From Gammaproteobacteria bacterium (GTDB lineage: Bacteria > Pseudomonadota > Gammaproteobacteria > SZUA-152): a stretch of DNA of 57,514 nucleotides. Where the stretch lies: contig DROS01000048.1 of the NCBI GenBank assembly GCA_011321815.1, positions 1 to 57,514 of the forward strand, given 5' to 3'. Of the stretch, positions 1 through 57,514 are shown piece by piece; position 1 is the first letter of the stretch; every line of letters starts with the position of its first letter. The translations under genes and the position numbers were made by a program. Under the pieces are notes generated by a model. That model did no database searches, was not told the origin of the DNA, and saw nothing but the letters and a program-made list of their open reading frames with translations.

Positions 1-57
1 AAAAGAGGGGAGGTTAATACTGGTTTTTCCGGGTTGATTCAGTTTACATGCAAATAC

Positions 58-687
58 TCACTCCTCTGTCCGTGCGCGTTCCTGCAGGAACATGAGAATC
101 TGTTGAAGTGTTGCTTCGTCTGGAATCGAGCGCCCCATGATATTCATGTTACGTTGCATACGACCCTCTACGCCGATCCATTCGATGGCCGTGTGTTGAC
201 GAGGGTCGGGCAGGGCATGGCAGCGGGAGCAGGTGGCCGCGAAAGCCTGCCCGGCGGCAGTATTGTCCAGCGCGGGGAATTGCGCGGGATCTATGGCCTT
301 TTGGGCATGGCGTTGCAGATAGTCGCGCAGAGTGCGTTGTTCGGCGATGGAGGGGGTATCAATGCGGCCCATCATCATGCTCATCATACCGCCGCTCATG
401 TGGTCCATGCGCTTGAGCATACGTGCCAGTACCGCAGGCCATTCCTCAGTGGTGTGACGCCCCGGCCCTGGCAGAAGATGACATTGTGTGCAGTAACGCT
501 GCAACAGTTTTGCACCCGTGGATTGTGCTTCGGGCAGCAGTTCCGGTGGGAGTCCCGGTGGCAGTATTTCCTGCATGCCGTCTTGCATCATGCCGCGCAT
601 GCCGCCACTCATCCCGCTGGCGGTAATGACGCCCCCGAGCAAGAGCAATGCCCCGGCAATAAAGAAATAAGATCTACGTAGTTGCAT
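58..687 (-). CDS. Diheme, Met-rich c-type cytochrome
   Basis: A 209-residue exported protein with an N-terminal hydrophobic signal segment (about residues 5-25) and two haem-binding CxxCH motifs, CTQCH and CSRCH. Each motif is followed by a similar block (H-T-x-E-W, then a R-M-x-x-M stretch), so the protein looks like a duplicated monohaem domain. A Met-rich run (GGMMSMMMG) lies between the two. It probably carries electrons in the periplasm; Met residues could be axial ligands or bind copper, which is inference. The ATG at 687 is chosen because AGGAG lies 5 bases upstream; the GTG at 693 overlaps that ribosome site. It follows the SHOCT gene by 26 bases on the same strand, so the two probably form an operon. 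Confidence 0.8.
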   Translation of the reverse strand: MQLRRSYFFIAGALLLLGGVITASGMSGGMRGMMQDGMQEILPPGLPPELLPEAQSTGAKLLQRYCTQCHLLPGPGRHTTEEWPAVLARMLKRMDHMSGGMMSMMMGRIDTPSIAEQRTLRDYLQRHAQKAIDPAQFPALDNTAAGQAFAATCSRCHALPDPRQHTAIEWIGVEGRMQRNMNIMGRSIPDEATLQQILMFLQERARTEE

Positions 688-713
688 GGTCACTCCTGTG
701 TGTTGTGACGAAT

Positions 714-953
714 TTATTGTTCAAGATCACGTCGCTTCCGCTGGAATTCCTGTTCATCGATTTCACCGCGGGCGTAACGTTCTTTGAGGATATCCAACGC
801 GGTCTTTTGTTCGGGCAGACCGGTGTTTTTACCATTGCCAGTCAGCCACCTGACAACAGCCACGATGCCAAAGATGATCAGTCCCCAAAACAGGATCATG
901 AACAAGCCGCCAAAACCCATGCTCCAACCCAGGTACTCTGTGTCATTCATCAT
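714..953 (-). CDS. Small SHOCT-domain membrane protein
   Basis: A 79-residue protein with one strong transmembrane segment (GGLFMILFWGLIIFGIVAVV) followed by a short linker and a C-terminal SHOCT motif (LDILKERYARGEIDEQEFQ). SHOCT domains are short helical oligomerisation or targeting modules found at the ends of membrane proteins; the specific role here is unknown. An AAAGGAG site about 10 bases upstream supports the ATG pair at 953/950 rather than the upstream ATG at 977. It is the first gene of a probable two-gene unit with the diheme cytochrome, so it may help anchor or assemble that cytochrome (inference from context only). Confidence 0.75.
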   Translation of the reverse strand: MMNDTEYLGWSMGFGGLFMILFWGLIIFGIVAVVRWLTGNGKNTGLPEQKTALDILKERYARGEIDEQEFQRKRRDLEQ

Positions 954-1464
954 TTGTTGGTTACTCCTTTTCTCCAAGTTACACTATTCAGGTTAGCTTG
1001 TTCAGAGAAATATACGAGGCAGTTGTCAGTAAAAAAACCGCTGAAACGGCATCTCAGTAGGTGGGTATAATTACGTAACGTGTCAGGTGGGTATATTGAT
1101 AGTGCTTGCCAATGATAAAAAACATAACGGTGAATAGTGGGTTTTAAAAATATTCGAATGCATGACGGTATCAGCCCAGCCAGCACAAATTGGACAACTC
1201 TTTCCGGCGGAATATTCACGATGCGGGCAATGGCTGTTGTCTTTGTTAAAAACGATACTGATGGCAGGTGCTTTGGATGACGTCGCGGCGGAGCCCACAG
1301 CAGTGACCGAAGGGTGGGGCGTTACGTCCGGCGACAGCGTCACTCGCCGCTAAATTCACAATATGCTAATATTACCTTCCTTTTTCAGCATTTTCTGATG
1401 GAGTACCGGGCTCGCTTGAGGCCCGTTCGCAAATAAATGCCAACCATTACACACTGGAGTTTTC
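954..1464. other. Gene-poor divergent region with an 11-bp direct repeat
   Basis: About 510 bases separate the SHOCT gene (minus) from icd (plus). AGGTGGGTATA occurs twice (1059-1069 and 1085-1095, 26 bases apart) with the palindrome TTACGTAA (1071-1078) between the copies. Open frames exist on both strands but lack convincing ribosome sites or family resemblance. Promoters for both flanking genes must lie here; I could not fix a confident -35/-10 pair. Confidence 0.4.
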
Positions 1465-2721
1465 ATGAGTTTTGATAAAATTACAGCCCCCGCCGATGGC
1501 GAAAAAATCAGCGTCAATGCCGATAATTCCCTGAATGTGCCTGATCGGCCTATTGTGCCGTTCATCGAGGGAGATGGCATCGGTGTGGATGTTACTCCGG
1601 CGATGAAGACCGTGGTGAATGCAGCGGTGGCCAAGGCCTACGGTGGCGCTAAATCGGTTGCGTGGATGGAAGTATTTGCGGGTGAAAAGGCCAATAAACG
1701 CTATGGTGGTGATGTGTGGTTGCCAGAGGAAACCTTGCAGGCAGTGAAGGACTATGTGGTATCCATCAAAGGACCATTGACCACACCGGTAGGCGGGGGG
1801 ATTCGTTCCCTGAATGTGGCGTTGCGTCAACAGCTGGATCTGTACGTATGCCTGCGCCCGGTGCGTTACTACGCAGGGACCCCCAGTCCGCTGAAACAGC
1901 CGGAGCTGACTGATATGGTGATTTTCCGCGAAAACTCCGAGGACATTTACGCAGGCATTGAATACGCCGAGGGTACGCCGGAGGTGAAAAAGCTCATTGA
2001 TTTTCTGCAAAGTGAGATGGGCACCACCAAGATTCGTTTTCCCGAGTGCTCGGGCATTGGTATCAAACCTGTATCGCGCGATGGCACCTGGCGTCTGGTG
2101 CGCAAGGCTATCCAATATACTATTGATAATGACCGTGCCTCGTTGACTCTGGTGCACAAGGGCAACATTATGAAATTCACCGAGGGTGCTTTCAAGGAAT
2201 GGGGCTATGAGCTGGCCAAAGCCGAGTTTGGCGCGGTGGAGATTGACGGTGGACCATGGTGCAGCTTCAAGAACCCCAATACTGGCAAGGAAATTATAAT
2301 CAAAGACGTGATTGCCGATGCCTTTTTGCAGCAGATTCTGTTGCGCCCGGCGGAATATGATGTGATCGCCACACTGAACCTCAACGGTGATTACGTGTCT
2401 GATGCTTTGGCGGCCCAGGTGGGTGGTATTGGCATTGCGCCGGGTGCTAACCTTTCCGACACGGTGGCGATGTTTGAAGCCACCCACGGTACTGCTCCCA
2501 AGTATGCGGGCAAGGATCAGGTGAACCCTGGCTCACTGATCCTTTCTGCGGAAATGATGCTGCGGCATATGGGCTGGTTTGAAGCGGCCGATCTGATCAT
2601 TAAGGGTGTGTCTGGTGCGATTCAGGCCAGGACGGTAACCTATGATCTGGAGCGCCTGATGAATGATGCGACGCTGGTAAGCTGTTCCGGTTTTGCGGAT
2701 GCGGTGGTGGATAATATGTAG
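1465..2721 (+). CDS. icd: NADP-dependent isocitrate dehydrogenase
   Basis: A 418-residue protein matching the E. coli-type homodimeric isocitrate dehydrogenase along its length. It oxidatively decarboxylates isocitrate to 2-oxoglutarate in the TCA cycle. The substrate-loop serine that AceK phosphorylates in E. coli (S113) is at S115 in [12 protein letters not shown]. The NADP-specificity residues are all kept, each shifted by +2: K346, Y347, Y393 and R397, so NADP rather than NAD is expected. The ATG at 1465 has GGAG about 6 bases upstream. It stands alone, 146 bases before clpS, with a hairpin between them. icd upstream of clpS-clpA is a common gammaproteobacterial order; the cspD gene often found between them is absent. 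Confidence 0.97.
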
Positions 2722-2741
2722 TCAGCCCGGTGGCTGAGCAA

Positions 2742-2784
2742 GGAGCGTGCGCAGAATGGGTTGTACAAATTTTGCGCACTCTCC
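2742..2784 (+). terminator. Hairpin after icd
   Basis: A 12-bp inverted repeat with one mismatch (GGAGCGTGCGCA at 2742-2753 and TGCGCACTCTCC at 2773-2784, 19-base loop) lies just after the icd stop. A second stem, GAGGGC/GCCCTC (2793-2822), follows. Neither has a good T-run, so these may be weak terminators or mRNA-stabilising structures. Confidence 0.4.
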
Positions 2785-2867
2785 TGAGTGCCGAGGGCTT
2801 GTTTTAAGCTGTTTCTGCCCTCAGTTTGGAGATAAAGTCATTTTTTGCTTGAATTAGAATTGAGCCT

Positions 2868-3188
2868 ATGGGAAACAAGGAAACACATCGTGACGATGGT
2901 CTGGCGGTACAGGAATCACGTCCAAAGCTGAAAAAACCACCGATGTATCAGGTGGTATTGATGAATGACGATTTTACACCGATGGAGTTTGTGGTGCTGA
3001 TTCTGGAACGGTTTTTTTCCAAGGACCGCGCCCAGGCGACACGCATCATGTTGCAGGTGCATACCAATGGCAAAGGGTTGTGTGGCGTCTTTGTACGGGA
3101 GATTGCCGAAACCAAGGTGGCGCAGGTTAATGAGTATGCGCGCAGCCATAACCACCCCCTTTTGTGCGAAATGGAACAAGCCGGTTAA
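2868..3188 (+). CDS. clpS: ClpS, ClpA adaptor for N-degron substrates
   Basis: A 106-residue adaptor. A flexible N-terminal tail (about 25 residues) precedes the ClpS core, with [20 protein letters not shown] containing the [10 protein letters not shown] residues that form the binding pocket for destabilising N-terminal residues (Leu, Phe, Tyr, Trp). ClpS delivers such proteins to ClpAP in the cytoplasm. It lies 82 bases before clpA on the same strand, the standard pairing. The two transferases that create N-terminal Leu/Phe degrons (bpt, aat) are about 3 kb downstream on the opposite strand. Confidence 0.97.
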
Positions 3189-3270
3189 CGTGGGCCTAAA
3201 GTGAGCCCGGTTTAGACCGAAGAAAGAGGTAGGGCTGTATTCTCCCACCTGTAAATTTGAGGTAGCTTAT

Positions 3271-5538
3271 ATGTTAAGCCACGAATTGGAAGTAACCCTC
3301 AACCTTGCTTTTAAAGAAGCGCGTGATTTGCGTCATGAGTTCATGACGGTTGAGCACTTGTTGCTTGCCTTGATTGATAACCCCACCAGCAATAGCGCGC
3401 TGCACGCTTGTGGTGCTGATGTTGATGAGCTGAAACGCGACCTCACTGAGTTTTTACACGAAACCACGCCCTTATTGCCAGAAGGCGATGAACGCGAAAT
3501 TCAGCCGACGCTGGGATTTCAGCGTGTGTTGCAACGCGCGGTTTTTCAGGTGCAATCCTCTGGCAGCAAAGAGGTTACCGGCGCCAACGTGTTGGTGGCC
3601 ATTTATAGCGAGCAGGAATCCCAGGCTGTTTATTTTCTCAGCAAGCAAAATGTCGCGCGACTCGATGTGGTGAATTACATTGCGCACGGCATTTCCAAAA
3701 TAGACGAAGGTGACGCGGAATCCCTTTCTGCTCCCGATGATGAGCATGATGGCGAAGCACCGGCCAAAAGTCCGCTGGAAAGTTATGCGACTAACTTGAA
3801 TCAGTTAGCCATGCAGGGCAGGATCGACCCGCTTATCGGCCGCAAGGATGAAGTTCAACGCACATTGCAGGTCCTGTGCCGCCGTCGTAAAAACAACCCG
3901 CTGTTTGTGGGTGAAGCCGGTGTGGGTAAAACCGCTTTGGCGGAAGGTTTGGCCAAACAGATTGTGGATGGTGATGTGCCCGAGATATTGGCCAACGGCG
4001 TTATCTATTCACTGGACCTGGGGGCGCTGCTGGCGGGCACCAAATACCGCGGTGATTTTGAAAAACGCCTGAAATCGGTGCTGGCGCAATTAAGAAAAGA
4101 AGAGGGCGCCATCCTCTTCATTGACGAAATTCACACCATTATTGGCGCGGGTGCTGCGTCCGGTGGCGCCATGGATGCCTCAAATCTGATCAAGCCGGTA
4201 TTGGCCTCGGGCGAGTTGAAATGTATCGGCTCCACGACTTATCAGGAATATCGTGGCATTTTTGAAAAAGACCGCGCCCTGGCGCGACGCTTTCAGAAGA
4301 TCGATTTGCCTGAACCCTCCATGGAAGAAACTGTGCAGATCCTTGAAGGGCTCAAATCCCGCTTTGAGGAGCATCACGAGGTGCGTTTTACACATCAGGC
4401 GCTACGTACAGCTTCTGAGCTGGCAACACGCTATATCAATGAACGCCATTTGCCGGATAAAGCCATTGATGTCATTGATGAGGCCGGCGCTATTCAGCGG
4501 CTGAACCCCCCGTCCAGACGCAAGAAAACCGTGGGAGTAAGGGATATTGAGGCGGTGGTTGCGAAAATGGCACGCATTCCACCCAAACAGGTTTCCAGTT
4601 CAGACAAAGAAAGTCTGCGTAATCTGGGGCGTGATCTTAAACTGGTGGTCTACGGACAGAACGATGCCGTGGACACTCTCGCCACCGCTATCAAAATGTC
4701 GCGCGCAGGTTTGGGCGTGGAAGACAAACCCATCGGCAGTTTCCTGTTTGCCGGACCTACCGGCGTGGGCAAAACCGAAGTCACCCGTCAGTTGGCGAAA
4801 ATCATGGGTATCGAGCTGCTGCGTTTTGATATGTCTGAATACATGGAACGGCACACCGTGTCACGACTCATTGGCGCGCCTCCGGGTTATGTCGGCTTTG
4901 ATCAGGGCGGTCTGCTGACGGAAGAAATCAACAAACACCCTCACGCGGTGGTGTTGCTGGACGAAATCGAAAAGGCGCACCCCGATGTGTTTAACCTGTT
5001 GTTGCAGGTGATGGATCATGGCTCACTGACTGATACCAATGGTCGCAAGGCAGACTTCCGCAACGTGATACTGGTTATGACCACCAATGCCGGTGCGGAT
5101 GCCATGAGCCGACCGAGTATCGGCTTTACTCAGCAGGATCATTCGACGGACAGTCTGGAAGCCATCAAACGCACGTTCACACCGGAATTCCGCAACCGGT
5201 TGGATGCTGTAATTCCTTTCAAACCACTGGATCATGTGACCATTTCACATGTGGTAGACAAGTTTCTGTTTGAACTGGAAACTCAGCTGGAAGATAAAAA
5301 GGTGGAATTGGTGGTGGACTCTGCTGCGCGTGCCTGGTTGGCCGAAAACGGTTACGACGAAAAAATGGGCGCCCGGCCCATGGCCCGGGTGATTCAGGAG
5401 CGTATCAAAAAACCGCTGGCCGAAGAGCTGTTATTTGGTTGTCTGGCCAATGGCGGGCTGGTGAAAGTCTCCACTGATGAAAAAGGTCTGACCTTTGTCA
5501 TCAATGAAGATGAACTCGTTACTGAAGAAGTGTCGTAA
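3271..5538 (+). CDS. clpA: ClpA, ATPase subunit of the ClpAP protease
   Basis: A 755-residue, two-ring AAA+ unfoldase. The N-terminal Clp repeat domain (about residues 1-145) binds ClpS. The first ATPase module has Walker A GEAGVGKT near residue 214 and Walker B ILFIDEIH; the second has GPTGVGKT near residue 495 and [14 protein letters not shown]. The length is normal for ClpA (about 750) and there is no middle coiled-coil domain, which separates it from ClpB. It unfolds substrates and feeds them to ClpP, which is not in this window. It converges with infA, whose stop is 58 bases away. Confidence 0.97.
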
Positions 5539-5596
5539 ACAGATGATTGCCCCGGGCCGTTGTCAGCGCGGGGTAATGAAGGGGTGCACTGCTTTC

Positions 5597-5815
5597 TTAA
5601 CGGGCGCGGAACGTGATACGGCCTTTGGATAAATCGTAAGGGGTCAACTGCACAGTGACCTTGTCACCGGTGAGGATGCGAATGTAATGCTTGCGCATCT
5701 TCCCGGAGATATGCGCGGTGACCACATGGCCGTTTTCTAATTCCACGCGGAACATGGTATTGGGTAAGGTTTCCGTTACCGTGCCTTCCATTTCAATGCT
5801 TTCTTCTTTTGCCAT
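5597..5815 (-). CDS. infA: Translation initiation factor IF-1
   Basis: A 72-residue S1/OB-fold protein beginning [13 protein letters not shown] and ending [10 protein letters not shown], the normal IF-1 length and sequence. It binds the 30S A site during initiation. The open frame extends upstream, but the ATG at 5815 matches the universal IF-1 start. A good sigma-70-like promoter lies about 85 bases upstream. Its place between clpA and bpt/aat is typical in Gammaproteobacteria. Confidence 0.98.
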
Positions 5816-5898
5816 TTCTGTTGCAACACTCTTGGTGATCTTACGGATTGAGTCGGTGGATAGAGAGCAAATGCCGGGGCACGCCAAATCCACGCGGC

Positions 5899-5927
5899 AT
5901 AATGCCCTAAAATGGCCCAAGATTCAA
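5899..5927 (-). promoter_or_regulatory. Candidate infA promoter
   Basis: On the minus strand, TTGAAT (5927-5922) and CATTAT (5904-5899) are separated by 17 bases, a good sigma-70 arrangement placed about 84 bases before the infA ATG. Confidence 0.55.
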
Positions 5928-5951
5928 AAAATAAACGCTGTAAAATAGACA

Positions 5952-5984
5952 TAAAAAAAACAGAGGCCATGTTGCCTCTGTTTT
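5952..5984 (-). terminator. Rho-independent terminator of the 78-residue gene
   Basis: On the minus strand AACAGAGGC and GCCTCTGTT form a perfect 9-bp stem with a 6-base loop, followed by a run of eight T. It sits 25 bases after the stop of the gene at 6009-6245 and just upstream of the infA promoter, insulating the two. Confidence 0.85.
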
Positions 5985-6008
5985 GCGTTTGTTCTTTGTC
6001 TTTGTTAT

Positions 6009-6245
6009 TCAGGAGTTAACGGCCTGTTTCCAGGGCTCGGAGAACCAGGCCACCGATGGGTGTACAGAGTCTTGTGAAATCACCAGTTCCATGCCCAGCA
6101 GAGAGGTGACAGCGTCAAAATCATTGGGATTGTCCAATTGCTGTTTCAGGCATTCAAGGTGGGCATAATTCATATACAGGGTGTTCGGGCTGTATCCGTG
6201 TTCTTTTTCAAACTGCTGGCTGACGTTATAGATAAAACTCAACAT
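6009..6245 (-). CDS. Small conserved-looking protein of unknown function
   Basis: A 78-residue soluble acidic protein with no signal peptide, membrane segment or recognised motif. A GGGG-containing purine stretch about 8 bases upstream supports the ATG at 6245, and a strong terminator follows the stop, so it is very probably a real transcribed gene. It lies between infA and bpt on the same strand, 153 bases after bpt. I do not recognise the family and assign no function. Confidence 0.6.
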   Translation of the reverse strand: MLSFIYNVSQQFEKEHGYSPNTLYMNYAHLECLKQQLDNPNDFDAVTSLLGMELVISQDSVHPSVAWFSEPWKQAVNS

Positions 6246-6398
6246 GATGTGCCCCTTTTTGTTTAAGGAACCGCTACGACTAGCCCCAATTTTGTTGGCC
6301 TCTGTGTGAGTAAAAAGATGTTTTCACGCAGCGGCTGCTCTTATTTTGGGTTATCGTCCAGCATAGAAATCGCTGAATAGTTTATTTGTGTCGGGGAT

Positions 6399-7226
6399 TT
6401 AAGCCGAAGTGGAGAAGGGGCGGTCATAATGACTGCTGCCCCTTGATGAGGAGGGTAACGGTAACGCTTGTGTTTTGTCGTAACGTTGCCAGCATCCTTT
6501 CTGGAACAGTTCGATGGGCCGGTACTCTTGTTTGTACAACATTTTCTGGCAGCTGCCGATCCAGTAACCGAGAAATAACCAGGGCAGTTGCCGACGCCGG
6601 GTTTCGGTTATCTGCCACAGCAGGGTGTACCGTCCGAGGCTGATGGCGGAAAAATCCGGATCGAAGAAAGTGTATACCGAGGACAGACCGCGAGTGAGCA
6701 CATCCTGCACGGCTACGGCGATGAGTTGGTTTTGCCAGCGGAATTGCACAAATTCAGTGTGCGACCAGTTGCAGCTGAGAAACGTCAGGTATTTTTCCGG
6801 GCTGGGGTTGTCCATGCCGCCGCCGGCATGGCGGTGGCTTATATATTTTTGGTACAGAGTGAAGGCCTCATCGTCAAAAGAAGCTTCTTTAATGCTGATG
6901 GAAAAATCCGGTGCCCTATTCAGGGTGCGGCGCTGATTGCGATTGGGCTGAAATGATACCACTGGCAATCGTGCTGGCACACAAGCCTGGCAGGCAGGGC
7001 AGCGTGGAGTGTAAACGTGACTGCCGCTGCGGCGAAAGCCGATTTCTGCCAGTGCGCTGTAGATATTGACGTCCATGGGGGCTTCGGGGTCGGCAAACAC
7101 GGTGACTGCTGACTCCCCGCTGAGATAGGCGCAGTCATGTGTGGTGCTGGCAAAAAAGGCCAGATCGTTCGGGGGATGGCGGGGGGGAGATAAAGGAACC
7201 GTTCGGGCAGGTTTGTCTGTGCTCAT
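6399..7226 (-). CDS. bpt: Bpt, aspartate/glutamate leucyltransferase
   Basis: A 275-residue member of the bacterial arginyl-tRNA transferase-like (ATE/Bpt) family. Bpt enzymes transfer Leu from Leu-tRNA to proteins with N-terminal Asp or Glu, making them ClpS substrates. The N-terminal domain has the family Cys cluster (YTPRCPACQACVPARLPV), and the GNAT-like C-terminal half has YRPIELFQKG near the end. The ATG at 7226 overlaps the aat stop as ATGA, so the two genes are translationally coupled. Specificity for Leu rather than Arg is inferred from the bacterial family, not directly visible. Confidence 0.93.
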   Translation of the reverse strand: MSTDKPARTVPLSPPRHPPNDLAFFASTTHDCAYLSGESAVTVFADPEAPMDVNIYSALAEIGFRRSGSHVYTPRCPACQACVPARLPVVSFQPNRNQRRTLNRAPDFSISIKEASFDDEAFTLYQKYISHRHAGGGMDNPSPEKYLTFLSCNWSHTEFVQFRWQNQLIAVAVQDVLTRGLSSVYTFFDPDFSAISLGRYTLLWQITETRRRQLPWLFLGYWIGSCQKMLYKQEYRPIELFQKGCWQRYDKTQALPLPSSSRGSSHYDRPFSTSA

Positions 7227-7948
7227 GTTTGCACATTGTTTGTTGGCGCGAACCGCCATACCGGCCCTGGCTGCTCACAAAATGTGTTGAGCAAATCTGT
7301 AAATTGCTCACGATGGATGGTTTCTGCCCCCAGGCTTTCCAGGTGCCGGGAATGGATCTGGCAATCAATCACACCAAACCCCCAATGCGCCAGTTGTTGC
7401 GTCAACGTGACAAAGGCCACTTTGGAGGCATCGCTGCACCGTGTGAACATGGATTCACCAAAAAACACCTGGCCAATGGCGACCCCGTACAGGCCACCCG
7501 CCAACTGTCCGTTGTGCCAGCATTCCACCGAATGCGCACTCCCTTGCTTGTGTAATTGCTGGTAGGCCTGTTTTATATCGTGGGTAATCCAGGTGCCTGG
7601 TTGTGTCTCATAATCCCGCGGATGGCTACAGGCCTCGATGACATCGGTAAAGGCCTGATCAATGCTCACAGTGAAGGGTTGCTTGCGCAGGGTTTTACGC
7701 AGACTACGGGAGATTCTGAGCCGTTGTGGAAACAGGACAGCGCGTGGGTTAGGCGCCCACCATAAAATCGGTTGTCCTTCGTTGTACCAGGGGAAAATAC
7801 CCCGACGATAAGCCGCAAGCAGCCGCTGGGGTTTGAGATCACCACCAATGGCGAGCAGGCCATCGGGTTCATTTAGCGCAAGGCTAACATCCGGGAAGTC
7901 GAAGTTATTGTTTCTGGGGTCAACCCAGTAGGGGGCCAAGCCGCGCAT
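7223..7948 (-). CDS. aat: Aat, leucyl/phenylalanyl-tRNA-protein transferase
   Basis: A 241-residue enzyme that moves Leu or Phe from aminoacyl-tRNA to proteins with N-terminal Arg or Lys, converting secondary to primary degrons. Typical family segments are present: GGDLKPQRLLAAYRRGIFPWY shortened here to its core AYRRGIFPWY, WWAPNPRAVL, and GGLYGVAIGQVFFGESMF. It acts in the cytoplasm ahead of ClpS-ClpAP. It is the first gene of the aat-bpt unit and overlaps bpt by 4 bases. Its length is normal for the family (about 230-245). Confidence 0.97.
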   Translation of the reverse strand: MRGLAPYWVDPRNNNFDFPDVSLALNEPDGLLAIGGDLKPQRLLAAYRRGIFPWYNEGQPILWWAPNPRAVLFPQRLRISRSLRKTLRKQPFTVSIDQAFTDVIEACSHPRDYETQPGTWITHDIKQAYQQLHKQGSAHSVECWHNGQLAGGLYGVAIGQVFFGESMFTRCSDASKVAFVTLTQQLAHWGFGVIDCQIHSRHLESLGAETIHREQFTDLLNTFCEQPGPVWRFAPTNNVQT

Positions 7949-8052
7949 GACTATTCCTTGATTTCTTCGCTGGCTGAATATTCTATACGAGGCCGAGTGT
8001 AGCTTAAAGTACCGTTTTTTGTTGCATGCTCCTTGGCGGGTTTTATGCTGGA

Positions 8053-9192
8053 TTATTTATAGGGGGAGTGTTTGTGCAAGCTGTCGATGTAATGCTGCAC
8101 GCCTTGGGTTTCCTGCTGCAAAAAATCTGCAATGGCCGTGCGAAACTGTGGATTGGCAATCCAGTGGGCCGACCAGGTCGCTGTGGGCAAAAAACCACGG
8201 CTGATTTTATGTTCACCCTGGGCGCCGGGGTCAAAACATTGCAGACGGTGTTCAATGCAATATTCCAGCCCCTGATAATAACAGGCTTCAAAGTGCAGGT
8301 TTTGAAAATGTGCATCACAGCCCCAGTGGCGACCATAAAGTGTTGTGTCATCACGAAAGCAAATGGCACTGGCTACAGTGTTGCCATGCTGTTCGGCGAG
8401 CACAATGATAAGTTGTTGCGGTAGTGTGCGGCTGATTTCATGAAAAAAATCCAGGCTCAGAGTGGCGTAGCCGCTGAGCCGGTCAAAGGTGGAACGGTAA
8501 TGACGGTGTACGGTTTGCCATTGTGTATCGCTGAGTTCGTTGCCATACAAACGTTGTAAAGTGATACCGGCTTCCGCCACTGTACGCCGTTCGCGGCGGA
8601 TTTTTTTGCGTTTACTGGAGGTGAAACGCTCAAGGTAATCGTCAAAATCCCGGTAGCTGTCATTGCCAGGAAGGTTGTGCCAATGAAACTGGCAGCCCAG
8701 CCGTGGCAGCAATCCCTGTTGAGTCAGCTGTTGTAAATCATTTTGATGTGGAAACAGCCAGTGCTGGGAAGACACGTTATATTGCCTGGCGTGTTCCAGG
8801 GCGCATTGAATAAGTTGAGCGGAAATTTTATCGCGGTCTGCATCTGGTGTGATTAACAGTCGAGGTCCGCTGGCGGGTGTGTAAGGAATGGCAACAACCA
8901 GTTTGGGGTAATAATCCAGCCCATTGCGTTGGTAAGCTTCGGCCCAGGCCCAGTCAAAAACCAGTTCGCCATAAGAGTTGGTTTTCAGGTATTGGGGTAC
9001 AGCACCCAACAGTTTTTTGTCTTCGTAAAGCAGAATATGCTGTGGCGTCCAACCCGTTGCTTCGCCAACGCACTGATGTTTTTCCAGGGCACTAAGGAAT
9101 TCGTGGCGCAAAAAAGGCGCCTGTGTTCCATCCAGTGCATTCCATTGGTGACTTGAAACTTCATCCAGGCTGCCGATAATAGTGCTGTGCAT
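8053..9192 (-). CDS. Predicted N-acyltransferase (COG3146-like, GNAT fold)
   Basis: A 379-residue soluble protein resembling the COG3146 predicted N-acyltransferases, which carry a FemAB/GNAT-like double domain. Seen features are the N-terminal PFLRHEFLSALE, the middle ELVFDWAWAEAYQRNGLDYYPKLV, and the basic stretch SKRKKIRRERR, all typical of the family. The substrate is not established; an amino-acid or peptide acceptor is possible. The start at 9192 is preferred over the frame opening at 9222, which runs into the neighbouring inverted-repeat element. It is 104 bases after the aat start on the same strand and may not share its transcript. Confidence 0.75.
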   Translation of the reverse strand: MHSTIIGSLDEVSSHQWNALDGTQAPFLRHEFLSALEKHQCVGEATGWTPQHILLYEDKKLLGAVPQYLKTNSYGELVFDWAWAEAYQRNGLDYYPKLVVAIPYTPASGPRLLITPDADRDKISAQLIQCALEHARQYNVSSQHWLFPHQNDLQQLTQQGLLPRLGCQFHWHNLPGNDSYRDFDDYLERFTSSKRKKIRRERRTVAEAGITLQRLYGNELSDTQWQTVHRHYRSTFDRLSGYATLSLDFFHEISRTLPQQLIIVLAEQHGNTVASAICFRDDTTLYGRHWGCDAHFQNLHFEACYYQGLEYCIEHRLQCFDPGAQGEHKISRGFLPTATWSAHWIANPQFRTAIADFLQQETQGVQHYIDSLHKHSPYK

Positions 9193-9208
9193 GGCTGCAC
9201 TGTACACT

Positions 9209-9324
9209 AAGGAAAGGTGCACGGAATAACTTGGACATTCTGATTTGTTTTTTTACCCCTGGTTGTTCGATCAGAAGCAAAATCCAGCGTCATAGGATGT
9301 TCAAACTATTCCGTGCATGTTTCT
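9209..9324. repeat. Inverted-repeat element, copy 1 (MITE-like)
   Basis: The ends carry TGCACGGAATA (9218-9228) and its exact reverse complement TATTCCGTGCA (9307-9317). The similarity continues inward (ACTTGGACATTC against GTTTGAACATCC) for about 25 bp. The interior has TGATTTGTTTTTTT and CAGAAGCAAAATCC (9272-9285). The same ends and interior motif recur in copy 2 at 11030-11188. No coding capacity, so it would be non-autonomous. It occupies the divergent promoter region between the acyltransferase and PilZ genes. Confidence 0.75.
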
Positions 9325-9352
9325 AAATAACTTGTCGGTAGCGGGTGAAATA

Positions 9353-10030
9353 ATGGCAGCAAAAGAACTTGCGTTAGAGGTCGGTGATAGTCTGCAATTG
9401 CAATTTGTGGGGGATGATGAAACCCGTTATGCCGCCAAGGTGATAGGGTATTTGTCCGGACAAAGTCTGGTGGTCAGTACGCCCAGGGTGGATGGGCGCA
9501 CGATACCGGTGAGCGAAGGCAAAGAAGCGATTGTGCGCCTGATGTCGGGCAATAAAGTTGTGGGCTTCAGTGTTCGCGTGATCATGGTCAGTGTGCGGCC
9601 CTACGCGCATTTGCATTTCAGCTTTCCGCAAAACGTGCAGGCGGTCACTGTGCGCAAGGCGTTACGGGTTACCCTTAATATGACAGCTTCGGTGCGGCCT
9701 TGCCTGACCGATTCGGCCGGGATTGACCCCGCACAGGAGCCACAGGTGGTGACCATACAGGACATGAGCACCAGTGGTGCTTTACTGATTGCGGATAAAC
9801 CGTTGGCCGAAGAGGGACAGCATATCTCCATTGCCTTGCAGCTGGATGTGGCTGGCGCCACTGAGCATACGTCTTTGCCCGCCATCGTACGCAATATTCG
9901 CACCGAGCGTGGTGAAAAAGCCGGGCAGCGCTATTTTCACCACGGTGTTGAATTGCGTGTAGTGGATCGCGCGCAGTCGATCCTGGTGCATGCGTTTGTG
10001 TATCAGAGTATTGCTCGTGGGGAAACCTGA
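9353..10030 (+). CDS. YcgR-like PilZ-domain protein (c-di-GMP effector)
   Basis: About 225 residues. The N-terminal half is a YcgR_N-like beta-barrel (EVGDSLQLQF); the C-terminal half is a PilZ domain with the c-di-GMP-binding arginine motif RKALR (RxxxR) and DMSTSGA (DxSxxG). Such proteins bind cyclic-di-GMP and commonly modulate motility or surface properties; the target here is unknown. An ATG at 9317 is also in frame but falls inside the repeat element, whereas 9353 has a GGGTGA about 6 bases upstream, so 9353 is preferred. Its stop directly abuts the convergent trxB stop with no spacer. Confidence 0.85.
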   Translation: MAAKELALEVGDSLQLQFVGDDETRYAAKVIGYLSGQSLVVSTPRVDGRTIPVSEGKEAIVRLMSGNKVVGFSVRVIMVSVRPYAHLHFSFPQNVQAVTVRKALRVTLNMTASVRPCLTDSAGIDPAQEPQVVTIQDMSTSGALLIADKPLAEEGQHISIALQLDVAGATEHTSLPAIVRNIRTERGEKAGQRYFHHGVELRVVDRAQSILVHAFVYQSIARGET

Positions 10031-11011
<981 letters not shown>

Positions 11012-11029
11012 TTAACCAATAACTAATAA

Positions 11030-11188
11030 AGGAACGTGCATGGAATAATTTATACATTTTGACTTGTCTTTACGCCTGCTCAAATGGTCTCAATGGTTGC
11101 ACAGGCTCACGTATGTATTTCTTGAGGTCATTTGCCCAGAAGCAAAATCCGATATCTCAATTGTATGAATTATTCCATGTACGTTCCT
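11030..11188. repeat. Inverted-repeat element, copy 2 (MITE-like, 159 bp)
   Basis: Ends AGGAACGTGCATGGAATAAT (11030-11049) and TTATTCCATGTACGTTCCT (11170-11188) are near-perfect reverse complements, with pairing extending to about 28 bp (ATTTATACA against ATTCATACA). The left end also resembles copy 1 (GGAATAA.TT..ACATT.TGA.TTGT). The right interior repeats CAGAAGCAAAATCC (11137-11150) exactly. It contains about 50 extra interior bases flanked by GCCTG/CAGGC relative to copy 1. It lies between the divergent trxB and ald genes. No target-site duplication is evident. Confidence 0.8.
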
Positions 11189-11397
11189 GAGGGTGATGGG
11201 CCTTGCGCGATGCAAAGTGGCCAGCAGGCTGCCAATATAGTACGAAACCCAACGTCAGGGGAGGGGGGAATCGAAAATTTTATTTTTAAGCGGGCATTTT
11301 TTGTGGGCAATATGTCAGCCGGCTTGCGGTCGATGCTACGGACAAAACGCAAATTCCCGTTATACTGAGAACGAATCCAAAACTGAGAGCGCACACC
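11189..11397. other. ald upstream region
   Basis: With the repeat element this completes a 407-base gap between trxB and ald. It has a G-run (GGGGAGGGGG, about 11260) and AT-rich sequence before ald, with TTATACTGAGA near 11358 as a possible -10 region. I see no gene here. Confidence 0.35.
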
Positions 11398-12462
11398 ATG
11401 ATTATTGCTATCCCTCGTGAAATCCGCAGGCTGGAAGGCCGTGTCGGATTGATCCCGGCCGCGGCCGGGCAACTGGTGACACAAGGTCATGAGGTGTTGG
11501 TGGAACAGGGTGCCGGTGTGTTGAGCGGTTATGCCGATGATGCTTATCGGGCAGCGGGAGCGATACTGGTGAAAAATGCGGCTGAGGCTTATGGCCGGGC
11601 GGAGATGATCGTCAAAGTGAAAGAGCCGCAGCCGGAGGAAGTGGCGTTGTTGCGTGAAGGCCAGCTATTGTTTTCGTACCTGCACCTTGCCGCCGAGCCG
11701 GAATTGATGCGGAGCCTGCAAAAAAGTGGAGCCACTGCGGTGGCTTTCGAAACAGTGGAAACGGATCAACACCAGTTACCTTTGCTGGCGCCCATGAGCG
11801 ATATCGCTGGACGGGTGGCCGTGCAGGTAGGCACACATTTGTTGCACCAGCCACAGAGTGGTCGGGGTATTCTGCTGGGCGGTGTGCCTGCGGCGGAGCG
11901 TGGCCGTGTGGTGGTGCTGGGCGCAGGGGTGGCGGGTGGTAACGCCGCACTGCTGGCGGCAGCCATGGGTGCGGAGGTGACGGTATTTGACCTCAATCGT
12001 GACAAGCTGGCGCAAATGCGGGCATTGGGAGGCAACGTGACGGGTTTGCATCCTTATCCTGATGCATTGCATGAGGCGGCCTTGCATGCCGATTTGTTGA
12101 TTGGCGCGGTGCTGGTGACGGGTGAGCGTGCACCACATCTGGTGGGTGCTGATACTGTGGCCGGGATGCGCGAGGGCAGTGTGATTATTGATATTTCCGT
12201 GGATCAGGGTGGTTGCATCGAAACCACACGGCCCACAGACTACAGCAATCCCACGTTTATGGTGGATGGGGTGATTCATTTCGGGGTCACCAACATGCCG
12301 GGTGCAGTGCCACGCACGGCCTCGCAGGCGTTATCGGCGGCATTAACCCCCTATATTTCCCGTTTGGCACAGGAGGACTGGCAACAAAACCCGGCGTTGG
12401 TACGTGGTATCAATGTACAGAACGGAGAAGTAGTGCATCCAGCGCTGAAACGGGTAACATAA
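11398..12462 (+). CDS. ald: Alanine dehydrogenase
   Basis: A 354-residue NAD-dependent enzyme that interconverts L-alanine and pyruvate plus ammonium. The known active-site positions are kept: R15, K75 (KVKEP) and H96 (YLHLA), with the acidic residue at D269 (DISVDQGGC). The Rossmann glycine motif is [14 protein letters not shown] near residue 171. It is slightly shorter than the usual 370 residues. Whether it works in alanine breakdown or synthesis cannot be told from sequence. It is followed by ftsK after 32 bases, so the two could be co-transcribed. Confidence 0.92.
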
Positions 12463-12494
12463 CGCTTCCCAGATTCATCCAGTGGACGGCGACC

Positions 12495-14810
12495 GTGGCA
12501 CATGTAAAAACATCGATTTCAAAAAGCAGGCAGAAAAACAATACGCCTCTCGCGGCTCATATGATTCGTGGGCTGCGCGAAGGCGCGTTGATCATTTTTG
12601 GCACGACAGCTTTATATCTGTTGGCTTCGCTTGGTACCTACGATGCGCAGGACCCAGGCTGGTCACACAGCGAAACAGGCAACACCATTGTCAATGCAGG
12701 TGGTGTGCTGGGCGCGTGGTTCGCCGATATTTTCCTCTTTTTGTTTGGTTACCTCGCTTATCTGGTACCGATAGGCGTGGCTTATCTGGGCTGGTTGTTG
12801 TTCACAGGGCGCAAACAGCCGGAAGTGACGTTTGATTTGCGGCACGGTGCATTGCGCATTGTGGGGTTTTTTCTCACCTTAGGTGCGGGTACGGGGCTGG
12901 CCGAGCTGCATTTTGCCGATTTTGCGCATTTACCGGCGGGTCCGGGCGGTGTGCTGGGCAATGTGGTGGGCTCGGGATTGGTGAGTGTTGTCAATCCTTT
13001 GGGGGGCACCCTGTTTCTTCTGGCATTGTTTCTCACGGGGGTGACCCTGCTGACCAGTCTGTCGTGGCTGTGGCTGATGGATGCCACCGGGCGCGCCACC
13101 TTGAATGTCATTACCGGAGTGCGTGAAACCTTGCTGAATTTGCGTGACGAGATTGCTGGCCGCCGGGCCCGCCAAAAACGCGAGGTTTCGATCAAAATTG
13201 ATAAAGACAAGGCGGCCGCGCGCAAACCACTGCGCATCGAGCCGGTGATTCAGCCGGCAGCCAAGGTGTCGGTGCGGGAAGAAAAAGAGCGCCAGGTGCC
13301 CTTGTTTGATATACCCGTAGAGGGGGGGCTTCCCGCGTTATCACTGCTGGATCCCGCCGACGTGCGCAAGACCGATATATCCACTTCCGCGCTGGAGGCC
13401 ATTTCCCGGCAGGTGGAACTGAAGTTGGCGGATTTCGGTGTGGAGGCGCAGGTGGTGGAGGTGCACCCCGGCCCGGTGGTAACACGTTACGAGCTGGATC
13501 TTGCGCCGGGCCTCAAGGTAAGCAAAATCACCAATCTGGCCAAGGATCTGGCGCGCTCGTTATCGGCCATCAGTGTGCGTGTGGTGGAGGTGATTCCTGG
13601 CAAATCCACCATTGGTCTGGAGTTGCCCAACGAGCATCGTGAAATTGTGCGCCTGTCTGAAATCATCAAATCCGAAAAGTATGAAAAGGCAAACTCGCCG
13701 TTGACTCTGGCGCTGGGGGTGGATATTTCCGGTAATGCCGTGGTGGCCGATCTGGCCAGAATGCCCCACCTGCTGGTGGCTGGCACCACAGGTTCAGGTA
13801 AGTCCGTGGGCCTCAATGCCATGGTGCTGAGTGTGTTGTACAACGCCACACCCAGTGAAGTGCGCATGATCATGATTGATCCGAAAATGCTGGAATTATC
13901 GGTGTACGAAGGCATCCCGCATTTGTTGGCGCCTGTGGTCACCGATATGAAAGAGGCCGCCAATGCGTTGCGCTGGTGCGTGGCGGAAATGGAGCGGCGT
14001 TACAAACTCATGGCGCACATGGGGGTGCGCAACGTGGCCGGGTTTAACCGCAAGGTGAATGATGCCATTGAAGCCGGTGAACCGCTCAAAGACCCCTTCT
14101 TCAAACCCATCATGGAAGGCGATGAAAAGTTCCTGGAGCCCATGCCACAGATTGTGGTGGTGGTGGATGAGCTGGCTGACATGATGATGACCGTGGGCAA
14201 AAAGGTGGAAGAGCTTATTGCCCGCCTTGCGCAAAAGGCCCGTGCTGCCAGCATGCACCTGATTCTGGCCACGCAACGTCCCTCGGTGGATGTGCTCACT
14301 GGGCTGATTAAAGCCAATATTCCTACGCGCATGGCTTTTCAGGTGTCAGCCAAAGTGGACTCGCGTACTATTCTTGATCAGGGTGGTGCTGAGCAGTTGC
14401 TGGGCCACGGTGATATGCTTTATTTACCACCGGGCACCAGCATTCCCACCCGTGTGCACGGCGCATTTGTGTCAGATGCCGAAGTGCATCGCGTGGTGGC
14501 TGACTGGCGAAGCCGGGGTGAGCCTCAGTACATCGACGAAGTGCTGGAAGGTCCGGCTGTCGGTGCCGACATGGGAGGGCTGCCGGGCGAAACTGATGAT
14601 AATGCCGAAATGGATGCTCTCTACGACGAAGCCGTACGCATCGTCACCGAAACCCGCAAGGCTTCCATCTCCAGTGTGCAGCGCCGTTTGCGCATCGGTT
14701 ACAATCGTGCCGCACGTATGGTGGAGGAAATGGAACGTGCAGGGGTGGTGGGGCCGGTGCAAACGAATGGTTCGCGCGAAGTGATTGCGCCACCACCACC
14801 AGCGGATTGA
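12495..14810 (+). CDS. ftsK: DNA translocase FtsK
   Basis: About 771 residues. Four or five N-terminal membrane segments (for example [19 protein letters not shown] and [20 protein letters not shown]) anchor it at the septum. A linker of about 100 residues follows, much shorter than in E. coli. The RecA-like motor has Walker A GTTGSGKS near residue 430 and Walker [13 protein letters not shown]. The C-terminal gamma winged helix ([20 protein letters not shown]) reads KOPS sites. It pumps chromosome ends and activates XerCD at dif during division. The frame opens far upstream inside ald; the GTG at 12495 is the most likely start but has only a weak ribosome site. Confidence 0.93.
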
Positions 14811-14878
14811 TGTATTGAATGATCAGAATCCGTTGACCTGGGAAACCCGAAGTATTTTGTGTGCTGGAGATAAATAGA

Positions 14879-15532
14879 GTGCCATTTCTTTTAAAATGCC
14901 CTTTGAAAACAGTGGCGTTGCTTTTTTTGTTATTGTCTGTTGCCCCGTTGTCCGCTGGTCCGGCCACTGACCGGCTCAATGCCTTTTTTGCCAAAAAGGG
15001 CGCCATGCGTGCTGATTTTGTGCAGACAGTGCAGGGTGCCGCTTTTGTTCAGCCGGAAGAATCACGCGGTACGTTGTTGATGCAGCGCCCTGGAAAATTT
15101 CGCTGGGATTATCGTTTACCCTATGAGCAGCAGATTATTGCCGATGGCAAACAGCTATGGATTTATGATGTGGATCTGGAGCAGGTTATCGTCAAACCGC
15201 TGGACAAAGCGTTGGGTGATACCCCGGCATTGTTGTTGAGCGGTGGCGGCGAAGTGGCGCAGCGTTTTGATCTCAAGGAGCTGCCGGAACGGGGTGATGG
15301 CCTGCTATGGGTGGAGTTGTTACCCAAACAAGCGGATACCGGTTTTACCATGGTGGAGCTTGGTTTCGACCAACAATACCTGCGTAGTATGGCGCTGGTG
15401 GATGGTTTTGAACAAATTACAAAACTGGTTTTTGATAATGTTGAAATCGGCATTACGCTGCCAGCTGATACCTTTGCTTTTGTGCCACCGAAAGGTGTTG
15501 ATGTCATCGGCGGGAAGGTGGGGGAAAGATAA
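14879..15532 (+). CDS. lolA: LolA, periplasmic lipoprotein carrier
   Basis: A 217-residue periplasmic chaperone that carries outer-membrane lipoproteins from LolCDE to LolB. It has a signal peptide with hydrophobic core TVALLFLLLSVAPLSAG, followed by a LolA beta-barrel half-fold (RLNAFFAKKGAMRADFVQTV, GKFRWDYRLPYEQQI). The GTG at 14879 is preferred, with GGAG 9 bases upstream; a further GTG at 14861 is in frame but precedes that site. It follows ftsK by 68 bases and precedes rarA, an ftsK-lolA-rarA order common in Gammaproteobacteria. LolB is encoded at the far end of this window. Confidence 0.95.
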   Translation: MPFLLKCPLKTVALLFLLLSVAPLSAGPATDRLNAFFAKKGAMRADFVQTVQGAAFVQPEESRGTLLMQRPGKFRWDYRLPYEQQIIADGKQLWIYDVDLEQVIVKPLDKALGDTPALLLSGGGEVAQRFDLKELPERGDGLLWVELLPKQADTGFTMVELGFDQQYLRSMALVDGFEQITKLVFDNVEIGITLPADTFAFVPPKGVDVIGGKVGER

Positions 15533-15583
15533 AGAGGGAGGCGTATAACGTCCCGTTTTTTCACCTCCCGTTTCCGGCCATTC

Positions 15584-16921
15584 ATGCACGATCTTTTTTC
15601 CCAACACGCTGATCCGCTGAGCCACCCGTTGGCTGATCGCATGCGTCCGCGTGAGTTGTCGGAGTACTGCGGGCAGTCTCACCTGTTGGCTGAAGGTAAA
15701 CCGTTACGGTTGGCCATTGAATCAGACAAACTGCATTCCATGGTGTTTTGGGGGCCGCCAGGCACCGGAAAAACCACATTGGCGCGCATGATTGCACGGC
15801 GTGCAGCGGCGGAATTTATCAGTCTTTCGGCGGTACTCTCGGGCGTGAAAGATATCCGCGCCGCCATTGATATGGCGCAACGTCTGCGCAACGAGCAAGG
15901 CCGGGCCACCGTCTTGTTTGTGGACGAAGTGCACCGTTTTAACAAATCCCAGCAGGATGCCTTTTTGCCCTTTGTGGAAGATGGCACGGTCACTTTTATC
16001 GGTGCGACGACGGAAAACCCCTCGTTTGAATTAAACAATGCATTGCTGTCCCGGGCGCGGGTGTATGTGCTTAAATCCTTGAGCATTGAAGAAATTCGTG
16101 ATGTGGTTGATCGTGCCCTGGCAGATGCAGAGCGAGGTCTGGGTGGGCGCAGTTTACAGATGGATGATGCAATGCGTGATTCGCTGGCGCAGGCTGCCGA
16201 TGGCGATGCGCGGCGTGCGCTTAACCTGTTGGAAATTGCCGCTGATTTGACTGAGCCCGATGAGCAGGGCGAAGAACGCATCACACAAACCTTGTTAAAC
16301 AATGTGTTGGCCGGTGGTTTGCGGCGTTTTGATAAAGGCGGCGAGGCTTTTTATGATCAGATTTCCGCGATGCACAAATCGGTACGCGGTTCCAATCCCG
16401 ATGCTGCCTTATACTGGATGACGCGCATGCTGGATGGTGGTTGTGACCCTCTGTATGTTGCACGCCGCATTGTGCGCATGGCTTCGGAAGACATTGGCAA
16501 TGCCGATCCGCGAGGCCTGCAATTGGCGCTCAATGCCTGGGATACACAGGAGCGTCTGGGCAGCCCCGAAGGTGAGTTGGCGCTGGCACAGGCCGTGGTC
16601 TATCTCGCCTGCGCACCTAAAAGCAACGCGGTATATTCAGCTTTCAAGATGGCTATGCGTGATGCCCGTAATGAAGGCTCGCAAGAAGTGCCGTTGCACC
16701 TGCGTAATGCGCCCACAAAATTGATGAAAGAGCTGGATTACGGCAAGGAATATCGTTACGCCCACGACGAAGCTGATGGTTTTGCGGCAGGTGAGAAATA
16801 CTTTCCGGAGGTTTTGGGGGAGCGGGTATACTATCATCCAGTGGACCGTGGGTTGGAAATAAAAATTGGCGAACGTCTGAGCTATTTGCGCAAGTTAAAG
16901 CGCGATGTATCAGACGAATGA
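15584..16921 (+). CDS. rarA: RarA (MgsA), replication-associated AAA+ ATPase
   Basis: A 445-residue clamp-loader-related ATPase that acts at stalled replication forks. It has Walker [13 protein letters not shown] near residue 57, Walker [16 protein letters not shown], and sensor 1 [13 protein letters not shown], followed by the tetramerisation region with [11 protein letters not shown] and [13 protein letters not shown]. Full length for the family. It starts 51 bases after lolA and precedes crcB by 34 bases, so ftsK to serS may form one long transcription unit. Confidence 0.96.
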
Positions 16922-16955
16922 AATTAAACATTGATATGCAGGGAGTTTTGCACTT

Positions 16956-17327
16956 ATGCAGGCGCTAGCCATTGCAGCAGGTGGTGCTGTTGGTGCATTG
17001 CTGCGTTTCTGGATGTCCAATGGCGTTTATAGTCTGGTGGGCCGCACTTTCCCCTATGGGACATTGGCGGTCAACGTGCTGGGCTCTTTATTGATGGGGC
17101 TGCTATATGTGTTGCTGGTGGATAAACTGGTCTTGGGGCCGCATTGGCGGGCTGCATTGTTAGTGGGCTTATTGGGTGCTTTCACCACTTTTTCCACATT
17201 CTCTATCGAAACGCTTAACCTGATGGAAGAGGGTGAGCTTGTCAGCGCATTACTGAATGTGTTGCTCAGCGTGGTGTTGTGTCTCGGCGCTGCCTGGGTT
17301 GGCATACTGGCGGGGAGGTCATTATGA
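16956..17327 (+). CDS. crcB: CrcB/Fluc fluoride exporter
   Basis: A 123-residue, four-helix membrane protein of the Fluc family, which forms dual-topology dimers that export fluoride. Family motifs are GGAVGALLRFW, GTLAVNVLGSLLMG and the pore-lining GAFTTFSTFSIE. I see no fluoride riboswitch in the 34 bases before it. Its stop overlaps the DUF190 start as ATGA, so the two are coupled. Confidence 0.95.
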   Translation: MQALAIAAGGAVGALLRFWMSNGVYSLVGRTFPYGTLAVNVLGSLLMGLLYVLLVDKLVLGPHWRAALLVGLLGAFTTFSTFSIETLNLMEEGELVSALLNVLLSVVLCLGAAWVGILAGRSL

Positions 17328-17659
17328 GCAATGTTGAAATGACGAATATCGAAGTGACTGTGGTGCGGGTTTATCTCACCGAAGCCGAGGCGCATTTGCA
17401 GACCCTGCTCAAGCGACTCAATGACTGGGGTAAAGTGCGCGGTGTAACCGTGTTTCGCGGCATTGCCGGGTTTGGTAAATCAGGCACTATCCACTCTTCA
17501 TCGCTCATGGATCTGTCACTGGATCTGCCGGTGGTGATCGAGTTTTTTGATGAGCCGGCCAAGGCCAGCGAAATGATTGACTATCTTTATCAGGTGGTGG
17601 GGCCTGGGCATATTGTCAGTTGGTCCGCAACACTGGCTATTGCCAAAAATGAAGCATAA
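17324..17659 (+). CDS. DUF190 PII-like protein
   Basis: A 111-residue DUF190 protein with a predicted PII-like (ferredoxin) fold. Visible family segments are VRVYLTEAEAHL, the basic GVTVFRGIAGFGKSG loop and LPVVIEFFDEPAK. DUF190 genes are repeatedly found beside crcB and may modulate ion export, but the mechanism is not established. The ATG at 17324 overlaps the crcB stop by 4 bases, which fixes the start and argues for coupling. Confidence 0.9.
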   Translation: MSNVEMTNIEVTVVRVYLTEAEAHLQTLLKRLNDWGKVRGVTVFRGIAGFGKSGTIHSSSLMDLSLDLPVVIEFFDEPAKASEMIDYLYQVVGPGHIVSWSATLAIAKNEA

Positions 17660-17677
17660 CGATAAATATACTACTAA

Positions 17678-18982
<1,305 letters not shown>

Positions 18983-19009
18983 CCGCAAGACGGGCACTGC
19001 TCACCTGAA

Positions 19010-19047
19010 TTATCCGGATAAAATATAATTGGTGGGCATTGCCCACC
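19010..19047. repeat. Palindromes upstream of cysG
   Basis: TTATCCGGATAA (19010-19021) is a perfect palindrome, and GGTGGGCATTGCCCACC (19031-19047) is a 7-bp stem with a 3-base loop. From general experience, the second (followed by CTACC) recurs between genes in many bacterial genomes. It also creates a spurious upstream extension of the cysG frame. Confidence 0.7.
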
Positions 19048-19073
19048 CTACCAAAAGTTGTAAAAGGGTTCAC

Positions 19074-20477
19074 ATGCAATATTTCCCTGTCTTTTTTGAT
19101 CTTCACGGCAAACGTTGCCTGGTGGTGGGTGGGGGAGATGTGGCGGCACGCAAAGTATCGTTATTGTTTCGCGCAGGTGCTGAGATAAAAGTGGTATCGC
19201 CGGAATTGTGTGAGAGCCTGCAAAATCGTGTTGCCAACAATGAAATTTCTCATGTCGCGCGTATTTTCGAAGATACGGATATTGAGGCTTGTGCATTGAT
19301 CGTTGCGGGCACTGATGATCATGCCGTAAATAAACACGTTTCTGATCTGGCGCATGCCCGCTGTATTCCGGTCAATGTGGTGGATCAGCCCAAACTGAGC
19401 AGTTTTATTGTACCGTCAATTATTGACCGCTCCCCTGTGCAAGTGGCTGTATCCACCGGTGGAGCTTCACCTGTTTTGGCGCGCTTGTTACGCGCACGTT
19501 TGGAAACACTGATTCCTTCCGCCTATGGCCGTCTGGCGGCACTGATGAATGAATTCCGTAGCAAAGTGAAAGACAAACTCGGCGATGAAGGAAAACGCCG
19601 GCGTTTTTGGGAAGACGTGGCGCAGGGCTCCATTGCCGAACTGATTTTTGCAGGTAAGGAGGAAGCGGCACGAGAAGCCATGCACAGCGCCGTAGATGCT
19701 GCTCAGGTTGCAGAAGACCGGGGTGAAGTTTATCTGGTGGGTGCCGGGCCGGGCGATCCTGACCTGCTGACTTTTCGTGCGTTGCGTTTATTGCAGCAGG
19801 CCGATGTGATTGTTTATGACCGTTTGGTATCGGCTGAAATTCTTGACATGGCGCGTCGTGATGCCGATCTGGTTTATGTGGGCAAAAAGCGCGATCAACA
19901 TACACTGCCGCAGGAAGATATCAACTTATTGTTAGCCCGTGTTGCCAAAAAAGGTAAACGTGTGCTGCGCCTGAAAGGTGGTGATCCGTTTATTTTTGGC
20001 CGTGGTGGCGAAGAGATTGAAACCTTGATGCAAGAAGGCGTACGTTTTCAAATTGTGCCCGGTATTACGGCAGCAGCAGGCGCGGCCTCTTATGCCGGCA
20101 TTCCGCTGACTCATCGTAACTATGCGCAGTCTGTCACTTTTGTTACCGGCCACCTGAAAGATGGCAGTATGGATCTCAACTGGCCTGCATTGGCGCAGAC
20201 GCATCAAACCCTGGTGGTGTACATGGGCCTGCTGGGTGTAAGAACCCTGTGTGAAAAGCTGATGGAGCATGGCCTGTCGGCGGACACACCCATGGCACTG
20301 GTGCAAAAAGCCACCACGCGCGAACAAAAGGTATTAACGGGGACGCTGGGCAGCATGCCAGGGTTACTTGACAACGCCACCATCAAACCGCCGACACTGA
20401 TTATTGTTGGTGAAGTGGTGGCTTTGCATAAAAAACTGGCTTGGTTTGATGGCATGAAAACCGCGCAGGTGTCTTAA
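19074..20477 (+). CDS. cysG: CysG, trifunctional sirohaem synthase
   Basis: A 467-residue fusion. The N-terminal half (about residues 1-205) is the NAD-dependent precorrin-2 dehydrogenase/ferrochelatase, with VVGGGDVAARK near residue 17, D104, and S127 in STGGASPVLARLL (S128 in E. coli numbering). The C-terminal half is the uroporphyrinogen-III methyltransferase, with VGAGPGDPDLLTFRALR and LRLKGGDPFIFGRGGEE. Together they make sirohaem for sulfite and nitrite reductases. The ATG at 19074 has AAAGG upstream; the in-frame GTG at 19029 lies in the palindromic repeat and is unlikely. It converges with the DUF1631 gene, 27 bases apart. Confidence 0.97.
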   Translation: MQYFPVFFDLHGKRCLVVGGGDVAARKVSLLFRAGAEIKVVSPELCESLQNRVANNEISHVARIFEDTDIEACALIVAGTDDHAVNKHVSDLAHARCIPVNVVDQPKLSSFIVPSIIDRSPVQVAVSTGGASPVLARLLRARLETLIPSAYGRLAALMNEFRSKVKDKLGDEGKRRRFWEDVAQGSIAELIFAGKEEAAREAMHSAVDAAQVAEDRGEVYLVGAGPGDPDLLTFRALRLLQQADVIVYDRLVSAEILDMARRDADLVYVGKKRDQHTLPQEDINLLLARVAKKGKRVLRLKGGDPFIFGRGGEEIETLMQEGVRFQIVPGITAAAGAASYAGIPLTHRNYAQSVTFVTGHLKDGSMDLNWPALAQTHQTLVVYMGLLGVRTLCEKLMEHGLSADTPMALVQKATTREQKVLTGTLGSMPGLLDNATIKPPTLIIVGEVVALHKKLAWFDGMKTAQVS

Positions 20478-20504
20478 CGAACGCCGTATTTCAGCCTGGC
20501 AAAA

Positions 20505-22916
20505 TCAATGCGGGACGGGGTCCTCGGCAGAATTTTTACTGTTCAGCGCACGCTTAATGCCGCCAATAACTGAGTCCAGTGCCCGATCAAACAGTGGCAC
20601 GTCGTCCACAAAGCTGGCGCGACCAGACTCAAATTCCTCGATAAGTTTGCGGTTGGAGAGATCAGCGACGACTTTGTATTTGCGATCCACGAAGGTGTAT
20701 TCACCGGTAAAGTCACATTTCCAGGCCAGTTTGCCACGACTGCGGACTTTGGTTTCGGCATTGATAAATTCCACCCAGGTACCCAGTGCCATGTCTTTGA
20801 TCTCTTCAGCGTATTGGCTGGCATTGAGATCGGTGTTGTCCCACGGCAGGGGTTGGGTCGAGGCGAGAATGATTTCTTCGATAAAACTGTCTTCACCATT
20901 TTGTGTGGCATTTGTGCTGTCGGCTTCTGGCATGGTGGACATGTCGATACCAAAATCATCCTCGTTGAGGTCGGTTGGCGTTGGTGTGGTTTGACCAGCC
21001 TCTGGTGTTTGTGGGTTTAGCCCGCCGCGCAAGCTGGCCAAGTGCAGGGCTTCGAGGCCAGCGAATAACTGTTCGCTGGCCTCGTGGTCAAATTGGATCA
21101 GGGTCAACCCATCACGCAGGCCATTGAGTACCCGGGGAATGATTTTGACAAGACGTTGGCGTTCGCTCACTGACAGCTTGGGTTGTACGCTCCAGATCAG
21201 ATCATCAGCGACCTGTAACGCAGTGTTCCAACCAGCGCCTTCATCACCATCACGTAAATAAAGATGGGTAAGTACATCTTTCCAGGCATCAATCAAAATG
21301 ATGCTGACCAGCGGCGGTACGCGATTGTTGGTGACACGGCGCTGGATTTCGCCGGCGACCAAGTCTTTGGCATTCTCCAGCATTTCACTTGCCAGCCTGT
21401 TGGATTCACGTTCTTTTTCAATGAAGCTCACAAACTCATCGTGCAGAGTGGAAAAAATTTCGGTGTTTTCTTCGAACTCGGCGAGGATGGAGTCGACGAC
21501 ATAACTGACCATCTGAAAGACCGCGTCTTCTTCCGGGTCCATTTCCTCCAGGCCACTGCCAGCGTAAGCCAGCTCGTTTAACAGCTGTCGGGCTGGATGG
21601 GTTTTTTTGGCAAAAAAGCCCTTGTCGATGATGGCAACCTTGAGCAGGGGAATTTGCAAACGGGCAATTTGTGCCTTGAGATTATCTGGCAGGCTGGGAT
21701 CATCGAGAATGAAATCAAATAACATGCTGACAATATCGATGGCATCGGTATCGGCCTGGGCTATTTCTTTGCCATCATCTGACTGGGTGGCGGCAATGGT
21801 TTCGATTACTGTGGACTTAATAATATTGGCGCTGGGCTGTTGCTGTGATTGTTGCAACACCGAGTCACCGGCGCTCTGAATCTGATTGAGTGCGGCGAGC
21901 ACTTGTTGCGGGGCATAAGTGACTGTGGTGGCTTCACCCGATGAGGCCGGCGCTGTAGTGCTGCCTGCGATCGCTTCTCCACCTACCGCGCCTGCTGCTA
22001 CAGGACCCGCAGCAATATTGTTTGGTACGCCGTTGGTAGCCGGGGTTGCGCGGGTCATGGAAAGGAGTTGCTGCAATGAGTTGAATATACCTTCCGGTTG
22101 ATTGGGGTCGAATGCCGGCATGCCTTCAAGCGCATTTTTTTCGGGCGACATTTCGTCCGTAGGCAGCACAGTGTTAGCAGGGATGGCAGTGTGGGGATTA
22201 ACGTGGTCATCTTCTGATTTGCGCACAGTGCTTTTAATACGTGGCAATACGCCGGAAGCGATCAGGTCTGCATTAACGTTGTCGTATATTGGCCCTATTT
22301 TTTGTGCGACAAATTTATCGAATAATTTGTAAATCACCAGACGAACCTTGATGTCTGCATCCATGAGTTTCACGGCGGGAATAAAGGCATTAAACAAAAT
22401 TTCCGGACGCAATGGGTTATTGTCTTTAGTGATTTCAATATCTTCAATTAAGTAATTAAGCCTCATGGTAAGCCCGAACAAAGCCTCCTTGGATCGTCCT
22501 TCGGCACTGGTGACCATATTGGTGATGGCCAGTGACTCTTCCAGTTGTTCGTCTTCCATGAGTCCGGCCTGGTCCAGCGAGTTGGCTGCTTTTATCTGCG
22601 GCACAGTGTGGCTCAGAGAATGTTGGAATGCTTCTGTAAGGGCTTTAAAATAGGCATCTTGCATGGAATCTTTTTGCAGACGTACTTCACGCATGGCATC
22701 AAAATACAAAGTCTGTTGCTGGTTGCTTTCAGCCTTGTCAGCCATATCAAACAAGCTGTCGTCTATGCGGGAGAAAAAATCAGGCAATAGCTGGCGCAAC
22801 TGGTGCTTGATGGTACGCTGGGCGGAGACCACCAATTGAGGCAAAACAATACTGGGTTCAACGTTTGTAGTGTGACGAGGGGGGGTGAAATCAATAATGT
22901 TGCGCTGCTTGGTCAT
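20505..22916 (-). CDS. DUF1631 family protein
   Basis: An 803-residue cytoplasmic protein of the DUF1631 family, sometimes misannotated as thymidine phosphorylase. It has a helical N-terminal half, a low-complexity Ala/Gly/Pro/Thr linker at about residues 290-350, and a C-terminal block (LGTWVEFINAETKVRSRGKL, FVDRKYKVVADLSNRKL) typical of the family. The C-terminal barrel-like block recalls PilZ-type surfaces, but RxxxR and DxSxxG are not evident, so nucleotide binding is not claimed. The function is unknown. The ATG at 22916 is chosen because the frame upstream of it does not look like protein. Confidence 0.85.
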   Translation of the reverse strand: MTKQRNIIDFTPPRHTTNVEPSIVLPQLVVSAQRTIKHQLRQLLPDFFSRIDDSLFDMADKAESNQQQTLYFDAMREVRLQKDSMQDAYFKALTEAFQHSLSHTVPQIKAANSLDQAGLMEDEQLEESLAITNMVTSAEGRSKEALFGLTMRLNYLIEDIEITKDNNPLRPEILFNAFIPAVKLMDADIKVRLVIYKLFDKFVAQKIGPIYDNVNADLIASGVLPRIKSTVRKSEDDHVNPHTAIPANTVLPTDEMSPEKNALEGMPAFDPNQPEGIFNSLQQLLSMTRATPATNGVPNNIAAGPVAAGAVGGEAIAGSTTAPASSGEATTVTYAPQQVLAALNQIQSAGDSVLQQSQQQPSANIIKSTVIETIAATQSDDGKEIAQADTDAIDIVSMLFDFILDDPSLPDNLKAQIARLQIPLLKVAIIDKGFFAKKTHPARQLLNELAYAGSGLEEMDPEEDAVFQMVSYVVDSILAEFEENTEIFSTLHDEFVSFIEKERESNRLASEMLENAKDLVAGEIQRRVTNNRVPPLVSIILIDAWKDVLTHLYLRDGDEGAGWNTALQVADDLIWSVQPKLSVSERQRLVKIIPRVLNGLRDGLTLIQFDHEASEQLFAGLEALHLASLRGGLNPQTPEAGQTTPTPTDLNEDDFGIDMSTMPEADSTNATQNGEDSFIEEIILASTQPLPWDNTDLNASQYAEEIKDMALGTWVEFINAETKVRSRGKLAWKCDFTGEYTFVDRKYKVVADLSNRKLIEEFESGRASFVDDVPLFDRALDSVIGGIKRALNSKNSAEDPVPH

Positions 22917-23349
22917 AATGTTGCCCGGCCGGTAGGTTGAGTTATCCGCTACGATGCTATTACTGACAATCCATATTCTATTGTGGTTATCGGCCAGGTG
23001 GAGTGATTGCCGGCACACTGTTGTCGTGATGGGAATCACATTTTTATTATTGAGCAGAGAGGAATGAAACAGTTTTTGATCAGAAAGAAGGAGAATATGC
23101 AAGTAAAATGGTGTTTTTACCCCGTGAATATGACCTATGTTACACTTCACCAAAATCAGCTAGCGTTGATCAATTTTTAATAAAAGAACGTAATTTAAGC
23201 TTATTAAAAGCCAACCACAAAAAGATCATCAAATTGCTTGCACCTTGTTACTTATGTTCTATTATTCAAAGCACGGCGGTAGTCATGCCGGTTTTTATTG
23301 ACAACGTTACTGCAATAACTAGAACTTGGAGGCTTGCGGAGCGTTGAGT
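22917..23349. other. AT-rich divergent intergenic region
   Basis: This 433-base region between the DUF1631 gene and a small membrane-protein gene is markedly richer in A+T than its surroundings (for example TTTTTAATAAAAGAACGTAATTT shortened to TTTTTAATAAAAG near 23176). A frame at 23108-23347 lacks a convincing start or family. It must contain promoters in both directions; one candidate is listed separately. Confidence 0.4.
23238..23265 (+). promoter_or_regulatory. Candidate promoter of the small membrane protein
   Basis: TTGCAC (23238-23243), a 16-base spacer and TATTAT (23260-23265) form a plausible sigma-70 promoter 85 bases before the ATG at 23350. Confidence 0.45.
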
Positions 23350-23601
23350 ATGAAACAGGGAGAACAGAAGAGCAGTGCTTTACCAAAAGCATGGATTGTG
23401 CCGATACGGTTAGGTATTTATTTGGTATTGGCAGCATGTTCGGCGTATATCTATTTTAATGTGGGTGATCTGGGCATAACGCATTACCTGGTGATTATTT
23501 CTATCGTGGCAGTAGCCGCGATGGCGTTGTTGGATTGTAAAGCCAGTGACGCACATTGGAAAAAAATGGAAAAAGCCGGTGAATCAAGGAATGAAAAATA
23601 A
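23350..23601 (+). CDS. Small two-helix membrane protein, unknown function
   Basis: An 83-residue protein with two predicted membrane segments (IRLGIYLVLAACSAYIYF and THYLVIISIVAVAAMALL) joined by a short loop, a basic N-terminus and a charged C-terminal tail. A GGAG-containing stretch lies about 9 bases upstream of the ATG. The stop codon lies inside the first unit of a 16-bp tandem duplication. I do not recognise the family. Confidence 0.6.
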   Translation: MKQGEQKSSALPKAWIVPIRLGIYLVLAACSAYIYFNVGDLGITHYLVIISIVAVAAMALLDCKASDAHWKKMEKAGESRNEK

Positions 23602-23630
23602 CAAGCCTCAACTATAACAAGCCTCAACTA
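23599..23630. repeat. Two-unit 16-bp tandem repeat
   Basis: TAACAAGCCTCAACTA occurs twice in immediate succession (23599-23614 and 23615-23630), followed by TATATAAC. The first unit includes the stop codon of the preceding gene. It looks like a simple local duplication. Confidence 0.9.
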
Positions 23631-23663
23631 TATATAACTACATACGAAAATGCTGGCGAAATT

Positions 23664-24233
23664 GTGACAGCGCAAGAGGAAAATTCTACAGTGGCTATTA
23701 AAAAATCCAGTAAAAAAACCGTAAGAAAAAAATCAAAAGGACTTGGCCTGACCTATATAACACGCATGGATCACGGTAATACCCATGGCTGGTGGGTGCG
23801 TGTTTACAAAGATTCAAAACCAGTTGAGTCAAAATTATTCTCTGATGGCGTACATGGTAGCAAGGCCAAGGCAAAGCTTGAGGCCCAGGCGCACCGTGAC
23901 AAAGTGGTGAAGAAAAACAAAATTGTCCCGGTGCATATGCGTAAAACCCGCGAACATAGTGTGGATTGCCGTAGCACCAGTGGTCTGGTTGGCGTAACGC
24001 TTTCCATGGCCGATAAAGCAGGCAGTTTACGTGTGCACTGGAGTGCGCGATTTATGGAAAAGGGTAAACAACGCAATGTCTCTTTTTCAGTGCGTAAGTA
24101 TGGTTATGAAGGCGCCTTCCGAAAAGCCATACGTGTACGTTGTGAAGCCATCGGTACCCGCCTTCCTCGCGGGATCAAACCCCCTGTTCCAAATCCGTCG
24201 CTGAAAAAATGGATGAAATCTGTGGGTGTTTAA
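23664..24233 (+). CDS. AP2-like DNA-binding protein (two domains)
   Basis: Up to 189 residues, very basic. A Lys-rich N-terminus (about residues 13-26) precedes two repeats that resemble AP2/ERF-type three-strand plus helix DNA-binding domains: the first about residues 27-80 (HGWWVRVYKDSKPVESKLF) and the second about 105-165 (SGLVGVTLSMADKAGSLRVH, then NVSFSVRKYGYEGAFRKAIR). AP2-like domains in bacteria occur in homing endonucleases, integrases and stand-alone proteins; no nuclease or recombinase domain is visible here. The start is uncertain: GTG at 23664 or GTG at 23691. It lies in an AT-rich pocket after a tandem repeat. The domain call rests on pattern, not on a profile search. Confidence 0.6.
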   Translation: MTAQEENSTVAIKKSSKKTVRKKSKGLGLTYITRMDHGNTHGWWVRVYKDSKPVESKLFSDGVHGSKAKAKLEAQAHRDKVVKKNKIVPVHMRKTREHSVDCRSTSGLVGVTLSMADKAGSLRVHWSARFMEKGKQRNVSFSVRKYGYEGAFRKAIRVRCEAIGTRLPRGIKPPVPNPSLKKWMKSVGV

Positions 24234-24306
24234 CCCAGGTTTTGCTTGAATTTTTGTGCGGAACCGTTAACGTAGACATCTGATTTCCTGCGGACGATTA
24301 TTATTT

Positions 24307-25014
24307 ATGCAGTATTTGCTACGACGTTATTGTGTAGCCCGGCTTTTGCTGGGCTGCGCTTTTATTATTTTTCCTATGTTTGCAGTACATGCTGCGTCTG
24401 TTGATGCGGCGGATGATTCCCCGATAGAGGCCGGAATCACGGCTGTGGACAATGAAAATTATGCCAAGGCATTTGCGGTGTTTTCGCGTTTGGCAAAAAA
24501 CGGGGATGCAGAGGCGCAATACAATCTGGCCATGTTGTATCGCACCGGCAAGGGTGTGGAAAAAGATCTGAGTGCCAGCTTCAAGTGGTTTCAGCAGGCT
24601 GCGGAACAGGGGATACCTGATGCACAGTATTATCTGGCACACATGTATGATAATGGCGAGACGGTTGAGAAAAACCTGTCGAAGGCTTTTGAGTGGTATC
24701 ACAAAGCAGCTGAACAGGGGCAGGGGCTGGCACAAATCAATCTGGGTGTGATGTATGCCAATGGCATCAGTGTCCCACAGAATATTGAACAGGCTTATTT
24801 ATGGTTTCATGTGGCGGCGGCACAAGGTTACAGGGCGGCGTTTGAAAATCGTCTGGTGATTGAGACCGCTCTGAAGGAACAGGGTGAGGAAGGTGCAGCA
24901 ATGCTTGAGTCTCTCAAAAAGCAGGCGCGTGATTATTTCCTGCAATATGTACAGCCTTTTGCACCAAAAACCGCACCTTCCCGTGGACGCAGGGAACCGC
25001 CAGCCGGACATTAA
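24307..25014 (+). CDS. Exported Sel1-repeat protein
   Basis: A 235-residue protein with a signal peptide (cleavage probably after AVHA) and three or four Sel1-type TPR-like repeats between about residues 38 and 185: AEAQYNLAMLYRTGKGVEKD, PDAQYYLAHMYDNGETVEKN and GLAQINLGVMYANGISVPQN. Such solenoids mediate protein-protein contacts in the periplasm; the partner is unknown. The C-terminus is rich in Pro and Arg. It precedes pgl by 75 bases on the same strand, with no obvious functional link. Confidence 0.85.
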   Translation: MQYLLRRYCVARLLLGCAFIIFPMFAVHAASVDAADDSPIEAGITAVDNENYAKAFAVFSRLAKNGDAEAQYNLAMLYRTGKGVEKDLSASFKWFQQAAEQGIPDAQYYLAHMYDNGETVEKNLSKAFEWYHKAAEQGQGLAQINLGVMYANGISVPQNIEQAYLWFHVAAAQGYRAAFENRLVIETALKEQGEEGAAMLESLKKQARDYFLQYVQPFAPKTAPSRGRREPPAGH

Positions 25015-25089
25015 TATGGCTGGTTTGCTTCGGTAGTATCAATAGATCAATCCTAATAGCGGGTTTTTGCGGGATGGAGCAATATCAAT

Positions 25090-25839
25090 ATGAATGGCCG
25101 CACGCATATCTTTGAAAATATTGATGCGCTTTATGCCGCGCTTGAAAAGCAATGGCAGTTAGCCGCGCATGCGGCCATTGCTGATCATGGCGCCTTTCAT
25201 GTGGCGCTGGCTGGTGGCAGTACGCCCCGAAATTTTTATAAAAAGCTGGCGCAACAGTCGACTGTTGATGCGTCCTGCTGGCATAAAACACATCTATATT
25301 TTGGCGACGAACGCTGTGTGCCGCAAGATCACCCGGACAGTAATTATCGCATGGCAAAGGAGACGCTGTTATCCGTAGCGCCACTTTTACCTGAGCATGT
25401 GCACGCCATGTTTTCCGCAGATTTTTCGGTGGAACAAAACGTGGCGCAATATGAGAGGTTGCTTCATGATACCTTGCCATTGGATGCTGGAGGATACCCG
25501 GTGTTTGATCTTGTATTGCTGGGTATGGGGGACGATGGCCACACGGCATCGTTGTTTCCTGATACAGCAATTCTGCACGAGTCGGTAAAACCGGTAGCCG
25601 CACAGTTTGTGCAGAAGCTGAATGCGTGGCGTATGAGTCTTACCTTTCCGGCAATCAATGCGGCAAGTCATGTTGCAATATTGGTAGTGGGTGATGCCAA
25701 GGCAGAGGTTCTGGCGGATATTTTTTCCGCGGAGCAAGACGCTGTTGTGCGTTACCCTGTTCAACAGGTTAATCCAGTGGGGCAACTGGACTGGTACCTG
25801 GATACCGCTGCGGCACATTTGTTAAGCGTTCAGGATTGA
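25090..25839 (+). CDS. pgl: 6-phosphogluconolactonase
   Basis: A 249-residue member of the NagB/RpiA superfamily (DevB-type Pgl), which hydrolyses 6-phosphogluconolactone in the oxidative pentose-phosphate and Entner-Doudoroff routes. Motifs are FHVALAGGSTPRNFYKKL near residue 37, YFGDERCVPQDHPDSNYRM and LVLLGMGDDGHTASLFP. The glk start is 2 bases after its stop, so the two form an operon for glucose entry. zwf, which often accompanies them, is not in this window. Confidence 0.94.
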   Translation: MNGRTHIFENIDALYAALEKQWQLAAHAAIADHGAFHVALAGGSTPRNFYKKLAQQSTVDASCWHKTHLYFGDERCVPQDHPDSNYRMAKETLLSVAPLLPEHVHAMFSADFSVEQNVAQYERLLHDTLPLDAGGYPVFDLVLLGMGDDGHTASLFPDTAILHESVKPVAAQFVQKLNAWRMSLTFPAINAASHVAILVVGDAKAEVLADIFSAEQDAVVRYPVQQVNPVGQLDWYLDTAAAHLLSVQD

Positions 25840-25841
25840 CG

Positions 25842-26900
25842 ATGATAATTTTGGCAGGGGATATTGGTGGTACCAAGACCTGGTTACAAATCGCCGATTA
25901 TTCCCCAGGCTCCCTTGCAAAGCATTCGCCGGTAAAAGACAGGTTCACGGTTTTATTTGAACGGCGTTATGCCAGTGCGCAATACGCCAGTTTTGATATT
26001 TTATTACAGGAGTTTTTGCAAGCTGCACAACAGGATGGCTTGCCTTCAGTGGAGCAGGGCTGTGTCGGCGTGGCCGGTCCGGTGACAGATAGTCTAACTG
26101 GAAATGATACTGCTAATGTCACTAATCTTCCCTGGCAGTTGAATGTGCAGCAACTGGCAGCGCAGCACAAGCTGCACCATCTGTATTTAATCAATGATTT
26201 TCAGGCCATTGCTTTTGGTCTTGAAATGCTTGCTGCTGATGAAATGATGTTACTGCAAAAAGGTGATGTGTCAGCAAATGGAACAATTGCGCCGAAAATT
26301 GTGATTGGTGCTGGTACAGGCCTTGGTCAGGCATTGTTGGTATGGCACGGGGAAACGAATGATGGCCACTATGAGGTGATTCCTTCAGAGGGCGGGCATG
26401 CTGACTTTGCACCAGGTGGCGATGAGCAGCGGGAGTTATTGTCTTTTTTGGCAAAGCGGCAAGCGCGTGTGAGTGTAGAGGATGTGCTTTCGGGGCGGGG
26501 GTTGGTGAATATCTATCATTATCTTGCAGATAAATATCCGGCTGATGTCAGTGAAACATTAAATGCTGCAATGGTGAATGGTGATGCGGCGGCAGCGGTG
26601 GGCGAAGCGGGGGTGGCTGCCGCGAATTCATTGGCTGGCCGTGCCCTGGATTTGTTTGTGGCAGTTTATGGCGTTCAGGCGGGCAACTTTGCGTTAACCT
26701 GCATGGCGAAGGGCGGGGTTTATATCGCGGGTGGAATAGCCACTAAAATTCAGGGATTTTTTACCCGTGAGCCATTTCTTGCTGCCTTTCAAAATAAAGG
26801 CAGCATGCAACGACTGATGAGGAGCATACCGGTGAAGCTGGTATTAAATCCACAGGTGGGGTTGAAGGGAGCCGCGCTGGTGGCCAGCCGACAGCAATAA
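25842..26900 (+). CDS. glk: Glucokinase
   Basis: A 352-residue ROK-independent, E. coli-type glucokinase that phosphorylates glucose with ATP. It has the phosphate-binding LAGDIGGTKT at the N-terminus, GVAGPVTDSL, LINDFQAIAFGL with the catalytic Asp, VIGAGTGLGQALL, and PSEGGHADFAP. The ATG at 25842 is chosen; the TTG at 25836 is inside the pgl stop region. It ends 2 bases before the convergent HDOD gene. The length is slightly above E. coli Glk (321), with the extra residues in the N-terminal third. Confidence 0.94.
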   Translation: MIILAGDIGGTKTWLQIADYSPGSLAKHSPVKDRFTVLFERRYASAQYASFDILLQEFLQAAQQDGLPSVEQGCVGVAGPVTDSLTGNDTANVTNLPWQLNVQQLAAQHKLHHLYLINDFQAIAFGLEMLAADEMMLLQKGDVSANGTIAPKIVIGAGTGLGQALLVWHGETNDGHYEVIPSEGGHADFAPGGDEQRELLSFLAKRQARVSVEDVLSGRGLVNIYHYLADKYPADVSETLNAAMVNGDAAAAVGEAGVAAANSLAGRALDLFVAVYGVQAGNFALTCMAKGGVYIAGGIATKIQGFFTREPFLAAFQNKGSMQRLMRSIPVKLVLNPQVGLKGAALVASRQQ

Positions 26901-26902
26901 AT

Positions 26903-27802
26903 CTATGCTGCGAATTGCTGGGCCAGTTGATCGAGGTCTTGTGCGGAATTGATGATATTTTCCAGTTGTTCTTTGGCTTGTTGTGCACTGATACCCAGGC
27001 TGGAGAGAATGTCTTCTGGAAGCTCGGTGGATTCTGCATCACCAATGCCGTGTTGTTGTAATAAACGGTCGGCCAATAGCGAAAGCCTGGAATATGAGGC
27101 GTGTTTATCGTTGTATTGCTCGTGATGATGTTCGGCGACGGCCACCTGAATTTCTGTTTGTAAATTCCAGCTGCGCATTAGCCATACGCCAATTTCCATG
27201 TGGTCTGTACCAAGCACCTGGCGTTCAAGTTCGACTACTGATTTGTCTTTGTTGGCGAGTATAATCTGTTGCAGCATCGAGGCCTCTTTTTTGAAGAGGT
27301 GGGCGACCAACAATACACCAAAATTATGCAGTAAACCGCAGAGAAAACCCAACCCTGGTAGCGGGCGATTCTGTCTGGGCATGATTTGTATTAGGCGTTC
27401 AATGAGTGCAGCACTGTAAATGCTGTGTTGCCAAAAGGGATACAGGCCCATGGGCCCATAGTTGGGAATAGAGAAGGCTTTGCCAAGTGACAGACCTAAA
27501 GCAATGTCGATGGTGAGGCCGTATCCCAATACAGCGGTGACCGCCTGGTGTATGGAATTGATTTTACCGCGGAAACCAAAAAAGGCAGATCGCGCATAAC
27601 GCAATATCTGCGCAGCTATGCTGGGGTCGGTTTCAATAATTTCAACCACGTCGTTGATATTGCCATTGGGGTCAGAATTCAAACGTAACAGTGCCTGTGC
27701 CACTTCCGGCATGGCGGGAAGGTCTGTAGTAGATTCGATTCTCTGCCGCAGGCTGGTCAGCAGAATGGGGCTGTTGTGTGGCTCCATGGGTTCTTCCTTC
27801 AT
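26903..27802 (-). CDS. HDOD-domain protein
   Basis: About 299 residues, dominated by an HDOD domain (roughly residues 20-215), a modified HD fold common in bacterial signal-transduction proteins. Seen segments are LPAMPEVAQALLRLNSDP, IIETDPSIAAQILRYARSA and FLCGLLHNFGVLLVAH. The strict catalytic HD pair is not intact, as usual for HDOD, so a binding rather than hydrolytic role is likely. Starts at 27802 and 27787 are both plausible; the latter has AAGGAAG upstream. It is transcribed alone and converges with glk. Confidence 0.85.
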   Translation of the reverse strand: MKEEPMEPHNSPILLTSLRQRIESTTDLPAMPEVAQALLRLNSDPNGNINDVVEIIETDPSIAAQILRYARSAFFGFRGKINSIHQAVTAVLGYGLTIDIALGLSLGKAFSIPNYGPMGLYPFWQHSIYSAALIERLIQIMPRQNRPLPGLGFLCGLLHNFGVLLVAHLFKKEASMLQQIILANKDKSVVELERQVLGTDHMEIGVWLMRSWNLQTEIQVAVAEHHHEQYNDKHASYSRLSLLADRLLQQHGIGDAESTELPEDILSSLGISAQQAKEQLENIINSAQDLDQLAQQFAA

Positions 27803-27962
27803 CACTTCGTTCCTGGTCATTTGTTATTGTGACGATTTGTTTTGCGTCCTTTATACTGCCAAAAACCACGACGCGCATTTAAGTCTCAATCGCTATGGGT
27901 ATAGCGTCATTAAAATCGGCATCTTAAGTATTAGTAAAAGATAATATACGTTTTTGGCCAGA

Positions 27963-28940
27963 ATGAAAAAAGATATATCAATGTGTCCGGTAAAATATAA
28001 ATTTATACTGATCGCTGTTATTTTACTGACGCTGGGTGCCTGTGAGTCGCCCACGGTTTCGCAGCCAGTCGTTAATGCCAGCGATGGACAGTTAATTGCT
28101 GCGGGCTTTTTCCTCATGGGGAGTGATAAAGTGGATACTTCAGGCAAGCAGCAGGAATATGGTTTGGTAAAGCCGCTGTTTTTGGATGAGCACCCGGCGC
28201 ACCGGGTTGAATTGCCGGCCTATTACATTGACCGTTATGAGGTCAGCAATGCCCAGTACAAGAAATTTGTGCGGGCAACAGGACGCGCGGAACCTTTTCC
28301 CTGGACACAGAATGGTTTTAATCTGATTGAATCCCGCTTGCTGGCATCTGATCTGGAAACATTGCGTTGGATTGCCACAGAGTATTTCAAGTTTGATATC
28401 GACACTCGCACTACCAGTAAAAAACAATTGCTACGATTGATGCGGGAAGACCAGGCGATAAAAGACCGTTTACCCGTGACCAGTGTCAGTTGGTATGATG
28501 CCAATGCCTATTGCCAGTGGGCGGGAAAACGTCTGCCCAGTGAGGCTGAATGGGAGAAAGCCGCTCGCGGCGAGGATGGGCGTGAATTTCCCTGGGGTAA
28601 TGAATGGGATAACGGGAAGACCAATGTAGGAGATGATGCCGACTGGGAGGGAGGGATCGCACCGGTGGGCTCCTACGAAAACAACCAGTCACCCTATGGC
28701 GTTTATGACATGGCTGGCAATGTGTGGGAGTGGACTGCCGACTGGTATCAGCCCTATGCGAACAGTGACTATACTTCCAAGGACTTCGGTGAAACACAAA
28801 AAGTGATTCGTGGTGGCGGTGGTGGTGTGGGCCACTATTCCCTGTCTTTCTTTTTCCGCAGTGCCATGCGAGGAAACGCAGCACCCGATACGCAAAGTGG
28901 TGATGTGGGATTTCGTTGTGCGTGGGATGTTGCGCGTTGA
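27963..28940 (+). CDS. FGE-fold (SUMF1-like) lipoprotein, probably non-catalytic
   Basis: A 325-residue protein with a lipoprotein signal (LTLGAC, Cys27) and an FGE-sulfatase domain: FFLMGSD, HRVELPAYYIDRYEVSNAQY, LPVTSVSWYDANAYCQWAGK, RLPSEAEWEKAARG and YGVYDMAGNVWEWTADWY. The paired cysteines that catalyse formylglycine formation would lie after IRGGG, but there the sequence has no Cys until GFRCAWD, so sulfatase maturation is unlikely. An insertion of about 50 residues interrupts the domain after the first third. It is probably an outer-membrane or inner-membrane-anchored binding protein of unknown role. It converges with sat across a strong hairpin. Confidence 0.85.
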   Translation: MKKDISMCPVKYKFILIAVILLTLGACESPTVSQPVVNASDGQLIAAGFFLMGSDKVDTSGKQQEYGLVKPLFLDEHPAHRVELPAYYIDRYEVSNAQYKKFVRATGRAEPFPWTQNGFNLIESRLLASDLETLRWIATEYFKFDIDTRTTSKKQLLRLMREDQAIKDRLPVTSVSWYDANAYCQWAGKRLPSEAEWEKAARGEDGREFPWGNEWDNGKTNVGDDADWEGGIAPVGSYENNQSPYGVYDMAGNVWEWTADWYQPYANSDYTSKDFGETQKVIRGGGGGVGHYSLSFFFRSAMRGNAAPDTQSGDVGFRCAWDVAR

Positions 28941-28968
28941 TGGAACTGTCGTTTCCGATGCGCTGTAA

Positions 28969-28997
28969 TATGCAGGGCGCGCTGTCCGCCCTGCATA
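28969..28997. terminator. Bidirectional hairpin between the FGE-like gene and sat
   Basis: TATGCAGGGCG (28969-28979) and CGCCCTGCATA (28987-28997) form a perfect 11-bp stem with a 7-base loop between two convergent genes. There is only a short A/T flank on each side. Confidence 0.7.
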
Positions 28998-29018
28998 AAT
29001 AAGGTATTGATCCTGAAA

Positions 29019-30236
29019 TTATTTGGCGGAATGCCCCGACAGTTTGATCTCGACCTTTTCGTCATCCTTCAGGCTGGCGTAGTACTCGCGCAGTATTTTT
29101 AATACTTCGGGGCGTGAAAATTTCTCGGATACCGGTTCGCCTTCCGACAGGGCCTTGCGCAACTTGGTGCCGGAAAGCAGCATGCGGTCTGCGGCGTCAT
29201 GCGGGCATGTTTTCATGGAAGCCATGCCGTCACATTTGTCGCACCAGAAAGTCCAGTCGATTTTCATTGGTTGGGTTTCCAGCGCATCGGCAGGGATCTC
29301 GTCAAAAATATGATGAGCATCAAACGGCCCGTAATAATCGCCAACACCTGCGTGGTCACGACCCACGATAAGATGTGAGCAGCCGTAGTTCTGGCGGAAC
29401 AGTGCATGTAACAAGGCCTCGCGCGGTCCGGCGTAACGCATATCCAGCGGATAACCTGCTTGAATCACCGAATTTTCCACGAAGTATTTGTCGATCAATG
29501 TGCCGATGGCATTGGAACGCACATCAGCTGGAATATCGCCGGGCTTGAGCTTGCCCAGTAGTGAATGCACCAGCACACCATCCAGCAGTTCGATGGCAAT
29601 TTTCGCCAGATATTCGTGGGAGCGGTGCATGGGGTTGCGGGTCTGAAAGGCCGCAATGGTATTCCAGCCACGCTTGTCGAATTCGGCGCGGGTTTCGGCG
29701 GGTGTCATAAACTGTTTGCCATATTCTTCGGGAAAACCGCCCTGTGACAGTACTTTTACCGGGCCGGCCAGATTCACATCGCCTTGTTCCATTACCATTT
29801 TTACGCCAGGGTGCTCGGCATCGGTGGTCTTGTAGACCTGCATGCACTCATGAGCTTTGTCGATACTGTATTTTTCGGTGATGACCATGGTGGCGAGAAT
29901 GGTGTTTCGCTCGGCATCAAAGAGGGCGACTTCATCACCTGCATCAATGTCGTTGGCCACCGAAGTGTCCGTAGAGAGGGTGATGGGGATGGGCCAGAAT
30001 AAACCGGCGGTGGTTTTCATGCCATCGCACACACCTTCCCAGTCTGCATGGGTCATGAATCCGGTTAACGGTGTAAAACCACCGATGCCCATCATGATCA
30101 AATCCCCCGCTTCTCGTGACGAGATGGAAACCTTGGGCAAGGTTTCTGCGCGGGTTTTTTCGGCCTCCAGTGCCGAGCCTTCAAGTAGCAGTGGTTTGAG
30201 TTCCCCGCCACCGTGGGGTTTTACTAAATTAGACAT
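29019..30236 (-). CDS. sat: Sat, ATP sulfurylase of the single-chain type
   Basis: A 405-residue sulfate adenylyltransferase. It has the catalytic [13 protein letters not shown] (QXRN and HXXH) near residue 198, [18 protein letters not shown], and the cysteine-rich [16 protein letters not shown] that binds zinc in related enzymes. No APS-kinase domain is fused. Sat of this family makes ATP from APS and pyrophosphate in sulfur-oxidising bacteria, or activates sulfate in sulfate reducers; most heterotrophic Gammaproteobacteria instead use CysDN. Direction is inferred, since aprAB and dsr genes are not in view. AAAGGA precedes the ATG closely. It appears monocistronic. Confidence 0.96.
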
Positions 30237-30360
30237 GGTGTCCTTTTTCCTTTAATTGGATTGCAATAACGTGCAAGTTTATCCCTTTTTAGCTTCAGGT
30301 TATATTTTTTCATCCGTGGATGGCTTCGGCAAGTCGGGAAAACACTCTTGCTTTTAATGG

Positions 30361-30400
30361 ATAATGGTTGACCAGCAGGGCTGGTATTGTTTGCCATTAT
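30361..30400. repeat. Nested hairpin between sat and lipA
   Basis: An inner stem ACCAGC/GCTGGT (30371-30376 and 30380-30385, 3-base loop) is nested within an outer stem ATAATGG/CCATTAT (30361-30367 and 30394-30400). It lies 30 bases after the lipA stop, in the sat upstream region. There is no T-run, so its role as a terminator is uncertain. Confidence 0.6.
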
Positions 30401-30429
30401 TATGGCCACCTGCTGACTGTGTGGTGTGC

Positions 30430-31404
30430 TTATTTCACCGCGTTACCGGCGGCCTGCTGATCGGCATGATAAGAAGAACGCACCATCGGGCCGCTGGCGA
30501 CATTGCTGAAACCCAGTTCATGGGCTATTTGGGCCAGCTGGTCGAATTCCTCCGGGGTTACAAAGCGGTCCACTGCCAAATGGCTGAGGCTGGGTTGCAG
30601 GTATTGGCCGAGGGTGAGTCGGTCGCAATTGTGGGCGCGCAGGTCTTTGAGCACCTCGACCACTTCGTCGAAGTTTTCGCCCAGGCCCAGCATCAGCCCT
30701 GATTTGGTGGGCACGTCCGGGTACATTTCCTTGAAGCGCTGAATGAGTTTCAGTGACCAGGCGTAATCTGCGCCGGGGCGGATTTTTTTGTACAGGCGTG
30801 GCACGTTTTCCAGGTTGTGATTGAACACGTCCGGTGGAGCCTGTTCCATGATGCCCAATGCCATTTCCATGCGGCCACGGAAGTCCGGCACCAGGATTTC
30901 GATCTGGGTTTGTGGCGATGTTTTGCGTACAGCGCGGATGCAGTCCACAAAGTGCCTGGCGCCACCGTCACGCAGGTCATCACGATCCACCGAGGTGATG
31001 ACTACGTATTTCAGTTTGAGGATACTCAGGGTTTTGGCGAGGTTGGCGGGCTCGCCGGCATCCAGCGGGTTTGGGCGGCCATGGGCCACGTCGCAAAACG
31101 GACAGCGCCGGGTGCAGATATCGCCCATGATCATGAAAGTCGCGGTGCCGTGGCTGAAGCATTCCCCCAGGTTGGGGCAGGCAGCCTCTTCGCAAACGGT
31201 GTGCAGCTGATGCGCTCGCAGCAGTTTTTTTACCCGCTGGGCTTCCACGCTGGTGGGTGCTTTGGCGCGAATCCACTGGGGCTTGCGTTGCACAGAGGTG
31301 CTGGGCACCACTTTGATGGGGATGCGGGCGACTTTTTCTGCGCCGCGTAGCTTCTCGCCAGTTTTTTTTGTGGCGGGTTTGGTGGTGTGTGTCGGTTTAT
31401 TCAT
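30430..31404 (-). CDS. lipA: Lipoyl synthase
   Basis: A 324-residue radical-SAM enzyme that inserts two sulfur atoms into octanoyl groups on lipoate-dependent proteins. The auxiliary cluster cysteines are C71, C76 and C82 ([12 protein letters not shown]) and the radical-SAM cysteines are C97, C101 and C104 (CTRRCPFC). The last gene of the long minus-strand mre-to-lip cluster, 67 bases after lipB. Confidence 0.98.
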
Positions 31405-31471
31405 AAATGGAAATCAGGTTTTTGGTGGGCCAGTCAAAGCGCGATAATACCTTGGATTATACGGCGAGGCA

Positions 31472-32104
31472 TTAATTGTTGAGATGGGCCTGCATCATTT
31501 CCCGTAACGCCTTGCTGATGGCGGGCAGTGACGAATCAGGTAAGTGCTCGCTGAGCTGGGTGGTTTCCAGCCCCGTGTAACCACAGGGGTTGATACGGGA
31601 AAAAGGTTCCAGATCCATGTCCACGTTGAGACTGAGGCCGTGATAACAGCAGCCACGGCGGATACGCAGGCCGAGGGCGGCGATTTTTGCATCATTAACA
31701 TAAACGCCGGGTGCGCCTTCGCGGCGTTGGCCATGGATGCCGTTGTCGTACAGTAGGTCGATAATGGTTTGTTCGATTTTGTGCACCAGTATTTTGACCC
31801 CCAGCTCGCGGCGTCGCAAATCCAACAATAAATAGGCAATCAACTGGCCGGGGCCGTGATAGGTGACCTGTCCTCCACGATCACACTTTACCACCGGGAT
31901 ATCACCGGGATCGAGGATATGTTCCGGTTTACCGTTGAGACCGAGGGTGAATACCGGGGGATGTTCCAACAACCAGATTTCGTCAGCAGTGTCGGGTGTG
32001 CGGGTATCAGTGAAATGCTGCATATTGTGCCACACGGCTGGGTAATCCCGCAGACCGAGGTGCCGGACAATGAGGTCTTTGCCTGAAGTGCTGGAAAGGC
32101 TCAC
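31472..32104 (-). CDS. lipB: Octanoyltransferase LipB
   Basis: A 210-residue enzyme that transfers octanoyl from acyl-carrier protein to lipoyl domains. It has [18 protein letters not shown] near residue 76, the catalytic lysine K140 in [13 protein letters not shown], and the catalytic cysteine C174 in RINPCGYTG. The start overlaps the ybeD stop as ATGA, so it is translationally coupled to that gene. Works directly before LipA. Confidence 0.97.
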
Positions 32105-32376
32105 AGGGCCATGAGTACCCGTTTGCAGGCGCTGAGGTCCAGATAAATGGCATCCAGTTGCGCACGGCTTTTTGCGTTGATGGTGACAGTGACGGACACA
32201 TATTTCCCGTTGCTGCTGGGCCGGCTTTTTAGCGCGTGTTCATCGGCTTCAGGGGCATGGCGTTGCACAATTTCCAGCACCGTTATGTGCAGGGCCTCCG
32301 AGGCAAGCCCCATGGCTTTAATGGGGAATTCACAGGGGAATTCCATGGTGGGCTTGTTGTCGTCCGGTTTGTTCAC
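32101..32376 (-). CDS. ybeD: YbeD-like DUF493 protein
   Basis: A 91-residue DUF493 protein with a ferredoxin/ACT-like fold and segments [13 protein letters not shown] and [20 protein letters not shown] typical of YbeD. Its function is not established; it nearly always sits between dacA and lipB. It overlaps lipB by 4 bases and starts 1 base after the dat stop. Confidence 0.93.
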
Positions 32377-32377
32377 G

Positions 32378-33229
32378 TTACTGATGACGCAGTTGTTGTT
32401 TGTAGCACTGATATAAGGTCAGCATGCGTTGAAACAAGGGGCCAGGTTGGCCATTGGCGACGGGGGCGTCGTCCAGCCGGGTGACGGGCAGGATTTCCTT
32501 GGTGGATGACGTGAGCCAGATTTCATCCGCAGTCCGCAGTTCATCGCGGCTGATATTTTTTTCGTGATGGGCGATATCATTCGTTTCAGCCAGTTCGAGA
32601 ATCAGGTCGCGGGTAATGCCTGGTAACAGAAACGGTCCGGTGGGTGGGGTGACAAGCACGTCATTACTGACGATAAACAGATTGCTGGCTGCACCTTCGG
32701 TGGCAAAACCATCACGCACCAGAATTGCCTCGGCAGCATTTTGATCCAGTGCTTCCTGGCGTAACAGGATATTCGGTAGCAGGCTGATGGCTTTGATATG
32801 ACAGCGTTGCCAGCGTATGTCATCAAGCGTGATGGCGGCGACGCCGTGTTCACGGATTTGCTGACTGACAGGATGTAACGGATTGCTCATGGCAAATATC
32901 GTGGGTACAGGGTCATCCGGCATGGCGTGGTCGCGTTGCGCGCTGCCACGGGTGACTTGCAGGTAAAGCGATTGCTCGTCGCCGTCATTTTGCCGGATGA
33001 GTTCGTTTAATATTGTGTCCCAGTCTGCGTTGCTTAGCGGGTTGGGAATGCGCACGGCGGTAAGGCTGTTTTGCAGGCGTTGCAGATGTTCGTCGAGCCT
33101 GAACAGTTTTCTGCCGTAGACGGGGATGACTTCGTAAACCCCGTCGCCGAAGATGAACCCCCGGTCCAGCACGGGTACGCAAGCCTGATCGGCGGGCAGG
33201 AATTTGTTATTGAGGTAGACGGTGTTCAT
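32378..33229 (-). CDS. dat: D-amino-acid aminotransferase
   Basis: A 283-residue fold-type IV PLP enzyme. It has DRGFIFGDGVYEVIPVY near residue 22, the PLP lysine in CHIKAISLLPNIL and ATEGAASNLFIV. It interconverts D-alanine and D-glutamate with their keto acids, supplying peptidoglycan precursors; branched-chain or aminodeoxychorismate relatives are alternatives but the N-terminal signature and context fit Dat. It is placed between dacA and ybeD, an insertion relative to E. coli but frequent in other Gammaproteobacteria. A terminator separates it from dacA, so it may have its own promoter. Confidence 0.88.
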   Translation of the reverse strand: MNTVYLNNKFLPADQACVPVLDRGFIFGDGVYEVIPVYGRKLFRLDEHLQRLQNSLTAVRIPNPLSNADWDTILNELIRQNDGDEQSLYLQVTRGSAQRDHAMPDDPVPTIFAMSNPLHPVSQQIREHGVAAITLDDIRWQRCHIKAISLLPNILLRQEALDQNAAEAILVRDGFATEGAASNLFIVSNDVLVTPPTGPFLLPGITRDLILELAETNDIAHHEKNISRDELRTADEIWLTSSTKEILPVTRLDDAPVANGQPGPLFQRMLTLYQCYKQQLRHQ

Positions 33230-33273
33230 GAAGGCTGGCGGATGGGATTAAATATGTTTAATGTAAGCGAAGG

Positions 33274-33310
33274 AAAAAAACCAACAGAGATATCGTTAGT
33301 GTTGGTTTTT
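33274..33310 (-). terminator. Rho-independent terminator after dacA
   Basis: On the minus strand AAAAACCAACA and TGTTGGTTTTT pair around a 13-base loop, and the T-run continues into seven T. It lies between the dacA stop and the dat start and would separate them. Confidence 0.8.
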
Positions 33311-33416
33311 CCGGCTTTTTGACGGTTGCCGGATATGTGATTAACAGGATTGACGGTTTTTGGCCTTAATCCACATTCTAATGTTAATGGTTTTTTTTTC
33401 ATCTTTGCCCGTTGTC

Positions 33417-34568
33417 TTATTCAAACAAAAGCTTGATTTCATCAACCAGGTTACCAAACAGTCCGCCGGACTCGATGGTGGAGAGGGCCACCAGTTCGCG
33501 CTTGGCATATTGTTCGTCACCAAGGCTGACGTTGACAGTGCCAAAGGCCTGACCTTGTCTGATGGGGGCGGTGATGCGTGCATCAAGGTTCATATTGGCG
33601 ACCAGTTTTTCATACTGGCCCTTGGGGATGGTCAGGTAGAGGTCTTCATTCAGCCCCAATGACAGAGCTTCCTGCGCACCTTTCCACACACGAGCCGTGG
33701 TGAGCGGTTCATTGGCTTTGTAAAGCCGGTGGGTTTCAAAGAAGCGGAAACCGTAAGTGAGCAGTTTTTGACTTTCACTGGAGCGGGCTTCATCGCTGCG
33801 TGTGCCCAGTACCACGGAGATGAGGCGCATGCCGTCACGTTTGGCTGAGGCCACCAGGCAATAGCCGGCAGCTTCGGTGTGGCCGGTTTTGATACCGTCC
33901 ACGTATTTGTTGCGCCACAATAACCGGTTGCGATTGTATTGTTTGATGTCGTTGTAAACGAATTCCTTCTGTGAATACCAGTCGTAGTGCTTGGGGTAAT
34001 CGCGAATCAATGCGATGGCCAGTTTGGCAAGGTCGCGTGGCGTCGTGTAGTGATCCTTATGTGGCAGCCCGGTACTGTTGACAAAGTGGCTGTCGAGCAT
34101 ACCCAGCTCGGCGGCGTGCTGGTTCATCAGTGAAACAAAGGCGTCTTCGCTACCGGCCACGTGTTCGGCCAGGGCCACGGTGGCATCGTTACCGGACTGG
34201 ATGATCACGCCTTTGAGCAGGTCTTCCACAGATACTTTTTTACCGACTTCAATGAACATGCGGGAGCCCTGCATACGCCAGGCTTTTTCGCTGATGAGGA
34301 CTTCGTCGTCGAGGCTGATATTGCCTTTGGCCAGTTCGTGGTCGATGACATAGGCGGAGAGCATTTTGGTGAGGCTGGCGGGTTCCATGCGTTGGTCAGC
34401 CTTTTTTTCCGCCAGTATCCGGCCGCTGTTGAAGTCGATGAGCAAATAGCCCTTGGCCTTGATTTTGGGTGTGGCGGGAATCAGTGTGGCGGCCTGGGTG
34501 GCGGTAAAAAACAGCATTAACAGGGCTGTGATAAAAAAGGGTAACAAACGGCGCATGGTAGTACTCAC
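33417..34568 (-). CDS. dacA: D-Ala-D-Ala carboxypeptidase (PBP5/6)
   Basis: A 383-residue low-molecular-weight penicillin-binding protein. After a signal peptide ending near TQAA, it carries SLTK (S65, K68), SGN (S125-N127) and KTG (K227-G229). The C-terminal beta domain ends in an amphipathic stretch (GLFGNLVDEIKLLFE) that would bind the inner membrane from the periplasmic side. It trims the terminal D-Ala of pentapeptides. It is 83 bases after rlpA. Confidence 0.97.
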   Translation of the reverse strand: MSTTMRRLLPFFITALLMLFFTATQAATLIPATPKIKAKGYLLIDFNSGRILAEKKADQRMEPASLTKMLSAYVIDHELAKGNISLDDEVLISEKAWRMQGSRMFIEVGKKVSVEDLLKGVIIQSGNDATVALAEHVAGSEDAFVSLMNQHAAELGMLDSHFVNSTGLPHKDHYTTPRDLAKLAIALIRDYPKHYDWYSQKEFVYNDIKQYNRNRLLWRNKYVDGIKTGHTEAAGYCLVASAKRDGMRLISVVLGTRSDEARSSESQKLLTYGFRFFETHRLYKANEPLTTARVWKGAQEALSLGLNEDLYLTIPKGQYEKLVANMNLDARITAPIRQGQAFGTVNVSLGDEQYAKRELVALSTIESGGLFGNLVDEIKLLFE

Positions 34569-34651
34569 GGTGGTGTGCTCAATTGGTGGTGTGGTTAATT
34601 TTCTTGAAATCAGTGTACAACACGGGGGTGCAGAGAATAGCGATTTTTACC

Positions 34652-35548
34652 TTATTCCACAACGATGTGCGCTGAGTCCAATCCCAGTGGGGATAATTGT
34701 GCGCGCAGTTTCAGGGCATCTGCTTCGGAACGCAAAGGACCAATGCGTACGCGGTAGACGTTGTAGTTGTTAGTGGCTTTGCGATTGATGGATATATTTT
34801 GCTGAGTGGCTTTCACCAGACGATTGAGTAATTGCGAGGCATTATCGTGGTTGGTAAAGGCGCCCACTTGCAGGTAAAGCTGACCCGGGTTGTTTTCCGC
34901 AACAGCAGCAGGTTGTGGCGTGGCGGGGCGCGATAACGCCACAGGTGTGGCGCTGGCCTGGGGGGCTTTTGCTGGTGTTGCGGGATCAATGGTGCGGATT
35001 TTCACCCGCCCGGTTCCCTTGGTGGTGATTCCCAGCTTTTTGGCGGCGACGTACGACAGGTCAATAATGCGTCCGCTGACAAAGGGGCCGCGGTCGTTGA
35101 TACGCACAATGATTTTACGCTGGTTGTCGAGATTGTGCACTTCAACATAACTGGGAATAGGCAGTGTTTTGTGTGCTGCGGTCATTGCATACATGTCATA
35201 GGGTTCGCCACTGGAGGTGCGATGGCCGTGAAACTTTGTGCCATACCAGGAGGCATGGCCGGTTTGCACGAAACCACGGGCAGACTGGCGTACGGTGTAA
35301 CGTTTGCCCTGCACCACATAGGATTTGGGATTGCCGTATTTGCTGCGTGGTTCGATTTTGGGCACAGCGTCGGCGACACGGGTGTGGTCCACACTTTTTG
35401 CGGGCGCACTGTCTTGCGCGAAGCCGTAACGGTTATGTGGCAGTGAGCCGCAGGCACTGAGCAGCAGGCTGCTGGTTAATAGCAGAGTAGCGGATTGAAC
35501 CGTGGGGTTGTGTGGAAAAAATATAGGCATAATCGGGTGTCGGCACAT
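34652..35548 (-). CDS. rlpA: RlpA, septal-ring lytic transglycosylase lipoprotein
   Basis: A 298-residue lipoprotein with lipobox LSAC (Cys33), a double-psi beta-barrel (HASWYGTKFHGHRTSSGEPY, RINDRGPFVSGRIIDLS) and a C-terminal SPOR domain (LYLQVGAFTNHDNASQLLNR) that binds denuded glycan at the septum. RlpA of Pseudomonas cleaves such glycan. The start ATG overlaps the mltB stop as TAATG; the downstream ATG at 35530 is an alternative. Outer-membrane destination is inferred from lipoprotein family knowledge. Confidence 0.95.
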   Translation of the reverse strand: MCRHPIMPIFFPHNPTVQSATLLLTSSLLLSACGSLPHNRYGFAQDSAPAKSVDHTRVADAVPKIEPRSKYGNPKSYVVQGKRYTVRQSARGFVQTGHASWYGTKFHGHRTSSGEPYDMYAMTAAHKTLPIPSYVEVHNLDNQRKIIVRINDRGPFVSGRIIDLSYVAAKKLGITTKGTGRVKIRTIDPATPAKAPQASATPVALSRPATPQPAAVAENNPGQLYLQVGAFTNHDNASQLLNRLVKATQQNISINRKATNNYNVYRVRIGPLRSEADALKLRAQLSPLGLDSAHIVVE

Positions 35549-36609
35549 TAGCTCGTGCTATTGATACTTTTACCGGAATTTATTTTGGCGGACTCGGCGG
35601 CCCGTTTTGAAATAATTGCCTGCCCCAGCTGGTAAACCGCCATGGCATACAGCGGGCTGTGGTTGTATCGGGTGATGACATAAAAATTATCCAGGGCGAT
35701 CCAGTGTTCGCGGCCCGCAAGGGTTTTCAGTTCGATGAGCGCGCCCATGGCGTTGGGGTCGAGTTTACTTTTTGCCGTGGCGCCACGCTTGCGCAGTTCT
35801 GTGATGGTGCTGTGTGGTTTGTAGCCTTTTTTGACCAGTACCTGAATGTGATTGCTGCCGACAACAGCGGGTACGACCACCGGACCACCGGGTTGCCATT
35901 TATGGCGTTTGAAATAATTGGCGACGCTGCCGATGGCGTCGGCGGTGTTATTCCACAGGTCACGTTTACCGTCGCCGTCAAAATCGACAGCGTAGTTACG
36001 GTAGCTGCTGGAGATAAACTGGGGTTTGCCCATGGCGCCTGCGTAAGAGCCTTTGATGGTCAGGGGTTCAATGTTTTCCTCGCGGGCCAATAATAAATAC
36101 TGTTCCAGTTCACTGCGGAAAAATTTACTGCGTTTGGGGTATTCGAAGGCCAGTGTTGATAATGAATCCATTACCCGGTAACCGCCTTTGTGTCGCCCGT
36201 AACGGGTTTCGACGCCGATAATGGCGACAATGATTTCCGGTGGCACACCGTATTTTTTTTCTGCCCGTTCCAGGGTTTCCCGGTTTTCATTCCAAAAGGC
36301 GGCCCCCTCGTTGATGCGCGTTTTGGTGACAAAGATAGGGCGGTATTGGTGCCAGGGCTTGCCTTCCGCCGGGCGGGTGATGGCATCGACGATCTTCTGC
36401 CGGAGTTCGACCTGTTTGAACAGCGCGTTGAGCTTGTCTGCATCGAAGTCGTGTTTTTTCACCATCTCGCCAATGAACTGCTGCACGTCGGCGCGGGCGG
36501 CGACATCCTGTTTATCCAGAGGGGTGGCAGCCATCACCGGCAACGTGAGCAGGTAAAGACCCGCGAAGGTGAGTTTGAAACGAAACAGGGTAATATGAAA
36601 AAAGGGCAT
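35548..36609 (-). CDS. mltB: MltB, lytic murein transglycosylase B
   Basis: A 353-residue periplasmic glycan-cleaving enzyme. The N-terminal hydrophobic signal ends near PVMAA without a clear lipobox Cys, so it may be soluble, like SltB forms, instead of a lipoprotein. The catalytic glutamate is E134 in IIGVETRYGRHKGGYRV; AGAMGKPQFISSSYRNYAVD and DGDGKRDLWNN are family hallmarks. It is 17 bases after rodA and overlaps rlpA by one base. Confidence 0.95.
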   Translation of the reverse strand: MPFFHITLFRFKLTFAGLYLLTLPVMAATPLDKQDVAARADVQQFIGEMVKKHDFDADKLNALFKQVELRQKIVDAITRPAEGKPWHQYRPIFVTKTRINEGAAFWNENRETLERAEKKYGVPPEIIVAIIGVETRYGRHKGGYRVMDSLSTLAFEYPKRSKFFRSELEQYLLLAREENIEPLTIKGSYAGAMGKPQFISSSYRNYAVDFDGDGKRDLWNNTADAIGSVANYFKRHKWQPGGPVVVPAVVGSNHIQVLVKKGYKPHSTITELRKRGATAKSKLDPNAMGALIELKTLAGREHWIALDNFYVITRYNHSPLYAMAVYQLGQAIISKRAAESAKINSGKSINSTS

Positions 36610-36626
36610 GTGATTTATCTTGGCCC

Positions 36627-37754
36627 TTATCGGGGCAGTAGTTTGCGATGTGTGTGTATGGACATGAGGATACCGAAACTGGCCATCAGGGTCACCATGG
36701 ATGTGCCACCGTAACTGATTAATGGCAATGGCACACCGACGACGGGCAGCAGGCCGGTGACCATGCCGATATTGACAAAGATATAAATAAAGAAGGTCAT
36801 CACCAGGCCGCCGCCGAGCAGGCGGGTATAGGTGTCCTGGGCCTGGCTGGCGATGAGCAGGCCGCGCATGATCACCAGCAGGTACAGCACCAGCAGGGCA
36901 AGAATGCCAAACAGGCCAAACTCCTCGGCATAGGCGGCGAAGATGAAATCAGTGGAGCGTTCGGGCAAAAAATTCAGTTGTGACTGAGTGCCGTTGAGCC
37001 AGCCCTTGCCGTACAGTCCGCCGGAGCCGATGGCTATTTTGGACTGGATAATGTGGTAACCGGCGCCCAGTGGTGACTGCTCCGGGTTGAGAAAAGTGAG
37101 TACCCGCTGACGTTGATAGTCGCGCATGAAGTGCCACAATACCGGGGCACTGGCAGCCAGTGCAGCACCGGAGGCGAAGATCAGTCGCCAGGAAATGCCG
37201 GCAAACAACAGCACAAAAACACCGGCGCCGGCAATGAGCAGGGCGGTGCCCAGGTCCGGTTGTTTGGCGATGAGCAGAGTGGGAATCACAATGATCAAAC
37301 AGGCGACAGACAGGCGTTTCAGCGTGGGTGGCAGCGGGTGGTCGCTGAGATACCAGGCCACCATCATGGGTACGGTGAGCTTCATCATTTCGGACGGTTG
37401 AAAACGGAACAGGCCGAGGTCCAGCCAGCGTTGTGCGCCTTTGCCGGTTTCACCGAAAAACAGCACGGCCAGCAGCAGACCAATACCCAGCCCGAAAAAC
37501 CAGGGGGTCCAGCGTTTCAGTGTGGCGGGGTTGATTTGCGCCAGGGTGAGCATGATGAGGAAAGCCACACCCAGGCGCACGACCTGACGCCAGACGACGT
37601 CAATGCTTTGCCCGCTGGCGCTGTACAGCACAAACAGACTGATCGCGGAAAGTGCGAGCAGGCAAATCAGCAACGGGGCATCCAGATGCAGGGTTTCGGC
37701 CAGATTGCGGCGGTTGGTGCGTAGCACCTCGGCGCGGGCCTCAAACAGGCTCAC
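36627..37754 (-). CDS. rodA: RodA, peptidoglycan glycosyltransferase of the elongasome
   Basis: A 375-residue SEDS-family membrane protein with about ten membrane segments. It polymerises lipid II along the side wall together with PBP2. Typical segments are GSGGLYGKGWLNGTQSQLNF, FLPERSTDFIFAAYAEEFG and the C-terminal LPLISYGGTSMVT. Its start overlaps the mrdA stop by 4 bases (ATGA), coupling it to its partner. Confidence 0.97.
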   Translation of the reverse strand: MSLFEARAEVLRTNRRNLAETLHLDAPLLICLLALSAISLFVLYSASGQSIDVVWRQVVRLGVAFLIMLTLAQINPATLKRWTPWFFGLGIGLLLAVLFFGETGKGAQRWLDLGLFRFQPSEMMKLTVPMMVAWYLSDHPLPPTLKRLSVACLIIVIPTLLIAKQPDLGTALLIAGAGVFVLLFAGISWRLIFASGAALAASAPVLWHFMRDYQRQRVLTFLNPEQSPLGAGYHIIQSKIAIGSGGLYGKGWLNGTQSQLNFLPERSTDFIFAAYAEEFGLFGILALLVLYLLVIMRGLLIASQAQDTYTRLLGGGLVMTFFIYIFVNIGMVTGLLPVVGVPLPLISYGGTSMVTLMASFGILMSIHTHRKLLPR

Positions 37755-39640
37755 GGTTTTTGCTCCTTCTGTTGCGCCGGTGGTTTTTCTTCAACTAACA
37801 CCTGTTCCAGATAATAGTCCATCACCTTGCGTGCAATGGGGGCGGCTACGGCACCGCCGCTGCCGCCGTTTTCCACAATTACAGCGATGGCAATGCGAGG
37901 ATTCTCCACCGGTGCAAAACCGACAAACAGGGCGTGGTCACGCAGTTTTTTGGCAATGTCTTCTTCCACGTATTTTTCATCCTGTTTGATGCTGAACACC
38001 TGTGCGGTACCGGTTTTGCCGGCAATCTTGTATTTTGCCCCCCGGCCAATGCGTCGTGCCGTGCCTTTGGGGCTGTGTACTACCCGGGTCATGGCGCGGA
38101 TGATGTAATCCCAGTTGGCGCGATCAATCACAGGCACAGCGATATTAGGCACGGCGGGCAGGCCGATGATTTCCCGGCTGTCCGGATCTTCGGTGGCCGC
38201 CACCAGGCGTGGGCGCAGCTGACTGCCGTAGCGGGACAATGTGGCCGTAGCTTCCGCCAGATGCAGCGGTGTGGCCAGAAAGAAGCCCTGGCCGATGCCG
38301 GTAATCAGGGTTTCTCCGGGGTACCAGGGGGCGCGTTTGGCTTGGCGTTTCCATTGGCGTGACGGCACCAGCCCCGTTAATTCACCGCTGGTGTCGATGC
38401 CGGTGAGATCATTGAAGCCGAAGGGTTCGAGGAACCGGGAGATGCGGTCAATACCCAGGGTCAATGCCAGATCATAAAAATAAACATCACAGGATTCGAC
38501 GATAGCCTGAGTGAGATCCACATGACCGTGACCGGTTTTTTTCCAGTCACGGTATTTGCGCTCGTCGCCATCCAGCATGTACCAACCCTGGCAGTATGTA
38601 GAGACGTTGGGGTCAATGAGGCCGTATTCCAGCCCGGCCAGACCGACGAAGGGCTTGATGGTGGAGCCGGGTGGATAGCGGCCACGCAGAACGCGGTTGA
38701 ACATGGGCTGGTCTGGAGAATCCTGCAATGCCCGGTAAGTCTTGCTGTCGATGCCGCCCACAAACAAATTGGCATCAAAGGTGGGCATGCTGACCAGTGC
38801 CAGCACGCTGCCATCGCTGGGGTCGATGGCAGCCAGCGCACCATTGTTGTCACCAAAGGCGGTTTCGGCGATACGCTGTAACTCGATGTCCAGGTTCAGA
38901 TACAGATTGAGGCCGGGTATGGGCGGGGTGCGATCCAGCACCCGCAGGGTACGGCCCTGGGCATTGGTTTCCAGTTGTTCGACACCCACTTCGCCATGCA
39001 GCAGGTCTTCGTAAAATTTTTCGATGCCGGTTTTACCGATGAATTCCGTGCCTTCGTAATTTGTGCTGTCGATGCGCTGCAATTCCTGCTCGCTGATGCG
39101 GCCCACATAACCCAGTGCGTGTACGCCCCGGCCATTAAAGGGATAGTGGCGATAAAGGTGGGCGACGGTGTCGACGCCAGGGAAGCGATGCCGGTTGACC
39201 GCGAAACGTGCGACTTCAATATCGGAAAGCCGGGTGCGCAGGGGGACGGGTTTGTGGCGCTGGGTGCGTTCCAGGCGTTTCTTGAAACGGGAGATGTTCT
39301 CATCACTGATGTCGATGAGTTGGCGCAATTCGGCAATGGTGGCATCCAGGTCGGCGACACGTTCACGGGTGATTTCCAGCTGGTAGCTGGGCAGGTTCTC
39401 CGCCAGCAATGCGCCGTTGCGGTCGTAAATCAGTCCACGGGTGGGGGGTACGGCACGAATATGTACGCGGTTTTTATCAGACAACACGGAGTAGGTGGCG
39501 TGTTGCAGTACCTGTAAATCAAACAGGCGCGCCAGCAGAAGAATCATCAACGCAGCCGCCAACAGCAATGCGATGACGGCCCGGTTGGTAAACAGCCGGG
39601 TTTCGCGAAAGTGATCCTTGAGCGTGGAATGTGAAGCCAT
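37751..39640 (-). CDS. mrdA: Penicillin-binding protein 2 (transpeptidase)
   Basis: A 629-residue class B PBP of the elongasome. A single N-terminal membrane anchor (VIALLLAAALMILLLARLF) is followed by a non-catalytic pedestal and the transpeptidase domain with STIK (S326, K329), SCD in place of SxN (VESCDVYFYD) and KTGTAQ. It crosslinks side-wall peptidoglycan made by RodA. The ATG at 39640 is chosen over the longer frame opening inside mreD. It is 35 bases after mreD. Confidence 0.97.
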   Translation of the reverse strand: MASHSTLKDHFRETRLFTNRAVIALLLAAALMILLLARLFDLQVLQHATYSVLSDKNRVHIRAVPPTRGLIYDRNGALLAENLPSYQLEITRERVADLDATIAELRQLIDISDENISRFKKRLERTQRHKPVPLRTRLSDIEVARFAVNRHRFPGVDTVAHLYRHYPFNGRGVHALGYVGRISEQELQRIDSTNYEGTEFIGKTGIEKFYEDLLHGEVGVEQLETNAQGRTLRVLDRTPPIPGLNLYLNLDIELQRIAETAFGDNNGALAAIDPSDGSVLALVSMPTFDANLFVGGIDSKTYRALQDSPDQPMFNRVLRGRYPPGSTIKPFVGLAGLEYGLIDPNVSTYCQGWYMLDGDERKYRDWKKTGHGHVDLTQAIVESCDVYFYDLALTLGIDRISRFLEPFGFNDLTGIDTSGELTGLVPSRQWKRQAKRAPWYPGETLITGIGQGFFLATPLHLAEATATLSRYGSQLRPRLVAATEDPDSREIIGLPAVPNIAVPVIDRANWDYIIRAMTRVVHSPKGTARRIGRGAKYKIAGKTGTAQVFSIKQDEKYVEEDIAKKLRDHALFVGFAPVENPRIAIAVIVENGGSGGAVAAPIARKVMDYYLEQVLVEEKPPAQQKEQKP

Positions 39641-39675
39641 GGGACAGTGTTTAGGGGGTTGGTATTGTTGTGAGC

Positions 39676-40170
39676 TTAGCGGACACGATAAGTTCGGCGC
39701 AGACCACGCAAGACGATAAACAACAACGGCCACACCAGCATGCTGGTGAGTGCGGGCAGCCAGTAGGCCCAGGTTTCTGCGGACTGTCCTGTGGCGCCCT
39801 TGATCCACAACACCAGCATCAGATGCAGGGCGACCAGCAGCAATACACTGACCGCCTGTTGCCACATGGGAAACAGGCGGATGCGCTGATGCAGGCGTAA
39901 TGCCAGATAGGCGACGATGGCCAATGCCAGGGCATTTTGTCCCAGCAGGGTGCCGTGGGCCACATCCAGCATCAGCCCGGCTATCCAGCCGACACCGACA
40001 CCGACGCGCTCGGGCAGGGCGATGCACCAATAGATCAGTACCAGGGCCACCCAGTCCGGGCGCAGGGTTTGCGCCCAATCAGGCAGCGGCAGCATTTGCA
40101 ATAGCAGAGCGGCAACGAAAGTGAGCAGCAGGGTGGGTCCGCCGTGATGCCGGGCTATGTTTGCGGACAT
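39676..40170 (-). CDS. mreD: Rod-shape protein MreD
   Basis: A 164-residue inner-membrane protein with about five membrane segments (for example LLLTFVAALLLQMLPLP and LALAIVAYLALRL). It belongs to the Mre-Rod complex. The frame extends upstream into mreC, but the ATG at 40170 has AAAGG 8 bases upstream and gives the usual length (about 160). Confidence 0.93.
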   Translation of the reverse strand: MSANIARHHGGPTLLLTFVAALLLQMLPLPDWAQTLRPDWVALVLIYWCIALPERVGVGVGWIAGLMLDVAHGTLLGQNALALAIVAYLALRLHQRIRLFPMWQQAVSVLLLVALHLMLVLWIKGATGQSAETWAYWLPALTSMLVWPLLFIVLRGLRRTYRVR

Positions 40171-40261
40171 GGGTTCAACCTTTTTTGATAACGGTGCTGC
40201 TTGCCATTCACGATAAAAAGCATTTTCTGCATGCCGTTCAGTTGCGGAGTCAGGTTCATGC

Positions 40262-41137
40262 TCAAGGCTGTACTGTTTCGCTGGGTGTCTGTGCTGTTGT
40301 GGCTTGCCCATCCTTGTACTGGGTGGGCCAGATCAGCAGGACTTCACGAGCCTGTTCCAGACGTGCGGTAGGCATGGCGGAAATGACAGCATAGGGCAGG
40401 GTGGGGTCTTTGATGATCTCGGTCACCACGGCCACAGGATAACCCGCCGGGAAACGCCCACCCAGCCCGGAGGTGGTGAGCAGATCACCTTCAACGATGT
40501 CAGCACTGATGGGCAGATAGGGAATATCCAGTTTGTCGGGTGCGCCGGTACCCAGGGCAATGGCGCGCAGACCATTGCGATTCACCTGGACGGGAATGGC
40601 GTGATTGGCATCAGTGATCAACATGGCGGTGCTGGAAAACAGCCCAAGATGGACGATTTGTCCCATGGCGCCACCGGCGTCCATCAGGGGCTGACCAAGA
40701 TATACTTCATTGCGGCTGCCTTTGTTAATCACAATTTGCCGGGTGAAAGGCTCAAGGTCCACCGACAGCAACTCGCCAATAAGCACCCGCTCACTGATTT
40801 TTTTGGAGGATTGCAGCAATTCGCGCAGGCGCTGGTTTTCTGCCTTCAGTGACTGGAGTTTTTGCAGCCGTGCTTCGAACAGGGTTTGCTGGAGTTTAAG
40901 CCGGTCATTTTCCTCCAGCAGGGTTTCCCGGCTGGAAAGACTATCGCTTACCCAATGGGTTGCCGCGACGGGCAGGTTGACGATGTATTGCAGCGGATAA
41001 ATCAGCAGAGAAAGGCCGGAGCGAATGCCTTCAAGGTGATTCTGGCGGTGATCCAGGGCCATCATCAACGAAGAAAGGATGACCAGTACCACCAGACGGG
41101 TGGTAATGGACGGCCCCTGTATGAATAGCGGTTTTAT
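40262..41137 (-). CDS. mreC: Rod-shape protein MreC, apparent ATA start
   Basis: About 291 residues if started at 41137. A membrane anchor (LVVLVILSSLMMALDH) precedes a periplasmic coiled coil (about residues 70-115, ending ENQRLRELLQ) and the two-barrel MreC domain. It scaffolds the elongasome in the periplasm. The first canonical start, GTG at 41092, would fall inside the membrane anchor and remove the conserved N-terminus. Fifteen codons upstream, an ATA codon begins IKPLFIQGPSITTRL, which matches the usual MreC N-terminus (MK.LF..GPS..TR), and AGAGG lies 8 bases before it. No ATG, GTG or TTG lies between that point and the upstream in-frame stop. Confidence 0.9.
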   Translation of the reverse strand: MKPLFIQGPSITTRLVVLVILSSLMMALDHRQNHLEGIRSGLSLLIYPLQYIVNLPVAATHWVSDSLSSRETLLEENDRLKLQQTLFEARLQKLQSLKAENQRLRELLQSSKKISERVLIGELLSVDLEPFTRQIVINKGSRNEVYLGQPLMDAGGAMGQIVHLGLFSSTAMLITDANHAIPVQVNRNGLRAIALGTGAPDKLDIPYLPISADIVEGDLLTTSGLGGRFPAGYPVAVVTEIIKDPTLPYAVISAMPTARLEQAREVLLIWPTQYKDGQATTAQTPSETVQP

Positions 41138-41150
41138 CTTGGGAACCTCT
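41135..41150 (-). promoter_or_regulatory. Ribosome site and ATA start codon of mreC
   Basis: On the minus strand AGAGG (41150-41146), an 8-base spacer and ATA (41137-41135) sit where an ATG is expected. The ribosome site supports initiation here, either at a rare AUA codon or at an ATG altered by mutation or sequencing error. Confidence 0.65.
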
Positions 41151-41227
41151 AAATGAGCAAAAAATGGAGACTCAAATGTGTTTGCCTGTTATCCACGCCG
41201 GTTGGCGGAAACGGTGACTCTTTCCGT

Positions 41228-42313
<1,086 letters not shown>

Positions 42314-42561
42314 TTAAGCGCCAATGGCGCGGGGATTTTGTTCAGTCATTCACTGAATGTTTTACTAAACACAAGCCATTGCGAAACGACCTCAGTAAAT
42401 TTCCGCTAATGTAGCAATGCCGGGGGGTTTCAGCAAGTTGCTGGCAGTCAGTTTGTTTTGCAGGACTTTGGGTGCAGGGGCATTTGTGCTAAATTCTGCA
42501 CTCATTTTTGCGTCGCTCCATTTTTCATTGTTTACTTTTAGTCAATTTTAGAGATTCCGCC

Positions 42562-42849
42562 ATGTCCCTGGGAAAAGAAGATATAGAAAAAATCGCCCAC
42601 CTTGCCCGGCTGGGCATCAATGATGCCGACGTGCCGGGTTATGTCCGTAATCTGTCGGATATTCTCGGCCTGGTGGAACAGATGTCAGCCGTGGAAACCA
42701 GTGGCGTAACGCCTATGGCGCATCCGCTGGATGCCCGGCAGCGTTTGCGTGCCGATGAAGTTACGGAGATAAATCAACGCGAACAATTACAGGCCAATGC
42801 ACCTCAGGTGGAAGCAGGTTTGTTTTTGGTTCCCCAGGTTATTGAATAG
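42562..42849 (+). CDS. gatC: GatC, amidotransferase subunit C
   Basis: A 95-residue subunit that wraps around GatA in the Glu/Asp-tRNA amidotransferase. It has [13 protein letters not shown] and the C-terminal LFLVPQVIE. The ATG at 42562 (MSLGKED) matches the family start. First gene of gatCAB. The presence of gatCAB means Gln-tRNA or Asn-tRNA (or both) is made by transamidation. Confidence 0.96.
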
Positions 42850-42916
42850 AAAACCAGGTTGCCGTGTCGGCTTTTGTTTTTCTTCCCCTCCAATTTCTTT
42901 TTGATCTGAGTTTTAT

Positions 42917-44383
42917 ATGCACAACAAATCCATCGCGGAACTATCACAAGGTCTGGCCAGTGGCGACTTTTCTTCCATAGAACTGACCCGCGCCTATCTT
43001 GAACGTATTGAAACACATAATGCCGGGCTTAATGCGCTGATCAGTGTTACGGCAGAGGAGGCCATGGCTGCTGCACAGCTGGCGGACCAAACGCGACAGG
43101 CAGGTAACGCTGGGCCGCTTACTGGTGTTCCCCTGGTTTACAAAGATATTTTTTGTACCGACGGCGTGAAAACATCGTGTGGCTCAAAAATACTGGACAA
43201 CTTTATTGCACCTTACGATGCCACTGTGGTGGCCAAGTGCAAGACGGCAGGCATGCCCATGTTGGGCAAGGCCAACATGGATGAATTCGCCATGGGTTCA
43301 TCCAACGAGACCAGTTTTTACGGCCCGGTAAAAAACCCCTGGGATACCGAAACAGTGCCCGGTGGTTCTTCCGGTGGTTCTGCTGCATTGGTGGCGGCGC
43401 GGTTGACGCCCATCGCCACAGGCACGGATACTGGGGGGTCGATTCGCCAGCCGGCGGCACTGTGTGGCATTACCGGACTTAAACCCACTTATGGGCGGGT
43501 GTCGCGTTACGGTATGGTCGCCTTTGCCTCCAGCCTTGATCAGGCTGGCCCCATGGCCCGCAGTGCTGAGGACGCTGCCTGGCTACTTAATGTTATGGCC
43601 GGCTTCGATGAGCATGACTCCACCAGCGTCGAACGCGAGGTGCCGGATTACACCGCACACCTGAATACTGATTTGCAGGGCCTGAAGATTGGCCTGCCCA
43701 AAGAATATTTTGGGGAGGGGCTGGATGCTGAAGTGGGGCGGGTGGTGGATGCCGCTATCAGGCAATATCAGCAAATGGGCGCCGAACTGATGGAGATCAG
43801 TCTGCCTAATTCACATTTGTCCGTGCCGACGTATTATGTGGTGGCGCCCGCAGAATGCTCTTCGAATTTATCGCGTTTTGATGGGGTGCGGTTTGGTTAT
43901 CGCTGTGAAGACCCTCAGGATCTGGAGGATCTCTACAAACGGTCACGCGGGGAAGGCTTTGGTGCAGAGGTGAAACGACGCATCATGATTGGCACTTATG
44001 CATTGTCCGCCGGTTATTACGATGCCTATTATCTGAAGGCGCAACAGTTGCGCCAGCTCATTAGTGACGATTTTAAACGGGCCTTTGAGAAGGTGGATGT
44101 GATCATGGGGCCGACGGCACCTGATGTTGCCTTCAAACTGGGCGCCAAAGCCAGTGATCCGGTGAGTATGTATTTGTCAGATATTTATACCATTGCCACC
44201 AACCTTGCGGGATTGCCCGGCATGTCGATTCCTGCGGGTTTTGTTGCCGGAAACAAGGGTGATATGCCGGTGGGTTTGCAGATTATTGGTAATTATTTTG
44301 ATGAATCGCGCCTGTTGAATGTGGCACATCAATTCCAGCTGAGTACCAATTGGCATCAACGGGTGCCGGAAGGGTTTGAATAG
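42917..44383 (+). CDS. gatA: GatA, amidase subunit
   Basis: A 488-residue amidase-signature enzyme that releases ammonia from glutamine for GatB. The catalytic triad motifs are visible: the lysine in [10 protein letters not shown], the cis-serine and serine in [13 protein letters not shown], and [15 protein letters not shown]. Length and start are normal for the family. It follows gatC by 67 bases. Confidence 0.98.
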
Positions 44384-44388
44384 ATATC

Positions 44389-44446
44389 CAACGCAAAGGC
44401 GCGAAGAAAACAATGCCTGCTTTGCGTTCTCCGCGTTTTTGCGTTG
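44389..44446. repeat. Inverted repeat between gatA and gatB
   Basis: CAACGCAAA (44389-44397) and TTTGCGTTG (44438-44446) are exact reverse complements. The interior (GGCGCGAAGAAAAC, TTCTCCGCG) resembles, in inverted orientation, a second copy at 55530-55581 upstream of lolB. Confidence 0.65.
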
Positions 44447-44471
44447 AAAAATACGAGAGGTCAGATAAAAA

Positions 44472-45908
44472 ATGAATTGGGAAGTGGTCATCGGGCTGGA
44501 AATTCATGCCCAGCTCGCCACCAAGAGCAAGATTTTTTCCGGCGCTTCCACCGCCTATGGTGCAGAGCCGAACACCCAGGCCTGTGCGGTGGATCTGGGG
44601 CTGCCCGGTGTATTGCCGGTGTTGAACAAGGAAGCCGTGCGTATGGCAGCCAGGTTTGGTCTGGCCATTGGCGCCAATGTGGCGCGACGCTCGGTATTTG
44701 CGCGCAAGAATTATTTTTATCCTGATTTGCCCAAAGGCTACCAGATCAGCCAGATGGCGTTACCCATTGTTGAAGCGGGCCGTCTGGAAATTGAGCTGGA
44801 GGATGGTTCCAGTAAAATAATCGGTATCACCCGCGCCCACCTGGAAGAGGATGCGGGCAAATCCATGCACGGCGATTTCCACGGCATGACGGGGGTCGAC
44901 CTTAATCGTGCAGGCACGCCATTGCTGGAGATTGTCTCCGAACCGGATATGCGTTCCGCCAAAGAGGCGGTTGCCTACATGAAAAAAATTCATTCTCTGG
45001 TGCAGTACCTGGAGATATGTGACGGCAATATGCAGGAAGGCAGCTTTCGTTGTGATGCCAATGTTTCGGTGCGGCCGGTGGGCCAGGAAGAATACGGCAC
45101 TCGTGCGGAATTAAAAAACATCAACTCTTTTCGCTTTGTGGAAAAGGCCATTGATATCGAAGTGGAGCGGCAGATCGACCTTATTGAAGCCGGTGGCAAG
45201 GTGGTGCAGGAAACGCGCCTCTACGATTCCGACAAAAATGAAACACGTTCCATGCGCAGCAAGGAAGAGGCCAACGATTACCGTTATTTCCCCGATCCGG
45301 ATTTGTTGCCGGTGGTTATAGAAGAAAGTTTTTTGACTGAAGTAAAGTCCACGCTGCCGGAGTTGCCTGATGAAAAAAGGCAGCGGTTTGTGCAGGAGCT
45401 TTTTCTGAGCAACTATGATGCCGGGGTATTGACTGCGAGTCGGGAGCTGGCCGATTACTTTGAGTTGGTGACAGAGGTGGCGGGCGGTGAAGCCAAGCTG
45501 GCAGCCAACTGGGTGGCGGGGGATTTGATGGGGGCGCTGAATAAAGCCGGTCAGGAAATTGCGGAAAGCCCGGTGAGCGCAGAGATGCTGGGTGGCATGA
45601 TCAAGCGCATCCAGGACAACACCATTTCCGGTAAAATCGCCAAGGAAGTGTTTGATGCTATGTGGCAGGGCGAGGGTGATGCGGATACCGTGATTGCGGC
45701 GCGCGGCCTGAAACAGATTACCGACACCAGTGCTATTGAACCGATCATTGACAACATTATTGCCAACAACCCGGGGCAGGTGGAGCAGTACCGTAGTGGC
45801 AAGGACAAGTTGTTTGGTTTTTTTGTCGGTCAGGTAATGAAGGCGACTCAGGGCAAGGCCAATCCGCAGCAGGTTAATGAATTGCTCAGACAGAAACTCA
45901 GCGGTTAG
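44472..45908 (+). CDS. gatB: GatB, kinase/transamidase subunit
   Basis: A 478-residue subunit that phosphorylates the mischarged Glu or Asp on tRNA and amidates it. It begins [13 protein letters not shown], carries [20 protein letters not shown] shortened here to its core [12 protein letters not shown], and ends with the tRNA-binding YqeY-like tail ([13 protein letters not shown]). It is the last gene of the gatCAB unit and converges with the diguanylate cyclase gene 41 bases away. Confidence 0.98.
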
Positions 45909-45949
45909 TTCTTATGAGCTGTCTTTGTCTTTACAATGTACCGGGCGTT

Positions 45950-47512
45950 TTACCAGGGCTTGGCACTTTGTAAGGTGGTGCTGAAAACAACCACTTGGTT
46001 GCGGCCATTGTTTTTGGCGGCATACAGTGCCTTGTCGGCATGGAAGAGCAGGGTGGTTAATGCGGCTTCTGCATCCAGCTGGTTTTCGGTGAGCCCCATG
46101 CCGATGCTGGTCGTCATGTTGATGAGTTCCTGTTTGTATGTCACGGGGTTTTTCTCCAGGGTGCTGCGGATTTTTTCTGCCAGTATATGTCCCCCTAAAG
46201 CCGTATCATTCAAACTCAGAATCAAAAACTCTTCTCCACCCATACGAAAAATATAGTCACTGGCGCGACAGGATTCTTTTAATACTTCGCCCATATGGGC
46301 AAGGCACTGGTCGCCGACGAGATGGCCGTATTGGTCGTTGATGCGCTTGAAATAATCCACATCCAGCATAAGACCACTGAGGCAGTGTGCTTCACGTTGT
46401 GTCTGCGCAAACAGCTGTGGAAATATTTGTTTGAGGTAGCGACGATTATGCAGGCCAGTGAGTGAATCGGTGATGGCTGATTCTTCCAGTCGTTTGTGGG
46501 CGCGATCAATTTCCTCCTGTTTTTCACGCAGGCTCTGTAACATTTCGGAAAAACGGTTGGACAAGGTATCAATCTCATTGGTTTCCACGGCCCTGTCCAT
46601 CATGGGTAATGCGCCTCGTGTGACTGCACGGGTGATTTTCATCAGTTGGTTTAGCGGGCGGTTGAAGTCGCGCGCAATCATCAGGCCTACGGTCAGTGTG
46701 GCAAAGCTGCCAAGTATGGCTAATGCGAAAATGATTTGGCTGTGCCGTTTTAATTGCCTGAGCACTTCCTGTTCTGAAATACCATGCCACAGATGGGGTG
46801 TGCCCATGTTTTCACCCACGAGAGGAATGGCGCGCACCTGGTAAATTGTGCCATTCATCACAATGCTGTTACTGCGGGGCAGAAAGGTTTTGCCTTCACT
46901 TTCGGGCAGGCTGCTTAATTGCACAATATTATGTTGTTCAATGAACAGATGTCCGCCACTGTAGTTTTGGTGCTGGCTGAGCCAATTGCTGTCGAGCAGA
47001 TGAGTGATGGCAATGGTGCCTAATGGGGTGCCCTGATAGGAAATAGACGCCCAGGCGATAAGCTCAAGCCCATGTGAACTTTGGGCGTAAAAAATTTTGT
47101 TTTGTGATTGACGCATGTGTTCTTGCACGGCATTGGCAAGGTCGGCATTTTGTGTGTTGAGCCGTGGCTGCCCGTTCAGGTCGAGGAATACAAAACGTTC
47201 CACTGGCAGCCAGCTGAAGTCGCGCTTGAAAAGCCGGCGCAGGGCATCCTCTTCGGCGCCTATTTTGGTAACCATGTACATGTATTCCTGGATGCGTGGG
47301 TCGTCACGAATCATCTCGGCATGGTGCAGGAGTCCGTTTTCTTCCATCTCTATATTGCCGGTGAGCAAACGGGCTGTGTTTGAGAGGTTGTATTTGGCCT
47401 GCTCCAGAATGGCGTCGCGGGAATAGATATAGGTATACGCAAGTGTCGCCACCAAAAATGTGGTAAGCAAAATAGTGTAAAAAAACAGGCGTGCGCGATA
47501 AGTGGTCAACAT
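45950..47512 (-). CDS. Membrane diguanylate cyclase with periplasmic sensor
   Basis: A 520-residue protein: membrane segment 1 (about residues 8-28), a periplasmic sensor of about 220 residues, membrane segment 2 (about 255-275), a HAMP-like linker (FNRPLNQLMKITRAVTRG) and a GGDEF domain. The active site is GGEEF (about 424-428), and the product-inhibition I-site RASD lies five residues before it, so it should make and be inhibited by cyclic-di-GMP. The gene begins 12 bases after the stop of the binding-protein gene, so the two are very likely co-transcribed and may form a ligand-sensing pair. Confidence 0.93.
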   Translation of the reverse strand: MLTTYRARLFFYTILLTTFLVATLAYTYIYSRDAILEQAKYNLSNTARLLTGNIEMEENGLLHHAEMIRDDPRIQEYMYMVTKIGAEEDALRRLFKRDFSWLPVERFVFLDLNGQPRLNTQNADLANAVQEHMRQSQNKIFYAQSSHGLELIAWASISYQGTPLGTIAITHLLDSNWLSQHQNYSGGHLFIEQHNIVQLSSLPESEGKTFLPRSNSIVMNGTIYQVRAIPLVGENMGTPHLWHGISEQEVLRQLKRHSQIIFALAILGSFATLTVGLMIARDFNRPLNQLMKITRAVTRGALPMMDRAVETNEIDTLSNRFSEMLQSLREKQEEIDRAHKRLEESAITDSLTGLHNRRYLKQIFPQLFAQTQREAHCLSGLMLDVDYFKRINDQYGHLVGDQCLAHMGEVLKESCRASDYIFRMGGEEFLILSLNDTALGGHILAEKIRSTLEKNPVTYKQELINMTTSIGMGLTENQLDAEAALTTLLFHADKALYAAKNNGRNQVVVFSTTLQSAKPW

Positions 47513-47524
47513 AAACAGAAAATA

Positions 47525-48454
47525 TTATTGCGTTATGGCGCTTGCCGGGGTTTCTCGTGGGGTTTGTTGCATCGGGTTGAGTGGTAACAGTTCATATTGC
47601 CGGGCAACCTTGCGGAATGCTTTGCCGGTTTGTGCTTCGTTGATGAGTTTGATCACGTCTGGCGATGGGCTACGGTTGGTGATGGCTGAAAGCTGGCGAT
47701 AAAAGGGGTAGTTGCCGTTGCGCAGGTTTTCTGCTGTGGGCTTGAAGCCATCCACGGTGACAATTTTTATCCTGTCTTCGGGTTTGAATTTCCAGGTGGA
47801 ACCGGTATGACCAATGGCGCCACTGAAGTCGCCCACCCGTTGCACCATGATTGCAGCACTGGTGACATTCAGGCGTTCCTGACGGAATTTTTTGTGGTCG
47901 GGTAAGATGGTTTTCCAGTGACCGGGGCGTTTTTTGCAATGCAGGCGAGTGACCACCACAATGGATTTGTCTTCTCCATCCACGTCGGCCCAGTTGGCCA
48001 GATCACCACGAAAAATGGCGCGCACCTGGTTCGAGCTAAGATTGTCCACTGGGTTGTCTTTGTGAGTGAGAATCAGGATAGGCTCTTTGGCCAATGGGTA
48101 GACGATGAGTTGTTCTTTTTCGATTTCTTCGTCGCTTAATGAGCAGCAAATGAAGCCAAAAGTTTCCCGGCTTTGGGTGGCCTCTCTGGCGGCCTTGATG
48201 CCAGCATTGCAGCCGACGCCAAGCATGGAGTTTTCGCCAAACAAAATGACGTTGCGGTTGGTTTTGGCTTCCAGGTCAGCCTTGATGGCATTAAACAGAA
48301 TCCACGCAAAGTGGGCGCCGACACCCATGAGCGCGTTGTCATTTTTGTGATCAGTGATGCTGTGCCTGGCAGTATCTGTTGAAAAGGCGGGCCATGGGAA
48401 AAAGGTGAAGAACACACATAAACATATGCCTGTGATGCGTTGGCCTGTGTTCAT
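47525..48454 (-). CDS. Periplasmic PstS-like binding protein
   Basis: A 309-residue protein with a signal peptide (core ICLCVFFTFFPWPAFS) and a PBP-like (phosphate-binding-type) fold; NLSSNQVRAIFRGDLANWAD is the typical family motif. No transporter subunits are nearby, which argues for a sensory or scavenging role. The mature protein has four cysteines (VGCNAG, FICCSL, RLHCKK), unusual for PstS and possibly metal or disulfide sites. It lies directly upstream of the diguanylate cyclase, 12 bases apart. The ligand is unknown. Confidence 0.85.
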   Translation of the reverse strand: MNTGQRITGICLCVFFTFFPWPAFSTDTARHSITDHKNDNALMGVGAHFAWILFNAIKADLEAKTNRNVILFGENSMLGVGCNAGIKAAREATQSRETFGFICCSLSDEEIEKEQLIVYPLAKEPILILTHKDNPVDNLSSNQVRAIFRGDLANWADVDGEDKSIVVVTRLHCKKRPGHWKTILPDHKKFRQERLNVTSAAIMVQRVGDFSGAIGHTGSTWKFKPEDRIKIVTVDGFKPTAENLRNGNYPFYRQLSAITNRSPSPDVIKLINEAQTGKAFRKVARQYELLPLNPMQQTPRETPASAITQ

Positions 48455-48861
48455 TTAAAACTCTCCTTAACTTTCCTGTAGGTTGTGTCCAGGTTGGGTT
48501 ATCCCGCTTTCTGCCTCCATGCAGTTGTTGTTTTCAGTCCGTCCTTGTCTGAAATGCCGACTCAGGAACGTGTACGTTCCTTGCTGTTGCGCCTGTTTTT
48601 TTATTATAAAACCCCGGGTTATTTCTGTGTGTTTGTTCAAAGGCGCCGTGGTTTCGCCGACAAGTCAGACGAACGATAAAGCGGAGCAAATATGAGAACC
48701 AAACCGGGGGTTATTACATGCACGTTTCCTGACGATACGTCAACAGCATGGCGTGTAATATTTTTTGTGGTTGTGAACAGCATGTCAGGTGAGCGAAAAA
48801 TATTGGCCGATTTGTTCCAGGTTGCCAGGAAAATATATCGCCAAAGTAACGCCCTCACTAT
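48455..48861. other. 407-base intergenic region with a decayed repeat element
   Basis: The region between the binding-protein gene and moeB has no convincing gene; short frames lack ribosome sites or family resemblance. It holds an 18-base palindrome and the degenerate repeat element listed separately, plus the palindrome ACCCCGGGTT near 48611. Confidence 0.45.
48564..48730. repeat. Degenerate inverted-repeat element, copy 3
   Basis: It begins AGGAACGTGTACGTTCCT (48564-48581), identical to the first 9 plus the last 9 bases of copy 2. It ends TTATTACATGCACGTTTCCT (48711-48730), matching the right end of copy 2 with two substitutions and one inserted T. In between, CTTGCTGTTGCGCCTG resembles CTTGTCTTTACGCCTG of copy 2, and GGAGCAAATA resembles GAAGCAAAAT. 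Total length (167) is close to that of copy 2 (159). About 17 bases of the left terminal repeat appear lost. Confidence 0.55.
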
Positions 48862-49644
48862 TTATGGAACGTTGTGATGAGGTATATTTTCTGGTTTGCC
48901 GCAGACTTGGCATTGCGGGTCACGGCGCAGGCGGATTTCACGAAATTCCAGGGTGCTGGCATCCAGGGTTAACAAACGGCCGACAAGAGGGGTTCCCAGC
49001 CCACTGAGCAGTTTAATGGCTTCGGTGGCCTGAATGCTGCCGATGATGCCCACCAGGGGGGCTAATACGCCCGTTTCGCTGCATCTGGCTTCGGCCTCGG
49101 GGATGTCGTCGTAAAGACAGCGGTAACAGGGGGCATTGGTATCTGCGTCAGGTGTGTTTGGAAAAACCGATACCTGGCCCTCCAGGCGAATGGCTGCGCC
49201 GGACACCAGGGCGGTATGCGTGTTTACGCAGGCCTGGTTGATGGCAAAACGGGTGGCAAAATTATCACAGGCATCAATAACCACGTCTGCTTGCCGGACG
49301 GCCTGGGTAAGTGTTTCGTCAGTGAGTTTTTTGTTCAGCGTGTTTATGTTGATTTCCGGATTCAGGGCGCGCAATGTGTCTGCTGCTGAATCCACCTTGG
49401 CGCGACCGATATCATCATGGCTGTGGATAATCTGCCGTTGCAGATTGGATAAATCCACAGCATCAAAATCCACCAGCGTCAATTGCCCCACACCGGCTGA
49501 CGCCAGATACATGGCCACCGGAGAACCCAGTCCGCCAAGACCGATAATCAGTGCGTGGGATTGCAGCAGGCGTTGTTGCCCGTCAATGTCCATGTGAGGC
49601 AACATGATTTGCCGGCTATAGCGGAGAAGCTGATGATCATTCAT
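48862..49644 (-). CDS. moeB: MoeB/ThiF-family adenylyltransferase
   Basis: A 260-residue E1-like enzyme that adenylates the C-terminus of a small ubiquitin-like sulfur carrier (MoaD for molybdopterin or ThiS for thiamine). It has the nucleotide-binding GLGGLGSPVAMYLASAG near residue 35, zinc cysteines CYRC and CQVC, and the conserved Cys in EARCSETGVLAP. Position after hemA-prfA-prmC favours MoeB, but ThiF cannot be ruled out from sequence. It is 42 bases after the HMA-like gene. Confidence 0.88.
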   Translation of the reverse strand: MNDHQLLRYSRQIMLPHMDIDGQQRLLQSHALIIGLGGLGSPVAMYLASAGVGQLTLVDFDAVDLSNLQRQIIHSHDDIGRAKVDSAADTLRALNPEININTLNKKLTDETLTQAVRQADVVIDACDNFATRFAINQACVNTHTALVSGAAIRLEGQVSVFPNTPDADTNAPCYRCLYDDIPEAEARCSETGVLAPLVGIIGSIQATEAIKLLSGLGTPLVGRLLTLDASTLEFREIRLRRDPQCQVCGKPENIPHHNVP

Positions 49645-49686
49645 TGGGGAGGATGCGGATAACTGAAAGTCAGAGTTGTCTTGGGG

Positions 49687-50097
49687 TCAGGAGTAATGCC
49701 GTAAATATTCCGGTCGTTCATCGCGGCAGCCATGTTTGCGTTGATTGTAACAATTGACAAAGATGTCAAGCGTGGAGCTGGCCTGGTCATGCTGGTAGCC
49801 CAGATTCATCAACTGGGTTTCTTCCGTGTAATAAAACAATGAACGTTTCATTTTGATCAGCAGGCTGTTATCAAGGTGAAACCCCACTTCCACCAGTGCG
49901 GCTTCAAGCACTTGCAGGGTCACCTGCCGGATATCGTAGCTGACTTGAATGCAATGATTGTTGAGCACCCGGACGTCCTTGATGCCGGGTGCGCCCAGTA
50001 ACAGGCGTAATGCCTCGCGGGCGTCATTGCTTGCCGGGCCCACATTGCGAAAGTGGATTTCACGTGTCTTGATGAAATCGGTGGTTAGTGAATCCAT
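49687..50097 (-). CDS. HMA-like protein of unknown function
   Basis: A 136-residue soluble protein. Residues about 10-75 read like a ferredoxin-like HMA fold (REIHFRNVGP, then GIKDVRVLNNHCIQVSYD) but lack the CxxC metal site of true HMA domains. The C-terminal part has YNQRKHGCRDERPEYLRHYS. It lies between prmC and moeB on the same strand with short spacers (32 and 42 bases), so it is probably co-transcribed. I do not know its function. Confidence 0.6.
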   Translation of the reverse strand: MDSLTTDFIKTREIHFRNVGPASNDAREALRLLLGAPGIKDVRVLNNHCIQVSYDIRQVTLQVLEAALVEVGFHLDNSLLIKMKRSLFYYTEETQLMNLGYQHDQASSTLDIFVNCYNQRKHGCRDERPEYLRHYS

Positions 50098-50129
50098 AGT
50101 CTAATCCTAGCCCGGTTGCGGCAGAAATT

Positions 50130-51005
50130 CTATGCTTTTTCTGTGGGTTTCACACAGGTTCCGAAGCTGACACGGTCTTTTTGTGCCAGATCTTTTTCTG
50201 TACGTACCTGCTGATAACCCAGCTCGTGCAAAATAGCGGGCACAGCAGTGCCCTGGTCGTAACCGTGTTCCAGTAGCAGCCAGCCGGGTGCGCGCAGGTG
50301 CTGGCAGGCTTCAGTGCAAATTGCGCGAATGTCTGTAAGGCCATCCGGACCGGATTGCAGCGCTGTGAGTGGTTCAAAACGCAGGTCGTGTATGTGGGGA
50401 TCGCCGGGATGCACGTAGGGTGGATTACTGATGATCATTTCAAAATGCTCGTTGCCCAGCGGATCACACCAGCGTCCTGCGGCAAAACGAATATTATTGA
50501 TTTTGAGCCGGGCCGCATTGTGGCGGGCGATGGCCAGAGCGGCAAGTGAAATATCCGTGGCGACGATTTTGCAACGGGGCCGTTCGCGGGCAATGGCCAG
50601 GGCGATGGCGCCGCTGCCGGTGCCAAGGTCGGCGATGTGCCAGGTGGCATCGGGGGGGATTTTTTCCAGTGCCTGTTCTACCAGCGTTTCAGTTTCCGGG
50701 CGGGGGATGAGGGTGTCAGGTGATACGGCGAGTGTCATATCCCAAAAATCACGTTCACCGGTGAGGTAGGCGATGGGTTCGCCCAGGCAGCGACGTGCGA
50801 GCAGGGTCTGGAATTGTGTGAGGTGTGCTGGTTCAGGTATGTGTTCTGGCCAGGTGCGCAAAAAGGTGCGTGTCTGGCCCAATGCATGGGCTAACAGAAT
50901 GTCGGCATCCAGTTGGAGGTGCTCGCGCAGGCCGGCGTTACGCAGTTGCGTTACCGCATCCAACAGAATGTTTTTGATATTGACGTTTGGGTGATTATTC
51001 GTCAC
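50130..51005 (-). CDS. prmC: PrmC, release-factor glutamine methyltransferase
   Basis: A 291-residue SAM-dependent methyltransferase that methylates the Gln of the GGQ motif in RF1 and RF2. It has the N-terminal helical domain, the SAM motif [17 protein letters not shown] near residue 120 and the catalytic NPPY ([12 protein letters not shown]). The GTG start at 51005 overlaps prfA by 11 bases; no later start fits the family N-terminus. Pairing with prfA places it beside its substrate. Confidence 0.96.
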
Positions 51006-52080
51006 TTAATTGTGCAAGTTGTTGGATTTGATGTTCATTGATCAGTGGCTCAACAATCTGGTCAAGGTTGCCTTGCATGATCTCGTCCAGCTTGTACAGG
51101 GTGAGGTTGATGCGATGGTCAGTCATCCGTCCTTGTGGGTAATTGTAGGTACGAATGCGCCCGGAACGGTCACCGCTGCCGACCAGTGATTTACGGGTTT
51201 CGGCCTGTTTGGCATCCTGTTTTTCCCGCTCGGCATTGGTAATGCGGGCCTGCAATAATGACATGGCGCGGGCGCGGTTTTTATGTTGGGAGCGCTCGTC
51301 CTGGCATTCCACTACCGTACCCGTTGGCAGGTGGGTGATGCGAATGGCTGAGTCGGTTTTGTTGACATGCTGGCCACCCGCACCGGAGGCACGAAAGGTG
51401 TCGACTTTAAGGTCGGCGGAATTGATTTCGATCTGTTCTATTTCGGCCACTTCCGGCATGACTGCGACGGTGCAGGCGGAGGTGTGAATACGTCCCTGGG
51501 ATTCGGTTTCCGGCACACGCTGTACGCGGTGGCCGCCGGATTCAAATTTGAGCCGCGAATAGGCCCCCTGACCGATGATGCGCAAAATGATCTCTTTGTA
51601 GCCACCGTGCTCACCCTGACTTTCGCTGATAATTTCGACCTGCCAGCGGCGGTTTTCCGCATAACGCGAGTACATGCGAAACAGGTCACCGGCAAACAGC
51701 GCGGCTTCGTCACCGCCGGTGCCTGCGCGGATTTCCAGAAAAGTATTGCTGCTGTCGTTGGGGTCAGTGGGCAATAACAGTTTTTGTAATTCGAGTTCCA
51801 GTGTCTGTTGACGAGCTTTGGCGTTTTCGAGTTCTTCCTCGCCCATCTTGCGCATTTCAGGATCGTCATCTTTGAGCAGTGCTTCGGCCTCGTGCAAATC
51901 CTCTAACGTGGACTGGTAATCTTTGAAACATGTTACCAGCGGGTCGATTTGCGCATATTCTTTGGACAGTTCGCGAAACTGGTTTTGGTCTGACATGACG
52001 CCAGGGTCGGCAAGCAGGGCGCTGACTTCTTCGAGGCGATCCGCGATGGTTTCCAGCTTGTTGTGAATTGAAGGTTTCAT
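50995..52080 (-). CDS. prfA: Peptide chain release factor 1
   Basis: A 361-residue factor that terminates translation at UAA and UAG. It has the GGQ motif in [17 protein letters not shown] near residue 235, with the Gln methylated by PrmC, and ends in a normal RF1 C-terminus. Start and length are typical. It overlaps prmC by 11 bases and follows hemA by 160 bases. Confidence 0.98.
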
Positions 52081-52240
52081 AATCTGTCTATGGTTATCCT
52101 GCTTTAAATGATGCCTGAATGTGCAGCTCTTTGCGCATATTTTTGGTTTTTAGCCGGAGCATTTTTAGTCCTTGATGCACAAAATGTGTCTAACTGTAAG
52201 TGGTGGTTTCTGCCGCTAAATGGCAGCGGAGAAAAGGCCG

Positions 52241-53509
52241 CTAAAGATCGCGGTCTTTGAGGTCGTACAGCTCGCGGGCGGCGTCAAAAATTTCTTCGCG
52301 GGCATCATAGCCGGCCTTTTTGAGCTGCACGCTGGGGGTGTGGATGAGTTTGTTGGTCAGCCGGTTGGCCATTTCGGTGATGACCTGTTCAGCACTTTTG
52401 CCCGATTGCAATAGGCGCATGGCGCGTTCGAGCTCGATATCGCGCAGGCTTTGGGCGTCTTCACGCATGGCGCGAATAGTGGAGACGGCATCCAGTGATC
52501 GCAGCCAGTGCATGAAGTGGGAGACCTCTGTGTCGATGATCTCCTCCGCCTGTTGCGCCGCTTCCTGGCGGGAGCGCAGGCCTTCCTGGATGATGTCCTG
52601 CAAGTCATCCACTGTGTACAGGTAAACATCGTTGAGGTCGCTCACTTCGGGTTCGATGTCACGCGGTACAGCGATGTCCACCATCAGCATGGGACGGTGT
52701 TTGCGTTTTTTCAGGGCACTTTCCACACTGCCTTTGCCGAGAATGGGCAGCGGGCTGGCGGTGGACGAGATGACGATATCCGCTTCCGCAAGGTGTTGGG
52801 TGATCTCCGGCAGGGAAATGGCGTAGGCGCCGACTTCCTGTGCCAGAGTGTGGGCGTTTTCCACGGTGCGGTTGGCAATGATCATGCGGCCAATGCCGCT
52901 TTGGTGCAGGTGGCGTGCCGCCAGTTCCACGGTTTCGCCAGCGCCGATGAGCAGTGCGGTGCGTTTGTCAAAGGTATCAAAAATCTGTTTGGACAGGCTC
53001 ACCGCAGCGAAGGCCACGGACACGGCGCTGGCGCCAATGGCGGTATCAGTACGCACCTGCTTGGCCACGGAAAACGTGTGCTGAAACAGCCGGTCAAGCT
53101 GGCCGCCCATGGTGCCTGCCTCGGTGGCGGTGGCGTAGGCGTCCTTGATCTGGCCGAGAATCTGCGGTTCGCCCAGTACCAGTGAGTCCAGCCCGCTGGC
53201 GACGCGCAACATGTGACGCACAGCCTCCTGGTCCGGGTGTAAGAAAATATAAGGTTCAATGTCCCGTTTTTCGAGCTTGTGATATTCTCGGAACCAATCG
53301 ACAATGATGGCGTTGTTACGCTGTTTCTGACCCGCGTCGCAGTACAGTTCGGTGCGATTACAGGTGGAAACAATGGCGGCTTCTTGAATTCTGGCGTTGG
53401 TGACCAGATCTTTCAGGGCATCAATCAGCTTACCCGGAGCGAACGCAACGCGTTCCCGGATGTCTACAGGGGCAGTCTTGTGATTAATGCCAAAGGCTAA
53501 AAGAGACAT
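52241..53509 (-). CDS. hemA: Glutamyl-tRNA reductase
   Basis: A 422-residue NADPH enzyme that makes glutamate-1-semialdehyde from Glu-tRNA, the first step of haem synthesis by the C5 route. The catalytic cysteine is C50 in STCNRTELY; SGLDSLVLGEPQILGQIKDA and the NADPH-binding GAGETVELAARHL follow. The ATG at 53509 (MSLLAFGINH) matches the family start; the longer frame upstream is discarded. Divergent from the TPR-lipoprotein gene. Confidence 0.97.
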   Translation of the reverse strand: MSLLAFGINHKTAPVDIRERVAFAPGKLIDALKDLVTNARIQEAAIVSTCNRTELYCDAGQKQRNNAIIVDWFREYHKLEKRDIEPYIFLHPDQEAVRHMLRVASGLDSLVLGEPQILGQIKDAYATATEAGTMGGQLDRLFQHTFSVAKQVRTDTAIGASAVSVAFAAVSLSKQIFDTFDKRTALLIGAGETVELAARHLHQSGIGRMIIANRTVENAHTLAQEVGAYAISLPEITQHLAEADIVISSTASPLPILGKGSVESALKKRKHRPMLMVDIAVPRDIEPEVSDLNDVYLYTVDDLQDIIQEGLRSRQEAAQQAEEIIDTEVSHFMHWLRSLDAVSTIRAMREDAQSLRDIELERAMRLLQSGKSAEQVITEMANRLTNKLIHTPSVQLKKAGYDAREEIFDAARELYDLKDRDL

Positions 53510-53719
53510 GCGTGCCATTCGTACCTTGATCAAACGGTAAATTCTGAGCGAACTGGGATACGAATACAAGTCATGCTGAATCTGCCGGGTTTTGGTTTGC
53601 CTGGGGTGTTTGTTGTTTAACCTGAGTTTAAGCGCATTGATGTCGTGGCCGACAGTGATTTAAGAGAAGTAGCACATGGGGCGCAACATGCGCAAGTTAT
53701 CCGGGATTTTGGAGTAAAA

Positions 53720-55441
53720 ATGGCGAAAGCAGCACGTTTTTTATGGGTTTTTGGTGCAGTTTGGTTGACAGGCTGCGCGGTTTCCACCGGTGTGGTGAAA
53801 GATGCACCAACACCGACAGCATCTGCGGCTGCTTTGACGGAGTTGCCTGAAGGCGAGTTTTCTCCGCAGGTGATGTATCAGCTGCTGATTGCCGAAGTGG
53901 CCGGGCAGCGCGGCGAAATTGGTGTGGCCGTGGGCAATTATCTGGCGGCAGCGAAGGAATCCCGGGATGCCAGTGTGGCAGAACGTGCGGCTCGCATCGC
54001 TATTCTCGCCCAGGCGCTGGAGCAGGCGCTGGAGGCGGCAGAGCTGTGGGTTGAGCTGGCTCCGGACAATGCAGAGGCCTACCAAGTGCTGGCGCCGTTG
54101 TTGCTGGCTTTCGGCCGTGCGCCGGAATCTGTTGCACGCTATGAGCGTTATATCGCCCTGTCAGCGGATAAAGCTGATCTGGGATTCATGCAGATCGCCA
54201 GCCAGCTCACGCGGGCCAAAAATGCCGTTGCCGCGCTTTCGGTAATGGAGCAGTTGCGGGCGAAACAGCAGGGCAATCCATATGCGTGGTTGGCGCATGG
54301 TCAACTGAGTTTACGTCAGGGCAAACTGGTGTTGGCCATGGAGTCAGTGGATAAATCCCTGGCGCTGAAACCGCACTGGGCTCCGGCAGTGGTCATGCGT
54401 GCGCGGATTCTCAGTTTGCAGGGCAACAGAGATAAGGCGCTGGCCTATCTGGAAAAAGAGCGAGAGGGTGAGCTGGAAAATAATGTCTCCGTTGGTATGA
54501 GTTATGCGCGATTGTTAACCGAAGCCGAACGGCTGCCCCAAGCCTTTGCTGAGTTTGAGCGTTTTGCCGAGCAGGCGCCAAATAACGTTGAAGCACAGTA
54601 TGCCGCAGGTGTGCTGGCACTACAGTTGGGCAACCTCGATAAGGCAGAAATCCGTTTCAAACGTGTTTTGGGTCTGAGACAGCGCATGCTGGAGACCAGT
54701 TATTACCTGGGGCGTGTTTATGAGGAAAAAAAGAACCCTGAGGCTGCGTTGGAATATTATTTTGCGGTGCGCCATGGCGAATATTATCTGGGTGCGCAAT
54801 CACGGGCAGCCAATTTGCTGGCGGAGCAAGGCAAGCTGAAACGTGCGCGTGCACATCTACAGTCACTGCGTGTGCGCAATGAGCAGGATCAGGTACGGCT
54901 TTATCTGGTGGAAGGTGAGTTATTGCGCAAGGCTGGCAAGTATCTGGAAGCCCTGGAGTTTTTTGCCGACAAGCTGGAAAAAATGCCCAACAACACTTCT
55001 TTGCGTTATGCGCGGGCTCTGGTTGCCGAAAGGGCTAACAAACTGGCTCTGGCCGAAGAAGACCTGCGCATTATTATCGAACGCGAGCCCAGCAATGCCC
55101 AGGCACTGAATGCGCTTGGTTATACCCTGGCTGATCGCACCGAGCGTCTGGATGAGGCGCTGGATTACATCTCCCGGGCGCTGGAAGTGGAACCGGCAGA
55201 CGCAGCCATTATCGACAGCATGGGCTGGGTGCAGTATCGCATGGGCAATTATGCCAAAGCGGTTGAATTGTTGCGTCAGGCTCTGTCATTGATTCATGAC
55301 CCGGAAATTGCCGCCCACCTGGGTGAAGTCCTGTGGGAAATGGGTAAGAAGCAGGACGCGCTGGATGTGCTGGAAACGGCCCTGGAAAAACATCCTGAAC
55401 ATGAGGCTTTACTGAATGCCATGAAGCGTTTGGGGTTGTGA
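53720..55441 (+). CDS. TPR-repeat lipoprotein
   Basis: A 573-residue protein with lipobox LTGC (Cys19) and many TPR units through most of its length (for example NVEAQYAAGVLALQLGNLDK and AIIDSMGWVQYRMGNYAKAV). Such proteins, conserved between hemA and lolB in Pseudomonas and relatives, are probably outer-membrane scaffolds of unknown role. The ATG at 53720 has GGAG 5 bases upstream and a good lipoprotein signal follows. It is the first gene before lolB-ispE, 261 bases upstream of lolB. Confidence 0.88.
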   Translation: MAKAARFLWVFGAVWLTGCAVSTGVVKDAPTPTASAAALTELPEGEFSPQVMYQLLIAEVAGQRGEIGVAVGNYLAAAKESRDASVAERAARIAILAQALEQALEAAELWVELAPDNAEAYQVLAPLLLAFGRAPESVARYERYIALSADKADLGFMQIASQLTRAKNAVAALSVMEQLRAKQQGNPYAWLAHGQLSLRQGKLVLAMESVDKSLALKPHWAPAVVMRARILSLQGNRDKALAYLEKEREGELENNVSVGMSYARLLTEAERLPQAFAEFERFAEQAPNNVEAQYAAGVLALQLGNLDKAEIRFKRVLGLRQRMLETSYYLGRVYEEKKNPEAALEYYFAVRHGEYYLGAQSRAANLLAEQGKLKRARAHLQSLRVRNEQDQVRLYLVEGELLRKAGKYLEALEFFADKLEKMPNNTSLRYARALVAERANKLALAEEDLRIIIEREPSNAQALNALGYTLADRTERLDEALDYISRALEVEPADAAIIDSMGWVQYRMGNYAKAVELLRQALSLIHDPEIAAHLGEVLWEMGKKQDALDVLETALEKHPEHEALLNAMKRLGL

Positions 55442-55529
55442 TACGTCTGTTGCCGCAACAATAATGTTAAGTGGGTGTTTTCAGGCAACACAGGCGCTTT
55501 GCTGAAGGTGTGATGTTACAATAGAGCAG

Positions 55530-55581
55530 GGCGCGCGGAGAGAAAAACATTTCCGAAGGGTTTTCTCCGCACCTCTGCGCC
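55530..55581. repeat. Inverted repeat upstream of lolB
   Basis: Outer GGCGC/GCGCC and inner GCGGAGAGAAAA/TTTTCTCCGC form a long hairpin with a two-base bulge. The reverse complement (GCGCAGAGGTGCGGAGAAAAC) shortened to GCGGAGAAAAC aligns with the interior of the gatA-gatB repeat. It would lie in the 5' region of any lolB transcript starting at the TGTTACAAT (55513-55521) extended -10-like sequence. Confidence 0.6.
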
Positions 55582-55702
55582 AACAACACTGTGATCAAAA
55601 CAAGCTACATTTTTCCATTGCCACGCCCCCGTATATGACATCTCTCCTGGTTTTTGAGCGGACACCGTTATCCGGTAAGTGGATTTTTTAAACCCGCAAA
55701 AC

Positions 55703-56371
55703 ATGACATTTACCAACATAAAAATACATTCGCTCAATGGCCTGTGGAGGCGCTCGGGATTATGGTGGCTGGTTGGCGCGGTGTTTCTGCTTTCCGCTTG
55801 TACCTCGTTATCACCCCTTGCCCCAGAGGCCCCTTCTGAACGTATTGCCCAGTTGTGGCAGCAGCATGTGCAGTCTGTGAATGCGCAAACTGACTGGACC
55901 TTGAGTGCACGTATCGCCGCCCACAGCGAAGATGATGGTTGGAACGGCAAGCTGTATTGGCAACAGAAGAAAGATACTTATCAATTGAGTTTCAATGCAC
56001 CTTTTGGTCAGGGTGGTTTGCAGCTGGATGGCGGGCCTCAGCAGGTGGAAATGCGTACCTCGGATGGGCAGGCGATGGTCGCTGCGGATGTTGAGTCTCT
56101 CCTCTTTCAGCAGCTGGGCTGGCGGTTGCCGTTGAACAGCCTGCGTTATTGGGTGCGTGGTGTGCCGGTGCCGGCAAGCGGGAAAGCCCCGTTATTGGCC
56201 TTTGACGAAAAAGGGCGACTTGCCCGCCTGCAACAATTTCACTGGCAAATCGCATACCCCGCCTATCGTCAGGTGGACGGATTGATGCTGCCACGTAAGG
56301 TATACCTGGAAAATGGCGAGATCAGCGTGCGTCTGGTGATCGACCGCTGGGAATCGGGCAATAGCGACTGA
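55703..56371 (+). CDS. lolB: LolB, outer-membrane lipoprotein receptor
   Basis: A 222-residue lipoprotein with lipobox LSAC (Cys33) that receives lipoproteins from LolA and inserts them in the outer membrane. Family segments are WTLSARIAAHSEDDGWNGKL, LSFNAPFGQGGLQLDGG and LRYWVRGVPVPA. The ATG at 55703 is preferred. It ends 3 bases before ispE, so the two are co-transcribed, the usual gammaproteobacterial arrangement. Confidence 0.95.
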   Translation: MTFTNIKIHSLNGLWRRSGLWWLVGAVFLLSACTSLSPLAPEAPSERIAQLWQQHVQSVNAQTDWTLSARIAAHSEDDGWNGKLYWQQKKDTYQLSFNAPFGQGGLQLDGGPQQVEMRTSDGQAMVAADVESLLFQQLGWRLPLNSLRYWVRGVPVPASGKAPLLAFDEKGRLARLQQFHWQIAYPAYRQVDGLMLPRKVYLENGEISVRLVIDRWESGNSD

Positions 56372-56374
56372 AGC

Positions 56375-57304
56375 ATGTCAGATAATCTCATTTTGCAGCA
56401 GCCCGCCTGGCCCGCGCCGGCCAAACTCAACCTGTTTTTGCACATCACCGGGCAGCGGCCTGATGGTTTTCATGAGCTGCAAACCGTGTTTCAGTTTTTG
56501 GACTTTGGTGATGTGCTACGTTTTTGTGTGCGCGCCAACGGGCAATTGCGGCGGGTTACAGACGTGCCGGGGGTGCCTGAAGCAGAGGATTTAATCATCC
56601 GCGCTGCACGGTTATTACAGACTGAAACGGGTTGCACACAGGGCGCAGAAATTTACATCGAAAAAAACCTGCCCATGGGCGGCGGTCTGGGTGGCGGCAG
56701 TTCCGATGCCGCCACCACGTTGGTTGCGCTTAATGATTTGTGGCAGGTTGGTCTTGACGAAGATGAACTTGCTACGTTGGGTTTGCAATTAGGCGCGGAT
56801 GTACCGGTATTTGTGCGTGGTCGCGCCGCCTGGGCGGAAGGTGTGGGCGAAAAACTGGTACCGGTGATGTTGCCCGAGCCCTGGTTTGTGGTGTTGGCTC
56901 CCGGCGTACAGGTCTCCACCGTTAAATTGTTTAGTGATACGCAATTGACACGTGATGCGCGACCCATCAAAATAGGCGATTACCTTTCGTGGGTTGGATT
57001 TGGGGGTGCCGTGAATATGAGTGGCGCCCTTTTTTGTCGGGACGGCGGAAGCCGTGTTGGCAATGTATTCGAACCGCTGGTGCGGGCAAAGTATCGTGAA
57101 GTTGATGCTGCATTAACAGATTTGATGCAGTTTGCACCCGCGCGATTAACGGGTACGGGTGGCTGCATATTTGCAGCGTTTGCGAATGAATCACGAGCGC
57201 GCGAAGTGGCAGAACGGCTTGCAGACCGCTGGCAGACGATAGTCGCCGCAGGCTGTAATCGTTCACCATTGTTTGACCCGGAAAGGTTTTGTTGGGGAAA
57301 ATAA
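56375..57304 (+). CDS. ispE: IspE, 4-(cytidine-5'-diphospho)-2-C-methylerythritol kinase
   Basis: A 309-residue GHMP kinase of the non-mevalonate isoprenoid pathway. It begins with APAKLNLFLHITGQRPDGFHE, shortened core KLNLFLHI, and has the ATP-binding PMGGGLGGGSSDAATTL near residue 100 and TGTGGCIFAAF near the C-terminus. An insertion of about 20 residues (SWVGFGGAVNMSGALFCRDG) lies in the C-terminal half. It is followed after 9 bases by tRNA-Gln. Confidence 0.95.
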   Translation: MSDNLILQQPAWPAPAKLNLFLHITGQRPDGFHELQTVFQFLDFGDVLRFCVRANGQLRRVTDVPGVPEAEDLIIRAARLLQTETGCTQGAEIYIEKNLPMGGGLGGGSSDAATTLVALNDLWQVGLDEDELATLGLQLGADVPVFVRGRAAWAEGVGEKLVPVMLPEPWFVVLAPGVQVSTVKLFSDTQLTRDARPIKIGDYLSWVGFGGAVNMSGALFCRDGGSRVGNVFEPLVRAKYREVDAALTDLMQFAPARLTGTGGCIFAAFANESRAREVAERLADRWQTIVAAGCNRSPLFDPERFCWGK

Positions 57305-57313
57305 GGTTTATAT

Positions 57314-57388
57314 TGGGGCGTCGCCAAGCGGTAAGGCACTGGGTTTTGATCTCAGCATGCGCAGGTTCGAATCCTGCCGCCCCAGCCA
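57314..57388 (+). tRNA. tRNA-Gln(UUG), CCA encoded
   Basis: The acceptor strands TGGGGCG and CGCCCCA pair perfectly. The anticodon loop is TTTTGAT with anticodon TTG (reads CAA). The T arm is GCAGG-TTCGAAT-CCTGC, followed by discriminator G and an encoded CCA (57386-57388). It follows ispE, as in many Gammaproteobacteria. Confidence 0.97.
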
Positions 57389-57514
57389 ATGAATAGCGTC
57401 TGACGGCGAGTCATGTATGGCCCGGTGTCAGCAGCAGAGGGTTGGAAGGGCAGGATTTGAACAGGTTCGACCGATGAGCGCAGCGAATCGGAACGGCGTA
57501 GCCGGCCCGTAGGG
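57389..57514. other. Region after tRNA-Gln with inverted T-arm-like sequence and hairpins
   Basis: GGCAGGATTTGAAC (57449-57462) matches the reverse complement of the tRNA T arm (GGCAGGATTCGAAC) with one substitution. It is followed by GGTTCGACC and by small hairpins CCGAT/ATCGG and CGGC/GCCG. It may be a tRNA-associated repeat. The window ends inside it. Confidence 0.5.

Follow-up and report, generated by a model that had tools for sequence, protein, structure and literature searches.

The mreC gene in the 57,514-nucleotide stretch of gammaproteobacterial DNA analysed here (hereafter called the "window") very likely starts at an AUA codon behind a strong Shine-Dalgarno (SD) sequence, as a member of a conserved class of AUH (AUA, AUC or AUU) starts in which a weak codon, discriminated against by IF3, would limit MreC. 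The AUA start codon, the conservation of AUH, the strong SD sequence and the weaker SD sequence at AUG loci are supported by sequence comparison, and the lower MreC output and the IF3 dependence would follow by analogy with known genes.

The start site of mreC in the window

The window mreC lies 90 nt downstream of mreB, measured to the ATA codon, and the ORF beside it on the minus strand is, by its position, presumably mreD (Table 1). Its product clears the curated PF04085 cut-off (118.3 bits versus 28), and the N-terminal peptide opened by ATA is KPLFIQGPSITTRL. The first-pass annotation had claimed that reading upstream of the first canonical codon restores the conserved MreC N-terminus and reaches an AUA start 8 nt after AGAGG. 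The alignment bears this out: Met1 of E. coli MreC (PDB 7eft, identified as such through its match to the E. coli mreC start) falls on the ATA codon, and the AGAGG sequence, at exactly that spacing, pairs with the anti-SD sequence with a duplex energy of −6.5 kcal/mol. The 17 codons between the in-frame TAA and ATA contain no ATG, GTG or TTG, as had also been claimed, and no CTG. The mreC start thus has the features of conserved AUH starts, namely an ATH codon at the Met1 of its orthologue with no canonical start before the stop, retention in relatives, and a strong SD sequence at normal spacing.

Table 1. Features around the mreC start, in window coordinates
Feature	Position	Strand	Remarks
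mreB	41228..42280	-	ATG start; upstream gene; Pfam PF06723, E 2.3e-148
mreC, ATA to stop, 291 aa	40262..41137	-	Pfam PF04085 MreC, E 3e-34
ATA, putative start codon of mreC	41135..41137	-	aligned with E. coli MreC Met1 (7eft); ATA/ATC in relatives
Shine-Dalgarno AGAGG	41146..41150	-	8 nt spacer to ATA; read from sequence
In-frame TAA ending the frame upstream of mreC	41189..41191	-	18 codons 5' of ATA
mreC codons 2-15, conserved N-terminus	41093..41134	-	lost under a GTG start; pN/pS 0.095
First canonical codon downstream, GTG (codon 16 of mreC)	41090..41092	-	rejected as start

Does any special element accompany this codon? At the Rfam gathering threshold, the whole window contains one tRNA and no known RNA element at the mreC start, and no special RNA structure was found there (z 0.07). 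An altered initiator tRNA was considered and rejected, because the sole match to the pattern used for the search, one anticodon arm, has the normal CAU; a variant tRNA that departs from this pattern would escape the search. A start at the preceding codon, AAG, was likewise rejected, because that codon varies among the relatives (AAG, ACA, AAA, AAC and CAC).

Conservation of the AUH start

The first-pass annotation had proposed comparing the codon in close relatives. Among 17 relatives (genome_contigs), 16 have ATA at the mreC start place and the remaining one has ATC; the loci of 16 of these recur among the genomes of the wider survey, and each was counted once. Within the window's own family, all 22 loci have ATA, ATC or ATT at this place, and a GTG lies further upstream in-frame in one of them. 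Across the 22 members, pN/pS is 0.095 for codons 2-15 and 0.37 for codons 16-60, as against 0.89 in the 14 triplets that precede ATA. By these ratios, purifying selection acts strongly on codons 2-15 but not on the upstream triplets.

For the wider survey, mreC starts were collected from searches of 57, 370 and 199 genomes, together with E. coli K-12 and one further locus (L018). Among 191 mreC loci from the same GTDB class, ATH is the sole candidate in 107 (37 ATT, 35 ATC and 35 ATA), a canonical candidate exists in 80, and four have neither; these loci are largely the best-scoring matches to a profile that was itself derived from ATH members, with one or two loci for most families, and 107/191 is therefore not a population frequency. 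A canonical codon is also present farther upstream in 11 loci with ATH at the start place. By family, 53 of 106 have only ATH, 10 are mixed, 40 have only canonical candidates and three fall elsewhere, so that at least one ATH-only genome occurs in 63 of the 106. In a more even subset, drawn from the phylum (L161-L219), canonical codons prevail: 13 of 59 loci are ATH-only, and five more combine ATH with a canonical codon farther upstream (the other same-class matches listed for this draw comprise three that were already in the survey and five that were left unfetched). Ten loci from other classes, excluded from the 191, all have a canonical codon upstream. The survey supports the AUH start of mreC as a widespread, conserved class in Gammaproteobacteria, as far as alignment can tell. 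MreC function does not depend on an AUH start, because 40 of the 106 families, E. coli included, have only canonical candidates; the E. coli mreC starts with ATG behind a weak SD sequence (−3.0 kcal/mol).

Two loci of one family (L130 and L150, f98) have ATC right after an in-frame TAA, three codons 5' of the aligned place, and their N-terminus is extended. They are likely another AUH variant on the evidence of this arrangement, and stand among the four loci with neither candidate; their ATC was seen by eye and not recounted. Two other MreC matches contain one internal in-frame stop, TAA in G048:C1:30349-31152 and TGA in G543:C1:2644962-2645789, and both genomes are listed as 100% complete.

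Next, we compared 64 representatives (63 families and L018), which were selected for ATH at codon 1. Directly after ATH, K2 is conserved in 55 of 64 and F5 in 59 of 64, and upstream of it only the SD columns and triplet −1 show raised conservation. C stands at −2 and −1 in 67% and 59% of the ATH representatives versus 27% and 27% of the ATG families, and A at +4 in 95% versus 59%. As a control, mreB has a canonical codon 6-20 codons 5' of the MreB N-terminal motif in all 77 readable loci (of 191; the rest are too short or lack the motif). The nearest such codon is ATG in 65, TTG in 11 and GTG in one, by which true starts are not implied.

The class apparently includes Pseudomonas, again by sequence comparison. 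The chain in PDB 6zlv is P. aeruginosa MreC, according to an excerpt of PMC8137920, and matches one 6.6 Mb genome with 100% identity over 176 residues. We infer from this identity that the genome belongs to P. aeruginosa, with the same N-terminus in strain PAO1. All 25 genomes searched in its genus have ATH at the mreC start place (23 ATC, one ATA and one ATT), and 23 of the 25 lack an upstream canonical codon. The same excerpt names Pro114, Phe115, Arg175, Glu188 and Arg190 of P. aeruginosa MreC, and in the matching genome all five residues fit a numbering that begins at codon 17, a GTG. The numbered P. aeruginosa MreC therefore probably lacks 16 N-terminal residues, with the GTG start placed too late, which suggests that the protein of the structural literature misses its positively charged N-terminus.

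Shine-Dalgarno strength and the competing readings

The SD sequence is stronger at ATH starts (mean −7.26 kcal/mol, n=107; shuffled −4.45) than at ATG starts (mean −3.45 kcal/mol, n=39; shuffled −2.14), with p=1e-12, and five GTG/TTG mreC starts average −3.44 kcal/mol. This contrast is partly one of base composition, because GC content is lower at the ATG loci (upstream GC 0.48 versus 0.59). The excess over shuffles of the same locus is −2.77 for ATH versus −1.21 for ATG (p=5e-5 by locus), and the difference also holds by family (64 ATH versus 22 ATG; p=1e-4). An SD core is present in 60 of 64 ATH representatives versus 9 of 22 ATG families, and in those 60 representatives its end lies 4-9 nt from the ATH codon. 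In 55 ATH loci, the mean energy is −3.56 kcal/mol for mreB versus −7.65 for mreC (paired p=2e-9), while the two genes show no difference in 12 ATG loci (p 0.26), the comparison using the best-SD mreB candidate of each locus. The strong SD sequence is particular to mreC in the ATH loci.

Do canonical codons further downstream provide the start instead? The GTG at 41092 is the first canonical codon in the window gene, and a downstream start of this kind agrees with the numbering published for P. aeruginosa. MreC would then lack its first 15 residues, and the upstream conservation would have some other cause. Against this, codons 2-15 evolve as protein, the E. coli MreC in 7eft contains the residues that would be dropped, and the downstream canonical codons, reached in 106 of the 107 ATH loci at a median truncation of 15 aa, are nearly without SD sequences (mean −0.45 kcal/mol). 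We consider the GTG start very unlikely. The first-pass annotation's main alternative was a single substitution or sequencing error. Taken as a sequencing or assembly error or a lone substitution of ATG, this reading draws on nothing beyond the rarity of AUA starts. It is refuted, and its probability is negligible, because the relatives and other families keep the ATH codon: all 17 relatives share the codon class, as does at least one genome in each of 63 of the 106 families.

A more substantial alternative accepts AUH as the true start and denies the throttle: the codon would be a historical state kept by drift, and the strong SD sequence would give ordinary output. Compensatory evolution, as described in an excerpt of Belinky et al. 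(PMC5622118), predicts what was found here, an SD sequence that is stronger where the start is AUH. The third base of the codon speaks to the contrary. ATA is one transition from ATG, yet on an MreB tree, where the 145 ATN starts require at least 48 changes of the third base, 32 to 37 of the changes are confined to A, C and T, and only 11 to 16 involve G. Were the base neutral, with a twofold excess of transitions, G should take part in about half of the changes, and the observed share lies below this naive half with a binomial p of 1e-4 to 0.015. The tree comprises 173 loci, 28 of them without an ATN state; 18 of the 191 loci, eight of them ATG, were omitted for want of a readable MreB. The test is weak by itself, since the counts are parsimony minima, the MreB stretch is short, the eight ATG loci are missing and p is 0.015 at the upper count. 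ATG is also absent from all 25 genomes of the genus that matches 6zlv. On balance, we regard retention by drift as rather unlikely, and prefer the reading in which the conserved AUH start is a weak one that limits MreC.

Known AUH starts and the meaning of a probably weak mreC start

An AUU start codon limits the output of pcnB. This gene, which begins with AUU in E. coli according to an excerpt of PMC9410913, resembles mreC as a single gene with such a start and differs in function. The best-known likeness is infC, for which excerpts give AUU in E. coli (PMC9410913), AUU in Xanthomonas (PMC5559785) and AUA in S. aureus (PMC13009471). In the window's own genome, infC (L159, G000:C62) has GGAGG and then, in-frame, TGA AGC ATC GCT CAA, with ATC as the start, and serves as a positive control for the use of AUH starts by the organism. 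Both infC and mreC combine an AUH start with an SD sequence. However, infC encodes IF3, and its codon closes an autoregulatory loop because the product is IF3; MreC (PF04085) is not a translation factor, and such autoregulation has no counterpart at mreC. In S. aureus, ccpN (AUA) and cvfC1 (AUU) have conserved starts with strong or extended SD sequences, as an excerpt of PMC13009471 reports, and mreC is like them in joining a conserved AUA or AUU to a strong SD sequence. Their products, in Firmicutes, are a regulator of metabolism and a small protein, whereas mreC is an elongasome gene and carries the codon in dozens of gammaproteobacterial families.

Among the matches listed from open-licence PMC full texts, the passages that matched describe conserved AUH starts for only a few bacterial genes and contain no report of a non-AUG start of mreC; those papers that have both mreC and start-codon words use them apart. 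Conserved AUH starts are already known as a kind, and the mreC member and its breadth appear to be new within this open-licence literature.

We propose the following mechanism. The strong SD sequence would guide the ribosome to the AUA codon of mreC, which is presumably read with fMet by the ordinary initiator tRNA. IF3 would act against AUH when this codon occupies the P site, as the cases of infC, pcnB and ccpN suggest, and by this discrimination mreC initiation would be kept to a fraction of that on AUG. In S. aureus reporters, AUA and AUU starts yield about 10-30% of AUG (excerpt of PMC13009471), and the first-pass annotation's suggestion that less MreC than MreB would be made fits such starts by analogy. 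The strong SD sequence could restore mreC output. Low initiation may be reached by two routes, AUH with a strong SD sequence or AUG with a weaker one, which is in line with the SD/start-codon compensation of Belinky et al. (PMC5622118, excerpt); the AUH route would in addition bring IF3 sensitivity to mreC. MreC would thus remain scarce compared with MreB and in balance with MreD. About 180 copies of MreC are present in E. coli, where its excess alters cell shape, an effect that MreD partly relieves (excerpt of PMC7793260); mreC is essential there (excerpt of PMC4394545).

If the AUH start is true, gene finders limited to ATG, GTG and TTG can miss or shorten the MreC N-terminus. The conservation of AUH in mreC suggests a built-in weak start signal, and it makes the question whether cell shape is controlled by initiation fidelity readily testable. 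As a tentative extension, which we hold possible though doubtful, mreC may be a second broadly conserved IF3-gated gene of Gammaproteobacteria, in which the IF3:30S ratio would set MreC synthesis and so link initiation capacity, and with it the rate of growth, to the lateral wall and its extension and to cell shape.
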